Source of the DNA: Helicobacteraceae bacterium
GTDB taxonomy: Bacteria; Campylobacterota; Campylobacteria; Campylobacterales; SZUA-545
Direction: 5' to 3'
Assembly (NCBI GenBank): GCA_031260125.1
Contig: JAIRKM010000068.1
Span: 1-49,813 of the forward strand
Length of the DNA: 49,813 nucleotides
In this document: positions 1 to 49,813 of the stretch, piece by piece
How positions within the stretch are numbered: the first letter of the stretch is position 1
Layout: each line of letters begins with the position of its first letter
Notes under the pieces: generated by a model
What the model saw: only the letters and a program-made list of their open reading frames with translations
The model's database searches: none
Told to the model about the DNA's origin: nothing
Program-made: the position numbers and the translations under genes

Positions 1-2
1 AC

Positions 3-308
3 GCTTACGGCGATGTAACCAACAACGCCGCTATTAACCAGACGGTATCCGCAAGCACTAGTGGTGTCAATAAAATAGTCGGTGGCAGCAGCGGCACCAC
101 TAGCAACAATTTCGCGTTAAGCACAATGACAGTAATCGGAACAGTCAGCGGTAATGCTGGAGCCGCTAAATCCGACGCTGATTTTAAAACGCGATCGACC
201 TATGAGACAGGTCTTGGCTGGAAGTTTGGAAACGACGTTTTGAATCCTTGGAAGATCGACGCAAACAAAAACGACGGCTACCCTTACCTCTACTGGGAGA
301 ATCGGTAG
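3..308 (+). CDS. C-terminal end of a large GLUG-type surface/adhesin protein (5' end outside window)
   Basis: The frame is open from the first bases of the window to the TAG at 306-308, so this is the last 101 residues of a longer protein. The sequence is rich in Gly, Ser, Thr and Asn and ends with the signature TYETGLGWKFGN, NPWKID and YPYLYW. This signature closes many secreted GLUG-repeat or filamentous-haemagglutinin-like proteins. An internal ATG at 126 exists but lies inside the conserved frame and is not a credible start. A near copy lies inverted at 49514-49813. The location is probably cell surface or secreted; the function beyond adhesion or matrix is not inferable from this fragment. 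A hairpin terminator follows at 316-345. Confidence 0.75.
   Translation, partial: AYGDVTNNAAINQTVSASTSGVNKIVGGSSGTTSNNFALSTMTVIGTVSGNAGAAKSDADFKTRSTYETGLGWKFGNDVLNPWKIDANKNDGYPYLYWENR
9..308 (+). repeat. Left arm of a 300-bp inverted repeat (partner 49514-49813)
   Basis: Position p here pairs with position 49822-p on the other strand without any gap. Positions 9-119 are identical to the partner. I count 21 mismatches over all 300 positions, about ten of them in the last 33 bases before the stop codon, and similarity ends at the stop codon. Both arms are coding, in the same frame, and point into the window. The eight bases before position 9 have no counterpart because the window ends on the other side, so the true repeat is probably longer. 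Confidence 0.95.
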
Positions 309-315
309 CTTGCGC

Positions 316-345
316 AAATGGCGGCATAGGCGCCGCCGTTTGTTT
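316..345 (+). terminator. Hairpin terminator after the left surface-protein gene
   Basis: Positions 316-325 (AAATGGCGGC) pair with 332-341 (GCCGCCGTTT) around a six-base loop, with one G-T pair, and the stem runs into a T-rich tail. It lies eight bases after the stop codon, as expected for a factor-independent terminator. Confidence 0.6.
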
Positions 346-472
346 CGCGATCGGCGTTTTTTCAACGCTTCGCGCCGCACGCTACCACGCCGCCCGCGCC
401 GCGCCGCAACAGCGGCGGGGAAGCGCCGCGTTCCTTATTCAGACAAACAATGAAAAATTTTCTGCAAAAGAC

Positions 473-502
473 TTGACAAGCATAGGCTCAATGTTATATA
501 CT
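473..502 (+). promoter_or_regulatory. Sigma-70 type promoter of hsp20
   Basis: A perfect TTGACA at 473-478 is followed after 16 to 18 bases by overlapping -10 candidates TATATA (495-500) and TATACT (497-502). The CIRCE operator begins at 507, on the expected transcription start, so a bound repressor would block initiation. Confidence 0.75.
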
Positions 503-506
503 CACT

Positions 507-533
507 TTAGCACTTGAGACTATTGAGTGCTAA
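507..533 (+). promoter_or_regulatory. CIRCE operator (HrcA binding site)
   Basis: The sequence is TTAGCACTT, nine bases, then GAGTGCTAA. This matches the CIRCE inverted repeat (TTAGCACTC-N9-GAGTGCTAA) at 17 of 18 arm positions. The single difference is the last base of the left arm. Together with the promoter just upstream it predicts heat-shock control of hsp20 by the repressor HrcA. The hrcA gene is not in this window. Confidence 0.9.
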
Positions 534-555
534 ATACAGACATAAGGAGTCTCAG

Positions 556-969
556 ATGACACTGCAAAGATTCGATCCATTTTTGGAGCTGCGCCGCCAG
601 ATCGAGGCGCTCAGCGAAAGGAGCGATTCCGCTCCAAACCTTTCGTCGTTCAGTCCCGCGGTCAACACCCGCGAAAACAACGACGCGTACCTCATCCAGA
701 TCGATCTGCCGGGAGTGGATAAGGACGCTATCACGGTAGACCTCAAGGAAAAGGTTCTCTCCATAAGCGGCGAGAGAAAATTTGAAGAGGAGGTCAAGGA
801 GGAAGACTTTTACCGCCTTGAAAGCCGCTACGGACGGTTTGAGCGGCGCTTTAGCCTACCCGACAACACCGATCCCGAAAAGATCGAAGCCGCTTACAAA
901 AACGGCGTATTAACGCTCACGCTGCCGAAGGTTCAGCCAAAAGGCGCGAAACAAATTTCCGTGCAGTAA
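556..969 (+). CDS. Small heat-shock protein, Hsp20/alpha-crystallin family
   Basis: This is an ATP-independent holdase that binds unfolding proteins in the cytoplasm and passes them to DnaK/ClpB. The 137 residues contain an alpha-crystallin domain from about residue 32 to 125, including the conserved GVLTLTLPK strand. The protein ends with the I-x-V motif (residues 134-136) used for oligomer assembly. The ATG at 556 is chosen because AAGGAG lies at 544-549; an ATG 14 codons upstream (514) falls inside the CIRCE element. The gene is monocistronic, with the convergent recG close behind. Class assignment is firm; the exact paralogue (IbpA/HspA-like) is not resolved. Confidence 0.95.
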   Translation: MTLQRFDPFLELRRQIEALSERSDSAPNLSSFSPAVNTRENNDAYLIQIDLPGVDKDAITVDLKEKVLSISGERKFEEEVKEEDFYRLESRYGRFERRFSLPDNTDPEKIEAAYKNGVLTLTLPKVQPKGAKQISVQ

Positions 970-1003
970 CCGCTTACGCCATACGCTCCGGTGTATGGCG
1001 AAG

Positions 1004-2725
1004 CTAGATCCTCTCTTTCGCCGCAGCCAAAATTTCCTCGTCTTCAGCCAGATCGAAGTGGTTAAACGCCGCGCCGCTTTGCATTTCGCCGCTCAAAAGA
1101 TCGCCGCACATTCTGTTTTTGAGATCCAATTCCGCCACCTCAAAGCCGTCCGTCGTCTCCGCGAGGGCGCGCAGGCGTTCGTTTTGAATATGGTTCGTGT
1201 AAAAAAAACATTGGCTGTTCTGCCCCATACGCCCGACTCTGCCGCGAAGCTGATGGAGCGTGGCAAGACCAAGCCTTTCTGCCCCCACCACCACAACGAT
1301 CGTGAGGCGCGGCAGGTTGATCCCCACCTCGATCACCGTCGTCGCAAGCAATATGCTGCCATTGTCGCGAAAAGCCAGAAGCACCTGCTCCTTTTCTCTG
1401 TCTTTTCCGTGCGTTACATAGACGTTTTCAAAGTTTTTCAGCCAGAAGCCCTGCGCCTCTTCCAGACTCTGATACTCGCTCGCCTCACTCGCCTCGATCA
1501 GCGGATAGACGATCAGCACCTGATTGCCCGACGCGATCTCGTCCCTGATCGTTTTGATCAGCTCTTTGAAGCTCGTTTTGTCGATCACCCTTGTCGCCGT
1601 CCGCTTTATAAACGGCACCGTTTTGATCGTTGAAATGTTAAGAAGCGCGCTTTCAATCATCGCCAGCGTGCGCGGAATTGGCGTTGCGGAGAATTGAAAG
1701 AGGTGCGGTTTTTTTCCTCTACCGCCGGTTAGATCGCCGAGTAGCTTACGTTGATTTGTGCCAAAACGGTGCTGCTCGTCGATCATCACGCAAGGCGTTT
1801 GCGGCAGATCGCGATACAAGAGCGCGTGCGTTCCGATCAGCAGATCGGCGGCGATTGAGCTTTCGTTTTTGTCTTCCGCGCCCGCCGTTATCAGCGCGAT
1901 CGATAGGGTGTCTTTCAGCAGCCTTTTTGCCTCCTCGTATATCTGCGCGGCAAGTAGCGTCGTAGGCGCCATTATGACCGCCTTTTTCGCCATAAACGCC
2001 ACCGCGAGCATCACCGCCGTTTTGCCACAGCCCACGTCGCCCACGATCAGCCGCCGCGCCTGCACGGGTTGCGCGAGATCGTTCCTGCAATCCTCGATCG
2101 CGCCAAGCTGATCGGCTGTCAGGGAAAACGGCAGACTTCTGATAAACGGCGCGGGATCGGCTTCTATCCGCGCCAACGACGGCAGATCGCGTTTTTTGGC
2201 GCTTAGCTGCCTTAAAAAGTTGAATATCTCGGCAAATTTCAGCGCGTATGAGATGGGGCGGCTGTTTAAATCTGGCATATCCTGAGGAAAGTGCAGACTA
2301 TAGAGCGTTTCGGCGACATCGCGCGGCAGCCCCTCTCTCTCAAGCCTATCAACAGAGATCAAAGAGCGTGTTTCTAGCGGCATTTTGCGTTTATATACGG
2401 GGGAGATTACACCCGTTTGAGAGACGATGACCGGATGAATCATCTCCAGCCCGCTTATGCCGCGCCGTGTCAAACCAAAAAGAGCCAGCTCCCGATCTGT
2501 GGAAAACTGCGCTTTCTGCCACCCTTTCGCGTGAAAATAGACGGCGTTTACATCAACGCCCCACGTAAGCGAAAAGAGATGAACATTAAAGGTTTTGGGC
2601 AACTGCCTGCACCGAATAACTCGCGCTTTTGTCGCGCACGGAGCGTCGATCGTGGGGGATTGCTTCAGGCGCAGATCGCGCCACGCACGGGGAATTAGGA
2701 GCGCGGCGGATATCGCGTCTGACAT
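1004..2725 (-). CDS. recG: ATP-dependent DNA helicase RecG
   Basis: RecG remodels stalled replication forks and Holliday junctions. The 573-residue protein is shorter than the roughly 690-residue E. coli enzyme, as is usual in Campylobacterota. It opens with the ALLIPRAWRDLRL element typical of RecG N-termini. The superfamily 2 motifs are GDVGCGKT (Walker A, residues 229-236, with Cys in place of the common Ser), DEQH (316-319), SATPIPRTLA, and a C-terminal helicase domain with VGRMGQ. The ATG at 2725 directly follows the TAG of the upstream M16 gene, so the two are probably translated from one message with mqnC. The ribosome-binding site is weak, consistent with coupling. Confidence 0.95.
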   Translation of the reverse strand: MSDAISAALLIPRAWRDLRLKQSPTIDAPCATKARVIRCRQLPKTFNVHLFSLTWGVDVNAVYFHAKGWQKAQFSTDRELALFGLTRRGISGLEMIHPVIVSQTGVISPVYKRKMPLETRSLISVDRLEREGLPRDVAETLYSLHFPQDMPDLNSRPISYALKFAEIFNFLRQLSAKKRDLPSLARIEADPAPFIRSLPFSLTADQLGAIEDCRNDLAQPVQARRLIVGDVGCGKTAVMLAVAFMAKKAVIMAPTTLLAAQIYEEAKRLLKDTLSIALITAGAEDKNESSIAADLLIGTHALLYRDLPQTPCVMIDEQHRFGTNQRKLLGDLTGGRGKKPHLFQFSATPIPRTLAMIESALLNISTIKTVPFIKRTATRVIDKTSFKELIKTIRDEIASGNQVLIVYPLIEASEASEYQSLEEAQGFWLKNFENVYVTHGKDREKEQVLLAFRDNGSILLATTVIEVGINLPRLTIVVVVGAERLGLATLHQLRGRVGRMGQNSQCFFYTNHIQNERLRALAETTDGFEVAELDLKNRMCGDLLSGEMQSGAAFNHFDLAEDEEILAAAKERI

Positions 2726-4009
2726 CTAGCGGTCGGATGCCCCGTTTGTAACGATGAAGATGCTTAGGCGCAAAATTTCCGAATGCGCGGCGATAAAATC
2801 GTTGAGTTCTTTTAGCGTAAGTCTGTCGATCTTTTGAAGCTGATCTGCGCTCCAGCCCACCGGTTTCTTGCGGTAAAAGTCTCCAAAGGCGCGGTTTAGC
2901 CGTCCGTTCATCGTTTCGTTGCGCAGCGGCTCGGAGCCGAGCAGAAACCGCTTCGCTTCGTCTAGTTCCTTTTGTGTCGCGCCCTTTTGCACAAACTCCT
3001 TTATCACCGCCAAGACGATCTCTTTTGCCTCCTCCTGCGACTCCAGCTTGGTCTGTAAATACCCTTTGAATGTGCTACTTGTCTGCCCAAGCGAGATGTA
3101 AGAATAGGCGCTGTAGGCAAGCCCTCTTTTAACCCTGATCTCCTCCATCAACCGCGATCCAAACCCGCTTCCGCCCAAAATGAACGACGCGACCCCTGCC
3201 TTGTAGGATTCTTCGCTATCAGATGGCATATCAAAGGGCGCGCCGAAGTAGATGTACGCCTGCTCGCTGTTTTTGACGACGGTTTTTACTTTGCCCGCAT
3301 CGCTCGCGGCGATAAACTTTATCTCCTTGACGCTACCGCGTGGAAGCGCCTTCAGTATGGCATCGGCGTATGTCTTTGCCTCCTGCTGAGTGATGTCGCC
3401 GCCAAAAAGCACAACGGCGCGATCGCGCGTGATCGCCGTTTTCAAAAACTGCCTGATGTCGTCCAGCTTGATACGGGCTATGCTCTCCACCGTCCCCGCC
3501 GGCGGCAGCGCCAGAGCGCTTCCTTCAAAGAGAATCTCTCTTAGCCCGTCCTCTGCCACGTAGTCAAAATCGCTCTGTTTGCGGCTCAGTTCGCCGATCG
3601 CCTGCTCTTTTATCTTGACGAGGGTTTTTTCGGTGAGGTTGGGATCGGACAAGAGGCTGTTGAGCAGGTTGAAGCCCTCGCCAAATTGCGCCTTCAGAGA
3701 GCTTAGGTTGATGTTGAGCGTCTCTTGCCCGACATTGACGCCAAAACGGATCGCCCGCTCCTCCAGCTTTTCGGCAAAAGCGGTGGCGCCGAGCTTTTTT
3801 GTTCCTTCCTCCAGCAGATCGGCGCTCAAAGAGGCGAGTCCGGCGAGGCCGTCGTCGCTTATGGAGCCGCTGCCGAGAAAAACGATCTGCATATATACGA
3901 TCGGCAGCTTGTGATCGCTTTCGAGAAGAAGCGGTCTGTCCTGAATAGAATCGATTGTGATCGCCATTGATATTCCTTGTAGTAAAAGTGCCGCGAAAAG
4001 AACGCGCAT
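2726..4009 (-). CDS. M16 (insulinase/processing peptidase) family protein, apparently non-catalytic subunit type
   Basis: The protein has about 427 residues, starting with a likely signal peptide (MRVLFAALLLQGISMA) and so probably periplasmic. It has the two-domain M16B fold with the substrate-side R/Y pair in RVKRGLAYSAY near residues 286-296. The zinc-binding HxxEH motif is absent: the corresponding region reads GLASLSADLLEEGT. Bacterial M16B enzymes often work as a catalytic (HxxEH) and a non-catalytic (R/Y) subunit; no catalytic partner lies here. Start: mqnC ends TGATG and the ATG at 4009 overlaps its stop by one base; a GTG at 4012 is the alternative, with AAGGAG well placed for either. 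Adjacency to mqnC is also what I recall for H. pylori HP0656-HP0657. Confidence 0.88.
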   Translation of the reverse strand: MRVLFAALLLQGISMAITIDSIQDRPLLLESDHKLPIVYMQIVFLGSGSISDDGLAGLASLSADLLEEGTKKLGATAFAEKLEERAIRFGVNVGQETLNINLSSLKAQFGEGFNLLNSLLSDPNLTEKTLVKIKEQAIGELSRKQSDFDYVAEDGLREILFEGSALALPPAGTVESIARIKLDDIRQFLKTAITRDRAVVLFGGDITQQEAKTYADAILKALPRGSVKEIKFIAASDAGKVKTVVKNSEQAYIYFGAPFDMPSDSEESYKAGVASFILGGSGFGSRLMEEIRVKRGLAYSAYSYISLGQTSSTFKGYLQTKLESQEEAKEIVLAVIKEFVQKGATQKELDEAKRFLLGSEPLRNETMNGRLNRAFGDFYRKKPVGWSADQLQKIDRLTLKELNDFIAAHSEILRLSIFIVTNGASDR

Positions 4010-5061
4010 CACGCAAATCTCCTTATGTGCTTATAGCGGGTATTTCGTTGGACAGGTATCTCACCCGCCCCCTTGATCAGCGCAATCATCTCGTCCGTTG
4101 CCATCGAGTGTGAGCAGCCTGTCGCCGCTACAACGTTTTCTTCCATCATCGTGCTGCCCAGATCGTTCGCGCCGAAGCGGAGCGCAAGCTGTCCAATATA
4201 GCTTCCCTGCGTAACCCAGCTTGATTGAATGTTCTGAAAATTGTCCAGATAGAGGCGCGAAAACGCCAGAATGCGCAGATAGCGATTGGGACTTTGCTTG
4301 CCCAGATCGGGACGAATTTTTTGTAGCGGGGTGAAGTCAGGCTGATAGCTCCAGGGTATAAAGGCGGTGAATCCGCCCGTTTCATCCTGTAGAGCGCGCA
4401 GGCACTCCAAATGCTCAACGATCTCCAAATCGCTCTCTCCCAGCCCAAATACCATCGTCGCGCTCGTGGTCATTCCAAGCGAGTGCGCCTCTTTGTGGAT
4501 ACGCAGCCACTCCTCTTTGTCCACCTTGCCCGGACTGACAAAGGAGCGTACCCGATCGCTCAAAATTTCCGCCCCCGCGCCGGGCATCGACTCCATTCCG
4601 CATTCGTTGAGCCGCCTTAACACGTCGATCGTGGAGATGCCGCTTTTTTTGGCGATATAGGCGACTTCCACCGCCGAAAAGCCGTGAATGTCGATTGCGG
4701 GAAATTTTGTGCGTATGTGGCTTACCAGATCGGTGTAATAGTCGATACCCAGATGCGGATGAACGCCGCCTTGAAAAAGTATCTGCGTCCCGCCGATCGC
4801 AAGCAGCTCTTCGATCTTTTGATCGATCGTCTCGTAGGGTAGGATGTAGCCTCCCTCTTCGTTGACGTTTTTGTGAAAGGCGCAGAATTTACAGCCGATA
4901 TGACATATATTGGTATAGTTGATGTTGCGGTCAATCACGAACGTCGTTTCGCGCGCGCCGTGCTTTTCGCGCTTCCTCTCCAGCGCCATTGAGCCTATCT
5001 CCAGAAGCTCGCCGCCCTCTAAAAGCTCCAGCGCCTCTTGATTGCCAATTCGTTTACTCAT
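4009..5061 (-). CDS. mqnC: Cyclic dehypoxanthinyl futalosine synthase (radical SAM), MqnC
   Basis: MqnC cyclises dehypoxanthinyl futalosine in the futalosine route to menaquinone, the sole respiratory quinone of most Campylobacterota. The 350-residue protein carries the radical-SAM cluster motif C53-x3-C57-x2-C60 (CHIGCKFC) and typical stretches DRNINYTN, QGGVHPHLG and PGAGAEILSDRVR. It is first in a minus-strand unit with the M16 gene and recG. The start ATG at 5061 fits the family N-terminus but has no Shine-Dalgarno sequence; a TATAAT lies only six bases upstream (see finding). mqnD, the next pathway enzyme, lies at 48341-49204. Confidence 0.96.
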   Translation of the reverse strand: MSKRIGNQEALELLEGGELLEIGSMALERKREKHGARETTFVIDRNINYTNICHIGCKFCAFHKNVNEEGGYILPYETIDQKIEELLAIGGTQILFQGGVHPHLGIDYYTDLVSHIRTKFPAIDIHGFSAVEVAYIAKKSGISTIDVLRRLNECGMESMPGAGAEILSDRVRSFVSPGKVDKEEWLRIHKEAHSLGMTTSATMVFGLGESDLEIVEHLECLRALQDETGGFTAFIPWSYQPDFTPLQKIRPDLGKQSPNRYLRILAFSRLYLDNFQNIQSSWVTQGSYIGQLALRFGANDLGSTMMEENVVAATGCSHSMATDEMIALIKGAGEIPVQRNTRYKHIRRFA

Positions 5062-5067
5062 CGATCA

Positions 5068-5073
5068 ATTATA
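5068..5073 (-). promoter_or_regulatory. -10 element (TATAAT) immediately upstream of mqnC
   Basis: On the minus strand TATAAT reads from 5073 to 5068, six bases before the mqnC ATG. There is no recognisable -35 box, which is common for the vegetative sigma factor of this group. The spacing predicts a leaderless or nearly leaderless message. Confidence 0.4.
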
Positions 5074-5094
5074 GAGACTAAGGGCTTTGAAGAG

Positions 5095-5100
5095 TATAAT
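5095..5100 (+). promoter_or_regulatory. -10 element (TATAAT) for the GGDEF-like gene and downstream operon
   Basis: A perfect TATAAT lies 34 bases before the ATG at 5134, in the 72-base divergent region shared with mqnC. No clear -35 box is visible. It could drive the GGDEF-like gene and the tightly packed genes after it. Confidence 0.5.
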
Positions 5101-5133
5101 TGCCTTCACTATATTCAACTGATTGGGGCGACA

Positions 5134-6090
5134 ATGGTGCTAAGCGATCTTGAGGAGAATATCAAAAGGATAGCAAGAGAAACGCTCGATCTTCTGGAAA
5201 AAACCAACACGCCGGCGCTGCCATGCTACTACTCAAAGGCGTTTGCCGATCTGGTAAAGAGGTGTGATAAAGAGGTCGCGGAAGAGATTAGCAAGCGGGC
5301 TGAGCAATTGGAAATCTTAACCATCAACAAGAGTCTGGAAGAATCTATATACTTCGCCCATAGCTCGCTGCGCGAGTACTCTGAAACAACGACAAAGTTA
5401 AGGGAGATCGTGAGCAATCAGAGCGCCACTTTGGATCTTGCGACGCTTGAATCGGATCAGTTGGTGCCGGTTTCGATCGTCGATGAGCTTAGGGCGCAGT
5501 ACATAGGTCTTACGAGCGAGATAAAGAAGGCGGAAAGCACAATTTTGAAGCTGGAGAACGATCTTGAAAAGATCGAGATGAACAGCTTTGTCGATCCCCT
5601 CACGAGGCTGCGTACGTCAACATTTCTGAAACGGCACCTAGAGCAGATTCTGGAGGTGGGGCACAACCGCAACCTCGATCTGTGGATCGCCATGTTTGCG
5701 ATAGACGGCTACGACGAGCTTAAAGATCAGTTCGGCTATGTCGTTATGGAGAAGGTTCTGCTCTTTATGGCAAAAAGCCTTCAGGCGACGATCAGAAGCG
5801 ACAACCGCATCTACCGCTACAACGACAATCAGAACCACGAGTCGATCTTCTGCGTGGTGTTCAACAGGATGGACAAGCAGGGCGCTTACGTGGCTTCGGG
5901 CAGAGTCAGAAGCCGCGTAGAGGCGAGCAAGCTGGTCTATGCCGATCAGGTGATCAACGTAACGATCAGCGCCGTTATCGTCCCGCACCGCGCCGCCGAC
6001 ACGGTTGATCTGTTGTGCAGAAGGGCGGAGAGCGCGCTTGGCCTGCTACCGAAACTCGGCACAAACGCGATTCATGTGATTGAGGACTGA
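5134..6090 (+). CDS. GGDEF-like domain protein with degenerate active site
   Basis: The protein has 318 residues. The first half is alpha-helical with coiled-coil tendency. The second begins with the classical DPLTRL entry of diguanylate cyclase domains and keeps the general GGDEF spacing. The signature loop itself is replaced by RYNDNQNHESIFCVVF, lacking GG[D/E]EF, so c-di-GMP synthesis is unlikely; a binding, scaffolding or regulatory role is an inference. The ATG at 5134 is preferred over an upstream in-frame ATG at 5038 because the latter overlaps mqnC and precedes the TATAAT at 5095. It is followed three bases later by the TTG of cvpA, so it probably heads that operon. Confidence 0.75.
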   Translation: MVLSDLEENIKRIARETLDLLEKTNTPALPCYYSKAFADLVKRCDKEVAEEISKRAEQLEILTINKSLEESIYFAHSSLREYSETTTKLREIVSNQSATLDLATLESDQLVPVSIVDELRAQYIGLTSEIKKAESTILKLENDLEKIEMNSFVDPLTRLRTSTFLKRHLEQILEVGHNRNLDLWIAMFAIDGYDELKDQFGYVVMEKVLLFMAKSLQATIRSDNRIYRYNDNQNHESIFCVVFNRMDKQGAYVASGRVRSRVEASKLVYADQVINVTISAVIVPHRAADTVDLLCRRAESALGLLPKLGTNAIHVIED

Positions 6091-6093
6091 CAA

Positions 6094-6753
6094 TTGAGCG
6101 CGCTGGATATAATCGTTCTTGTTCTGATCGCCGTTTTGGGAATACGAGGTTTTTTACGAGGGGCGATCAGGGAGGTTTTTTCTCTCATAGGCGTCGTCTT
6201 GGGCATCGTTTTGGGTTCAAGACTCGGAGTCTCCGCCGGTAGATGGGCGGCGGAATACTTTGACTTCTCTTCTTCCGCGGGGGCTGTGCAGCTTACCGGC
6301 TTTGCCCTGATTTTCGCGGCTTGCTGGGGCGTTTGTTTTCTGCTGGGCTATCTAATAGCGCGCTTCATACGCGCCAAACAAAGCGGAGAAGTGCGCAAAA
6401 AGGCGCTTATCGCCGATCGTCTAGTCGGGTTTTTTATCGGAACGTTCAAGGTGTTTTTTATCTTTTCCGTCATCTTTTACGCCTTCAGCCTCAACAGCAG
6501 CGTCGGTGGCTGGATGGACAGAAAGTTTGACAACAGCTTTATGTATCCGGCGCTTAAAAAGGTAGGATCGCTTCTTTTCAAATACGATGCGCATAGGGCG
6601 CTTCAAACGATGGAAAAGGAAACGGAGCGGGTGATCGAAAAGACGCAGGAGATCAAAGACAAGGTAGAAGAAAGCGCCGCGAAAGTAATCGAAAAAACGC
6701 AGGAAATTCTTGAAGTGATTGAAGAAAATACCAGTGAGGAGAGCTTAGAATGA
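6094..6753 (+). CDS. CvpA family inner-membrane protein
   Basis: The protein has 219 residues. Four hydrophobic segments (roughly residues 3-22, 26-45, 67-92 and 113-135) and the motif LGIRGFLRGAIREVFSLIG near the N-terminus identify the CvpA family. Relatives are linked to envelope stress tolerance and, originally, colicin V export. The C-terminal 60 residues form a charged helical tail in which VIEKTQEI occurs twice (DNA copies near 6631-6655 and 6685-6709), suggesting a coiled coil. The start is TTG, three bases after the previous stop. The stop overlaps the fur start as ATGA. In C. jejuni a cvpA-like gene also precedes fur, as I recall. Confidence 0.88.
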   Translation: MSALDIIVLVLIAVLGIRGFLRGAIREVFSLIGVVLGIVLGSRLGVSAGRWAAEYFDFSSSAGAVQLTGFALIFAACWGVCFLLGYLIARFIRAKQSGEVRKKALIADRLVGFFIGTFKVFFIFSVIFYAFSLNSSVGGWMDRKFDNSFMYPALKKVGSLLFKYDAHRALQTMEKETERVIEKTQEIKDKVEESAAKVIEKTQEILEVIEENTSEESLE

Positions 6754-7193
6754 AAAATGTTACATATCCTAAACTTTTGTCTCGATTCAAAGAGATACTG
6801 AAAAATAATTCGCTTAAATTTACAACGCAGAGAGAAGCTATTTTGCGATTTTGCTACAACAGCAAAGATCATTTCACGCCGGAAGACCTGCGCAATAAGA
6901 TCAAAGAGCCGAAAATCGGTATCGCCACCATTTATAGAACGCTTGCTCTTCTGGAGGTAGAAAAGATCATTACAAGCATCAGTTTTGGCGCGGACGGCAA
7001 GAAGTACGAATTTGGTATGAAAGACCATCACGATCATATGATATGTGATAAATGCCGCAAGATGATCGAGTTTACCGACGACAAGATCGAAGAACGGCAA
7101 GCGGCTATTGCAAAAAGCCACAAATTCCTTATAAAATGGCATATACTTCAAATTCACGGAGTATGCGAAGAGTGCGCCAAGGTCGTGAATTGA
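6750..7193 (+). CDS. fur: Fur family ferric uptake regulator
   Basis: This is an iron-responsive repressor of 147 residues. It has an N-terminal winged helix (TTQREAIL; GIATIYRTLALLE as recognition helix) and a C-terminal metal-binding dimerisation domain. The metal site HHDHMICDKC holds C99 and C102, and C139/C142 complete a structural zinc site. The residue pattern is Fur rather than PerR or Zur, but metal specificity is not provable by eye. It overlaps cvpA by four bases (ATGA) and lysS by four bases (TTGA). The order fur-lysS-glyA is that of C. jejuni Cj0400-Cj0402 as I remember it. No clear Fur box was identified upstream. Confidence 0.93.
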   Translation: MKNVTYPKLLSRFKEILKNNSLKFTTQREAILRFCYNSKDHFTPEDLRNKIKEPKIGIATIYRTLALLEVEKIITSISFGADGKKYEFGMKDHHDHMICDKCRKMIEFTDDKIEERQAAIAKSHKFLIKWHILQIHGVCEECAKVVN

Positions 7194-8686
7194 TACCAGA
7201 TTCAAACAGCTATGTAGAGGGCAGAATAGGCAAACTCAACAAGCTGAGGGAACTAGGAGAAAATCCGTTTAACAACGACGTGCGCCGCGACATGAGCTTG
7301 GCGCGGTTTCGCGAGACACACGCCGATCTGCTAAGCGGCGCCGAAAAAGACGAGGGGCGCGTCGTGAGCGTAGCTGGGCGGCTGAAGCTGCTTCGCGTGA
7401 TGGGCAAAGTCTCTTTCGCCCAGATAGCCGATCAGAGCGGTTCTCTTCAACTCTATATCAGCCAAACGGAGCTTGGAAGCCGCTATGACGATCTGAAAAA
7501 AATTATAGAAGTTGGCGACATTATTGAGGCGGCGGGTTACGGTTTTTTAACCAAAACGGGCGAGCTAACGCTGCATATAAAAACCTTAAAAATACTGACC
7601 AAATCGATCCGTCCGCTACCGGAAAAATTTCATGGCATTCAGGATGTTGAGTTAAGAAGCCGTCAGCGATATCTCGATCTTATAATGAACGAAGGCGTGA
7701 GGGAAAACTTCATCTATCGTAGCAGAATCATATCGAGCGTACGCAATTTTTTTGAGAAAAACGGCTTTATTGAAGTGGAGACGCCTATGCTCCACCCGAT
7801 TCCCGGCGGCGCGAACGCTAAGCCTTTCGTTACGCATCACAACGCGCTAAATGTTGATAGATTTCTGCGAATTGCGCCTGAGCTGTACTTAAAAAGATTG
7901 ATCGTAGGCGGGTTTGAGGCGATCTACGAGATAAATCGCTGTTTCAGAAACGAGGGAATGGATTCGACGCATAATCCCGAATTTACGATGGTTGAATTTT
8001 ATTGGGCGTATCACACTTACGACGATCTGATCGCGCTGACCGAGAAGCTGTTTGCCGAATTGACGGAGGCTTTGGGCGTGAAAAGCGTCTCTTTCAGAGG
8101 CAGCGATATCGATCTTAGCTCTCCATTTAAGCGCCTTAGCTACGATCAGGCTCTAGTGGAGATCGGCGGCATAGCGGAAGGCAGCCTCAACGATGCCGCG
8201 GCGCTCAAACGGATTGCGCTTGATCTGCATATCGCGGTAAAAGAGGACGATACGATCGGCAGGATCAAGGAGGCGCTCTTCGATCGTTTGGTGGAGCCAA
8301 ATCTCATCGCGCCCACATTTATTACGCAATTTCCAATCGAAATATCCCCTCTAGCGCGCAGAAACGACCGCAACTTAGCGCTTGCCGATCGTTTTGAGCT
8401 TTTTATCGGCGGCTACGAGATAGCAAACGGATTTAGCGAACTAAACGATCCGATCGATCAGTACAGCCGCTTCAAGGAGCAGGTAAGCAAGAAAGAGGGC
8501 GGCGACGAAGAGGGGATGTTTATGGACGAGGATTATATTACGGCGCTTAGCTATGGAATGCCGCCGACGGCGGGGGAAGGGATCGGCATCGATCGACTCG
8601 CCATGATCCTGACCGGCAGCGAAACGATCAGAGATGTGCTGCTTTTCCCCGCGATGCGTCCAATAGGTGAAGGAGAGAAGAGTTGA
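7190..8686 (+). CDS. lysS: Lysyl-tRNA synthetase, class II
   Basis: It charges tRNA-Lys. The protein has about 498 residues. An N-terminal OB-fold anticodon-binding domain is followed by the class II core. Motif 2 is [19 protein letters not shown] and motif 3 is [13 protein letters not shown] near the C-terminus; [16 protein letters not shown] is also characteristic. The start is taken as TTG at 7190, which overlaps the fur stop (TTGA) and gives the usual short N-terminus; an ATG at 7163 would lengthen the protein by nine residues and overlap fur further. The 3' end overlaps glyA by four bases. Confidence 0.96.
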
Positions 8687-9930
8687 ACTATTTGGAAACG
8701 GAAGATAGAGAGATATACGGCTGGATTGAAAAGGAGCTGGCGCGTCAGAACGAGCATTTGGAGCTGATCGCGAGCGAAAACTACACCTTTCCGGCGGTGA
8801 TGCAGGCGGCGGGCAGCGTCCTTACCAACAAATACGCCGAAGGCTATCCAAAGAGGCGCTACTACGGCGGTTGCGGTTATGTGGACGAGGTGGAACAGAT
8901 AGCGATCGATCGCGTCAAAAGGCTCTTTGGCTGTGCTTTTGCCAACGTTCAGCCGCACTCCGGCAGCTCCGCGAACGCCGCCGTTTACGCCGCGCTGATC
9001 GAGCCGTATGACAAAATTTTGGGTATGGACCTCAGCCACGGCGGGCATCTAACCCACGGCGCGAAGGTAAGTTTCACCGGTCAGAACTACCGCAGCTTTG
9101 CCTACGGCGTAAACAGCGACGGCGAGATCGATTACGAAGAGCTTGCCAAAGCGGCGCGTATCGTGAAGCCGCAGGTGATCGTTGCGGGATTTAGCGCGTA
9201 CTCTAAGCGGCTTGATTTTGCAAAGTTCAGGGAGATCGCCGATGAGGTGAAGGCGCTTTTATTCGCCGATGTGGCGCATGTGGCGGGGCTGATCGTAGCG
9301 GACGAGTACCCAAGCCCCTTTCCTCATGCCCATGTCGTTACCACCACGACGCACAAAACTCTTCGGGGAACGCGCGGCGGCGTGATTCTCACCAATGACG
9401 AAGAGATCGCCAAACGGATCGACAAGGCGGTTTTTCCGGGCATGCAGGGAGGTCCGCTCATGCACGTAATCGCGGCGAAAGCGGTCGGCTTCGGCTACAA
9501 CCTCAAGCCGGAGTGGAAAATCTACGCGAGGCAGGTCAAGGCAAACATTAGGGCTTTGACCGAAGCGGTGCGCAAAAGAGGCTACAAGGTGGTCGGCGGT
9601 CAGACGGAAAACCACCTTATTCTGATGAGCTTCCTCGATAGGGAGCTTTCCGGTCGGGACGCTGAAAACGCGCTCTTGAACAGCGGTATCTGCGTAAACA
9701 AAAATACCGTGCCGGGCGAAACGAGAAGCCCCTTTATCACCAGCGGGATCAGGCTGGGATCGCCCGCTCTCACAAGCAGAGGGTTTAAGGAGGAAGAGTT
9801 TAAATTTATTGGCGAAAAGATTGCCGACGTGTTAGACGACGTTGCCGACGCCAAGAGGCAGAGGGCGGTTTATGAAGAGATTAAAGCGCTTTCCGTCAAA
9901 TTTCCGGCGTACGGCAAAGCGACTTTTTAA
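8683..9930 (+). CDS. glyA: Serine hydroxymethyltransferase
   Basis: This PLP enzyme interconverts serine and glycine and supplies one-carbon units as methylene-tetrahydrofolate. The 415 residues match the usual length. The PLP lysine sits in [14 protein letters not shown] (most homologues read RGPRGG). Other hallmarks are [18 protein letters not shown] near the N-terminus and [11 protein letters not shown]. The start is TTG at 8683, overlapping the lysS stop as TTGA, with AGGAG at 8671-8675. Confidence 0.97.
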
Positions 9931-9942
9931 GGAGTTATCAGC

Positions 9943-10482
9943 GTGATCGCCCAAGATATGCAGCTTATTAAGATGGCGACCTCGCACTACTTTGTGAAAA
10001 GTCCCGACAGAAGGCAGATAAGTTTTCGCGGAAAGACGCTTTTTGATCGCTTTGTGCGCGTCGATCGGGCGTTGAACACCGCTGTGATGAACGAGCATTT
10101 CTCCAATAAAGCCATAGTCGCGCATGATCTGATCCTTGATGGCGACTTTGTGGAGAACATCGTTTTTGATTTTAACGGCATCGACACCGTGCGCTTTTAC
10201 CATCGCGCGCAGTTGATGCTGAGGGAAGAGGGTTTTTTGAACTTTACGGCGTTTGAAAGCGCCACGATCGGGCATCTGCATGTTTATGTCCACAAAGGGC
10301 ATACGCCGCTTCTTGAGGGCTACAACATAGCAAAGACTCTATCGACTAAGCTTTCTCAGAAATTACCGTTGCAGTGGCGGGTCTTTCCAAGCTCCGATCT
10401 GCCGCGGGAATTTAACATTCTTGCGCTGCCGTACAAAGTTTACGCAAAAGAGCGCGGGACAAACTGGTCAAAACATATGTGA
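9943..10482 (+). CDS. DUF1882-type conserved protein of Campylobacterota
   Basis: The protein has 179 residues with no signal peptide or membrane segment. I recognise it mainly by position and general sequence as the conserved protein that follows glyA in this group (Cj0403-like, DUF1882). The function is unknown. The start is GTG at 9943 with a strong AAGGAG at 9929-9934. The N-terminal region is basic and the chain is rich in aromatic residues; the middle contains FYHRAQLMLREEGFLNF and HLHVYVHKGH. It ends 10 bases before the SPOR-domain gene, in the same operon. Confidence 0.75.
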   Translation: MIAQDMQLIKMATSHYFVKSPDRRQISFRGKTLFDRFVRVDRALNTAVMNEHFSNKAIVAHDLILDGDFVENIVFDFNGIDTVRFYHRAQLMLREEGFLNFTAFESATIGHLHVYVHKGHTPLLEGYNIAKTLSTKLSQKLPLQWRVFPSSDLPREFNILALPYKVYAKERGTNWSKHM

Positions 10483-10492
10483 AAGGACGCAC

Positions 10493-11296
10493 ATGGCAGA
10501 CAACGATCAAAACAGACTCAACGACATCCTTATAAAGCAGGACGAGGGGGCGACGACGCGCATAAAGAATCTCTTTTTGCTTTCGGCGGCGCTATTCTTG
10601 ATCATTGTAATCGCTCTACTTCTTTACAGGATCATTGATGGCACGACGCCGCAGGGAGGGAGTTCCCAAGTCGCGGGCGATCCCGCCTTGTCAACCGAGA
10701 CTTCCTCTTTTATCGATCGGGCTACACCCCCGATCGTGCAGGACGAGCAACCGCGTAGCGCTCTTGATGAGATTATTGCGCGCCACAGAGAGCAGCGGGG
10801 AGGCGAACAGAACGTTACCGCCACTGCGCCTAGTACGACGCCTCCTGCCGTAAAACCGCCGCTTTCGACGCCCGAACCGCCAAAAGCGCTGGCGTCCGCA
10901 AGCACTGCCCCCGCCGTGCCGCCGCGTACAAGCGTTACCCCTCCCGCCTCTCCGCCGCGTACAACTGGAAGCGTTACTCCTGCCGTGCCGCCGCGTACAA
11001 GCGTTACCCCTCCCGCCGCCGTGCCGCCGCGTACGACAGAGGTCAGACCCGAAACTCCGCCAGCCGCCGCTTTTTATGTGCAGATCGAGTCGCTGACGAC
11101 AGCGCCCAAAGAGGAGTATCTGAAGATTCTGCGAGATCGCGGCGCATACAGCATCTCCGTCAAAGCCAAAGAGGTCAATGGCAAAAGGGTTTACCGCCTG
11201 TACATCGGTCCGTATCGGACGCGGGATGCCGCCGCCGCCGCGTTGCCCGGCATCAAGCGCGATTACAGCGCCGCCGCGTTTATCGTGCGGGAGTAG
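10493..11296 (+). CDS. SPOR-domain membrane protein with proline-rich repeats
   Basis: The protein has 267 residues. A short cytoplasmic start is followed by one membrane segment (about residues 24-44, FLLSAALFLIIVIALLLYR). A long Pro/Thr-rich periplasmic linker follows, then a C-terminal SPOR domain (from about residue 192, FYVQIES to YRLYIGPY). SPOR domains bind denuded peptidoglycan at division sites. The linker contains near-perfect repeats of VPPRTSVTPPA, encoded by a 36-bp direct repeat (10913-10948 and 10982-11017). The ATG at 10493 has AAAGGA upstream; earlier in-frame codons lie inside the preceding gene. C. jejuni has a SPOR gene at the same place (Cj0404). Confidence 0.88.
   Translation: MADNDQNRLNDILIKQDEGATTRIKNLFLLSAALFLIIVIALLLYRIIDGTTPQGGSSQVAGDPALSTETSSFIDRATPPIVQDEQPRSALDEIIARHREQRGGEQNVTATAPSTTPPAVKPPLSTPEPPKALASASTAPAVPPRTSVTPPASPPRTTGSVTPAVPPRTSVTPPAAVPPRTTEVRPETPPAAAFYVQIESLTTAPKEEYLKILRDRGAYSISVKAKEVNGKRVYRLYIGPYRTRDAAAAALPGIKRDYSAAAFIVRE
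10913..11034 (+). repeat. In-frame direct repeats encoding the proline-rich linker
   Basis: An exact 36-bp unit at 10913-10948 recurs at 10982-11017, and a partial 17-bp copy follows at 11018-11034. All spacings are multiples of three, so copy changes alter linker length without breaking the SPOR-protein frame. Confidence 0.85.
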
Positions 11297-11297
11297 C

Positions 11298-12707
11298 GTG
11301 TTTCCGCACCGCACGGTACTGTTTGATACCATCACGCCGATCGCGCTCTACAGCAGGCTGAGAAGCTTTTTCGCGGGCGATCGGCTGTTGCTTTTTGAAA
11401 GCGGCGTAAACAACCTTGAGGGCAACTTCAGCTATCTGTTTGTCGGCTGTGAGGAGAGGATATGGCACGAAGACGGCAGAAGTTTCTATCAAAACGGCGG
11501 CAGGACGGAGGAGCTGGGCGAAAACCCGCTTACCTTTCTTAAAAAACGCTTCAAAAAGCACGACGAGCGTTTGTATAGAGATATGGCCATAAGGCTGGAG
11601 ATTGGTTTTGTCGATGGGTTTGTAGGCTATGTGGGCTACGATGCGATCAGCCTCTTTGAGCCTGTGCTGAAAAGCTCGATCGAAAATCTGATCGATGAAA
11701 CCCATACGCCGGAGATCGATCTGATCCGCCCGAAATTCATCTTTGCGATCAACCACAAAAAGCATACGCTTACCGCTCTCTGCCCGCGGCTAGAAGACGA
11801 GGCTCTGCTTGATAGGGCTATGGAGGCGATCCGCGAGCCGTTTGGCGATCTGCCGCTCATAAAGGCAAAAAAGCTGGGCGAGGGCACTCTTTCATTCGGC
11901 AAAGAGGAGTTTATGTCGAAGGTGCTGGATGTAAAGAAGGAGATAGAAAACGGCGAGGTATTTCAGATGCTTCTCTCCTCCCGCTTTATTCAGCCGGCCT
12001 CGATCGATCCGTTCAGCTTTTACCGCATTTTGCGTAGCAAAAACCCTTCGCCCTACCAGTTCTTCCTTCCGTACGATCGTTTCGCTATCGTTGGCTGTTC
12101 TCCAGAGTTGCTCGTGGGGCTGCGCAATTCGCAGATTCTATTGAAGCCTATTGCGGGAACGCGTCCGCGCGGCGGCGATCCTGCGCACGATTTGGAGATG
12201 GAAAAGGAGTTGCTTGCGGACGAGAAGGAGCTTGCGGAGCATATTATGCTGATCGACCTTGGCAGGAACGACATTGGCAGAGTGGCGAAGGCGGGCAGCA
12301 TAATCACGCGCAACCTGCTACACGTCGAGCGTTTCAGCCACGTGATGCACATTGTGAGCGATATCCACGGCGAGCTTTCGGACGATAAGGATATGTTCGA
12401 TCTTTTCGCCTCCGCGTTTACCGCCGGCACCATGACGGGCGCGCCGAAAATACGCGCTATGGAGCTGATCGCTAAATTTGAAGGCACAAAACGCGGCTGT
12501 TACAGCGGCGCGATCGCGCTTTTTGGCTTTACGGGAGATATGGACACCGCCATTACGATCCGAAGCGCGCAGATAGAAGCGGATCGCGCGATCTTTCACT
12601 CGGGCGCGGGCATCGTCGCCGACAGCAAACCCGAAAACGAGTACCGCGAGGTTCAAAACAAAATGGCGGCGATGCTCTCTAGCTTTGAAGATCTGCTCGC
12701 GATATGA
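11298..12707 (+). CDS. trpE: Anthranilate synthase component I (TrpE)-like chorismate-binding enzyme
   Basis: It converts chorismate, with ammonia from a glutaminase partner, into anthranilate for tryptophan. The protein has about 469 residues. Chorismate-binding motifs are PIAGTRPRG, DLGRNDIGRVAKAGS, HVMHIVSDIHGEL, FTAGTMTGAPKIRAMELI and AGIVADS. The LLFES stretch at residues 31-35 resembles the tryptophan feedback site of TrpE and favours TrpE over PabB, though PabB cannot be excluded. No trpG or other trp gene is nearby; the neighbours are the SPOR gene and aroE. The start is GTG at 11298, one base after the SPOR stop. It overlaps aroE by ATGA. Confidence 0.85.
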   Translation: MFPHRTVLFDTITPIALYSRLRSFFAGDRLLLFESGVNNLEGNFSYLFVGCEERIWHEDGRSFYQNGGRTEELGENPLTFLKKRFKKHDERLYRDMAIRLEIGFVDGFVGYVGYDAISLFEPVLKSSIENLIDETHTPEIDLIRPKFIFAINHKKHTLTALCPRLEDEALLDRAMEAIREPFGDLPLIKAKKLGEGTLSFGKEEFMSKVLDVKKEIENGEVFQMLLSSRFIQPASIDPFSFYRILRSKNPSPYQFFLPYDRFAIVGCSPELLVGLRNSQILLKPIAGTRPRGGDPAHDLEMEKELLADEKELAEHIMLIDLGRNDIGRVAKAGSIITRNLLHVERFSHVMHIVSDIHGELSDDKDMFDLFASAFTAGTMTGAPKIRAMELIAKFEGTKRGCYSGAIALFGFTGDMDTAITIRSAQIEADRAIFHSGAGIVADSKPENEYREVQNKMAAMLSSFEDLLAI

Positions 12708-13501
12708 GGCTCTTTGCGGTTTTTGGCAATCCGATTGCCCACTCTCTCTCTCCGCTGATTCACAATGCGGCGTTTGCGGCGTTCGATCGGGACGCGGTTT
12801 ATACGCGTGTTTTGCTCGATCGCGGCGAGGCGCTGCGAACCGCTTTTGAGCGCTGCGGGCTCTCAGGCGCGAATATCACCGTGCCGTTTAAGGAGTTTGC
12901 CTTCGATCAAGCCGATGAGGTGCGCGGCATAGCGAGGGAGATCGGCGCGGTAAACACGTGGGTTGTAGAAAACGGCAGGATCGTCGGTTACAACAGCGAC
13001 GCGCCCGGTTTTATAGAGGCGCTGGGATACGCGCCGAAAAAGGTGCTGATTTTGGGCGCGGGCGGTACGGCGCGGGCGATCTCCCACGCTCTGATCGAGA
13101 GCGGGTCTGATATCTTTGTACTCAACCGAAGCGAGGCAAAACTAGCGTACTTTCTGCGAAAGAAGATCGCCTGTTCTACAAAAAGCCCCAAAGCCGATTT
13201 CGATCTGATTGTCAATACTACTTCGGCGGGCCTAAAGGACGATCTTCTACCGCTGAATGAGGCGGTGCTTAAAAATTACTTCTTAAACGCACAAACGGCG
13301 TTTGACGTGATCTACGGCAGGCAAACGCCGTTTTTGACGTTGGCGGGCAAATGCCGTCTCAAGACGCAAGACGGGCTTGAAATGCTGATCAATCAGGCGG
13401 CGATCTCCTTTAGGCTTTTCTCTCCCGCTGTTCAGAGTGGCGATCTCTCCTCTATTATGAGATCGGCGCTGTGTTTGCCCAAAGAGATAATATGGAATTG
13501 A
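12704..13501 (+). CDS. aroE: Shikimate dehydrogenase
   Basis: This NADPH-dependent enzyme reduces 3-dehydroshikimate to shikimate. The protein has 265 residues. The substrate side is NPIAHSLSPLIHN, and the catalytic lysine lies in NITVPFKE. GYNSDAPGF carries the conserved aspartate (Campylobacterota typically have A rather than G after Asp). The nucleotide-binding loop is LGAGGTARAI. The start overlaps trpE (ATGA) and the 3' end overlaps the cation-efflux gene by ten bases. With aroK at 45502-45993 it covers two steps of the chorismate route. Confidence 0.95.
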   Translation: MRLFAVFGNPIAHSLSPLIHNAAFAAFDRDAVYTRVLLDRGEALRTAFERCGLSGANITVPFKEFAFDQADEVRGIAREIGAVNTWVVENGRIVGYNSDAPGFIEALGYAPKKVLILGAGGTARAISHALIESGSDIFVLNRSEAKLAYFLRKKIACSTKSPKADFDLIVNTTSAGLKDDLLPLNEAVLKNYFLNAQTAFDVIYGRQTPFLTLAGKCRLKTQDGLEMLINQAAISFRLFSPAVQSGDLSSIMRSALCLPKEIIWN

Positions 13502-14367
13502 GCCTGCCGAAAAAGGCTACTATATTAGCTAGTATAACCGCTTTATTTATAGCGTTAATAAAATTTGCGGCAGGTGTTGCCAGCGGCAGTATGGCAGTAT
13601 TGAGCAGCGCGATTGATTCTCTTTTAGATATGGCGATCAGCCTCTTTAATCTGTACGCTGTCAAGATCAGCGAGATGGGCGAAGACGGACATTTTAACTA
13701 TGGACGCGATAAGATCGAAGGGCTTTCGGCGCTGTTGGAGGCGGTTGTAATCGGCGCTACTGGAATATATATCATCGTTCAAAGTGTATCAAACATCGTT
13801 GAAGGCAAAAGGCTGGAAATGGTTGATGCCGCTATATGGGCGATGCTGTTTTCAACCGTTATAACCGCGTTTCTGATACGCTTTCTGTTCTCCTGTTGGC
13901 GCAAAACTCAATCGACGATTATTTACTCTGATTTGCAACACTATAAGAGCGATCTATTTACAAATATCGGCATTATAATATCGCTGATATTGATCGCGCT
14001 AAGCGATTTTAGCGCGCTTGACTCTATCGTTTCTATTGTGATCGCCGTCTTTATTGTTTATAACGCCAAAAAAGTAGCTGCTGTTGGGGTTGTTATGCTG
14101 CTCGATCGCGCAATTGATAAGCCTTTACTAGATCGGATAGAAAACGTGTTGAAAAGCACTTCAAATATGCTTGGATATCACAATTTACGCACAAGAAAGA
14201 GTGCGCACACTTACGTCGTTGACGTGCATCTAGTTTTTAACGAGGAAAGCTCCCTCAAAGAGGCGCACGACGTCTCCGACTACGTGGAAAAAGAGATCGC
14301 GAATCTCGATCGATCGTCAAAGTGGTTTATCACAGTCCACCTCGATCCCAAAGACGATAGCGTCTAG
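13492..14367 (+). CDS. Cation diffusion facilitator family transporter (FieF-like)
   Basis: This is an inner-membrane divalent-metal/proton antiporter of 291 residues with six membrane segments and a C-terminal cytoplasmic domain. The metal site of FieF is conserved: D42 and D46 in IDSLLD of the second membrane segment, H150 and D154 in HYKSD of the fifth. The DGHFNYGRDKIE loop supplies further ligands. The D/D/H/D pattern fits zinc or iron, but specificity is an inference. The ATG at 13492 lies inside the end of aroE; an ATG seven codons upstream is possible but has a poorer context. Being last in an operon containing fur is suggestive, not proof, of iron-related use. Confidence 0.92.
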   Translation: MELSLPKKATILASITALFIALIKFAAGVASGSMAVLSSAIDSLLDMAISLFNLYAVKISEMGEDGHFNYGRDKIEGLSALLEAVVIGATGIYIIVQSVSNIVEGKRLEMVDAAIWAMLFSTVITAFLIRFLFSCWRKTQSTIIYSDLQHYKSDLFTNIGIIISLILIALSDFSALDSIVSIVIAVFIVYNAKKVAAVGVVMLLDRAIDKPLLDRIENVLKSTSNMLGYHNLRTRKSAHTYVVDVHLVFNEESSLKEAHDVSDYVEKEIANLDRSSKWFITVHLDPKDDSV

Positions 14368-14454
14368 CCCCCCAATCGGGTTGTTTGACGAAACCCTAAA
14401 AGCAGAGAGGTCATAAAAGGCGATTCAAACAGCACGATAAAGCGATCTCGTTCG

Positions 14455-15229
14455 CTATCTGGGTAGTATGCCAAGTTCAAAGCGTTTGCCATCGCCGCGC
14501 ACATAGGAGCCCGAAACAACGATTCCGTCTTGCATATCCAGAGTGTAAACCCCGCCGGCGCCGTTACTCCCCTCTTCAAGGATTATGGTTTCATTGGTTG
14601 TTGTTTCTTTTAATTTAAGGGATATGCTCTCTTTTTGCCCTTTATACTTCACCCGCCACACATCCCTCTCATCCGAGAGCGAGAGTGTGGAACTGATTCT
14701 AATCTCAAAGTTATTTTTTAAGCCGACAGACGCCAGATAGTAGAGATAGATGTCCTCCCTGCATCTGTATTCAAGATATTCCCCGTTCCATTCGTCATGC
14801 ATAAAGCAAGAATCGGTTAAAGCAAACAATTTCGCCGAAATTGTTTGAATAAGGGCGGGAGAACACCAGAATATGATCTTTTGTTTCCAAGAGTTCATCC
14901 GCGTTCCCAAAGGCAAACTCATCCGAAAAAAACTTATTTTCCTCACTTCCGAAATGAAAAACTTCGGGAGCGTGACCCAAACCGCAGATAAAAACAAAAC
15001 TCAATTTTTCGCCGTCAAAGCCGCTTAAAAGAATGGGATCGCGATCGCAACCCAAATAATTTGCAACCTCTTCCTGTTTTAATGCGCCATCTCTGTCATA
15101 TACTCTGATCCCGCTGTATTTTCCGTCTTTACCGCGAACCGTTTTAACCGAATAACCGTCCAAGTTGATCTCGTTTGCACCGGCAAAAAATGCCAACGCA
15201 CAAAAAAAGAGAAGAAGAAAACGCTTCAT
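14455..15229 (-). pseudogene. Secreted protein gene of unknown function, broken by a one-base frameshift
   Basis: The gene starts at ATG 15229 with GAGG at good spacing and encodes a signal peptide (MKRFLLLFFCALAFFAGA). That frame stops at 14795-14797. A second minus frame, open from 14997 to the TAG at 14455, continues with plausible coding sequence (HDEWNGEYLEYRCRED and onward). The switch falls at the perfect palindrome 14824-14846. Deleting its single central base joins the frames as SNNFAKLFALTDSCFMHDE and would give a protein of about 257 residues. This is therefore a recent pseudogene, a site of slippage or recoding, or a sequence error. No family was recognised. It stands alone between the cation-efflux and chemoreceptor genes. 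Confidence 0.7.
14824..14846. repeat. Perfect 11-bp palindrome with one central base, at the frameshift site
   Basis: AAACAATTTCG (14824-14834) is followed by a single C and then CGAAATTGTTT (14836-14846). The arms are exact complements. The extra central base is exactly what breaks the reading frame of the surrounding minus-strand gene. Confidence 0.95.
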
Positions 15230-15314
15230 CTGTTAGCCTCTGTCGTAAACTTTATTAAGCTCCGCTTACAAGCGGAAGCCGCCTTTATTCCCCGTCTTAA
15301 TTTAAGCGGATAGG

Positions 15315-17228
15315 CTAAAATCTAAAGCCCTCAAGCCTCTTTTTCAGCTCGACGGTAAGTTCGTCAAGCCGCTTGGCAGCTTGCGCGATCTCCACCACGC
15401 TGGCAGAGTTCTTGCGGGTGTTTTCGGAGATTTCGCGCATATTCTGATCCGCAGTTTCCGCGGCGCTTTGCAGATGATTAAACCGCGCTACGCTCTGATC
15501 GACCGACTCGACCGCCTTTTGCATCGTGCCGACCGCTAGATCGATCATCTTTGCGCTTTCATCGGAAGCCTCCACTAAACTTTCGCTTGCCTTCGCGCTT
15601 TTCTGCATGTCGTCGCTTGCTTCTAGTACCGATTGCGTGATAGCTTGCAGCGTGGCGTTGATTTCGGAGAGAGCCTTCTGCGTCCTTTCGGCAAGTTTGC
15701 GCACCTCGTCCGCTACTACCGCAAAACCCCGCCCCTGCTCACCCGCCCGCGCCGCTTCAATGGCGGCGTTGAGCGCTAACAGATTGGTCTGATCGGCGAT
15801 GTCTCCAATCATAAAAAGCACGCTGCGCACCGACTCGGTTTCCTGCGTAAGTTTTGAGAGTTTATCCGCAACATCCGCCTGTTCCCTTGAGCGCTCCCGC
15901 GCGGAACTGGTCATGCTCTCTATCCCGTGCCGCGCCGTGTGAAGTCGTTCGTTGGAGGTTCTTGCCTGTTCGCTGGTGTCCGCAAAGAGCTGGTAAAGCG
16001 CGCGCACCCCCGCGTCAATCTGCGAGACGCGCTCCGCCGCAGAGCCGACGAGTTGGCTGGATGTCAGCGTAGCCTTGTCGATTTCAGAGGCAGTTTCGCT
16101 TAGTTTCGCGCTTACTGAGGCGTTTTCGCCCACGCTGTTATAGGTGGCTGCGACTGCCTTTTCAAAGGTTTCAAACAGCAGGTTGAGATCGCGCCCAATT
16201 AGTCCTAGTTCGTCGTTCGCGTCAATCGCGACTCTGGTTTTCAGATCGAGCGTGTCCGCCGCGCTCCGCACAGTCGCGCTCAGTGCCGTAAATCGCGCCA
16301 CGAGAGCGTTGATCGCGAAATAGAGTCCCGCCAAAATCACGGCAAAACCCGCCGCAAGCACGATCACCAACAGCTTGGAGGTTTGGTAAAAACGGTCGGA
16401 TTCGACCGTTATGGCGAGAATCCAACCGTGTGTATCGGCGATCGGCGCGTAAAAGAGCAGCCGCTTTTGTCCGTTTGGTTCCACATATTCCAATTCGCCC
16501 GCCGTTTTGCTTAAAACCGCCTCAGCCCCTTCGCTTACGCCGTCGTAACCGAATTCGCCGCTGTTTTTCAGCGACAGCTTCAGCTGCATTTCCGGCGTTG
16601 GATGCGAAAAGATCGTTCCCGCACTGTCGATCAGCCACGACTGGGATTGCTCCGTAATCTTCACCCGCGCCACAGCGGTGTTGAGACTCTTTGTGGCGAC
16701 TGAGGCAAAGATCGCGCCGCGTAGCCTGCCCTCTTTGTCATGCACCGCCTGCACCAGCGCCACAATTATGTCTCCGGTGGATCGTGCCAGAAACGGATCG
16801 GTGAGTAAAAACTGGCTTGTCTTGTCTATGACGACGGTTTTGAAGTAGTCTCGATCGGATAGGTTGGCTCTGTTTCCGGTCTGATAGAAGCCGTTGCCCT
16901 TTTCGTCAATGTAGATCAGGCTTTGAACCGTAGGATCGAGGTTCTTGCCAAGTTCGACCAGAAACGCCGCGATCTCATCGTTGGAGCCATCGCGTATGAT
17001 CGGCGTATTGGCGATCGTCGATACCAGCAGGCGATAGCTGGAAACCCACTCGGAAATCTGCGCCGCCGCGCTTTGAGTTGTTTTGATCGTCATCTCTTTT
17101 TCGGCGGACGATACCTTTAGGTGAACGATATAGGTCATCGCCGCCGCACAGGGAATGCAGAGCGCGAGTACAGCCGAGAGCGTCTTTGCGCGTATGCCTT
17201 TTATGCCAATTTTTTCCACAAGTCTCAT
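15315..17228 (-). CDS. Methyl-accepting chemotaxis protein with dCache-type sensor domain
   Basis: This is a transmembrane chemoreceptor of about 637 residues. It has a first membrane segment near residues 13-31 and a periplasmic dCache-like sensor ([42 protein letters not shown]). The second membrane segment lies near 288-310, followed by HAMP and a long helical signalling domain. The highly conserved hairpin tip is [19 protein letters not shown] and [18 protein letters not shown]. No C-terminal CheR-binding pentapeptide is present. The ATG at 17228 is preferred because GGAAG precedes it; the ATG four codons upstream (17240) has no ribosome-binding site. A sigma-28-like promoter lies at 17276-17302. 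The ligand cannot be inferred. Confidence 0.94.
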
Positions 17229-17275
17229 AATATCTTCCATTCTGTCATATTTGTTTCATCTATTTTCCAAATAGC

Positions 17276-17302
17276 AATTCGGCATAAAGCTGCAATAGTT
17301 TA
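17276..17302 (-). promoter_or_regulatory. Sigma-28 (FliA)-like promoter of the chemoreceptor gene
   Basis: On the minus strand TAAA (17302-17299) is followed by exactly 15 bases and GCCGAATT (17283-17276). The FliA consensus is TAAA-N15-GCCGATAA, so 10 of 12 defined bases match. It lies 48 bases before the preferred ATG, where a flagellar-class promoter for a chemoreceptor is expected. Confidence 0.65.
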
Positions 17303-17320
17303 GTAAAAGCCGCGCCGCGC

Positions 17321-17349
17321 TTGACAAGCCGTTTTGCCTGCCGTACAAT
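17321..17349 (+). promoter_or_regulatory. Sigma-70 promoter of the pseudouridine synthase gene
   Basis: TTGACA at 17321-17326, a 17-base spacer and TACAAT at 17344-17349 form a near-consensus promoter. It lies 31 bases before the ATG at 17380 and diverges from the chemoreceptor promoter. Confidence 0.8.
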
Positions 17350-17379
17350 GCCGCGCAATATCGGCAATAGAACGGGAAG

Positions 17380-18189
17380 ATGGTGCGAATCGACGAAAAG
17401 AACGGGAAAAACAGAGAAAAGAAGACGCGTGTCCGTCTGAACAAGGCGATTGCCGATCGAAGCGGCTATTCGCGCCGCGAGGCGGATCGGCTGATCCTAG
17501 ACGGACGGGTATCAATTGGGGAAAACAAGGCGCAGACGCCCGCGATCAGCGTCGATGAGGGCGAGGATATCTTTATTGACGGCAAGCCTCTTGGCAAAAA
17601 GAGCGACCGCTTCACCGCGATCGTCTATAACAAGCCCAAAGGAGAGCTGGTAACGAGGCGGGATGGCTTTGGACGGCGGTTGATCTTTGACGCGCTGCCC
17701 GAACGCTTTGCGGGCTTTGTGTCGGTGGGCAGGCTGGATTACGCCAGCGAGGGGCTGCTGATCTTGACGGACAGCTCGGATATGGCGCGAACGCTGGAGG
17801 AAAGCCGTTTGGAGAGGGTGTATAACGTAAAGGTGGACGGCTTTATCAAACCAGCGGCGGAAAAAGCGATGCTTGAAGGGATCGTTTCAAAAGAGGGAGC
17901 GCACCCGTTGAGCGAGGTTAAGGAGATGGAGATCGCGGGATTTGCCGGCTACCGGATCGACAAGAACCACTCGCGCTTTTCCAAAGTAAAAGTCGCGCTG
18001 AAAGAGGGTAAAAACCGCGAAATCAGACGATTTTTCGCCCACTTTGGCTTGAACGTTCTTGATCTCAAGAGGGTGAGTTTTGGCGAAATATCGCTGAACG
18101 CCCTGCCGATGGGGAAGTGGCGTTACTTCAGCGGAAAAGAGTACGCCTTCGCGCGCGCTTTTCTCAACCTCGATCCGCACCGCGCTTGA
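17380..18189 (+). CDS. rluB: RsuA/RluB-family rRNA pseudouridine synthase
   Basis: It isomerises uridine in ribosomal RNA. The protein has 269 residues. A basic N-terminus precedes an S4 RNA-binding domain (RLNKAIADRSGYSRREADRL), and the catalytic domain has its aspartate in GRLDYASEGLLILTD. Also typical are YNKPKGELVTRRD and the C-terminal EGKNREIRRFF. The large-subunit enzyme RluB is the most likely assignment, because the family in this group has one such member, but RsuA or RluE specificity cannot be excluded. It has its own promoter at 17321-17349 and converges on the flippase gene. Confidence 0.9.
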   Translation: MVRIDEKNGKNREKKTRVRLNKAIADRSGYSRREADRLILDGRVSIGENKAQTPAISVDEGEDIFIDGKPLGKKSDRFTAIVYNKPKGELVTRRDGFGRRLIFDALPERFAGFVSVGRLDYASEGLLILTDSSDMARTLEESRLERVYNVKVDGFIKPAAEKAMLEGIVSKEGAHPLSEVKEMEIAGFAGYRIDKNHSRFSKVKVALKEGKNREIRRFFAHFGLNVLDLKRVSFGEISLNALPMGKWRYFSGKEYAFARAFLNLDPHRA

Positions 18190-18262
18190 TGTTGCCTCAT
18201 GGCGGCGGCGAAAGAGGCGGGTTAAGTCCGATAGGGCGCGGCGGTTGTCTTTGGCGGCGTCT

Positions 18263-19891
18263 TTACGCGGGCATAACCGCACCATTTTCAACGCGGTAGA
18301 TGCGATCGCACCGCGCTAGAGTGCCGGCGCGGTGAGCGATTATAAGCAGCGTCATACTCGCCGCGGCGCCGTAAATCTCGTCCATAATCTTCGCCTCCGT
18401 CTCAGAATCAAGCGCGCTTGTCGCTTCGTCCAGAATCAGAATTTCAGGATCGCCATAGAGCGCCCGCGCGATGCCGACACGCTGTTTCTGTCCACCGCTT
18501 AACAGCACGCCCCCCTCCCCCACTTTGGCATCAAGTCCGCCGTGTTTGCTCAAAAACTGCCAAATATGCGCCTTTTTGAGCGCGGCGGTCGCCCGATCTG
18601 CGTCGTAGGTGTACCCAAAAGAGACGTTATCGCCCACCGTGCCGTCAAATAGGTATATTTCCTGCGGAATGTAGCCAATCTTCCTCCGCCAGCTTTTTAT
18701 GTTTGCGCCGCACAGCGGCACTCCGTCTATGGCGATTTCGCCGCTTTCGGGCTTGTAGATGCCGGCGATGAGATCGACGATCGTCGATTTTCCGCTGCCG
18801 CTCTCGCCGACAAATCCCACCTTTTCGCCTCGCTTTATCTTGAATGCCACGCCGCTTATAATGGATTTTTCCTTCTCGTAGGAAAACGAAACATTATGAA
18901 GCGCAATCTCGCGGTTAAACTCAACCGTATCGCCGCCGCCGCTCTCCGTTTCTCCTTGAAGATCGGCGTGAACGATCCGCAATGAGCCAATGTAAAACTG
19001 AACGGTATTGATCGCCTGCATGATCCGCTGAACGGAGGGAAGAAGGCGATAGAGCGCCAGCGCGAACATCGATACGATAGGAATGACAAACGTGGCGTCC
19101 TGATAGCGGTATATCACATAGACGACCAGCGCGATCAGTATAGAAAATCCAAGAGTTTCAAGAAAAAGGCGAGGGACTGCCTGCAAAGTATAGTTGACGA
19201 TGTTTGACTTGGCGTAGCCATAACTTGCCTTGGAGAAGCGGGAGAATAGCTCCTCATAGTTGCCAAGCAGTTTGATCAGTTTGAAGTTGCCCAGCGAATC
19301 GTTGAGCATGCTATAGAGCGCGCTATGCCTGCGAATCCGCGCCTCGCCATGCTTTTTTATTGTTTTTGAGAGGGTGAGGAGCATCAGCAGCGTCTGAAAA
19401 AGTAGGAAAACGGTCAAAACTGCGGTGATCTTCCAATTGACGAAAAGGAGAATCGCGTATAGGATGAGAACAACGGATATTTCAGTGGCGAAATTCAAAA
19501 AGGCGACGATGATCGTAATAAGGTTAGTCACCTCGTTGAAGATCGTTCTGGTGAATTTTGAGGAGTTTTTCCGCGTAAATTCGCTATACGGCATGCGCAG
19601 ATAGCTTCGGAAGAGATTGTAGGCGATGATGTGGAACCTGCCGTAGGAGAAACGCTGTATCAGATAGGTTTGGAGGAGCAGGAGCGCGCCTCGGAAGACG
19701 TAAAACGCGATCAGCGCGATTCCAAAGGCGATGACAAAATTTGAAGCGCTCTCAAAGCCAAAGGCGCGGAAGACTGCGCTGAAATATGGATTCGTTTCTG
19801 TCAAAGAGGGGTTTGTGGCAATCGTGATAAAGGGCATAATCGCCGTAATGCTCGCCGTTTCGACGATCGCGGATAAGATGGAGAGTAGCAA
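18263..19891 (-). CDS. pglK: PglK-like ABC flippase (lipid-linked oligosaccharide transporter)
   Basis: This is a half-size ABC exporter with an N-terminal membrane domain of six helices and a C-terminal ATPase: Walker A GESGSGKST, Q-loop IGYIPQEIYLFDG, signature LSGGQKQR, Walker B ILILDEATSALD, H-loop IIAHR. It resembles C. jejuni PglK, which flips the undecaprenyl-linked heptasaccharide for N-glycosylation, from the N-terminus (ETASITAIMPFIT) to the end. The coordinates use the only ordinary start, TTG at 19891. The frame stays open to 19984, and the extra sequence IFGRLNSILSRRDRSFLFAL matches the PglK N-terminus from memory, so translation probably starts at the ATT at 19951. No other pgl gene is in the window, so the glycan is unknown. 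Confidence 0.82.
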   Translation of the reverse strand: MLLSILSAIVETASITAIMPFITIATNPSLTETNPYFSAVFRAFGFESASNFVIAFGIALIAFYVFRGALLLLQTYLIQRFSYGRFHIIAYNLFRSYLRMPYSEFTRKNSSKFTRTIFNEVTNLITIIVAFLNFATEISVVLILYAILLFVNWKITAVLTVFLLFQTLLMLLTLSKTIKKHGEARIRRHSALYSMLNDSLGNFKLIKLLGNYEELFSRFSKASYGYAKSNIVNYTLQAVPRLFLETLGFSILIALVVYVIYRYQDATFVIPIVSMFALALYRLLPSVQRIMQAINTVQFYIGSLRIVHADLQGETESGGGDTVEFNREIALHNVSFSYEKEKSIISGVAFKIKRGEKVGFVGESGSGKSTIVDLIAGIYKPESGEIAIDGVPLCGANIKSWRRKIGYIPQEIYLFDGTVGDNVSFGYTYDADRATAALKKAHIWQFLSKHGGLDAKVGEGGVLLSGGQKQRVGIARALYGDPEILILDEATSALDSETEAKIMDEIYGAAASMTLLIIAHRAGTLARCDRIYRVENGAVMPA

Positions 19892-20007
19892 AAGAGCGAA
19901 GAGAAAACTCCGATCGCGCCTTGAAAGAATGGAATTCAGCCTGCCAAAAATATCCGCGTCCGCCTTCTGCTCGTTTTTATAATTTTATCCGCGCTATGCT
20001 TTTATTT

Positions 20008-21249
20008 ATGAAATACTATGAAGCCACCCTTATTGCACGGGGGAAACGGGAAGTGCATAACTATATGGCTGCCGACCGCAAGGAGGCTATGGCGATAGCG
20101 CAAAGCGGCGGTATGGTAATCCAGGTGCGCGAAGTGGGGCTGCCGTTGAGCGAGCGGCTGGTGCTGATCAAGGATATGCTGGTCAACAAGATCACGCATG
20201 GGGCGCCGCGTCCGCAGGAGTGGATCGTCGCTATGCGGCAGATGGGAGTTATGCTGCAAGCCGGAATGTCGCTTTCGGAGGCGCTTGGAGAATCGGCAAA
20301 TGCCACGCAGGATAAACGGGGCAAGACGATCCTGCTTAAAGCGCTTGAGGACGTGGAGGCGGGTTTTAGCCTAACTGCCTCGTTTGAAAAAAGCAAGGAA
20401 GGGCTCGGCTCGATCACGATGGCGCTGATTACGCTCGGCGAAAAGACGGGTACGCTCGCGGAATCGCTGCTCAAGCTTGCCGATATGCTTGAAGAGCTGC
20501 GGTTGAATCAGATGAAGGTCAAAAAAGCCGTAAGAACCCCGCAGATCACGCTTACGGCGATGGCGATCGCTTTCGTGGTGCTGATCATGATGGTGGTGCC
20601 TAAGTTTCAGTCCGTCTTTACTAAGCTAGGAGCGGATCTGCCCGCCCCGACGCAGTTTCTGATCGGCACGGAGTACATGTTTAGGAATTACGGTGTCGCC
20701 ATAGTGGCGGGGATATTCCTGATCTATTTCGCCAACAACTGGATGCTGAGAAACAGGAGGAACTACCGCCTCTGGTTTGACCGCATTACTCTGAGGATAT
20801 ATCTGATCGGATCGTTGATGAGCCTCGGCTTTTACCAGCGGTTTATGATGATCTTCAGCCAGCTTATCACCTCCGGCATTCCGCTTACAGACGCGATGGC
20901 GACAGCGGCGGGTACGATCGACAACGAACATGTGAAGCTCAAACTCGCGGAGGCGAGCAGAGGCATAGAGCAGGGCAAACAGCTTTCCACCGCTTTGGAG
21001 GAGACGACGCTCTTTGAGCCGATGGTTCTACAGATGATACGAAGCGGCGAGTCAAGCGGTGAGTTGGACGGAATGCTGAGCAGAGTGGCAGATTACTATC
21101 GTATGCGGTTTAACAATCTGGTCGATAACTTTGCGGCGCTGCTAGAGCCGATCCTTATGGTATTTATAGCCGGCTTGGTGCTGGTGATGGCGTTGGGTAT
21201 ATTCCTGCCGATGTGGTCTTTGGGTTCGGCGGTCAAAACCAAAAGATGA
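20008..21249 (+). CDS. Type II secretion/type IV pilus inner-membrane platform protein (GspF/PilC family)
   Basis: The protein has 413 residues. It has two T2SF domains (about residues 70-190 and 270-395) and three membrane helices (AIAFVVLIMMVVPKF; VAIVAGIFLIYFANN; ILMVFIAGLVLVMALGIFLP). The family anchors the assembly ATPase to the pseudopilus or pilus machinery. The ATG at 20008 gives the usual short N-terminus (MKYYEATLIARGKREVHNYM); the frame is open further upstream, but that part overlaps the flippase gene. It overlaps trpS by ATGA. No other secretion or pilus gene is adjacent. Confidence 0.92.
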   Translation: MKYYEATLIARGKREVHNYMAADRKEAMAIAQSGGMVIQVREVGLPLSERLVLIKDMLVNKITHGAPRPQEWIVAMRQMGVMLQAGMSLSEALGESANATQDKRGKTILLKALEDVEAGFSLTASFEKSKEGLGSITMALITLGEKTGTLAESLLKLADMLEELRLNQMKVKKAVRTPQITLTAMAIAFVVLIMMVVPKFQSVFTKLGADLPAPTQFLIGTEYMFRNYGVAIVAGIFLIYFANNWMLRNRRNYRLWFDRITLRIYLIGSLMSLGFYQRFMMIFSQLITSGIPLTDAMATAAGTIDNEHVKLKLAEASRGIEQGKQLSTALEETTLFEPMVLQMIRSGESSGELDGMLSRVADYYRMRFNNLVDNFAALLEPILMVFIAGLVLVMALGIFLPMWSLGSAVKTKR

Positions 21250-22217
21250 GAACACTCTCGGGAATTCAGCCTTCCGGAGAGTTTCATATTGGCAACTACT
21301 TTGGGATGATCTCCCAAATGCTCAGGGCGCAGGAGAAGGAAGATGTTTTCATCTTTCTGGCAAACTACCACGCCCTGACCAGCGTTTTTGACGGCAAAAA
21401 ACTATCGGATCAGACAAAAAACGCCGCCATTGACCTTATTGCGCTTGGGATCGATCCCACCCGTGCGTGTTTCTGGGCGCAGTCAGACGTAAAAGAGGTG
21501 CTGGAGCTTTACTGGATACTCAGCCAGTACGCTCCGATGGGACTGCTAGAGCGCGCTCACAGCTATAAAGACAAGATTGCCAAGGGGCTTTCCCCTTCTC
21601 ACGGACTCTTCAGCTATCCCGTGCTGATGGCGGCGGATATACTGCTATACGATACCGATGTCGTACCGGTAGGCAGAGATCAGATTCAGCACGTGGAGAT
21701 AGCGCGCGACATAGCGATAAAATTCAACAACGCGTGCGGCGGCAGTCTGCTGACGCTACCAGAATTTCGCGTGGAGGAAGATGTCGCGGTGATACCCGGC
21801 GTAGATGGCGCAAAGATGAGCAAAAGCTACTCTAACACGATCGATATATTTCTCGATCGAAAGTCGCTGGAAAAGCGGATAAAGCAGATCGTAACCGCTC
21901 CGATCGCGCTGGAGCTTCCCAAGGAGTGGAAGGGAGACACGGTTTTTGGGCTATGCGCGCTCTTTCTTGACGAGAATGGGCAGGAGGAGCTAAAGCGGCG
22001 CTACGAAAGAGGGGGCGAAGGGCACGGGCATTTCAAGGCGTATCTGCTGGACTTGATCTGGAGCCGTTTTGCGTCCGCTAGAGCCGCGAGAGAAAAGTTG
22101 CGAAACGATCCCCAAAAGGTGAGCGATCTGCTATCGGCGGGGGCAAAGAAGGCGGGTTTGATCGCCGCGGAAAAGATGAGGCACGTTCGGGAGGCGGTGG
22201 GAATTTACAATTTTTGA
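21246..22217 (+). CDS. trpS: Tryptophanyl-tRNA synthetase
   Basis: It charges tRNA-Trp. The protein has 323 residues, the normal size for the bacterial class I enzyme. The HIGH-type motif is GEFHIGNYFGM near the N-terminus and the KMSKS motif is AKMSKSYSN. GRDQIQHVEIARDIA is characteristic of TrpRS. The ATG at 21246 overlaps the gspF stop as ATGA; the two are co-transcribed although unrelated in function. Confidence 0.97.
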   Translation: MRTLSGIQPSGEFHIGNYFGMISQMLRAQEKEDVFIFLANYHALTSVFDGKKLSDQTKNAAIDLIALGIDPTRACFWAQSDVKEVLELYWILSQYAPMGLLERAHSYKDKIAKGLSPSHGLFSYPVLMAADILLYDTDVVPVGRDQIQHVEIARDIAIKFNNACGGSLLTLPEFRVEEDVAVIPGVDGAKMSKSYSNTIDIFLDRKSLEKRIKQIVTAPIALELPKEWKGDTVFGLCALFLDENGQEELKRRYERGGEGHGHFKAYLLDLIWSRFASARAAREKLRNDPQKVSDLLSAGAKKAGLIAAEKMRHVREAVGIYNF

Positions 22218-22365
22218 CCGGCACCGATTGAACCCGAGATGTTGCTTCCCGCGCCGCTAGAATATAAAAACTACCGATGAGCCGTTAAAGAACCGCCGTT
22301 TTTGTCCGCCGATGAATGACACATTCTCCAGCCGCGATCGATCGTCGTGGCTATGGCGATTTTGA

Positions 22366-22371
22366 TATACT
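22366..22371 (+). promoter_or_regulatory. -10 element (TATACT) upstream of coaD
   Basis: TATACT lies 29 bases before the coaD TTG, without a good -35 box. The region 22218-22400 is the only sizeable gap before the coaD-tmk-hisS-speA-cysE block, so a promoter is expected here. Nothing else was recognised in the gap. Confidence 0.35.
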
Positions 22372-22400
22372 CCCATCTTTAGTATTGAAAGGCGCTGTCA

Positions 22401-22895
22401 TTGAAAAAGGCGGTATATCCGGGTTCGTTCGATCCGATCACAAACGGGCATTTGGACATCGTAAAACGCGCCTCATCCATCTTCGACGAGGTGATTGTGG
22501 CAGTTTCCAAGAGCGCGGACAAGAAACCTATGTTTTCGTTGGAGGATCGGGTAAAGATGGCGGAGTTAGCCGTAAAAGATATAAAAAACGCGCGCGTTCT
22601 GCCGTTTGAAACGCTGCTTGTGGAATTTGCCGGAAAGCTCGGCGTCAATCTGCTTGTGCGCGGGCTACGCGCCGTAAGCGACTTTGAATACGAGTTGCAG
22701 ATGGGCTACGCCAACGAAAGCCTCGATCCCAATATCGACACGATCTATCTGATGCCGAGCCTGCAATTCGCGTTCGTAAGCTCTTCGGTAGTGAGATCGG
22801 TTCTCTATCACAACGGAACAGTATCTAAACTTGTCCCAAAAGGCGTGGAGGAATATATAGCTAAAATCACCGAAGAAAAGCGAGGTTTGCGTTAA
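22401..22895 (+). CDS. coaD: Phosphopantetheine adenylyltransferase
   Basis: This enzyme adenylylates 4'-phosphopantetheine in coenzyme A synthesis. The protein has 164 residues, the standard length. The nucleotidyltransferase motif is YPGSFDPITNGHLD, followed by RGLRAVSDFEYELQM and the C-terminal FVSSSVVRSV. The start is TTG at 22401 with AAAGG eight bases upstream. It begins the block coaD-tmk-hisS-speA-cysE, which I recall in the same order in C. jejuni (Cj0767c-Cj0763c). Confidence 0.96.
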   Translation: MKKAVYPGSFDPITNGHLDIVKRASSIFDEVIVAVSKSADKKPMFSLEDRVKMAELAVKDIKNARVLPFETLLVEFAGKLGVNLLVRGLRAVSDFEYELQMGYANESLDPNIDTIYLMPSLQFAFVSSSVVRSVLYHNGTVSKLVPKGVEEYIAKITEEKRGLR

Positions 22896-22950
22896 TATTA
22901 TTCGGTCGAAAATATGCGCGATCAGTAAATGCAGATAAGGCAGATTAGAT

Positions 22951-23529
22951 ATGTACATTGTCATTGAAGGTATCGATTACGTCGGCAAAAGCACGCAGAT
23001 AGAGGCGCTCAAAAAGATATATCCTGAAGCGATCTTCACTATAGAACCGGGCGGAACGGAGATTGGAGAGAAGATTCGAGAGATCGTTCTCTACGAAAAG
23101 ATGGACAATCTAGCAAGGATGTTTCTTTTTCTTGCCGATCGTGCAGAGCATGCCGCCAAAGTTCTAGTTTGCAATAAAGAAAAGATGATCATATCCGATC
23201 GATCGCTGATATCCGGAATCGCGTACGCCTATAAGAGCGCCGATCGGCAGCTTTTGGCGGCGATGAATCGGCTGGCGGTATATGAGACAAAACCCGATCT
23301 GTGCATTGTGTTAAAGATAGAAGACGAGCAGACGCTACTTAAAAGAATGATAACAAAAAAACCAGATGAGGTCGAAAAAGAGGGGTTATTGTACCTTTTG
23401 GAAGTACAAAACGAAATCATAGAAGCCGCGTCGTTGCTGGAAATACCCTGTGAAACGATCGACGCGACTCTCCCACAAAGCGACGTAACCGAAAGGATTA
23501 AGGAATTGATCGATGATTACAGCGCTTAG
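22951..23529 (+). CDS. tmk: Thymidylate kinase
   Basis: It phosphorylates dTMP to dTDP. The protein has 192 residues. The P-loop is EGIDYVGKST (Tyr-Val in place of the more common Gly-Ser/Ala residues before GKST). EPGGTEIGEKIREI follows, and the DR[S/Y] motif is SDRSLISGIAY. The C-terminal half is less conserved. It overlaps the start of hisS by 17 bases and lies 55 bases after coaD. Confidence 0.92.
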   Translation: MYIVIEGIDYVGKSTQIEALKKIYPEAIFTIEPGGTEIGEKIREIVLYEKMDNLARMFLFLADRAEHAAKVLVCNKEKMIISDRSLISGIAYAYKSADRQLLAAMNRLAVYETKPDLCIVLKIEDEQTLLKRMITKKPDEVEKEGLLYLLEVQNEIIEAASLLEIPCETIDATLPQSDVTERIKELIDDYSA

Positions 23530-24736
23530 GGGCATGAAAGATATTATCGACGACGCGCCAAAATACGAGCATATATTAAATACGGCGATCGCATGCGCAA
23601 AGCGGCACGGATTTAGTTTTATCGATACGCCTATTTTAGAATCGACGGCGCTTTTTCGGCGATCGGTAGGCGAAAGCTCCGATATTGTCGGCAAAGAGAT
23701 GTATGAGTTTATCGACAGATCCGCAGAAAGCGTCTGCCTTCGTCCCGAAGGGACGGCGGGCGTTGTTCGCGCGTTTATCGAAAAAAAGCTCGATCGCTCA
23801 AACGGAACGTATAGATTTTTCTACCGCGGAGCTATGTTTCGCCACGAAAGACCGCAAAAGGGCAGGCTGCGGCAGTTTCATCAGATCGGAGTCGAAAGTT
23901 TTGGGCAAAAGAGCGTTTATGAAGACGCGGCGGTTATACTGCTGGCAAAAGACATATTTGACGCTTTGGAGGTAAAATATAAACTGGAGATCAATTCGCT
24001 AGGCTGCGTTAATTGTATGCCCAAATATAAAGAAAAATTAAGCGCGTTTCTCGACATGCAAGACGATCTCTGCGAGGATTGCAAGCGACGCAAAGCGACA
24101 AATCCAATTAGAGCTTTAGACTGCAAAAACAGCGCGTGTAAAAGCGTATATGAAAATGCGCCTATGATCGCGGATTTTTTGTGCGACGAATGCAAGAAAG
24201 ATTTTAACGATCTGCAAGATATTTTGAATCAAAACGGCGTCCTTTTTTCGCATAACAAGAAATTGGTGCGCGGGCTTGATTATTACAACAAAACCGCTTT
24301 TGAGTTTATCAGCGTAGAGATTGGATCGCAAAACGCGATCGGCGGCGGCGGCAGATATGATAAATTAGTTGAGCAGCTTGGCGGAAAGCCGACTTACGCA
24401 GTCGGTTTCGCGCTTGGCGTTCAGAGGATTTACGATCTGGTTAATCCGCCTCAAAGCAAACGCGAAGGAGTATATATAGGCGCGATCGACGACGAAGAGA
24501 TCGCACATATATTTAGCTATGCGGCGGCTTTGCGCAAAAAGGTTAAGACTTTTATCGAATACGAGCCAAAAAAATTAGCCGCTCACCTAAAAAACGCCGA
24601 TCGCCTAAACGCTGAAATATGCGCGGTAATCGGCGAAGAAGAGAGAGCAAACGGCGCGATCTGGTTAAAAAACTTAGCAAACGGCGACGAAAGCAGACCG
24701 CCGTTAAGTCGGTGGCTAGAAAGCGATTTTAATTAA
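23513..24736 (+). CDS. hisS: Histidyl-tRNA synthetase
   Basis: This class II synthetase charges tRNA-His. The protein has 407 residues. Hallmarks are ALRGMKDI at the N-terminus, LRPEGTAGVVRAF (motif 2 region), RQFHQIGVESFG, the HisRS-specific RGLDYYNKTAFEFIS and the glycine-rich GGGGRYD, followed by a C-terminal anticodon-binding domain. Several cysteine pairs (CVNC, CEDC, CDEC) lie in the insertion between residues 165 and 230 and could bind zinc; that is an inference. The start lies inside the tmk 3' end. Confidence 0.96.
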   Translation: MITALRGMKDIIDDAPKYEHILNTAIACAKRHGFSFIDTPILESTALFRRSVGESSDIVGKEMYEFIDRSAESVCLRPEGTAGVVRAFIEKKLDRSNGTYRFFYRGAMFRHERPQKGRLRQFHQIGVESFGQKSVYEDAAVILLAKDIFDALEVKYKLEINSLGCVNCMPKYKEKLSAFLDMQDDLCEDCKRRKATNPIRALDCKNSACKSVYENAPMIADFLCDECKKDFNDLQDILNQNGVLFSHNKKLVRGLDYYNKTAFEFISVEIGSQNAIGGGGRYDKLVEQLGGKPTYAVGFALGVQRIYDLVNPPQSKREGVYIGAIDDEEIAHIFSYAAALRKKVKTFIEYEPKKLAAHLKNADRLNAEICAVIGEEERANGAIWLKNLANGDESRPPLSRWLESDFN

Positions 24737-24751
24737 ATATGGAGGAAGACG

Positions 24752-25297
24752 GTGATCGATTTTATTAAAAAAGCTGTAGCGATCGGCGCTCTGTTGGCGC
24801 CGCTTTGCGCTAACGCCGATTGGTTTTACGTACTAGTCGGATACGAGTGTGAAAACGATCGGCTTACGCTAACCTATGACGGCGCGTATAACGAAGAGGG
24901 CGAAATTATGGTAGAGAATAAGCTAGATACGCAATTCGATCCGTGGTCGCTCGTAACAATTGAAGATACAGAAGAACATACTCGTATCATCGATACCACG
25001 ACGCATAAAGCCGAGTGCAAATTGAGCGACGGCGCATATCAAATTGAGCTTGCGCCGTATCCCGGCAATTTTAATATATTGGGAAGGTGCGGGGCGTGGA
25101 TGGGAGCGCAGGCAAAGGTTACAAAAGCGAACGCGACTCTGTATGATAGAGTGTTCGTCGATGATTGCCACGGCTACGACAACCGCGATTTATGGTTAGA
25201 CGGCGATCGCGAAATTGTGATTACGCGCGTAATTTTTACTCCAGAGGAAGAAAAACCGCGTATTATCGTAACGCCCACCGAAGATTTCTATAGATAA
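24752..25297 (+). CDS. Secreted protein of unknown function
   Basis: The protein has 181 residues with a clear signal peptide ending near ALLAPLCANA-D, so it is probably periplasmic or exported. The mature part is acidic and beta-rich with cysteines that could form disulphides (in YECEND, AECKLS, GRCGAW and DDCHGYD). No known family was recognised. The start is GTG at 24752 with a strong GGAGGA at 24741-24746, so it looks well expressed. It sits between hisS and speA, which I recall as direct neighbours in C. jejuni, so it is probably a lineage-specific insertion in a conserved operon. Confidence 0.75.
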   Translation: MIDFIKKAVAIGALLAPLCANADWFYVLVGYECENDRLTLTYDGAYNEEGEIMVENKLDTQFDPWSLVTIEDTEEHTRIIDTTTHKAECKLSDGAYQIELAPYPGNFNILGRCGAWMGAQAKVTKANATLYDRVFVDDCHGYDNRDLWLDGDREIVITRVIFTPEEEKPRIIVTPTEDFYR

Positions 25298-25327
25298 AGC
25301 GGGAAAAATACACAAACGGAAGCGAAG

Positions 25328-27178
25328 ATGAGACATAAAGAAACGCCAAATGATTACGGATTAAGCGTATGGGGCGGCGACAATTTCACGATCGAAAACG
25401 GCAGGGTGTGCGTCAACATAGGATCGCATCCGGCGATTTTGGACATGGTTACAGAGATCAGAAGCGATGGATACAGAGGCCCACTTCTCATTCGCCTTCC
25501 TCATCTGGTGGATAAGCAGATTGAAAAACTCTACTCTACCTTTAATAAGGCGCGCAAAGAGTATAAGTACAGCGGTAAATTCCGCGCCGTGTTTCCGCTT
25601 AAAGTCAATCAGTTTCCGGGCTTTATTAAGATACTGATCGAAAAAGGCCAGCGCTACGGCTACGGCTTAGAAGCCGGTAGCAAGGCGGAGCTTATTTTGG
25701 CAATGGCGTACAATCAAGACAGCGCGCCGATCACGGTTAACGGCTTTAAGGACGAAGAGATGATTTCGCTCGGCTTTATCGCCAAAGAGATGGGACACGA
25801 TATTACGCTTACGATCGAGGGGCTTGGCGAGCTTGACACGATTTTGGAGATGCAGAAAAAAACGGGCGATCCGATGCCGAACATAGGCATCCGTATCCGT
25901 TTGCATACCGCCGGAATGGGCATCTGGGGCAAGAGCGGCGGGATCAACTCGAAGTTCGGGCTTACGAGTACCGAGCTTATGCGCGCCGTGCGTCTGCTGA
26001 AGGAGAGCGGGCAACTCTCCAGCTTTACGATGATTCACTTCCATATCGGCAGTCAAATGGAGGATATCGCGCCGCTCAAGCGAGCTTTAAGAGAGGCGGG
26101 CAACATCTACGCGGAGCTTAGGAAGATGGGCGCGGATAATCTCAAGTCGATCAATCTTGGCGGCGGTTTGGGGGTGGAGTATTCACAGGACGCGCGGAGC
26201 AAAAGCGTCTCTTACTCCTTGCAGGAGGTGGCGAACGATGTGATGTTCCTGCTCAAATCGATCTGCGAAAACAAAAACGTGGAGGAGCCGGATATCTTCA
26301 CCGAATCGGGACGGTTTATCGCCGCGAGCCACGCCCTTTTGATCGCGCCCGTGCTGGAGTTGTTCAGTCAAGAGTACAACGAAAAAGCGCTCGATCTCAA
26401 AGAAAAAGGCAACCCGCCGTTGGTTAGCGAGCTTTACGATCTATATCGCACGATCAACGAAAAAAACGCCGCCGAATATCTGCACGACAGCCTCGATCAC
26501 ATGGAATCCCTGCTGACGCTTTTTGATCTGGGCTATATCGACTTGCAGGATCGTTCCAATACCGAGATTCTCGTTCACCTGATCATCAAAAAAGCGCTTG
26601 ATACCGCCGCGCACCTCAGCGAGCGCAATCAGCTTCAACAGAGGATTCAAGAGAAGTATCTGGTCAATTTCAGCCTCTTTCAAAGTCTGCCGGACTACTG
26701 GGGGCTGGGACAGGAGTTTCCCGTAATGCCGCTGGATCGGCTTGAGACAAAGCCGACGCGAAGCGCCAGCTTGTGGGATATTACCTGCGACAGCGACGGC
26801 GAGATCACCTTTAAGACCAAGCGCCCGCTGTTTTTGCACGACATAAACTTAATGGACGGCAATTATTTTCTGGCGTTTTTTCTTGTCGGCGCCTATCAGG
26901 AGGTTTTAGGAATGCGCCACAATCTCTTTTCGCATCCCACCGAAGCGGTCGTTGAGATAGACGACGAGGGCTATCATATCCGCGATCTCAAGCCTTCCGC
27001 GAGCCTTCTGGACATACTTGACGATATAGATTACGATACTACCGACGTGCAAAGGCAACTCAAAAAGCGCATAGAGCGATCGGAGCTGATTCCGGAAGAT
27101 AAACGTCAAGATGTGCTTGCCGAACTCTATCTGTATTTGAGCGAGAACAGCTACTTAAAAACGACAAGGCTTGTGTGA
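25328..27178 (+). CDS. speA: Biosynthetic arginine decarboxylase
   Basis: This PLP enzyme of fold type III makes agmatine from arginine, the first step to putrescine and spermidine. The protein has 616 residues, typical of the long biosynthetic SpeA. The PLP lysine lies in FPLKVNQFPGF, the phosphate-binding loop is NLGGGLGVEY, and FHIGSQMED is also conserved. The N-terminal NDYGLSVWGGDNF is a family signature. It overlaps the cysE start by one base (TGATG). Confidence 0.96.
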   Translation: MRHKETPNDYGLSVWGGDNFTIENGRVCVNIGSHPAILDMVTEIRSDGYRGPLLIRLPHLVDKQIEKLYSTFNKARKEYKYSGKFRAVFPLKVNQFPGFIKILIEKGQRYGYGLEAGSKAELILAMAYNQDSAPITVNGFKDEEMISLGFIAKEMGHDITLTIEGLGELDTILEMQKKTGDPMPNIGIRIRLHTAGMGIWGKSGGINSKFGLTSTELMRAVRLLKESGQLSSFTMIHFHIGSQMEDIAPLKRALREAGNIYAELRKMGADNLKSINLGGGLGVEYSQDARSKSVSYSLQEVANDVMFLLKSICENKNVEEPDIFTESGRFIAASHALLIAPVLELFSQEYNEKALDLKEKGNPPLVSELYDLYRTINEKNAAEYLHDSLDHMESLLTLFDLGYIDLQDRSNTEILVHLIIKKALDTAAHLSERNQLQQRIQEKYLVNFSLFQSLPDYWGLGQEFPVMPLDRLETKPTRSASLWDITCDSDGEITFKTKRPLFLHDINLMDGNYFLAFFLVGAYQEVLGMRHNLFSHPTEAVVEIDDEGYHIRDLKPSASLLDILDDIDYDTTDVQRQLKKRIERSELIPEDKRQDVLAELYLYLSENSYLKTTRLV

Positions 27179-27891
27179 TGAGCGAGAAAATTGGATTTTT
27201 CAGGCAAATCTGGGAAGATTTAAGCGTCCCCAAAAGCCGCGATCCCGCCATGCGAAGCCGCTGGGAGCTGCTTTTTAACTACCCCGGCGTATGGGCGCTG
27301 GTCTGGTACCGTCTCGCGCACCGGATACACCGCGTCGGCTTGAGGCTTCTAGCGCGCTATATCGCCGGGTTCGCGGAGGCGCTGACGGGCATAGATATCA
27401 ATCCCGCTGCCACGATCGGACGGCGTTTTTTTATCGATCACGGCTTGGGCGTGGTCATAGGCGAAACCTGCGAGGTGGGCGACGACGTAACTATATATCA
27501 GCAGGTAACGCTTGGCGGCGTCGAGCTTACGCCGAAAAAGCGCCATCCCACGCTGGAGAACGGCGTGATCGTGGGTACGGGGGCGAAAATTCTGGGCGAT
27601 ATCACCATCGGCAAAAACGCCAAAATCGGGGCAAACTCGGTGGTAGTTAAGGACGTGCCGCCAGATTCGACGGCGGTCGGCATCCCCGCGCGCATCGTAG
27701 GTACGCCGGCGAGCGGGACAAAGTTTGATCATAACTCTTTGCCGGATATTCAGAAGGAGATGTTTTTCTATATGATCAAGCGCATCAAACTTCTGGAAGA
27801 GAACCTCACAAGCTGCAAACCGGATATAGGCGAAAAAGAAAGCGAGCTTGAAAAGCTGTTTGAACAGCTTATACAATCGATGGAGAAGTAA
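27178..27891 (+). CDS. cysE: Serine O-acetyltransferase
   Basis: It acetylates serine to O-acetylserine, the substrate of CysK. The protein has 237 residues. A helical N-terminal domain precedes a left-handed parallel beta-helix of hexapeptide repeats (GIDINPAATIG, DHGLGVVIGE, GAKILGDITIG, GKNAKIGANSVV), and then a variable C-terminal tail. The ATG at 27178 overlaps the speA stop (TGATG); the GTG at 27175 is an alternative. It converges with cysK, across a terminator, so both cysteine-synthesis steps lie together. Confidence 0.95.
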   Translation: MSEKIGFFRQIWEDLSVPKSRDPAMRSRWELLFNYPGVWALVWYRLAHRIHRVGLRLLARYIAGFAEALTGIDINPAATIGRRFFIDHGLGVVIGETCEVGDDVTIYQQVTLGGVELTPKKRHPTLENGVIVGTGAKILGDITIGKNAKIGANSVVVKDVPPDSTAVGIPARIVGTPASGTKFDHNSLPDIQKEMFFYMIKRIKLLEENLTSCKPDIGEKESELEKLFEQLIQSMEK

Positions 27892-27892
27892 A

Positions 27893-27920
27893 CGGCGGGA
27901 CGCTAAGCCCGCCGATTTTT
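27893..27920 (+). terminator. Factor-independent terminator after cysE
   Basis: CGGCGGG (27893-27899), an eight-base loop and CCCGCCG (27908-27914) form a perfect 7-bp stem, followed by ATTTTTATT. The T-run overlaps the cysK stop codon on the other strand. Confidence 0.88.
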
Positions 27921-28839
27921 ATTCAAACAGCCCGCCGCTGAGGTAGCGTTCGCCCGTATCGCACAAGATGGTTACGATCGTCTTATTCGCGTTGCCGGGT
28001 CGTTTGGCCACTTCAAGCGCGGCATAGACGTTCGCGCCCGACGAGATGCCCACAAGCAGCCCCTCCTCTTTCGCCACCTTCTTCGCGGTGGCAACCGCCG
28101 CTTCGTTGCTTACCTGAATGACTTCCTTATAGACCGTGGTATTTAAGACATCCGGTACGAAACCGGGTCCGATCCCCTGAATTTTATGCGGTCCGGGTTT
28201 GCCGCCGCTCAATACGGGAGAGGCCTGCGGCTCAACGGCGATCACCTCTATGTTTGGATTTTTCTGCTTGAGTACCTCGCCTACGCCCGTGAGCGTTCCG
28301 CCGGTTCCCACAGCCGCGATAAATATATCGATCGCGCCGTCCGTATCGCGCCATATCTCCTCCGCGGTTGTTCTGCGGTGAATCTCCGGATTGGCCAGAT
28401 TCTTAAACTGCTGGAGAATGATCGCGTTGGGATTTTCCTTCACGATCTCCTCGGCTCTGCGTACCGCGCCGCTCATTCCCTGTTCCGGCGGGGTGAGTTC
28501 TAGTTTTGCCCCAAACGCTGCCAAAATCTGACGGCGCTCAATGCTCATTGAGGCGGGCATAGTTAGAATCAGCGATATGCCAAGTCCGGCGCAGATCGAC
28601 GCGAGAGCGATACCGGTGTTTCCGCTGGTAGGCTCCACAATCACGTTTTTGCCGGGAACAACCCTGCCCGTCTTGATCGCGTCGTCGATCATGCTAAATC
28701 CGATCCGATCCTTCACAGAGTGCGTCGGATTGAAAAACTCGGCTTTGCCGATCACCTTGAAACCCTCGCCGACATGCCTTAAATGCACCAGCGGTGTATT
28801 GCCGATTAGCTCGGTAACGTTGTTTGCAATCTTTGCCAA
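27919..28839 (-). CDS. cysK: Cysteine synthase (O-acetylserine sulfhydrylase)
   Basis: This PLP enzyme makes cysteine from O-acetylserine and sulphide. The protein has 306 residues. The PLP lysine is in NPTHSVKDRI, the substrate loop is PTSGNTGIALA, and the phosphate-binding glycines are in GTGGTLTGVG. The protein ends SGGLFE. The start is TTG at 28839 with AAGGAG five bases upstream. The Rrf2 regulator gene lies 15 bases upstream on the same strand, which suggests co-transcription and regulation by sulphur status. Confidence 0.96.
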   Translation of the reverse strand: MAKIANNVTELIGNTPLVHLRHVGEGFKVIGKAEFFNPTHSVKDRIGFSMIDDAIKTGRVVPGKNVIVEPTSGNTGIALASICAGLGISLILTMPASMSIERRQILAAFGAKLELTPPEQGMSGAVRRAEEIVKENPNAIILQQFKNLANPEIHRRTTAEEIWRDTDGAIDIFIAAVGTGGTLTGVGEVLKQKNPNIEVIAVEPQASPVLSGGKPGPHKIQGIGPGFVPDVLNTTVYKEVIQVSNEAAVATAKKVAKEEGLLVGISSGANVYAALEVAKRPGNANKTIVTILCDTGERYLSGGLFE

Positions 28840-28854
28840 AAAGTCTCCTTTGTA

Positions 28855-29268
28855 TTAGATGTAGTACATGCTAGTCTGGGAGTAGCGGCTCGTCCGATCG
28901 ACAAGCTCTTGCAGCGGAACGGAGAAAACATCTTCGATCTGTCTGCTCGCCTCCTCCCAGAACGAGGTAAGCACGATCGATTTTAGTCCGTATTTATCGG
29001 GACTGAACATTTCATTTTCGATCGCGCTGAGAATCTGCAAAACGGTAACATTTTCCGCCCGCATCGCTATCTTATAGCCGCCCTTTGCCCCGCGAATGCT
29101 CTCGATAAATCCCTCCTTTTTCAGAAGTACCAAAAGTTGTTCGAGATAGTTTTGCGGTATGTTGCTGCCCTCCGCGATCTCCTTGATCTGCACGAGTCTG
29201 TCGCTGTTTCGCGCCAGATAGAGCATAGCCGACAGCGAATACGCCCCTTTTGAAGAAATACACACCAT
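28855..29268 (-). CDS. Rrf2-family transcriptional regulator, CymR-like (no Fe-S cysteines)
   Basis: The protein has 137 residues. It has an N-terminal winged helix (SSKGAYSLSAMLYLA; IPQNYLEQLLVLLKKEGFIESIRGAKGGY) and a short helical C-terminus. The three cysteines that bind the [2Fe-2S] cluster in IscR and NsrR are absent; the only Cys is residue 3. Cluster-free Rrf2 proteins next to cysK include the cysteine regulator CymR, which senses O-acetylserine through CysK in Gram-positives. The analogy here is an inference from position. The ATG at 29268 has a perfect AAGGAGG five bases upstream; TTG at 29271 is less likely. Confidence 0.88.
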   Translation of the reverse strand: MVCISSKGAYSLSAMLYLARNSDRLVQIKEIAEGSNIPQNYLEQLLVLLKKEGFIESIRGAKGGYKIAMRAENVTVLQILSAIENEMFSPDKYGLKSIVLTSFWEEASRQIEDVFSVPLQELVDRTSRYSQTSMYYI

Positions 29269-29344
29269 CAAATCCTCCTTGTCAATCCAAATACTTGAGA
29301 TTCTAAAGCGTATTGTAAGCTATTATCCCTTATGATACCGCCTT

Positions 29345-30376
29345 ATGGGAAACAAGAAAAAGGTTTTGCTGGCTATGAGCGGGGGCGTTGACTCGAGCAT
29401 GAGTTCAAAAATTCTGCTCGATCGCGGGTTTGACGTACACGGCGTCTATATGAAACTGCACGAGTTTGAGGCGAAGCATAAGGAAAACATTCGCAAGGCG
29501 AGCAAGGTCGCGGCGTTTTTCGGCTTCAAATTCGACGTGCTGGACAAACGGGCGGAGTTTCAGAAAGAGGTATTCGACGCTTTTATCCAGACATACAAGG
29601 AGGGGCGTACACCCAACCCCTGCACGCTGTGCAACCGCATCATCAAATTTGGCGCGCTGCTGGAAGAGGCGGACAAAAGAGAGTGCGATTTTATGGCGAC
29701 AGGGCATTACGTCCGCACCGATAATCAGTTCTTCTACGAGGCGAAAGACAAAACTAAGGATCAGAGCTATTTTCTGTTCAATGTGAAGAAAGAGGTTCTT
29801 AAAAGGCTGATCTTTCCTCTGTCGGAGATGGAAAAGATCGACGTGAAGAGGATAGCGTCCGGTTTTGAGGAGATCGCCGAGTTGGCGACGCAGAGGGAGA
29901 GCGCGGAGATATGCTTTGTAGAGGGGGATTACACGGAGGTGCTGAAGCAGTATTTCCCGATCGAGCAAGTCGGCGATGTGCTAGACGATAACGGCTCGGT
30001 CATCGGATCGCACAAGGGATATATGCAATATACGATTGGCAAACGCAAGGGCTTTCGCGTGGACGGAGCCAAAGACCCGCTTTACGTCAAGCGGATACTG
30101 CCTTCAACCAACCAGATCGTCGTTGCGGACAAGGCGCGCATATATGAGAAAGAGTTTGCCGTTCGCGACTTGAATCTGTTTTTTGAGCCTAAGGAGAGCG
30201 AGTTTAGGGCGCAGATCAAAGTGCGTTACAGAAACGACAAAACACCCGGAACGGTGTTTCTAAGCGGCGGCGAAGCGCTGGTTACGCTAGATAGCGAAGA
30301 GTTTGCCATAGCGCCCGGACAGGCGGCGGTCTTTTACGAAAATGACAAACTCTTGGGCGGGGGGTATATCGTCTAA
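29345..30376 (+). CDS. mnmA: tRNA-specific 2-thiouridylase MnmA
   Basis: It thiolates U34 of the Lys, Glu and Gln tRNAs. The protein has 343 residues. The PP-loop for ATP is SGGVDSS. The catalytic cysteines are C93 or C96 in NPCTLCNR and C190 in SAEICFV. TGHYVR and KDQSYFLF are typical. The C-terminal beta-barrel is complete. It diverges from the Rrf2 gene across a 76-base gap that must hold both promoters. Confidence 0.95.
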   Translation: MGNKKKVLLAMSGGVDSSMSSKILLDRGFDVHGVYMKLHEFEAKHKENIRKASKVAAFFGFKFDVLDKRAEFQKEVFDAFIQTYKEGRTPNPCTLCNRIIKFGALLEEADKRECDFMATGHYVRTDNQFFYEAKDKTKDQSYFLFNVKKEVLKRLIFPLSEMEKIDVKRIASGFEEIAELATQRESAEICFVEGDYTEVLKQYFPIEQVGDVLDDNGSVIGSHKGYMQYTIGKRKGFRVDGAKDPLYVKRILPSTNQIVVADKARIYEKEFAVRDLNLFFEPKESEFRAQIKVRYRNDKTPGTVFLSGGEALVTLDSEEFAIAPGQAAVFYENDKLLGGGYIV

Positions 30377-30567
30377 TCTGCTAGAGAGGCAAAAGCTCAA
30401 AAGCGCGAAGTTTGAAGGAGACGCCGGTTAAAGCCGACCACAAAAGCCGCCCGATCGGGTTTGAGCACCTCTTGCCCTTTTTGGCAAAGCATAGCAAAGC
30501 TCCAAGAGGCGGACGCGGCGTATATGCCAGCCATTTTCAGCGCTCCGCTTGCCGTTCGAATAATTGG

Positions 30568-31893
30568 CTACATCCAGTCGATCACCTTTGCCACCTCCTC
30601 AGCGACAAAGCATTTAAGGGCGGCTTTTGACATCGGCTTGCGCGGCACCACCGCCCTTTCAAAACCCTGATTCGCGCCCTCGCTCAGCCGCACATCCAGA
30701 TTTGGCACGTCGCGAATGTCGCCAATCAAGCTTACCTCGCCGATAAAGAGCGTCTTTTCGCCGATCGGACGGTTTTTGAAGCTACTTAAAATTGCCGCGA
30801 TCACCGCCAGGTCTGCCGCTGTCTCATTCACGCGGATGCCGCCTGCCAGATTGATAAACACGTCGTAGCGGTTAAATGGCAGTTCCAACTTTTTTTCCAG
30901 CAGCGCAAGAAGCATTGTAAGTCGTGTCGAATCAAAGCCCATTGAGCTTCTGCGCGGATTGCCGAAAGCGTCGCTGACTAGCGCCTGCACCTCCAAAACC
31001 AAAGGGCGCGTTCCTTCCATCACCACCGTCGCCGCCGATCCCGCTTTATTTTCGCGGCGGTTGAAAAACCGCTCGCCGACATTTCCCGCGCTTTTAAGCC
31101 CCCCTTCGGTCATCTCAAAAATCCCAATTTCGCTCGTAGAGCCGAAGCGGTTCTTAAACGCTCGTAGTATCCGCAGTTCGTCAGAGCTGTCTCCTTCAAA
31201 GTAGAGTACCGTATCAACCATGTGTTCTAGCACTCGCGGTCCGGCGATCGAACCCTCCTTTGTGATATGCCCGATGATAAAGATCGAGATGTTGCGCTCT
31301 TTGGCGACGCGCATAAGCTCAAAGGTGATCTCCCTCACCTGCGAAACACTGCCGGGCGCGGCGGTAAGATCGCCCGAATACAGGGTTTGAATCGAGTCGA
31401 TCACCGCCGCTTCATAGCCGACGGCAAGCTCGTCCTTGATTGCTTCAAGGTTAATTTCGCTTAGTAGCATCAGGTTTGGCCTAAGCGCTCCAATCCGCTC
31501 CGCGCGCATGCGAATCTGCCCCGCGCTCTCCTCCGCGCTGACATAAAGCACCCGCTTTTGCCCGCTTATATTCCCCGCTATTTTAAGCAGCAACGTTGAT
31601 TTGCCTACGCCCGGAGCGCCGCCGATCAGCACAAGAGTACCCGCCACAAGCCCGCCGCCTAGAACGCGATCTAGCTCCGTCTCGCCGGTAGAGAAGCGGA
31701 TCAGATCGTCCTCTAAAATATCGGTGATGGCGATGGCGTGCCTCTCTTTGCCGATTTTTTCCCCCGCTTTTTCTGCCCGCTCTTTTACCTCCAAAAGCGA
31801 GTCCCACGCGCCGCAGTTGGTACACTTGCCCATCCAGCGCAGCGATGTAAAACCGCAGTGCTGGCACTCGTAAAAAACCCTCACCTTTGCCAC
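30568..31893 (-). CDS. radA: DNA repair protein RadA (Sms)
   Basis: RadA is a RecA-like branch-migration helicase for recombinational repair. From GTG 31893 the protein has 441 residues. It has a C4 zinc finger (C10, C13, C24, C27), Walker A GGAPGVGKSTL, the RadA-specific FKNRFGS, and a C-terminal Lon-like domain. The GTG at 31893 is two bases after the histidine-kinase stop and gives the usual short N-terminus. A GTG nine codons upstream (31920) would overlap the kinase gene by 25 bases. It is third in a unit with the two-component pair. Confidence 0.94.
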   Translation of the reverse strand: MAKVRVFYECQHCGFTSLRWMGKCTNCGAWDSLLEVKERAEKAGEKIGKERHAIAITDILEDDLIRFSTGETELDRVLGGGLVAGTLVLIGGAPGVGKSTLLLKIAGNISGQKRVLYVSAEESAGQIRMRAERIGALRPNLMLLSEINLEAIKDELAVGYEAAVIDSIQTLYSGDLTAAPGSVSQVREITFELMRVAKERNISIFIIGHITKEGSIAGPRVLEHMVDTVLYFEGDSSDELRILRAFKNRFGSTSEIGIFEMTEGGLKSAGNVGERFFNRRENKAGSAATVVMEGTRPLVLEVQALVSDAFGNPRRSSMGFDSTRLTMLLALLEKKLELPFNRYDVFINLAGGIRVNETAADLAVIAAILSSFKNRPIGEKTLFIGEVSLIGDIRDVPNLDVRLSEGANQGFERAVVPRKPMSKAALKCFVAEEVAKVIDWM

Positions 31894-31895
31894 TT

Positions 31896-33056
31896 TCAGC
31901 CTTTTTTGACCTTCTGCCACTCGATCTCAAATCTGGTAACTTTGCTCTCAGCCACCCTAACCGTCAAAGAGTTTCGTGCGCACAGCTCCTTGACGATGCT
32001 CAGCCCCAGCCCAAAGCCGCCCTGCGCGTCGTCCAGCCGCGTAAAACGCTCAAATATCTTCTTTCTGTTTTCCACCGCTATGCCGTTTCCGTCATCTTCT
32101 ACCGCCAGCATATTACCCGACACGATCACTCGGACAGCGCCGCCTTGCCTGTTGTACTTAACCGCGTTGGAAAGCAGGTTGTCCAAAATCCTTGTAAACT
32201 CGCGCTGATCGGCGATAAGCGGGACGGGATCGGAAATCTCCACCTTATATTCGATCTGCTTGATCCTGCCTAGCGGCTCAAAAAACTCGATTCTCTCCCT
32301 GATCAAACGCGCCAGATCGATCTCCTGCGGCGCGCGCTTGGTCTTTGGATTGACCATAAACGCCAGATCGTCGTAAACGGTCTGCAAGGTGCGCGCCGCG
32401 ACATCGATGCGTCCCAACCGCCTTTTGTCGCGCTCGTTCAGGGCATCGCGGTCAAAACCCTCCGCGCTCATCAGGATAGCGGAGATGGGCGTCGTCATCT
32501 CATGCGTCGTATCCTTGATGAAGCGATCGAGCAACTCTATAGTATCGCGCAGCGGTTTTAAAAACATCACCGTCAAAAACGCGGCGATCACCATAAAAAA
32601 TATAAACGCGCCGCCCCAGATCAGCACAAGGTTTATGATCAAACTTTCAAACGCCTCGGTGTTTATCGGCTTGCGTACCACGAGAAATTGGAGACGGTGG
32701 GCAAACCACACAATGTAGTAGATATGCCTGTCGTTTGTCGCAAAATACTCCTGATTGTCGTGGAGCGGCGGCACCGCTTCGTAACTGTCTTTGGGCAGAT
32801 CGAACGTTCCAGAGATCATTCTGCCGTTTCTATCGAGAAGCGCCCACTCGATCTCTTCGCTGGGCGCCTCTCCTTTTTTCATAAGAGATCGGCTCGCGCT
32901 TGCCATCATCAGTCTCATCTCGCGTTGTTCCGCCTTAAAAATCTGAACGCTGTGAAAACGGTAGTATCCGGAACCTATAATCCCCAGAAACAGCACAAGC
33001 GATCCCGCGTAAAGCAGCAGAAATCTGCGAAGCGCCTTTTTTTCCTCTTTGATCAT
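31896..33056 (-). CDS. Sensor histidine kinase
   Basis: The protein has 386 residues. Two membrane helices (about residues 10-31 and 139-166) flank a periplasmic sensor of roughly 105 residues. The phosphoacceptor His is H185 in DTTHEMTTPISAI. The ATPase boxes are NLLSNAVKYN (N), DDGNGI (G1) and GFGLGLSIV (G2). No HAMP domain is obvious between the second helix and the H-box. The start overlaps the response-regulator stop (ATGA) and the stop is two bases before radA. The stimulus is unknown. Confidence 0.93.
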   Translation of the reverse strand: MIKEEKKALRRFLLLYAGSLVLFLGIIGSGYYRFHSVQIFKAEQREMRLMMASASRSLMKKGEAPSEEIEWALLDRNGRMISGTFDLPKDSYEAVPPLHDNQEYFATNDRHIYYIVWFAHRLQFLVVRKPINTEAFESLIINLVLIWGGAFIFFMVIAAFLTVMFLKPLRDTIELLDRFIKDTTHEMTTPISAILMSAEGFDRDALNERDKRRLGRIDVAARTLQTVYDDLAFMVNPKTKRAPQEIDLARLIRERIEFFEPLGRIKQIEYKVEISDPVPLIADQREFTRILDNLLSNAVKYNRQGGAVRVIVSGNMLAVEDDGNGIAVENRKKIFERFTRLDDAQGGFGLGLSIVKELCARNSLTVRVAESKVTRFEIEWQKVKKG

Positions 33057-33721
33057 AAAAGCCTGTAACCGACGCCGCGAAACGTTTCCACACAGTCGCG
33101 CCCGATCATCTTGCGCAGATTTTTAAGATGCGTGCGCAGACTCATCTCGCTTGGCTCTTCGCCGACCCCCCAGAGCCGATCGAAGACCACTTCGCGTGAG
33201 ACGACTCTGCCTCTGTTTTCGCCGAGCAGCTTTAGAAGCGAGAACTCCTTGGGCGCGAGTTTGTACTCCCCCTCCGGCGTAACAAGGCGGTTTGCCTCCA
33301 CAAAAAAGGTAACGCCGCCATCCAGATCGATTCCGTCCTGAGCGCGGTGAAAAAAACGGCGCTTGAGTAGCGCCTCGACGCGGACGGCAAGCTCCTTGAG
33401 TTCAAAGGGCTTTCGCAGATAGTCGTCGCAGCCCGCGTCGAAGCCTTTGGTAAGGTCGGCTACCGTGTTGAGCGAGGTGATGAATATCGCGGGGGTTTCG
33501 TTACCCTTTCGGCGCACTTCGTAGAGAAAGTCAAAGCCGTTCTGACCCGGCAGCTTGACATCAAGCAGCATCAGATCGCAGGGGGTTTCGTAGATCAGAT
33601 CGGCGGCTTCAAAGGAGTTAAACGCGCTAAGAACCGCGTAACTCTTCTCCTCAAGATACTCTTTGATGATCTCATGCAAAGAGAGATCGTCTTCCAATAG
33701 AAGTATCGTTGCTTTTTTCAT
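33053..33721 (-). CDS. OmpR/PhoB-type response regulator
   Basis: The protein has 222 residues. The receiver domain has the acidic pocket E10-D11-D12, phosphoacceptor D54 (LMLLDVKLPG) and the conserved lysine in DDYLRKPFEL. The C-terminal winged helix contains LAPKEFSLLKLL and SLRTHLKNLRKMIG, and ends ETFRGVGYRLL. The ATG at 33721 gives the standard start (MKKATILLLEDD); the frame extends 20 codons further without conservation. It heads the unit regulator-kinase-radA. Confidence 0.94.
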   Translation of the reverse strand: MKKATILLLEDDLSLHEIIKEYLEEKSYAVLSAFNSFEAADLIYETPCDLMLLDVKLPGQNGFDFLYEVRRKGNETPAIFITSLNTVADLTKGFDAGCDDYLRKPFELKELAVRVEALLKRRFFHRAQDGIDLDGGVTFFVEANRLVTPEGEYKLAPKEFSLLKLLGENRGRVVSREVVFDRLWGVGEEPSEMSLRTHLKNLRKMIGRDCVETFRGVGYRLL

Positions 33722-33861
33722 CGCCCGATCATAGCTGTTTGATTGTGAAGATCGCGTGACATAAGCGTAGGTAGCGGACATTGCAAAGGCAAAAGCGCCG
33801 TTTTTTGCGGTTATCTGCTACAATACCCCCTTTGAAAATTCCAAACCCAACGGAAGACCGA

Positions 33862-34566
33862 ATGAATAAGCACCTAAAGCAACTGATCGAACTTTCAAGG
33901 CTGGACAAGGCGATCGACGACTTCATTCCCGAAGAGGAGCGCATAAACCGCTCGTTAAATCAGCTCTTTGACGAGCAGAGGCGCTCCAAAGCGGCAATCG
34001 AGGAGCATGAGAGCGAGATCGAGGAGTATCGGCGCAGAATCTCCAAAACGGAAAAGGAGCTGTCCGAACAGAGCGAACGCCTTGGAATGCACAGCAAAAA
34101 GAGCGGCGAACTCAAAACGGAAAAGGAGCTAAAAGCGTTCTCGCTGGAGGAAAGCCTTGCCCGCGAGCGCATCAACAGCTACAACGAGGATATTGCGCAG
34201 TTTCAAAAGATCGTAGAGGGGAAAAAAGAGAGTATCGAAAAGCTCCAAGAACGCATCTCTCAAATCGGCTTGCAGATCGAAGAAGCGCAGAACGTCAATG
34301 CGGACGCGCTTGCGGAGCTTGCCGGCAGGCGGCAAATTGTCGTTGCTCAAAAAGAGGAACTAAGCGCAGAGATTCCCGAAAAGGTACTCAGCTTCTATGA
34401 GCGGATACGCCGCTGGGCGGGTTCGCGGACAGTTTCGCCGGTGAAGAAGCAGGCATGCTACGGCTGTTTTATGAAGATCAGCGACAAGGTGTACAGCGAA
34501 GTTATCAGCTCGACCGAGATCGTAACCTGCCCTAGCTGCGGCTGCATTCTGTACATTGAGGAGTAG
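33862..34566 (+). CDS. Coiled-coil zinc-ribbon protein, HP0958/FlgZ-like
   Basis: The protein has 234 residues: about 180 residues of long coiled coil followed by a C4 zinc ribbon (C199-x2-C202, C223-x2-C226; CYGC and CPSC). This is the CT398/HP0958 architecture. In H. pylori HP0958 (FlgZ) protects RpoN and binds flaA mRNA, linking it to flagellar gene expression; the same role here is an inference from architecture. The ATG at 33862 is preferred, with GGAAG upstream; an in-frame start 27 codons earlier lies in the promoter gap shared with the response regulator. In H. pylori the Nif3-like gene is next door (HP0959); here it is at 40665. Confidence 0.85.
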   Translation: MNKHLKQLIELSRLDKAIDDFIPEEERINRSLNQLFDEQRRSKAAIEEHESEIEEYRRRISKTEKELSEQSERLGMHSKKSGELKTEKELKAFSLEESLARERINSYNEDIAQFQKIVEGKKESIEKLQERISQIGLQIEEAQNVNADALAELAGRRQIVVAQKEELSAEIPEKVLSFYERIRRWAGSRTVSPVKKQACYGCFMKISDKVYSEVISSTEIVTCPSCGCILYIEE

Positions 34567-34571
34567 GGGCG

Positions 34572-35036
34572 CTATCGCTTTGCAGGTTTATTCTGCTGAT
34601 AGGCGTAAAATAACTCGCTGAAGCGTTTTGCGTCCACCTTGACTTCCATTTCAACCTGACACAACCCGTTGTCCCATATCGTCTCGACCACGTCCGCGCC
34701 GCGGACGATGCTGTAAAGCTCCGTGCGTATTTCCGATCGCACCAGCGCGGCATCTCTTACCGTGTCGCTCGCGGTGATTTTGAGACCGTGGAGCTTTTCG
34801 CCGAGTTGCCTGTAGCCATCCACGATCGCCGCGCGCTTTGCCAGCGCAAGCTGCTGCGCCCTACTTGCGGTGTTTTCCTTTACTGTGCCTAGCCCTATCG
34901 CGCGTATGGTAATGATGTGCGACGGTTTTATAATCGGCGTGTTCTGAATGATGGGCTGTTCGGTTTTCTGATCGATAGCGTCCTCCGCGAAAGCCGGCGC
35001 CAAAATCAAAGCAAGATAAAAGGGTAAAAACCGCAT
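34572..35036 (-). CDS. LPP20-like exported protein
   Basis: The protein has 154 residues with a signal peptide (MRFLPFYLALILAPAFA) but no lipobox cysteine, so it is probably periplasmic rather than a lipoprotein. The core RAIGLGTVKENTASRAQQ, LALAKRAAIVDGYRQLGE and IVRGADVVETIWDNGLCQVEMEVKV has the LPP20/FlgP pattern. Members of the family are outer-membrane antigens or flagellar accessory lipoproteins in Helicobacter and Campylobacter. The gene converges on the FlgZ-like gene with a five-base gap. A flagellar role is plausible but not shown. Confidence 0.75.
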   Translation of the reverse strand: MRFLPFYLALILAPAFAEDAIDQKTEQPIIQNTPIIKPSHIITIRAIGLGTVKENTASRAQQLALAKRAAIVDGYRQLGEKLHGLKITASDTVRDAALVRSEIRTELYSIVRGADVVETIWDNGLCQVEMEVKVDAKRFSELFYAYQQNKPAKR

Positions 35037-35110
35037 TTTGGTATCCTTAAAGCGAGAGTATTTCTTTAGCTAGATCGGTTATTTGCGAAAATTATTTACA
35101 AGGCACCGCA

Positions 35111-36211
35111 ATGTTCTATTACGTTTCAATCGCCGTCTCTTCCGCTATGTCGCTTGGCATAGGCTGGACGCTTGTGCGCCCGCTTGCCGTGAAAAAGCCC
35201 GTAAAGATCGCCCTATACGGCGCGCTTGGCGTTGTTTGGTTGATGTCTATTACCTATATGCCGCTACGCAGAAACGGGTTTTTCGGTTCATTTCTTGAGG
35301 ATATTTTCGCCTCGTCGATCATGGCGATCTTCTCGCTTTTTATCGCCGCGGTGATTGGCGACTGGATCGTACGGGCGTTCAAGCGCCCCGCCGTTACAAA
35401 AGCCGTTCGTATCACAATCGCGATCGCTGTGCCGATCTATCTGCTATACGGCTTTGTCTCCGCGCAAAGCGCGCCGCTTATCAAGCGGGTAACGGTACAG
35501 AGCGCCAAAATAGCCGCCCCCGTTACAATCGCGCATCTTACCGATCTGCATTTGGGAAACGGCAAGCTACTAGAAGAGAGCTTCGCCGCGAGAATCGCCG
35601 ATCAGACCTCCGCGCTAAACGCCGACATTGTGGTAATCACAGGCGATCTGGTTGACGCGCCTCTCGAAAGGGTCAGGGCGTCGCTTGATATTATCGCGCG
35701 GATAAAGAGCCGTTACGGGATATTCTTTGTCGCCGGCAATCACGAGTATTTCAACGATCTTGTCCCTACGCTGAACTATCTGGAGAGCATAGGCATAAAG
35801 GTACTTCGCAACAGTTCGGAAAGGGTGGAAGGCGAATTTGGCACGATCGACATAGCGGGAGTTTACGATCTCTCCGCTAGGCGCTACAACGTGCTTATGC
35901 CCGATCCGCAAAAGGCGCTCTCGGAGACCGACGATGATAACTTCATTGTCGCTTTGGCGCACCAACCCAAGATGGCGTTTGAGTTTCCGGAAAAGAGCTT
36001 CGATCTGATGATGACGGGACACACGCATGGCGGGCAGATATTTCCCTTTACGATCGCCGTGCGTTTCGCGCAGCCCTACATAAGCGGAATGTACGATCAC
36101 GACGAGCGAGCCAAGATATTTATAAGTAACGGCGTTGGATATTGGGGTCCGCCGTTTAGGGTGTTAGCGCCAAATCAGATAGGGCTGATCACGCTACAAT
36201 CTCGCAACTAA
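35111..36211 (+). CDS. Membrane-bound metallophosphoesterase (YaeI-like)
   Basis: The protein has 366 residues. Three or four membrane helices occupy the first 118 residues. A calcineurin-type phosphoesterase domain follows with all metal motifs: DLH (D145, H147), GDLVD, GNHEY, ALAHQP and GHTHGGQ. Relatives act on phospholipid or UDP-diacylglucosamine-type substrates; the substrate here is unknown. The start ATG has AAGG upstream. It diverges from the LPP20-like gene and is ten bases before argD. Confidence 0.9.
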   Translation: MFYYVSIAVSSAMSLGIGWTLVRPLAVKKPVKIALYGALGVVWLMSITYMPLRRNGFFGSFLEDIFASSIMAIFSLFIAAVIGDWIVRAFKRPAVTKAVRITIAIAVPIYLLYGFVSAQSAPLIKRVTVQSAKIAAPVTIAHLTDLHLGNGKLLEESFAARIADQTSALNADIVVITGDLVDAPLERVRASLDIIARIKSRYGIFFVAGNHEYFNDLVPTLNYLESIGIKVLRNSSERVEGEFGTIDIAGVYDLSARRYNVLMPDPQKALSETDDDNFIVALAHQPKMAFEFPEKSFDLMMTGHTHGGQIFPFTIAVRFAQPYISGMYDHDERAKIFISNGVGYWGPPFRVLAPNQIGLITLQSRN

Positions 36212-36221
36212 AGGGGATAGC

Positions 36222-37400
36222 ATGGACATTTTCGAGCTTGATGGCGCCTTTGTGCTACATACCTATGCGCGGCGAAAAATAGCATTTGAGCGCGGCAAAA
36301 ACGCGACGCTTTTCGATCAAAACGGCAAAGATTACATAGACTTCGCGTCCGGCCTCGGTGTAAACAGCGTAGGTTATGGCAACGAAAGATTGGCGGCGGC
36401 AATAGCCGATCAAGCCTCCAAAATCATTCACAGTTCCAACCTCTACACGATAGATATTCAAGCGCTGCTTGCCGAGCGCATCGTAAAACTAAGCGGGCTG
36501 GACGCGAGAGTTTTTTTTGCCAACAGCGGCGCGGAGGCGAACGAGGGGGCGATCAAGCTCGCGCGAAAATATGGACAAAAAAGCGGAAGGTTTGAGATTA
36601 TCACGCTGCGCAACTCCTTTCACGGACGGACGATTGCGACGCTCAAAGCCACGGGGCAGGAAAAATTTCACGCCTGTTTCGGACCGTTTCCGGATGGGTT
36701 TATCTATGCGGCGGACGTAGAGGACGTTCTGCGCAGGATCGGCGGCAAGACCGTGGCGGTGATGGTGGAACTGGTGCAGGGCGAAGGAGGCGTTTTGCCG
36801 TTGGACGTGAAAGCCGTGCAAAATCTGGCGGCGGAACTCAAAAAGCGCGATATCCTGCTGATCGTTGACGAGGTGCAGACGGGCGTTTTCCGTAGCGGCG
36901 AATTTATCGCTTCAATTGGCTACTCCATAGAGCCGGACATATTTACGCTGGCAAAGGGGCTGGGCGGCGGCGTGCCGATCGGCGCTGTAATCACGACAAA
37001 AAAAGAACTCTTTGAGTATGGCGATCACGCCTCTACGTTCGGCGGAAATTTTCTCTCCTCAAGGGCGGCGTATACGACGCTGGAGATATTGGAGGAGTTG
37101 AAAAACAGCGGGGAACTAGCGCGGACGATCGGCTACTTCACGCGGAAAAATGGCGAAATTGCCGCGAAATATCCGCGCCTTTTTCTGGGAGAGGCGGGAG
37201 TGGGGCTGATGCGGGCGCTGATTGCCAGAGACGACGCTGTTCAGCAGGCGGTTTTGGAGGAGGCGCATAAAGAGCAAGTGCTGGTTTTGCGATCGGGCAG
37301 TTCACGTGTCAGAATGCTTCCGCCGCTTACGATATCCCAAGAGGAGATCGAACTCGGCTTTCAACGGCTGGAGGGCGCTTGCCGCGCCGTAGATTCCTAG
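36222..37400 (+). CDS. argD: Acetylornithine aminotransferase
   Basis: This class III PLP aminotransferase acts in arginine (and possibly lysine) synthesis. The protein has 392 residues. The PLP lysine lies in TLAKGLGGGVPIGA. FFANSGAEANEGAIKLAR, NSFHGRT and DEVQTGVFRSG are standard ArgD motifs. The ATG at 36222 has AAGGGG at proper distance. The gene overlaps the following methyltransferase gene by 22 bases. Confidence 0.94.
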   Translation: MDIFELDGAFVLHTYARRKIAFERGKNATLFDQNGKDYIDFASGLGVNSVGYGNERLAAAIADQASKIIHSSNLYTIDIQALLAERIVKLSGLDARVFFANSGAEANEGAIKLARKYGQKSGRFEIITLRNSFHGRTIATLKATGQEKFHACFGPFPDGFIYAADVEDVLRRIGGKTVAVMVELVQGEGGVLPLDVKAVQNLAAELKKRDILLIVDEVQTGVFRSGEFIASIGYSIEPDIFTLAKGLGGGVPIGAVITTKKELFEYGDHASTFGGNFLSSRAAYTTLEILEELKNSGELARTIGYFTRKNGEIAAKYPRLFLGEAGVGLMRALIARDDAVQQAVLEEAHKEQVLVLRSGSSRVRMLPPLTISQEEIELGFQRLEGACRAVDS

Positions 37401-38368
37401 ATTATGCCCGCGAGTGGCTCTATGGCGAAGAGGGCTACTACGTTAAGGCGCCGGCGATTGGAAAAAGAGGCGACTTTTTCACCTCCGTAAGCGCGACAAG
37501 TTTTTTTGGCGGCGCTATCGCGAATCATCTCGTCGGGCTGATCAGAAGAGGTGATCTAAAAGAGGAATCCGCCGTCGTAGAGTTCGGGGCGCATCAAGGC
37601 GAACTGCTCTCAGACGTTGCCCAATTTGTCTATACGCTTGAGCCAAAACTGCTAAAAACGCTCACGTTTACGATCGTTGAGCCGATCGAGGCGTTGAGAA
37701 GGGCGCAGGAAAAACATATCCGCAATGGGTTTGGCGGCGCGCTGCGCTTTAGGATACTCCCCGATCTAAGCAGCGCGCGATCTAGCAGCGCCTTTGTGTA
37801 TGCAAACGAGCTTTTTGACGCGTTTAGTTTCGATCTGTACAACAGGGGCGAGATCGCCTATGTGGAAAATCACAGCCTCGTGTGGCAAAAGGCGGACGCA
37901 AAGGCGGCGTTAAAAGCCGATCGGCTGGGAGTGGAGCGCGGCGAGATATTCGACGGATTCGAGCGTTTTGCGCGGGCGCTTTCCGGCGCGTTCGATCGGT
38001 GTGAGGCGATCATCTTTGACTACGGCGTATTCCACCCGCGAGACGATTTTTCGGCGCGTATTTACAAGGAGCATAAAATCTATCCGCTTTTTTCCGTAGC
38101 CGATCTGAAACCCTTCTACAAAAACGCCGATCTTACGGCGGACGTTCCGTTTTGGCATCTGCTTGGCGCGTTCAAAGAGGCTGGTTTTGACGGCGCGGTG
38201 CAGGAGCAAAACGCCGCCCTCATTGATATGGGATTGCTCGATCTTCTGAAACTCTACGAGGAGAAGGCGGGCTTTGAGGCGTACCGGAGAGAATCCGGCA
38301 GGGTGCGGACCCTGCTAGACCCCCTCCTGCTGGGCGAGCGGTTCAAGTGCTGCCGCTTTTGCCGCTAA
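37379..38368 (+). CDS. MidA/NDUFAF7-like SAM-dependent methyltransferase family protein
   Basis: The protein has 329 residues. The N-terminus (FLDYAREWLYGEEGYYVK), GKRGDFFTSVSATSFFGG and the ANELFDAFSFD motif identify the DUF185/MidA family, whose mitochondrial member methylates an arginine of complex I. The SAM-binding loop reads VVEFGAHQGELLSDV, less glycine-rich than usual. The start is TTG at 37379, inside the argD 3' end, with GGAGG upstream. The 3' end overlaps an opposing small gene by 54 bases. The actual substrate is unknown. Confidence 0.82.
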   Translation: MPRRRFLDYAREWLYGEEGYYVKAPAIGKRGDFFTSVSATSFFGGAIANHLVGLIRRGDLKEESAVVEFGAHQGELLSDVAQFVYTLEPKLLKTLTFTIVEPIEALRRAQEKHIRNGFGGALRFRILPDLSSARSSSAFVYANELFDAFSFDLYNRGEIAYVENHSLVWQKADAKAALKADRLGVERGEIFDGFERFARALSGAFDRCEAIIFDYGVFHPRDDFSARIYKEHKIYPLFSVADLKPFYKNADLTADVPFWHLLGAFKEAGFDGAVQEQNAALIDMGLLDLLKLYEEKAGFEAYRRESGRVRTLLDPLLLGERFKCCRFCR

Positions 38369-38674
38369 AGGTTCGCTCTTTAGGGAAGAATCGTTGCTCC
38401 ACAGCTTGCTCAACGCTTCAGACGTGGCTTTAATAACGACCATCTTTTTCTCCCTTTTTGCCATCTGCCCAAGCTCCTTGTTATAAAAGGGGCGGTTTAT
38501 AAACTCAACGACATCCCTCAAAAGCCATGTGTTTTGTTTATCGGACGTGCTGGGTACACAGTTTGGACTGACCAACGTTTCGCGCTCAACCTCTTCGGGA
38601 GAGAGAAACACCTTGTTGTAGCGCTTCTCCAAAAATATGGTCAACTCGCGATCCAAACTGGCTTTGCTACTCAT
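38315..38674 (-). CDS. Small protein of unknown function
   Basis: The protein has 119 residues and no signal peptide. It has a mixed-charge N-terminal half (FLEKRYNKVFLSPEEVERET) and a C-terminus rich in Ala, Leu and Lys. I recognise no family. The last 54 bases overlap the end of the MidA-like gene on the other strand, which is unusual and leaves the true 3' end uncertain. It follows two other small minus-strand genes and may share their transcript. Confidence 0.55.
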   Translation of the reverse strand: MSSKASLDRELTIFLEKRYNKVFLSPEEVERETLVSPNCVPSTSDKQNTWLLRDVVEFINRPFYNKELGQMAKREKKMVVIKATSEALSKLWSNDSSLKSEPLAAKAAALEPLAQQEGV

Positions 38675-38739
38675 TTCTTAAACCTCGCTTTAGTAGGAAA
38701 ATGAGGTATTCTAATCGCTTTTTTTGCGTTTGTCAATTA

Positions 38740-39012
38740 TTATTCACATTTTTTTATGCCGAGCTTGCAAAGAACCTTCTCAAAAAATTCGCCGCCTTCA
38801 CGATCGAAGTCGTCGTCAAACTCCATATAGAACGCGCAGTGTTCCGGCCTATCTAGGCTACAATTTTCCACAATAGTGGGATTTAACCCAGTCTGCTCCT
38901 TCACTTCGTCGATCGCCTTCAAAATCGCGTTCTTCGCTTCCTCGTCGGTGCCATAAACTAGCTGAAGCCCCTCGTAACGCTCTTCCATTCTCAAATACGC
39001 CTTGATCTCCAT
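38740..39012 (-). CDS. Small acidic protein of unknown function
   Basis: The protein has 90 residues, strongly acidic, with an alternating helix/strand pattern. Four cysteines are present: two in CSLDRPEHC, one in KVLCKLG, and one in the C-terminal KKCE. The starting ATG at 39012 has AGGAG upstream. It lies 17 bases after the UPF0763-like gene and is probably co-transcribed with it. No family was recognised. Confidence 0.65.
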   Translation of the reverse strand: MEIKAYLRMEERYEGLQLVYGTDEEAKNAILKAIDEVKEQTGLNPTIVENCSLDRPEHCAFYMEFDDDFDREGGEFFEKVLCKLGIKKCE

Positions 39013-39029
39013 AAGCGCGCTCCTTTGGG

Positions 39030-39515
39030 CTAATCCTGCCCTAACATTTCTTCTTTCAGATGGTAAAAGAGGTTTGGATGCTCCCGCCGTATCCGATCGA
39101 TGAGCGATTCTATGTCCACTTCCAAAATGCGGGTATTGCGGTTGTGTACAAGTTTGCTTTCTAGCTCGCTAATCGCCACCGCCCACACGTCGCCGAAGTC
39201 GATCGGAAAGTTGCGCCAAATCGCCTTTTCTAGCTTGAGGCTGAAATTTTCGGAGGAGAGGGAGTGTAAAGAGTGGATAAACTGCATAAACGACTCTATT
39301 GAGGTCAGCGCGTACACCTTGCCATTTTCATCGACTATAAACCATGGCTTAGACGGATCCCACTCGCCGCTCAACAGTTCCAGCGTCTTTTTCTTTGGGT
39401 TGTCCGTGCTTGCAAGCCTCAAAACAATACGGGAGTCCTGCGCCGATGCGTCTAGCGAACGGGCAGCTTCCTCAATTTTTTGAAGCGTTGTTTTGCATAG
39501 TTTTGCCTCTGCCAT
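39030..39515 (-). CDS. UPF0763 (DUF2603)-like protein of Campylobacterota
   Basis: The protein has 161 residues, cytoplasmic. The sequence [20 protein letters not shown], then [19 protein letters not shown] and [14 protein letters not shown], matches my memory of the UPF0763/DUF2603 family, found only in this phylum and without known function. It diverges from ruvB across 53 bases. It probably heads a three-gene unit with the two small genes that follow. Confidence 0.7.
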
Positions 39516-39568
39516 TCATTTCCTCATCATTTGATAAAATAATGCCACACAAGCGATTAAAGGGCATT

Positions 39569-40576
39569 ATGGAACGGATAGTGGCGGTCGAGCAGGTGAG
39601 CCTTGAGAGCGCGGAGGATCAAAGCCTTAGACCGAACGAATGGGACGGCTATATTGGACAAAAAAATATAAAAAACAATCTCAGAGTCTTTATTGATGCC
39701 GCAAAAAAACGTTCCGAACCGCTTGATCATCTGCTTTTTTTTGGTCCGCCCGGGCTGGGAAAAACCACGCTTGCTTACCTGATCGCGCGCGAAATGAACG
39801 TCAACATCAAAACCACCTCCGGACCTATGATAGAAAAGACGGGCGATCTGGCGGCAATATTGACAAACCTAAGCGATGGCGACATACTTTTTATTGATGA
39901 AATTCACCGTCTAGGACGCTCCATAGAAGAGATATTATATCCAGCGATGGAAGACTTCCGACTCGATATTATTATAGGCAGCGGACCGGCTGCGCAAACT
40001 GTTAAGATCGACTTGAATCGATTTACGCTAATCGGCGCAACCACGCGGGCGGGAATGATCTCCAACCCTCTGCGCGATCGTTTTGGCGTTCATTTCAGAA
40101 TGCAATTTTATACGCAGACGGAGCTTTGCCAGATCGCGAAATTAGCGGCAAAGAAACTTAATAAACCAATCGAAGCGGACGCCGCCGAAGAGATTGCGAA
40201 ACGCTCGCGCGGCACGCCGCGGATCGCGCTTAGATTGCTACGCCGCGTTCGTGATTTCGCCGAAGTGGAAGGGGAGGAGACTATAGGCAACGCCAGAGCA
40301 AAGAGGGCGCTTGACGCGCTAGGCGTCAATGAGTATGGTTTTGATGAACAGGATTTGCGCCTTTTGAAGATATTGATTGAGGCAAAAGGCAGACCGCTCG
40401 GACTGAATACGCTAGGAGCCGCGCTAAGCGAAGACGCCGGAACGATCGAGGATGTTGTTGAGCCGTACCTGCTTGCAAACGGCTACATAGAGCGCACCGC
40501 TAGAGGTAGAATTGCCACGCCAAAAAGTTACGAGGTTCTAAAACTTTCGCCGAGCCCTCATCGATCTCTTTTTTAA
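39569..40576 (+). CDS. ruvB: Holliday junction branch-migration ATPase RuvB
   Basis: This is an AAA+ motor for Holliday junctions, acting with RuvA and RuvC (not in the window). The protein has 335 residues. The N-terminal [12 protein letters not shown], Walker [12 protein letters not shown], Walker [12 protein letters not shown], sensor 1 GATTRAGM, the arginine-finger region LRDRFG and the C-terminal winged helix are all present. The ATG at 39569 has AAAGGG upstream; an ATG at 39542 nine codons earlier is less likely. Confidence 0.96.
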
Positions 40577-40664
40577 CTTTTTCGCTGCCCGTTTCGCGGT
40601 GGCAAAACGCGCTGTTTGCGTTGAGGTTGCCTGCCGTTGTGGGATATTATTGAACTATCAATTT

Positions 40665-41399
40665 TTAGTCAATGTCGTTATGGGCGGCTAACGGATTTTG
40701 CGATGAAATAATCTCGGATTGTATATCGTATTTGCTCAATTCCTTTTGCAATGCCTTGCCCAAAAACCGCTCTGTTTCGTAATGCCCCGCGTCAATAACG
40801 CCGATTCCCAGCGTTTTTGCTTTGATCGCGTCGTGATACTTCAGATCGCCGGTAATTAAAATATCGCATTCGATTTCGCCGATCAAGCCGCCGCCGCTTC
40901 CGCAGCAAAAAGCGACGCGATATTCTTCGCGGCATAGCGGTGGCAGAACCGATCTAACGCCGCCGAAAGCGGCTTTTATAATCTCCATAATTCGTTCAAA
41001 GCTAAATCGGGTTTTGTGATAGCAGACACACCCTTCGCAATCAAACTCCTGCCAGCCTAAAACCTCTTTGGCGACGTAGCGGTTGAGATGGCTCTTGTCG
41101 AAATTGGTATGCATCGCGATCAGCGCGGCGTTTTTCTGAATAATATCGCGGATCAAAAGCGCGGGATATTCGGAAAAATTAAGCGATTTAAGCGGCGCGA
41201 ATATCAGCGGGTGATGAACGATCAGCGCCGCGTTTTCCGATAAAGTATCTATCACTTTTTTGTCTGCTTCCAGCGAAAGATATATTTGCGATATGGCGGC
41301 GTTTGGATCGCCCACTATTAAACCGCTGTTGTCCCAAGTCTCCTGCGTATTAAACGGTGAGATTTGATCGCATATATTTAACAGCTCTTTGACGATCAT
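40665..41399 (-). CDS. Nif3-like dinuclear metal centre protein (YbgI/DUF34)
   Basis: The protein has 244 residues. The dinuclear metal ligands are visible: IVHHPLIF (His-His), MHTNFDKSHLN (H and D) and the C-terminal DAGHYETE. TWDNSGLIVGD near the N-terminus is a family signature. The molecular function is unsettled in the literature (links to GTP cyclohydrolase and metal insertion). It overlaps the preceding PstS-like gene by ATGA. In H. pylori the homologue HP0959 adjoins HP0958. Confidence 0.9.
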   Translation of the reverse strand: MIVKELLNICDQISPFNTQETWDNSGLIVGDPNAAISQIYLSLEADKKVIDTLSENAALIVHHPLIFAPLKSLNFSEYPALLIRDIIQKNAALIAMHTNFDKSHLNRYVAKEVLGWQEFDCEGCVCYHKTRFSFERIMEIIKAAFGGVRSVLPPLCREEYRVAFCCGSGGGLIGEIECDILITGDLKYHDAIKAKTLGIGVIDAGHYETERFLGKALQKELSKYDIQSEIISSQNPLAAHNDID

Positions 41400-42892
41400 T
41401 TTATGCTCGTAATAGGAACGTAGCCGACATCTTCGATCAGCGCTTGACCCTGATCGCTCAAAAACCAGTCGATCAGCTTTTGCGCGTTTGGCGCGACATC
41501 ATTTTTGCGCGTAACGATATAGAACTCATAAACAAGAGGATAGCTTCCGTTTTGAATGTTTTCGCGCTTAGGTTCGACTCCATTGATCGCCAGCTGTCTG
41601 ACGCCGTTTTTTTGCAGCGTCTCGGCAAAAAACTTCAGCGAATAGCCTATTGCGTTGTCGGCGTTTCTGTAGCCTTTATTGTTGTACATGCGGGCGATTG
41701 ACGGCGGTTTGGCAAAAGGAAAGTCTTTCATAACGACGCGCTCCATAATTATCTGGCTGTCCGAGTCCGCAAACTGCCTAAAAGTTAGAATCTTCTCGTT
41801 TTCGCCTCCCACCTCTCGCCAGTTGGTTATTTCGTCCGAGTATATTTTTTGAATCTGATCTACCGTAAGGGAATGAACTGGATTTACTTCGTTCGATAAG
41901 ATCACAAACGCTTCTCTGCCTATCGGGGTTATTTGTAGTTCTATATTATTTTTGCGCGCCATTTCTATATCTGCGTCAGATGGCGCAAAAGCAAGAATCA
42001 TATCAACATCTTTATTGATTAGCCTTTCATATGCGTAGCGTCCGTCGTAGCTTCCGCCACGCGGATAATATATGCCTGCAAACTGATTATGGGTAAGGTT
42101 ATATGGCCTTTTGAATAGCACTTCGGCGGCTGAACTATAAATAGGATAAAACGCCGCCGCGCCACCTATAATAGGCCAATTGCTTTCGATAGAAATTGTG
42201 CTTTCACCTCTTAAACTGACAGCTTTGCCCGAATGAATGTCATAAACAACGGGCGGCAGATCGTAAGCCTCTTTGGTAAGCACGTTTAATAGCGCCTTTG
42301 GGTGCCGGTAGGTATAGAGCGATACGGCAAGCGCCATAAGCAGAACAAATATAAAGACGGAGAAAAACAGAGATCGCCCGCTTGCTATGCGGCGCTTTTT
42401 GCGCAGCGCCCCGATCGCGAAGGCAATGGCGAAAGCGCCGTAAACCGCCAGAAGATAAACGAGATAGTATGGGACTCCCATAGAAAATGAGATGTAAACA
42501 GCGGACAGTATAAAATGAAGGTTCGTTATAAAAAGAAGAAAATTTATAAACCCAAAATAGGTGTCGTTATCCACGACTGCGATTGCGGCGATCCAGTTAA
42601 GATCGATAAGTAACGCCGCGACAAACAACGGCAGGAAGAGCGGAAAACAAGTCCGAAAGTAGCCGTCTGCGATCTCCATTTTGACGGCTCTAAAATAACC
42701 CATTGCGGCGGCTATAATCACACCCATAACAAGCGGCGCGGCTACGAACGTCTTACTAGGAACGATTAAAACGAGCGCGATCATCGTTACTTGCAAAACA
42801 ACCGGCACGTAAAACAAAATCCATATATAGAGATTTGATCTAAGATGGCTCAATATTGCCAACAATATGTTTGTCAATTTGTTTTCACTCAT
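41396..42892 (-). CDS. Membrane-anchored PstS-like phosphate-binding-domain protein (copy B)
   Basis: The protein has 498 residues. The first ~200 residues are five or six hydrophobic helices with basic loops (RAVKMEIADGYF; ALRKKRRIASGR). The rest is a periplasmic-binding-protein domain of the PstS type: AAAFYPIYSSAAEV, TPIGREAFVILSNEVNPV, IQKIYSDEITNWREVGG. The phosphate-contact SGT of classical PstS is SDS here. The membrane part is not a signal peptide, so the domain is tethered. It is the tandem paralogue of the gene at 42892-44499 and shares a 71-bp block with it. No pstC, pstA, pstB or phoU is nearby. Function is unknown; sensing or delivery of an oxyanion is an inference. Confidence 0.8.
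   Translation of the reverse strand: MSENKLTNILLAILSHLRSNLYIWILFYVPVVLQVTMIALVLIVPSKTFVAAPLVMGVIIAAAMGYFRAVKMEIADGYFRTCFPLFLPLFVAALLIDLNWIAAIAVVDNDTYFGFINFLLFITNLHFILSAVYISFSMGVPYYLVYLLAVYGAFAIAFAIGALRKKRRIASGRSLFFSVFIFVLLMALAVSLYTYRHPKALLNVLTKEAYDLPPVVYDIHSGKAVSLRGESTISIESNWPIIGGAAAFYPIYSSAAEVLFKRPYNLTHNQFAGIYYPRGGSYDGRYAYERLINKDVDMILAFAPSDADIEMARKNNIELQITPIGREAFVILSNEVNPVHSLTVDQIQKIYSDEITNWREVGGENEKILTFRQFADSDSQIIMERVVMKDFPFAKPPSIARMYNNKGYRNADNAIGYSLKFFAETLQKNGVRQLAINGVEPKRENIQNGSYPLVYEFYIVTRKNDVAPNAQKLIDWFLSDQGQALIEDVGYVPITSIK
41415..41485 (-). repeat. 71-bp block shared with the upstream paralogue (copy B)
   Basis: The block matches 42917-42987 at 70 of 71 positions. It encodes the last ~24 residues of both PstS-like proteins, whose remaining sequences are much less alike. 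Confidence 0.9.
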
Positions 42893-44499
42893 TATAACTC
42901 CCCTTTGCGCGTGATTGGAACGTAGCCGACATCTTCGATTAGCGCTTGACCCTGATCGCTCAAAAACCAGTCGATCAGCTTTTGCGCATTGGGGCTTATA
43001 TCGTCTTTACGAGCGGCGATGTACAACTTCTGTATTAGCGGATACGATCCGTTTTTTATATTTTCAGCCGTCGGTTCTACGCCGTTTATTGCCAAAAGCC
43101 GTATCCCCTCCGTTTTGTGCATAACGGTCGCGAAATAGCGAAACGAATAGCCGATCGCGTTTTTCGCGTTGCGATAATCGGCTACAACTTCCAGCATACC
43201 GCCCATAGTTTCAACTAACTCCTGAAGCGGGGTTTTAAGTTTAAGCCCTTTCATCACCATCTCTTCCATCGTCGTTTGGCTACCCGAATAGGCGTTGCGC
43301 TGAAAAGCTAAAATCTTCTCATTGTTGCCGCCGACTTCGCGCCAATTGGTTATCTCTCCGGTATATATCTTTTGAATCTGCTCTATAGTAAGCGATTTGA
43401 TCGGGTTTTGTTCGTTCACAAAAAATACAAACGCCTCTTTGCCGATCGGCGTTAAAGCAAGCTCAACATGCGCTGACGCTTCGGACGGTTTTAAGCGATC
43501 ATCCGGAGGAGAAGCAACAAAGATGAGATCGGCTGTTTTATCGATCAGATTTTCATAAGCATAAGGCGTGCGTGAGCAGGCGATATACTCGTATACAAAA
43601 TATCTGTATTCGATATTTTCAGGTTTTTTATATATCGCTTGAGCGGCGACTGAGTAAATAGGATACAACGCGGTTGCGCCGTCGAGTTTGGGCAGATTAT
43701 CTTCAAAATAGATCGTGGGCTTTTCTCTTAACCCCTCTTGAGGCGACTCGCCGCCGCGATCGATGATAAGTTCATCAATAAATTCGTCGAACATGCTGCC
43801 ATAGTCGTCTGCAATTGACATCAGCTTTTGCGTATCGCCAGAGATCATATACGTGCTTTTATACGAGATCATCGCTATTGCGGGCGCAGCAACGGCAAGT
43901 GCTATGACAGCCGATAGATATATTGGCTTTTTATTGACTATTTGCCGCCTTTTGCCGCCAAGTCCAAAGAAAAATCCAACAGCAAAAGCCCAATAGGTCG
44001 TTAAAACAAACGCTAAAAAATAGGTTGTAGAGGAGACAAAGGCAAACGCTATGGCGCTAAAGAAAAACACAATATTTACAAAATACCATACAATATCCGA
44101 GCTTGCAGGCATAAAGGATAGTTCGTCCGCAAATATGTCTAAAGCGCAGACGACGCTCAATTGAAGCGCGGTGAGTATTATCGGTAAAAACAGGGCAAAA
44201 TAGGTTTTAAAATATCCGTCTTTCACCTCCAACTTCTTCGATCGTAAATAGCCCAGCGCTCCGATCCCGATCGCCGTAACAGCCAGACTAACTTCAATCC
44301 CATCGTACAATAGGCGCTCGCCGATCAGCACGCAACCGAAAAGGAGAATCTGCGCGGCGATCGGCGCGTAGATCAGGCTCCACATGTAGTTGTTCAGCCC
44401 AAAAAAAGCGCCTATCGAGCGTAAAACGCCCCGCGCCGCTACCTCACTTGCGCCGCCGCTTTCGTCAGCGGTTTTGGAATGATCGTTATTCGTCTTCAT
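42892..44499 (-). CDS. Membrane-anchored PstS-like phosphate-binding-domain protein (copy A)
   Basis: The protein has 535 residues. A polar N-terminal ~35 residues precedes about six hydrophobic segments (roughly 40-62, 69-86, 100-123, 135-157, 159-180, 195-213). A PstS-type domain follows from about 265: DGATALYPIYSVAAQAIY, LTPIGKEAFVFFVNEQNP, IQKIYTGEITNWREVGG, then AYSGSQ where PstS has SGT. The basic loop GGKRRQIVNKK conflicts with a simple six-helix, binding-domain-outside model, so topology is open. The ATG at 44499 has AAAGG upstream; TTG 44502 is the alternative. The stop overlaps copy B by one base (TAATG), so the two are translationally coupled and may form a pair. Confidence 0.8.
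   Translation of the reverse strand: MKTNNDHSKTADESGGASEVAARGVLRSIGAFFGLNNYMWSLIYAPIAAQILLFGCVLIGERLLYDGIEVSLAVTAIGIGALGYLRSKKLEVKDGYFKTYFALFLPIILTALQLSVVCALDIFADELSFMPASSDIVWYFVNIVFFFSAIAFAFVSSTTYFLAFVLTTYWAFAVGFFFGLGGKRRQIVNKKPIYLSAVIALAVAAPAIAMISYKSTYMISGDTQKLMSIADDYGSMFDEFIDELIIDRGGESPQEGLREKPTIYFEDNLPKLDGATALYPIYSVAAQAIYKKPENIEYRYFVYEYIACSRTPYAYENLIDKTADLIFVASPPDDRLKPSEASAHVELALTPIGKEAFVFFVNEQNPIKSLTIEQIQKIYTGEITNWREVGGNNEKILAFQRNAYSGSQTTMEEMVMKGLKLKTPLQELVETMGGMLEVVADYRNAKNAIGYSFRYFATVMHKTEGIRLLAINGVEPTAENIKNGSYPLIQKLYIAARKDDISPNAQKLIDWFLSDQGQALIEDVGYVPITRKGEL
42917..42987 (-). repeat. 71-bp block shared with the downstream paralogue (copy A)
   Basis: It matches 41415-41485 with one mismatch, at the same place in the reading frame, and encodes the C-terminal LIDWFLSDQGQALIEDVGYV. 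Confidence 0.9.
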
Positions 44500-44518
44500 C
44501 AATTGCCTTTGCGCTCAA

Positions 44519-45989
<1,471 letters not shown>

Positions 45990-45993
<4 letters not shown>

Positions 45994-46595
45994 TTGAGCC
46001 CCAGCAGATAACCATCTGAAACGGCCTCTATTGAGTAAGGGTAGAAGCTATCGAGCGTAACGATTACGCGATAAAACGTCTCATGGAAGGAAACGTCTAT
46101 CTCTGTGAAATAATCCCCGTCCAGTTTCGCGCTGTGCGCCTCAAATTGGAGAGAGTTGTTGAAATCCATCACAATGCGGCTGGGGCGCGGCAGGAAGAAG
46201 CTACGGATCAGACCGTCGGACGTTTTCATTTTGATCACGTCGCCGGCGATAAAGAAGAGATTCTGTTCAAGCGCAATATCCTCAACCGCCGTATAAGCCC
46301 CCAGCGTGCGCGTTAGAAGTCCCGCGTCCGGCTGATCGACGCGAATTTCCGCGTGCCAGTCGATCTGCCTGTCTATATTGATAGAGGTGGCGCCAATCGA
46401 TCCGTCCATATCCTGATGTGTAAAGGTTATCGATTTAAGCACCCTCGCGCTTGAGGGTAGCTTCACGCGCTTCTCGTCAAGCTGTTTGGGCGGCATCAAG
46501 ATCGATTCTGCCGCCTCTTGCTCAACCGGCTCAAACGGGTTTGGACGCGCCCACAGAAGCGGTATTATCAACAAAAACAGCGCGATACTTCTCAT
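45990..46595 (-). CDS. AMIN-domain periplasmic protein
   Basis: The protein has 201 residues with a signal peptide (MRSIALFLLIIPLLWA). The C-terminal ~110 residues have the AMIN-like beta pattern (FFLPRPSRIVMDFNNSL, FYRVIVTLDSFYPYSIEA). Such domains localise envelope proteins, usually at division sites or secretion pores. In C. jejuni I recall a similar glycoprotein gene in the eno neighbourhood. It overlaps both neighbours by four bases. Confidence 0.75.
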
Positions 46596-46861
46596 TCTTC
46601 TCCAAAAATCAGCTTGACCTCGTACAAGTCCCGCCGCAGATTTGCGTTCTCTTCCTTTACCACGTCGATGCGATCGCTCAGCATTTTTTCCTCCTTAGAG
46701 AGTTCCAGAAGCCTTAGCGCCGAGTTGCTACCGTAGAGTAGGCTGTACAGATAAAACCCAAATACCAGCAACGCCGCGATCGCTATCCATTGACGTTTTT
46801 TTATGACCAGAGGCGGCCTCGCCTCGCCCAAAAGTTCGTCGCGAATATCGCTCGTTTCCAA
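46592..46861 (-). CDS. FtsB/DivIC-like septum-formation protein
   Basis: The protein has 89 residues. A short cytoplasmic N-terminus, one membrane helix (about residues 26-43, WIAIAALLVFGFYLYSLLY) and a periplasmic coiled coil (LELSKEEKMLSDRIDVVKEE) give the FtsB/DivIC layout. Position directly after eno supports this, as ftsB follows eno in many proteobacteria. It would act in the FtsQBL divisome subcomplex. Confidence 0.8.
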   Translation of the reverse strand: METSDIRDELLGEARPPLVIKKRQWIAIAALLVFGFYLYSLLYGSNSALRLLELSKEEKMLSDRIDVVKEENANLRRDLYEVKLIFGEE

Positions 46862-46863
46862 AA

Positions 46864-48231
<1,368 letters not shown>

Positions 48232-48305
48232 CTATCTCGCTCAAACGCGCGCCGCTCCCATTGAAAAAGGCGCGAACGCATTGCCCCGCCTTAGCGCGGC
48301 AAAGC

Positions 48306-48311
48306 TATAAT
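48306..48311 (+). promoter_or_regulatory. -10 element (TATAAT) upstream of mqnD-fliQ
   Basis: A perfect TATAAT lies 29 bases before the TTG start at 48341, in the divergent region shared with eno. A TTGCCC at 48281-48286 is a weak -35 candidate at 19 bases. Confidence 0.5.
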
Positions 48312-48340
48312 TGACGGCAATTTATTTGGGAGGTCGCGCC

Positions 48341-49204
48341 TTGCCCCGCTATTTTGTCGCGCACTCGCCCGACGCGGACGATATTTTTATGTTTTACGCG
48401 ATCGCGTTTGGTTGGATCGACACGGGCGATATTGAAATCGACCATAGCGCCGAGGACATAGAGACGCTCAACCGCGCGGCGATCGAAGCTCGATACGACG
48501 TAACGGCGATCAGCTTCGCGCTCTATCCGCTGATCTACAAAGATCACGCGCTGTTGAGAACGGCAGCGAGTTTTGGGCGTGGCTACGGACCCAAGCTGAT
48601 CCGTCGCAAAGACAAGCCGCTCAAACGCGCTTTCAAGGTTGCGTTAAGCGGAGAACACACCACAAACGCGCTGCTTTTTCGTCTTGCCTATCCGCAGGCG
48701 CGGATCATCTACAAGAACTTTTTGGATATTGAAAATGCCGTTTTAAGCGGCGAAGCCGACGCGGGAGTGCTGATTCACGAATCGATCTTAGGTTTCAGCG
48801 ACGATCTGTGCGTGGAGGCGGAGATATGGGATATCTGGCGCGATCTGACCGGTGGCGATCTGCCTCTGCCGCTAGGTGGAATGTGTCTAAGGCGATCGCT
48901 GCCGATCACAAGGGCGATCGAGCTAGAAACGATACTGACAAAGGCGGTTAAAGTCGCGGTGTCAAACAAGCGGACGCTTGCGCGTATGTTGATCGAGCGC
49001 AATCTGGTGCGCGTCGATTGCGCGAAGCTGGACAAATACCTTTCGCTCTACGCCAACGAGGATTCAATCGACTTTGACGACACGCACAGGGCTGGAATTG
49101 AGGCGCTGTTTCGGCTGGGGTATGACAGCGGAGCGTATGCTAAGCCGCTGACGCTAGATTGTGCGCTGATACCGCGTGAATATCAACATTACAGGAGCGG
49201 CTGA
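48341..49204 (+). CDS. mqnD: 1,4-dihydroxy-6-naphthoate synthase (MqnD)
   Basis: It converts the cyclic futalosine product of MqnC into 1,4-dihydroxy-6-naphthoate for menaquinone. The protein has 287 residues and a periplasmic-binding-protein-like fold. It opens with FVAHSPDADDIFMFYA, the version of the MqnD motif found in Campylobacterota, and contains the GEADAGVLIHE and LPLPLGGMCLRR stretches. The start TTG at 48341 has GGGAGGT at 48328-48334; an upstream ATG at 48311 overlaps the -10. fliQ follows one base after its stop. Confidence 0.93.
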   Translation: MPRYFVAHSPDADDIFMFYAIAFGWIDTGDIEIDHSAEDIETLNRAAIEARYDVTAISFALYPLIYKDHALLRTAASFGRGYGPKLIRRKDKPLKRAFKVALSGEHTTNALLFRLAYPQARIIYKNFLDIENAVLSGEADAGVLIHESILGFSDDLCVEAEIWDIWRDLTGGDLPLPLGGMCLRRSLPITRAIELETILTKAVKVAVSNKRTLARMLIERNLVRVDCAKLDKYLSLYANEDSIDFDDTHRAGIEALFRLGYDSGAYAKPLTLDCALIPREYQHYRSG

Positions 49205-49205
49205 T

Positions 49206-49478
49206 ATGGAAGGCGAATTGGTAATGCTCGCAAGCGACACCTTCAAAACGGCGCTGATGATCGCCGCGCCGATGCTGCTAGGGGGCTTGCTCGCGGGGCT
49301 GTTGATAAGCATATTTCAAGCCACGACGCAGATCAACGAGATGACGCTTAGCTTTGTGCCAAAAATTCTGGTGGTGGCAAGCGTGCTGATCCTGACGATG
49401 CCGTGGATGATGAACATCATGATCGACTTTACCGTTAGGGTATTCGGCAAGATCGCCACCTTTCCGCTCGCCGGTTGA
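49206..49478 (+). CDS. fliQ: Flagellar export apparatus protein FliQ
   Basis: This is an inner-membrane component of the flagellar type III export gate with FliP and FliR. The protein has 90 residues, the standard size, with two membrane helices (about 14-36 and 53-75). The conserved stretch is LISIFQATTQINEMTLSFVPK. The ATG at 49206 follows the mqnD stop by one base, with AGGAG at 49192-49196. In C. jejuni fliQ also lies close to eno, as I recall. It shows that the organism is flagellated. Confidence 0.95.
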   Translation: MEGELVMLASDTFKTALMIAAPMLLGGLLAGLLISIFQATTQINEMTLSFVPKILVVASVLILTMPWMMNIMIDFTVRVFGKIATFPLAG

Positions 49479-49483
49479 TCGGT

Positions 49484-49501
49484 GCCGGCGGTACCGCCGG
49501 C
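49484..49501. terminator. 18-bp perfect palindrome between fliQ and the convergent surface-protein gene
   Basis: GCCGGCGGTACCGCCGGC is its own reverse complement and would form a very stable GC hairpin. It lies six bases after the fliQ stop and 12 bases from the stop of the convergent gene, so it may terminate both transcripts. A U-tract is nearly absent, so the call is tentative. Confidence 0.5.
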
Positions 49502-49513
49502 GCTCTGGTTTAA

Positions 49514-49813
49514 CTACCGATCCTGATAGTAGAGATATGGCAGACCGCCGTTTTTGTTTGCGTCGATCTTCCAAGGGTTCAAAGCGTTGTTTCCAAACTT
49601 CCAGCCTAGACCTGTCTCATAGGTCGATCGCGTTTTAAAATCAGCGTCGGATTTAGCGGCTCCAGCATTACCGCTGACTGTTCCGCTTACTATCATTTCG
49701 TCTAACGCGAAATTGTTGCTAGTGGTGCCGCTGCTGCCACCGACTATTTTATTGACACCACTAGTGCTTGCGGATACCGTCTGGTTAATAGCGGCGTTGT
49801 TGGTTACATCGCC
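49514..49813 (-). CDS. C-terminal end of a second large GLUG-type surface/adhesin protein (5' end outside window)
   Basis: The minus frame is open from the window edge to the TAG at 49516-49514, giving the last 99 residues. The residues are nearly those of the left copy and the ending is GLPYLYYQDR in place of GYPYLYWENR. The Gly/Ser/Thr/Asn-rich sequence and the TYETGLGWKFGN...NPWKID signature mark a secreted repeat protein. An internal ATG at 49696 is not a credible start. The gene converges on fliQ across a palindrome. Confidence 0.75.
   Translation of the reverse strand, partial: GDVTNNAAINQTVSASTSGVNKIVGGSSGTTSNNFALDEMIVSGTVSGNAGAAKSDADFKTRSTYETGLGWKFGNNALNPWKIDANKNGGLPYLYYQDR
49514..49813 (-). 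repeat. Right arm of the 300-bp inverted repeat (partner 9-308)
   Basis: It is the gap-free inverted match of 9-308 with 21 mismatches. Positions 49703-49813 are identical to 9-119. The window ends inside the identical part, so the repeat continues beyond it. Confidence 0.95.

Follow-up and report, generated by a model that had tools for sequence, protein, structure and literature searches.

Membrane-fused orphan PstS-like proteins: a broad family that includes a tandem pair with a degenerate second protein

Analysis of a contig of a Helicobacteraceae bacterium (the entire stretch of 49,813 nucleotides is hereinafter the window) shows that two adjacent genes, denoted A and B, belong to a real, broad and unstudied family of orphan PstS-like proteins in which the binding domain is fused to a membrane domain; within this family, the A/B pair is unusual in that its second protein is degenerate. 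No functional studies of the family were found in the open-access literature searched. The interpretation that we favor over passive tethering, with a confidence somewhat short of even, is that A and B form an orphan pair anchored in the inner membrane, with A acting as an oxyanion receptor and B as a non-binding partner.

The initial annotation described two TAATG-coupled genes, each fusing a polytopic region to a PstS-type domain, and both open reading frames and the PBP_like_2 domain (PF12849) bear this out: the domain is detected with E-values of 2e-28 in A and 1.2e-22 in B (100.4 and 81.5 bits, against a Pfam gathering score of 27), and an annotation split does not account for the fusion. 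In each protein, approximately 200 residues containing about six hydrophobic segments are followed by a variable linker and then by the binding domain, and the two proteins are 40% identical over 520 aa. The stop codon of A and the start codon of B overlap in TTATAATGAG, a GGGGAG just 5' of the B start is a good ribosome-binding site, and the B stop in turn overlaps the start of the nif3 gene (Table 1); an alternative ATG start of A at 44499 would yield 535 aa. The gene downstream of B, which we take to be NIF3-like from its sequence, lies 3' of the array in most relatives with a sufficiently long contig. The upstream gene, presumably PseB-like as judged by reading its sequence, is swapped in relatives for genes that we likewise take to be glyQ-like or ldh-like, and this variability indicates that it is not part of the A/B system. 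As originally observed, the pair has no neighboring pst, phoU or two-component gene in the window. A complete pstS-pstC-pstA-pstB-phoU cluster is located on contig C17 of the same genome, so that ordinary phosphate uptake is not missing, and the ordinary PstS is intact. An upstream search for E. coli-type Pho boxes, which is a weak test, yielded nothing above shuffled sequences except for one weak site at the L054 locus.

Table 1. Features of the A/B locus (window coordinates)
Feature	Coordinates	Strand	Details and basis
NIF3-like gene (presumed)	40665..41399	-	overlaps B stop (ATGA)
Gene B (P0001)	41396..42892	-	498 aa from ATG 42892; membrane domain, then PstS-like domain (pocket degenerate)
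B 3' tract nearly identical to A 3' end	41402..41503	-	dS comparison
B PstS-like domain, ~residues 232-495	41408..42199	-	Pfam, alignment
B degenerate pocket Q373-F-A-D-S377-D378-S379	41756..41776	-	Arg to Gln, Gly to Asp
B membrane domain, ~residues 20-195	42308..42835	-	hydropathy, alignment
Gene A (P0002)	42892..44502	-	536 aa from TTG 44502; membrane domain + canonical PstS-like domain; ORF, PBP_like_2, AF2
A 3' tract nearly identical to B 3' end	42901..43005	-	probable gene conversion
A PstS-like binding domain, residues 262-534	42901..43719	-	Pfam; Foldseek
A pocket motif R402-N-A-Y-S406-G407-S408	43279..43299	-	family consensus FQR..SGSQT
A membrane domain, residues 38-216	43855..44391	-	AF2
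PseB-like nucleotide-sugar dehydratase gene (presumed)	44519..45505	-	upstream of A

The AlphaFold2 model of A (pLDDT 88.4, pTM 0.86) has as its best Foldseek match the Clostridium perfringens PstS with bound phosphate (4gd5; E 3.8e-15, TM-score 0.78 normalized to the target), placing its binding domain in the PstS-type PBP fold, to which B is assigned by sequence only. A profile alignment matches R402, S406 and G407 of A to the PstS Arg and Ser-Gly, and S408 to the Thr. These positions are highly conserved among 74 homologs (R402 in 71, S406 in all, G407 in 69 and S408 in 72), and the motifs DGATA, D..F..PS, FQR..SGSQT and GYSFR are nearly invariant; A retains all four, with PP replacing PS. 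Given the serine in the third position of SGS in 72 of the 74 homologs, SGS is the family form and only B is deviant. The earlier proposal that the SGT phosphate contact is changed in both proteins thus holds for B, which has SDS, and not for A, and the notion that SGS represents a lost phosphate site is rejected; the ITNWREVGG segment is kept in both proteins, as initially reported. Judged by these residues, A has an intact pocket of the oxyanion type, and its ligand is most likely phosphate or a similar small oxyanion.

The family shares with PstS (TIGR02136/PBP_like_2; C. perfringens 4gd5 and 4q8r) the two-lobed fold, the R...S-G-(T/S) pattern and the ITNWxEVGG segment at ~20-24% identity. 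Unlike PstS, its members are fused to a membrane domain of 3-6 segments and have no pst operon, the pstCAB/phoU genes of the A/B genome being encoded on C17; they have SGSQ where the closest solved PstS relative has SGTR; and their TIGR02136 scores of 114-145 bits (113.9 and 138.2 for the A/B pair and 119-145 for other members) are well below the curated cut-off of 206.6, which tempers the assignment of phosphate or a similar oxyanion as the ligand.

The oxyanion pocket residues (Arg and Ser-Gly-Thr/Ser) that are present in A are absent from B. The signature of this SGSQ-type family consists of N-terminal membrane segments combined with the DGATA, FQR..SGSQT and GYSFR motifs, all of which are found in A; B has the architecture and the lineage of the family without the pocket signature. 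In a quick tree, B forms a monophyletic clade (SH-aLRT 100) with two other proteins, L055:344-1825 and L056:3838-5046. This clade comprises three genomes only, with one member ending at a contig edge, and spans two annotated families. Exactly three of the 74 homologs have Gln in the R402 position, and all three belong to the B clade, where, in addition, G407 is replaced by Asp or Glu, the aspartate of DGATA is lost, and a segment of eight residues beside the pocket (the MGGxxxxVAD stretch preceding YRN) is missing. Each B-clade gene immediately follows an A gene, its start codon overlapping the A stop codon (for L055, only the end of the A gene is on the contig). The reading frames are open, and the dN/dS values between B genes are ~0.2-0.25, indicating a constraint on B other than that of a canonical binder; in other words, B is under purifying selection despite the loss of the binding residues. 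A functional asymmetry between A and B is supported by this pattern, as well as by the membrane-only partners found elsewhere.

The AlphaFold2 model predicts membrane helices of A at residues 38-60, 69-90, 97-124, 134-142/144-156 (broken), 159-182 and 192-216. No Pfam or NCBIfam family model matches the N-terminal region of A or B, and nothing in the PDB reached E<=0.001 in a Foldseek search with the A membrane domain (the top hit had E 0.88 and a probability of 0.18), so that a known transporter subunit, an origin that would have undermined the initial annotation, is ruled out among families and solved folds covered by these searches. The conflict between basic loops and a simple topology that had been pointed out for the pair is real and family-wide. 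Across 37 homologs, Lys and Arg average 3.2 in the N-terminus, 3.0 in loop 2 and 5.0 in loop 5, compared to 0.5 in loop 1 and 0.2 in loop 3, a positive-inside pattern that suggests a cytoplasmic N-terminus and cytoplasmic loops 2 and 5, with the binding domain outside; segments 4 and 5 would then jointly account for only a single net crossing. One of these two segments, segment 4, which is the broken one in the model of A, is absent from the L012 and L032 proteins and from the L011 membrane-only protein. Taken together, the charge pattern and these variants point to five crossings and one non-spanning segment (4 or 5), possibly re-entrant, as the likely topology, with the binding domain outside.

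In several relatives, the membrane domain is encoded on its own. At L011/L052, the position of B is occupied by a gene for a 165-aa protein that consists of the membrane domain only, with a TAATG junction as in A/B, and membrane-only neighbors are also found at L063 and L090; all these genes could be truncated duplicates. A possible further case is found in Escherichia coli, where a 505-aa fused protein is encoded between glgP and glpD. This protein (ECs_4272/WP_122985426.1) has the same fused architecture as A and B, with 51% identity in the binding domain, and the locus resembles A/B in that a tandem second binding domain or a membrane-only gene lies beside the fused gene. In O157, ECs_4272 is followed by ECs_4271 and then by ECs_4270, a 200-aa polytopic protein. 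ECs_4271 is annotated as an ABC ATPase; we reject this assignment, the protein being a lipoprotein binding domain 58% identical to that of ECs_4272. Its pocket is mostly intact, in contrast to the degenerate, fused B of the window; in other strains, genes for a YbbD-family protein and for a 255-aa protein take the place of the second gene. The membrane-domain profile scores ECs_4270 at 36.3, above the best (18.5) of 71 unrelated membrane proteins (the decoy set initially numbered 73, and two high scorers proved to be the neighbors at L063 and L090). Ec201, which is 69% identical to ECs_4270, scored 14.6, no better than the decoys, and hence the homology of ECs_4270 to the membrane domain of the family is probable rather than proven. 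The dN/dS between ECs_4270 and Ec201 is 0.25, and that of the fused genes is 0.12. Both the degeneracy of B and the existence of membrane-only genes point to a role of the membrane part in its own right, which would amount to a new use of a binding protein.

The arrays themselves are labile. The last ~27 common residues of A and B are identical, and dS between the two genes is 0.52 in the 3' tract and saturated over most of the rest; the tandem pair at L048 shows the same pattern of low dS at the 3' end, so that the 3' ends of the arrays have probably been homogenized by gene conversion. In several relatives, contigs end within this tract, as is usual for a repeat. The arrays frequently differ in copy number, and a congener (G001) has a broken copy with internal stops, so that parts of the arrays may be decaying; pseudogenes and deletions are also frequent at the E. 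coli glgP-glpD locus. These observations would be accommodated if B and the membrane-only genes were decaying duplicates of A within a redundant family evolving by birth and death, with 3' homogenization and no heteromeric function. We consider this explanation quite improbable given the dN/dS of ~0.23 and the open frames of B, the conservation of the B clade across two annotated families, and the comparable constraint on the E. coli membrane-only gene.

According to the reading that we favor, the PstS-type Venus flytrap of A would take phosphate or a similar small oxyanion on the periplasmic side, and its membrane domain, with the N-terminus inside, the binding domain outside, and five crossings plus one non-spanning segment, would probably assemble with the membrane domain of B. 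The B flytrap, devoid of the binding residues, would be a structural or non-binding subunit, and the pair might function as a ligand-responsive membrane receptor or a binding-protein-dependent unit, with ligand recognition provided by A and an output that may be uptake, gating or signaling. The A partners in the window and at L056 belong to different branches of the quick tree, which implies that B was re-paired or transferred; that the L056 B does not share the phylogenetic position of its A partner is an observation against the pair model. Alternatively, the membrane part could be a passive tether, with A handing phosphate to a PstCAB encoded elsewhere and B being a diverged paralog for another ligand. 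Within A, it is the membrane domain that evolves rapidly, and the number of membrane segments across the family ranges from 0 to 6, both of which are expected of a mere anchor; in general, the mode of anchoring varies (0, 1, 3 or 5-6 segments, lipoprotein or WG repeats) around a constant binding domain, and a complete pst cluster is available in the same genome. An inert anchor, however, does not explain the retention of membrane-only genes beside the fused ones, under purifying selection in E. coli, and B keeps the membrane domain but not the pocket, whereas the genome already encodes an intact ordinary PstS; passive tethering accordingly appears somewhat unlikely to us.

In the 399 Campylobacterota genomes covered from this order, the complete fusion is confined to two genera, both in the family to which the window belongs. 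Scanning 84,980 species genomes and checking the encoded proteins showed that the fusion is much wider, extending to Bacillota, Pseudomonadota and Verrucomicrobiota, in addition to Campylobacterota. The best 79 loci include forms of 5-6 segments in metagenome-assembled genomes of Helicobacteraceae, Campylobacteraceae, beta-proteobacteria, Clostridia and Opitutaceae, and 3-segment ones in Bacilli; the isolate names of many of these assemblies presumably denote termite-gut samples. Relatives with other N-termini have a single segment (L138), only a signal peptide (Treponema, L126) or six WG repeats (L111). No functional neighbor conserved across phyla was detected beyond lineage-specific synteny, and pst genes are not among the repeated neighbors of the relatives. 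A patchy distribution, a rapidly changing membrane part and inferred transfer among gut bacteria would be compatible with a factor of interbacterial competition, immunity or surface recognition built on a flytrap scaffold, as would the variable cargo of the E. coli locus, including the gene annotated as YbbD family, and an Imm1-family gene ~1 kb away on a Treponema plasmid. The near-invariant pocket of the A type points instead to a small ligand that has been conserved, there is no toxin gene beside the pair in the window, and PADLOC found no match to a defense system, which makes such a function highly improbable.

Among characterized systems, the fused ABC importers GlnPQ and OpuA also join a substrate-binding domain to a polytopic membrane protein. 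Unlike these, A and B have no ATPase partner, and Foldseek detected no ABC permease fold in the A membrane domain (OpuA E 5.6). TAXI-GltS is a published precedent for a binding protein without a classical transporter that is coupled to, and sometimes fused with, a different membrane protein, in this case the known symporter GltS (PMC12344293), whereas the membrane part of A/B matches no solved fold. It is conceivable, but in our estimation unlikely, that the family represents an undescribed class with a heteromeric membrane core of a new fold, in which one subunit carries an oxyanion receptor and that of the other is dead or absent, operating without an ABC ATPase, a kinase or a known symporter in bacteria from termite-gut Campylobacterota to E. 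coli. The original view of the pair as a PstS-like system that is built into the membrane and has no transporter next to it stands, but not as a novelty of Campylobacterota, given the occurrence of the fusion in E. coli and other phyla; the channel-linked or envelope-assembly roles that were also suggested would be conjectural.

The E. coli fused protein has matches in 4741 of the 5426 complete E. coli genomes, 3322 of these covering at least 80% of the query, and is annotated as a 'membrane protein' or a 'PstS family phosphate ABC transporter substrate-binding protein'. The family is encoded in most E. coli genomes and in many Bacilli under the name of a phosphate transporter component, given by domain similarity alone. 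In K-12, the only part left is YzgL, a truncated remnant that is 89% identical to residues 5-85 of the E. coli fused protein, and this may account for the family having been overlooked.

At the glgP-glpD locus of Escherichia coli, the YzgL protein of strain K-12 is the truncated N-terminus of the membrane/PstS-like fusion that is present in most E. coli. In many E. coli, a gene annotated as belonging to the YbbD family and a second gene are located between the fused gene and the membrane-only gene; in other strains, the same slot is occupied by a lipoprotein binding domain or by pseudogenes. The annotation of ECs_4271 of E. coli O157 as an "ABC transporter ATP-binding protein" is wrong, given that its product is a lipoprotein containing only a PstS-like domain.

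Among the relatives in the order, the four-gene array of genome G013 is flanked by glyQ-like and nif3-like genes and includes an ldh-like gene; this junction between glyQ and nif3 resembles a hotspot for insertions. The fused gene of the congener G001 is interrupted by several in-frame stops. Other domain architectures include WG repeats fused to the SGSQ binding domain in a betaproteobacterial metagenome-assembled genome, and a single 584-aa open frame with two PstS-like matches in G025, from a different family of the order.

In the ordinary PstS of the host genome, the SGTR-bearing half precedes the GSSSVTP-bearing half, and this protein appears to be a circular permutation. The same order of matches is found in several further genomes of the order, e.g. 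G014 and G057.

Coordinates of genes related to, or neighboring, the fused family
Feature	Locus	Remark
ECs_4271, E. coli O157	L150:7412-8404	lipoprotein; PstS-like domain is the sole domain
yzgL (b3427), K-12	L129:6725-7006	
Two function-unknown genes, E. coli	L128:6838-8318; L151:6001-7481	one annotated YbbD family
Four-gene family array	L035:1642-8595 (G013:C223)	three fused, one single-TM
Interrupted fused gene, congener	L013 (G001:C17:27764-29224)	
WG-repeat fusion	L111:4112-6400	
Frame with two PstS-like matches	L014 (G025:C195:2868-4223)	
Ordinary PstS gene, host genome (G000)	L003:1498-2364	contig C17, ~78.7-79.6 kb
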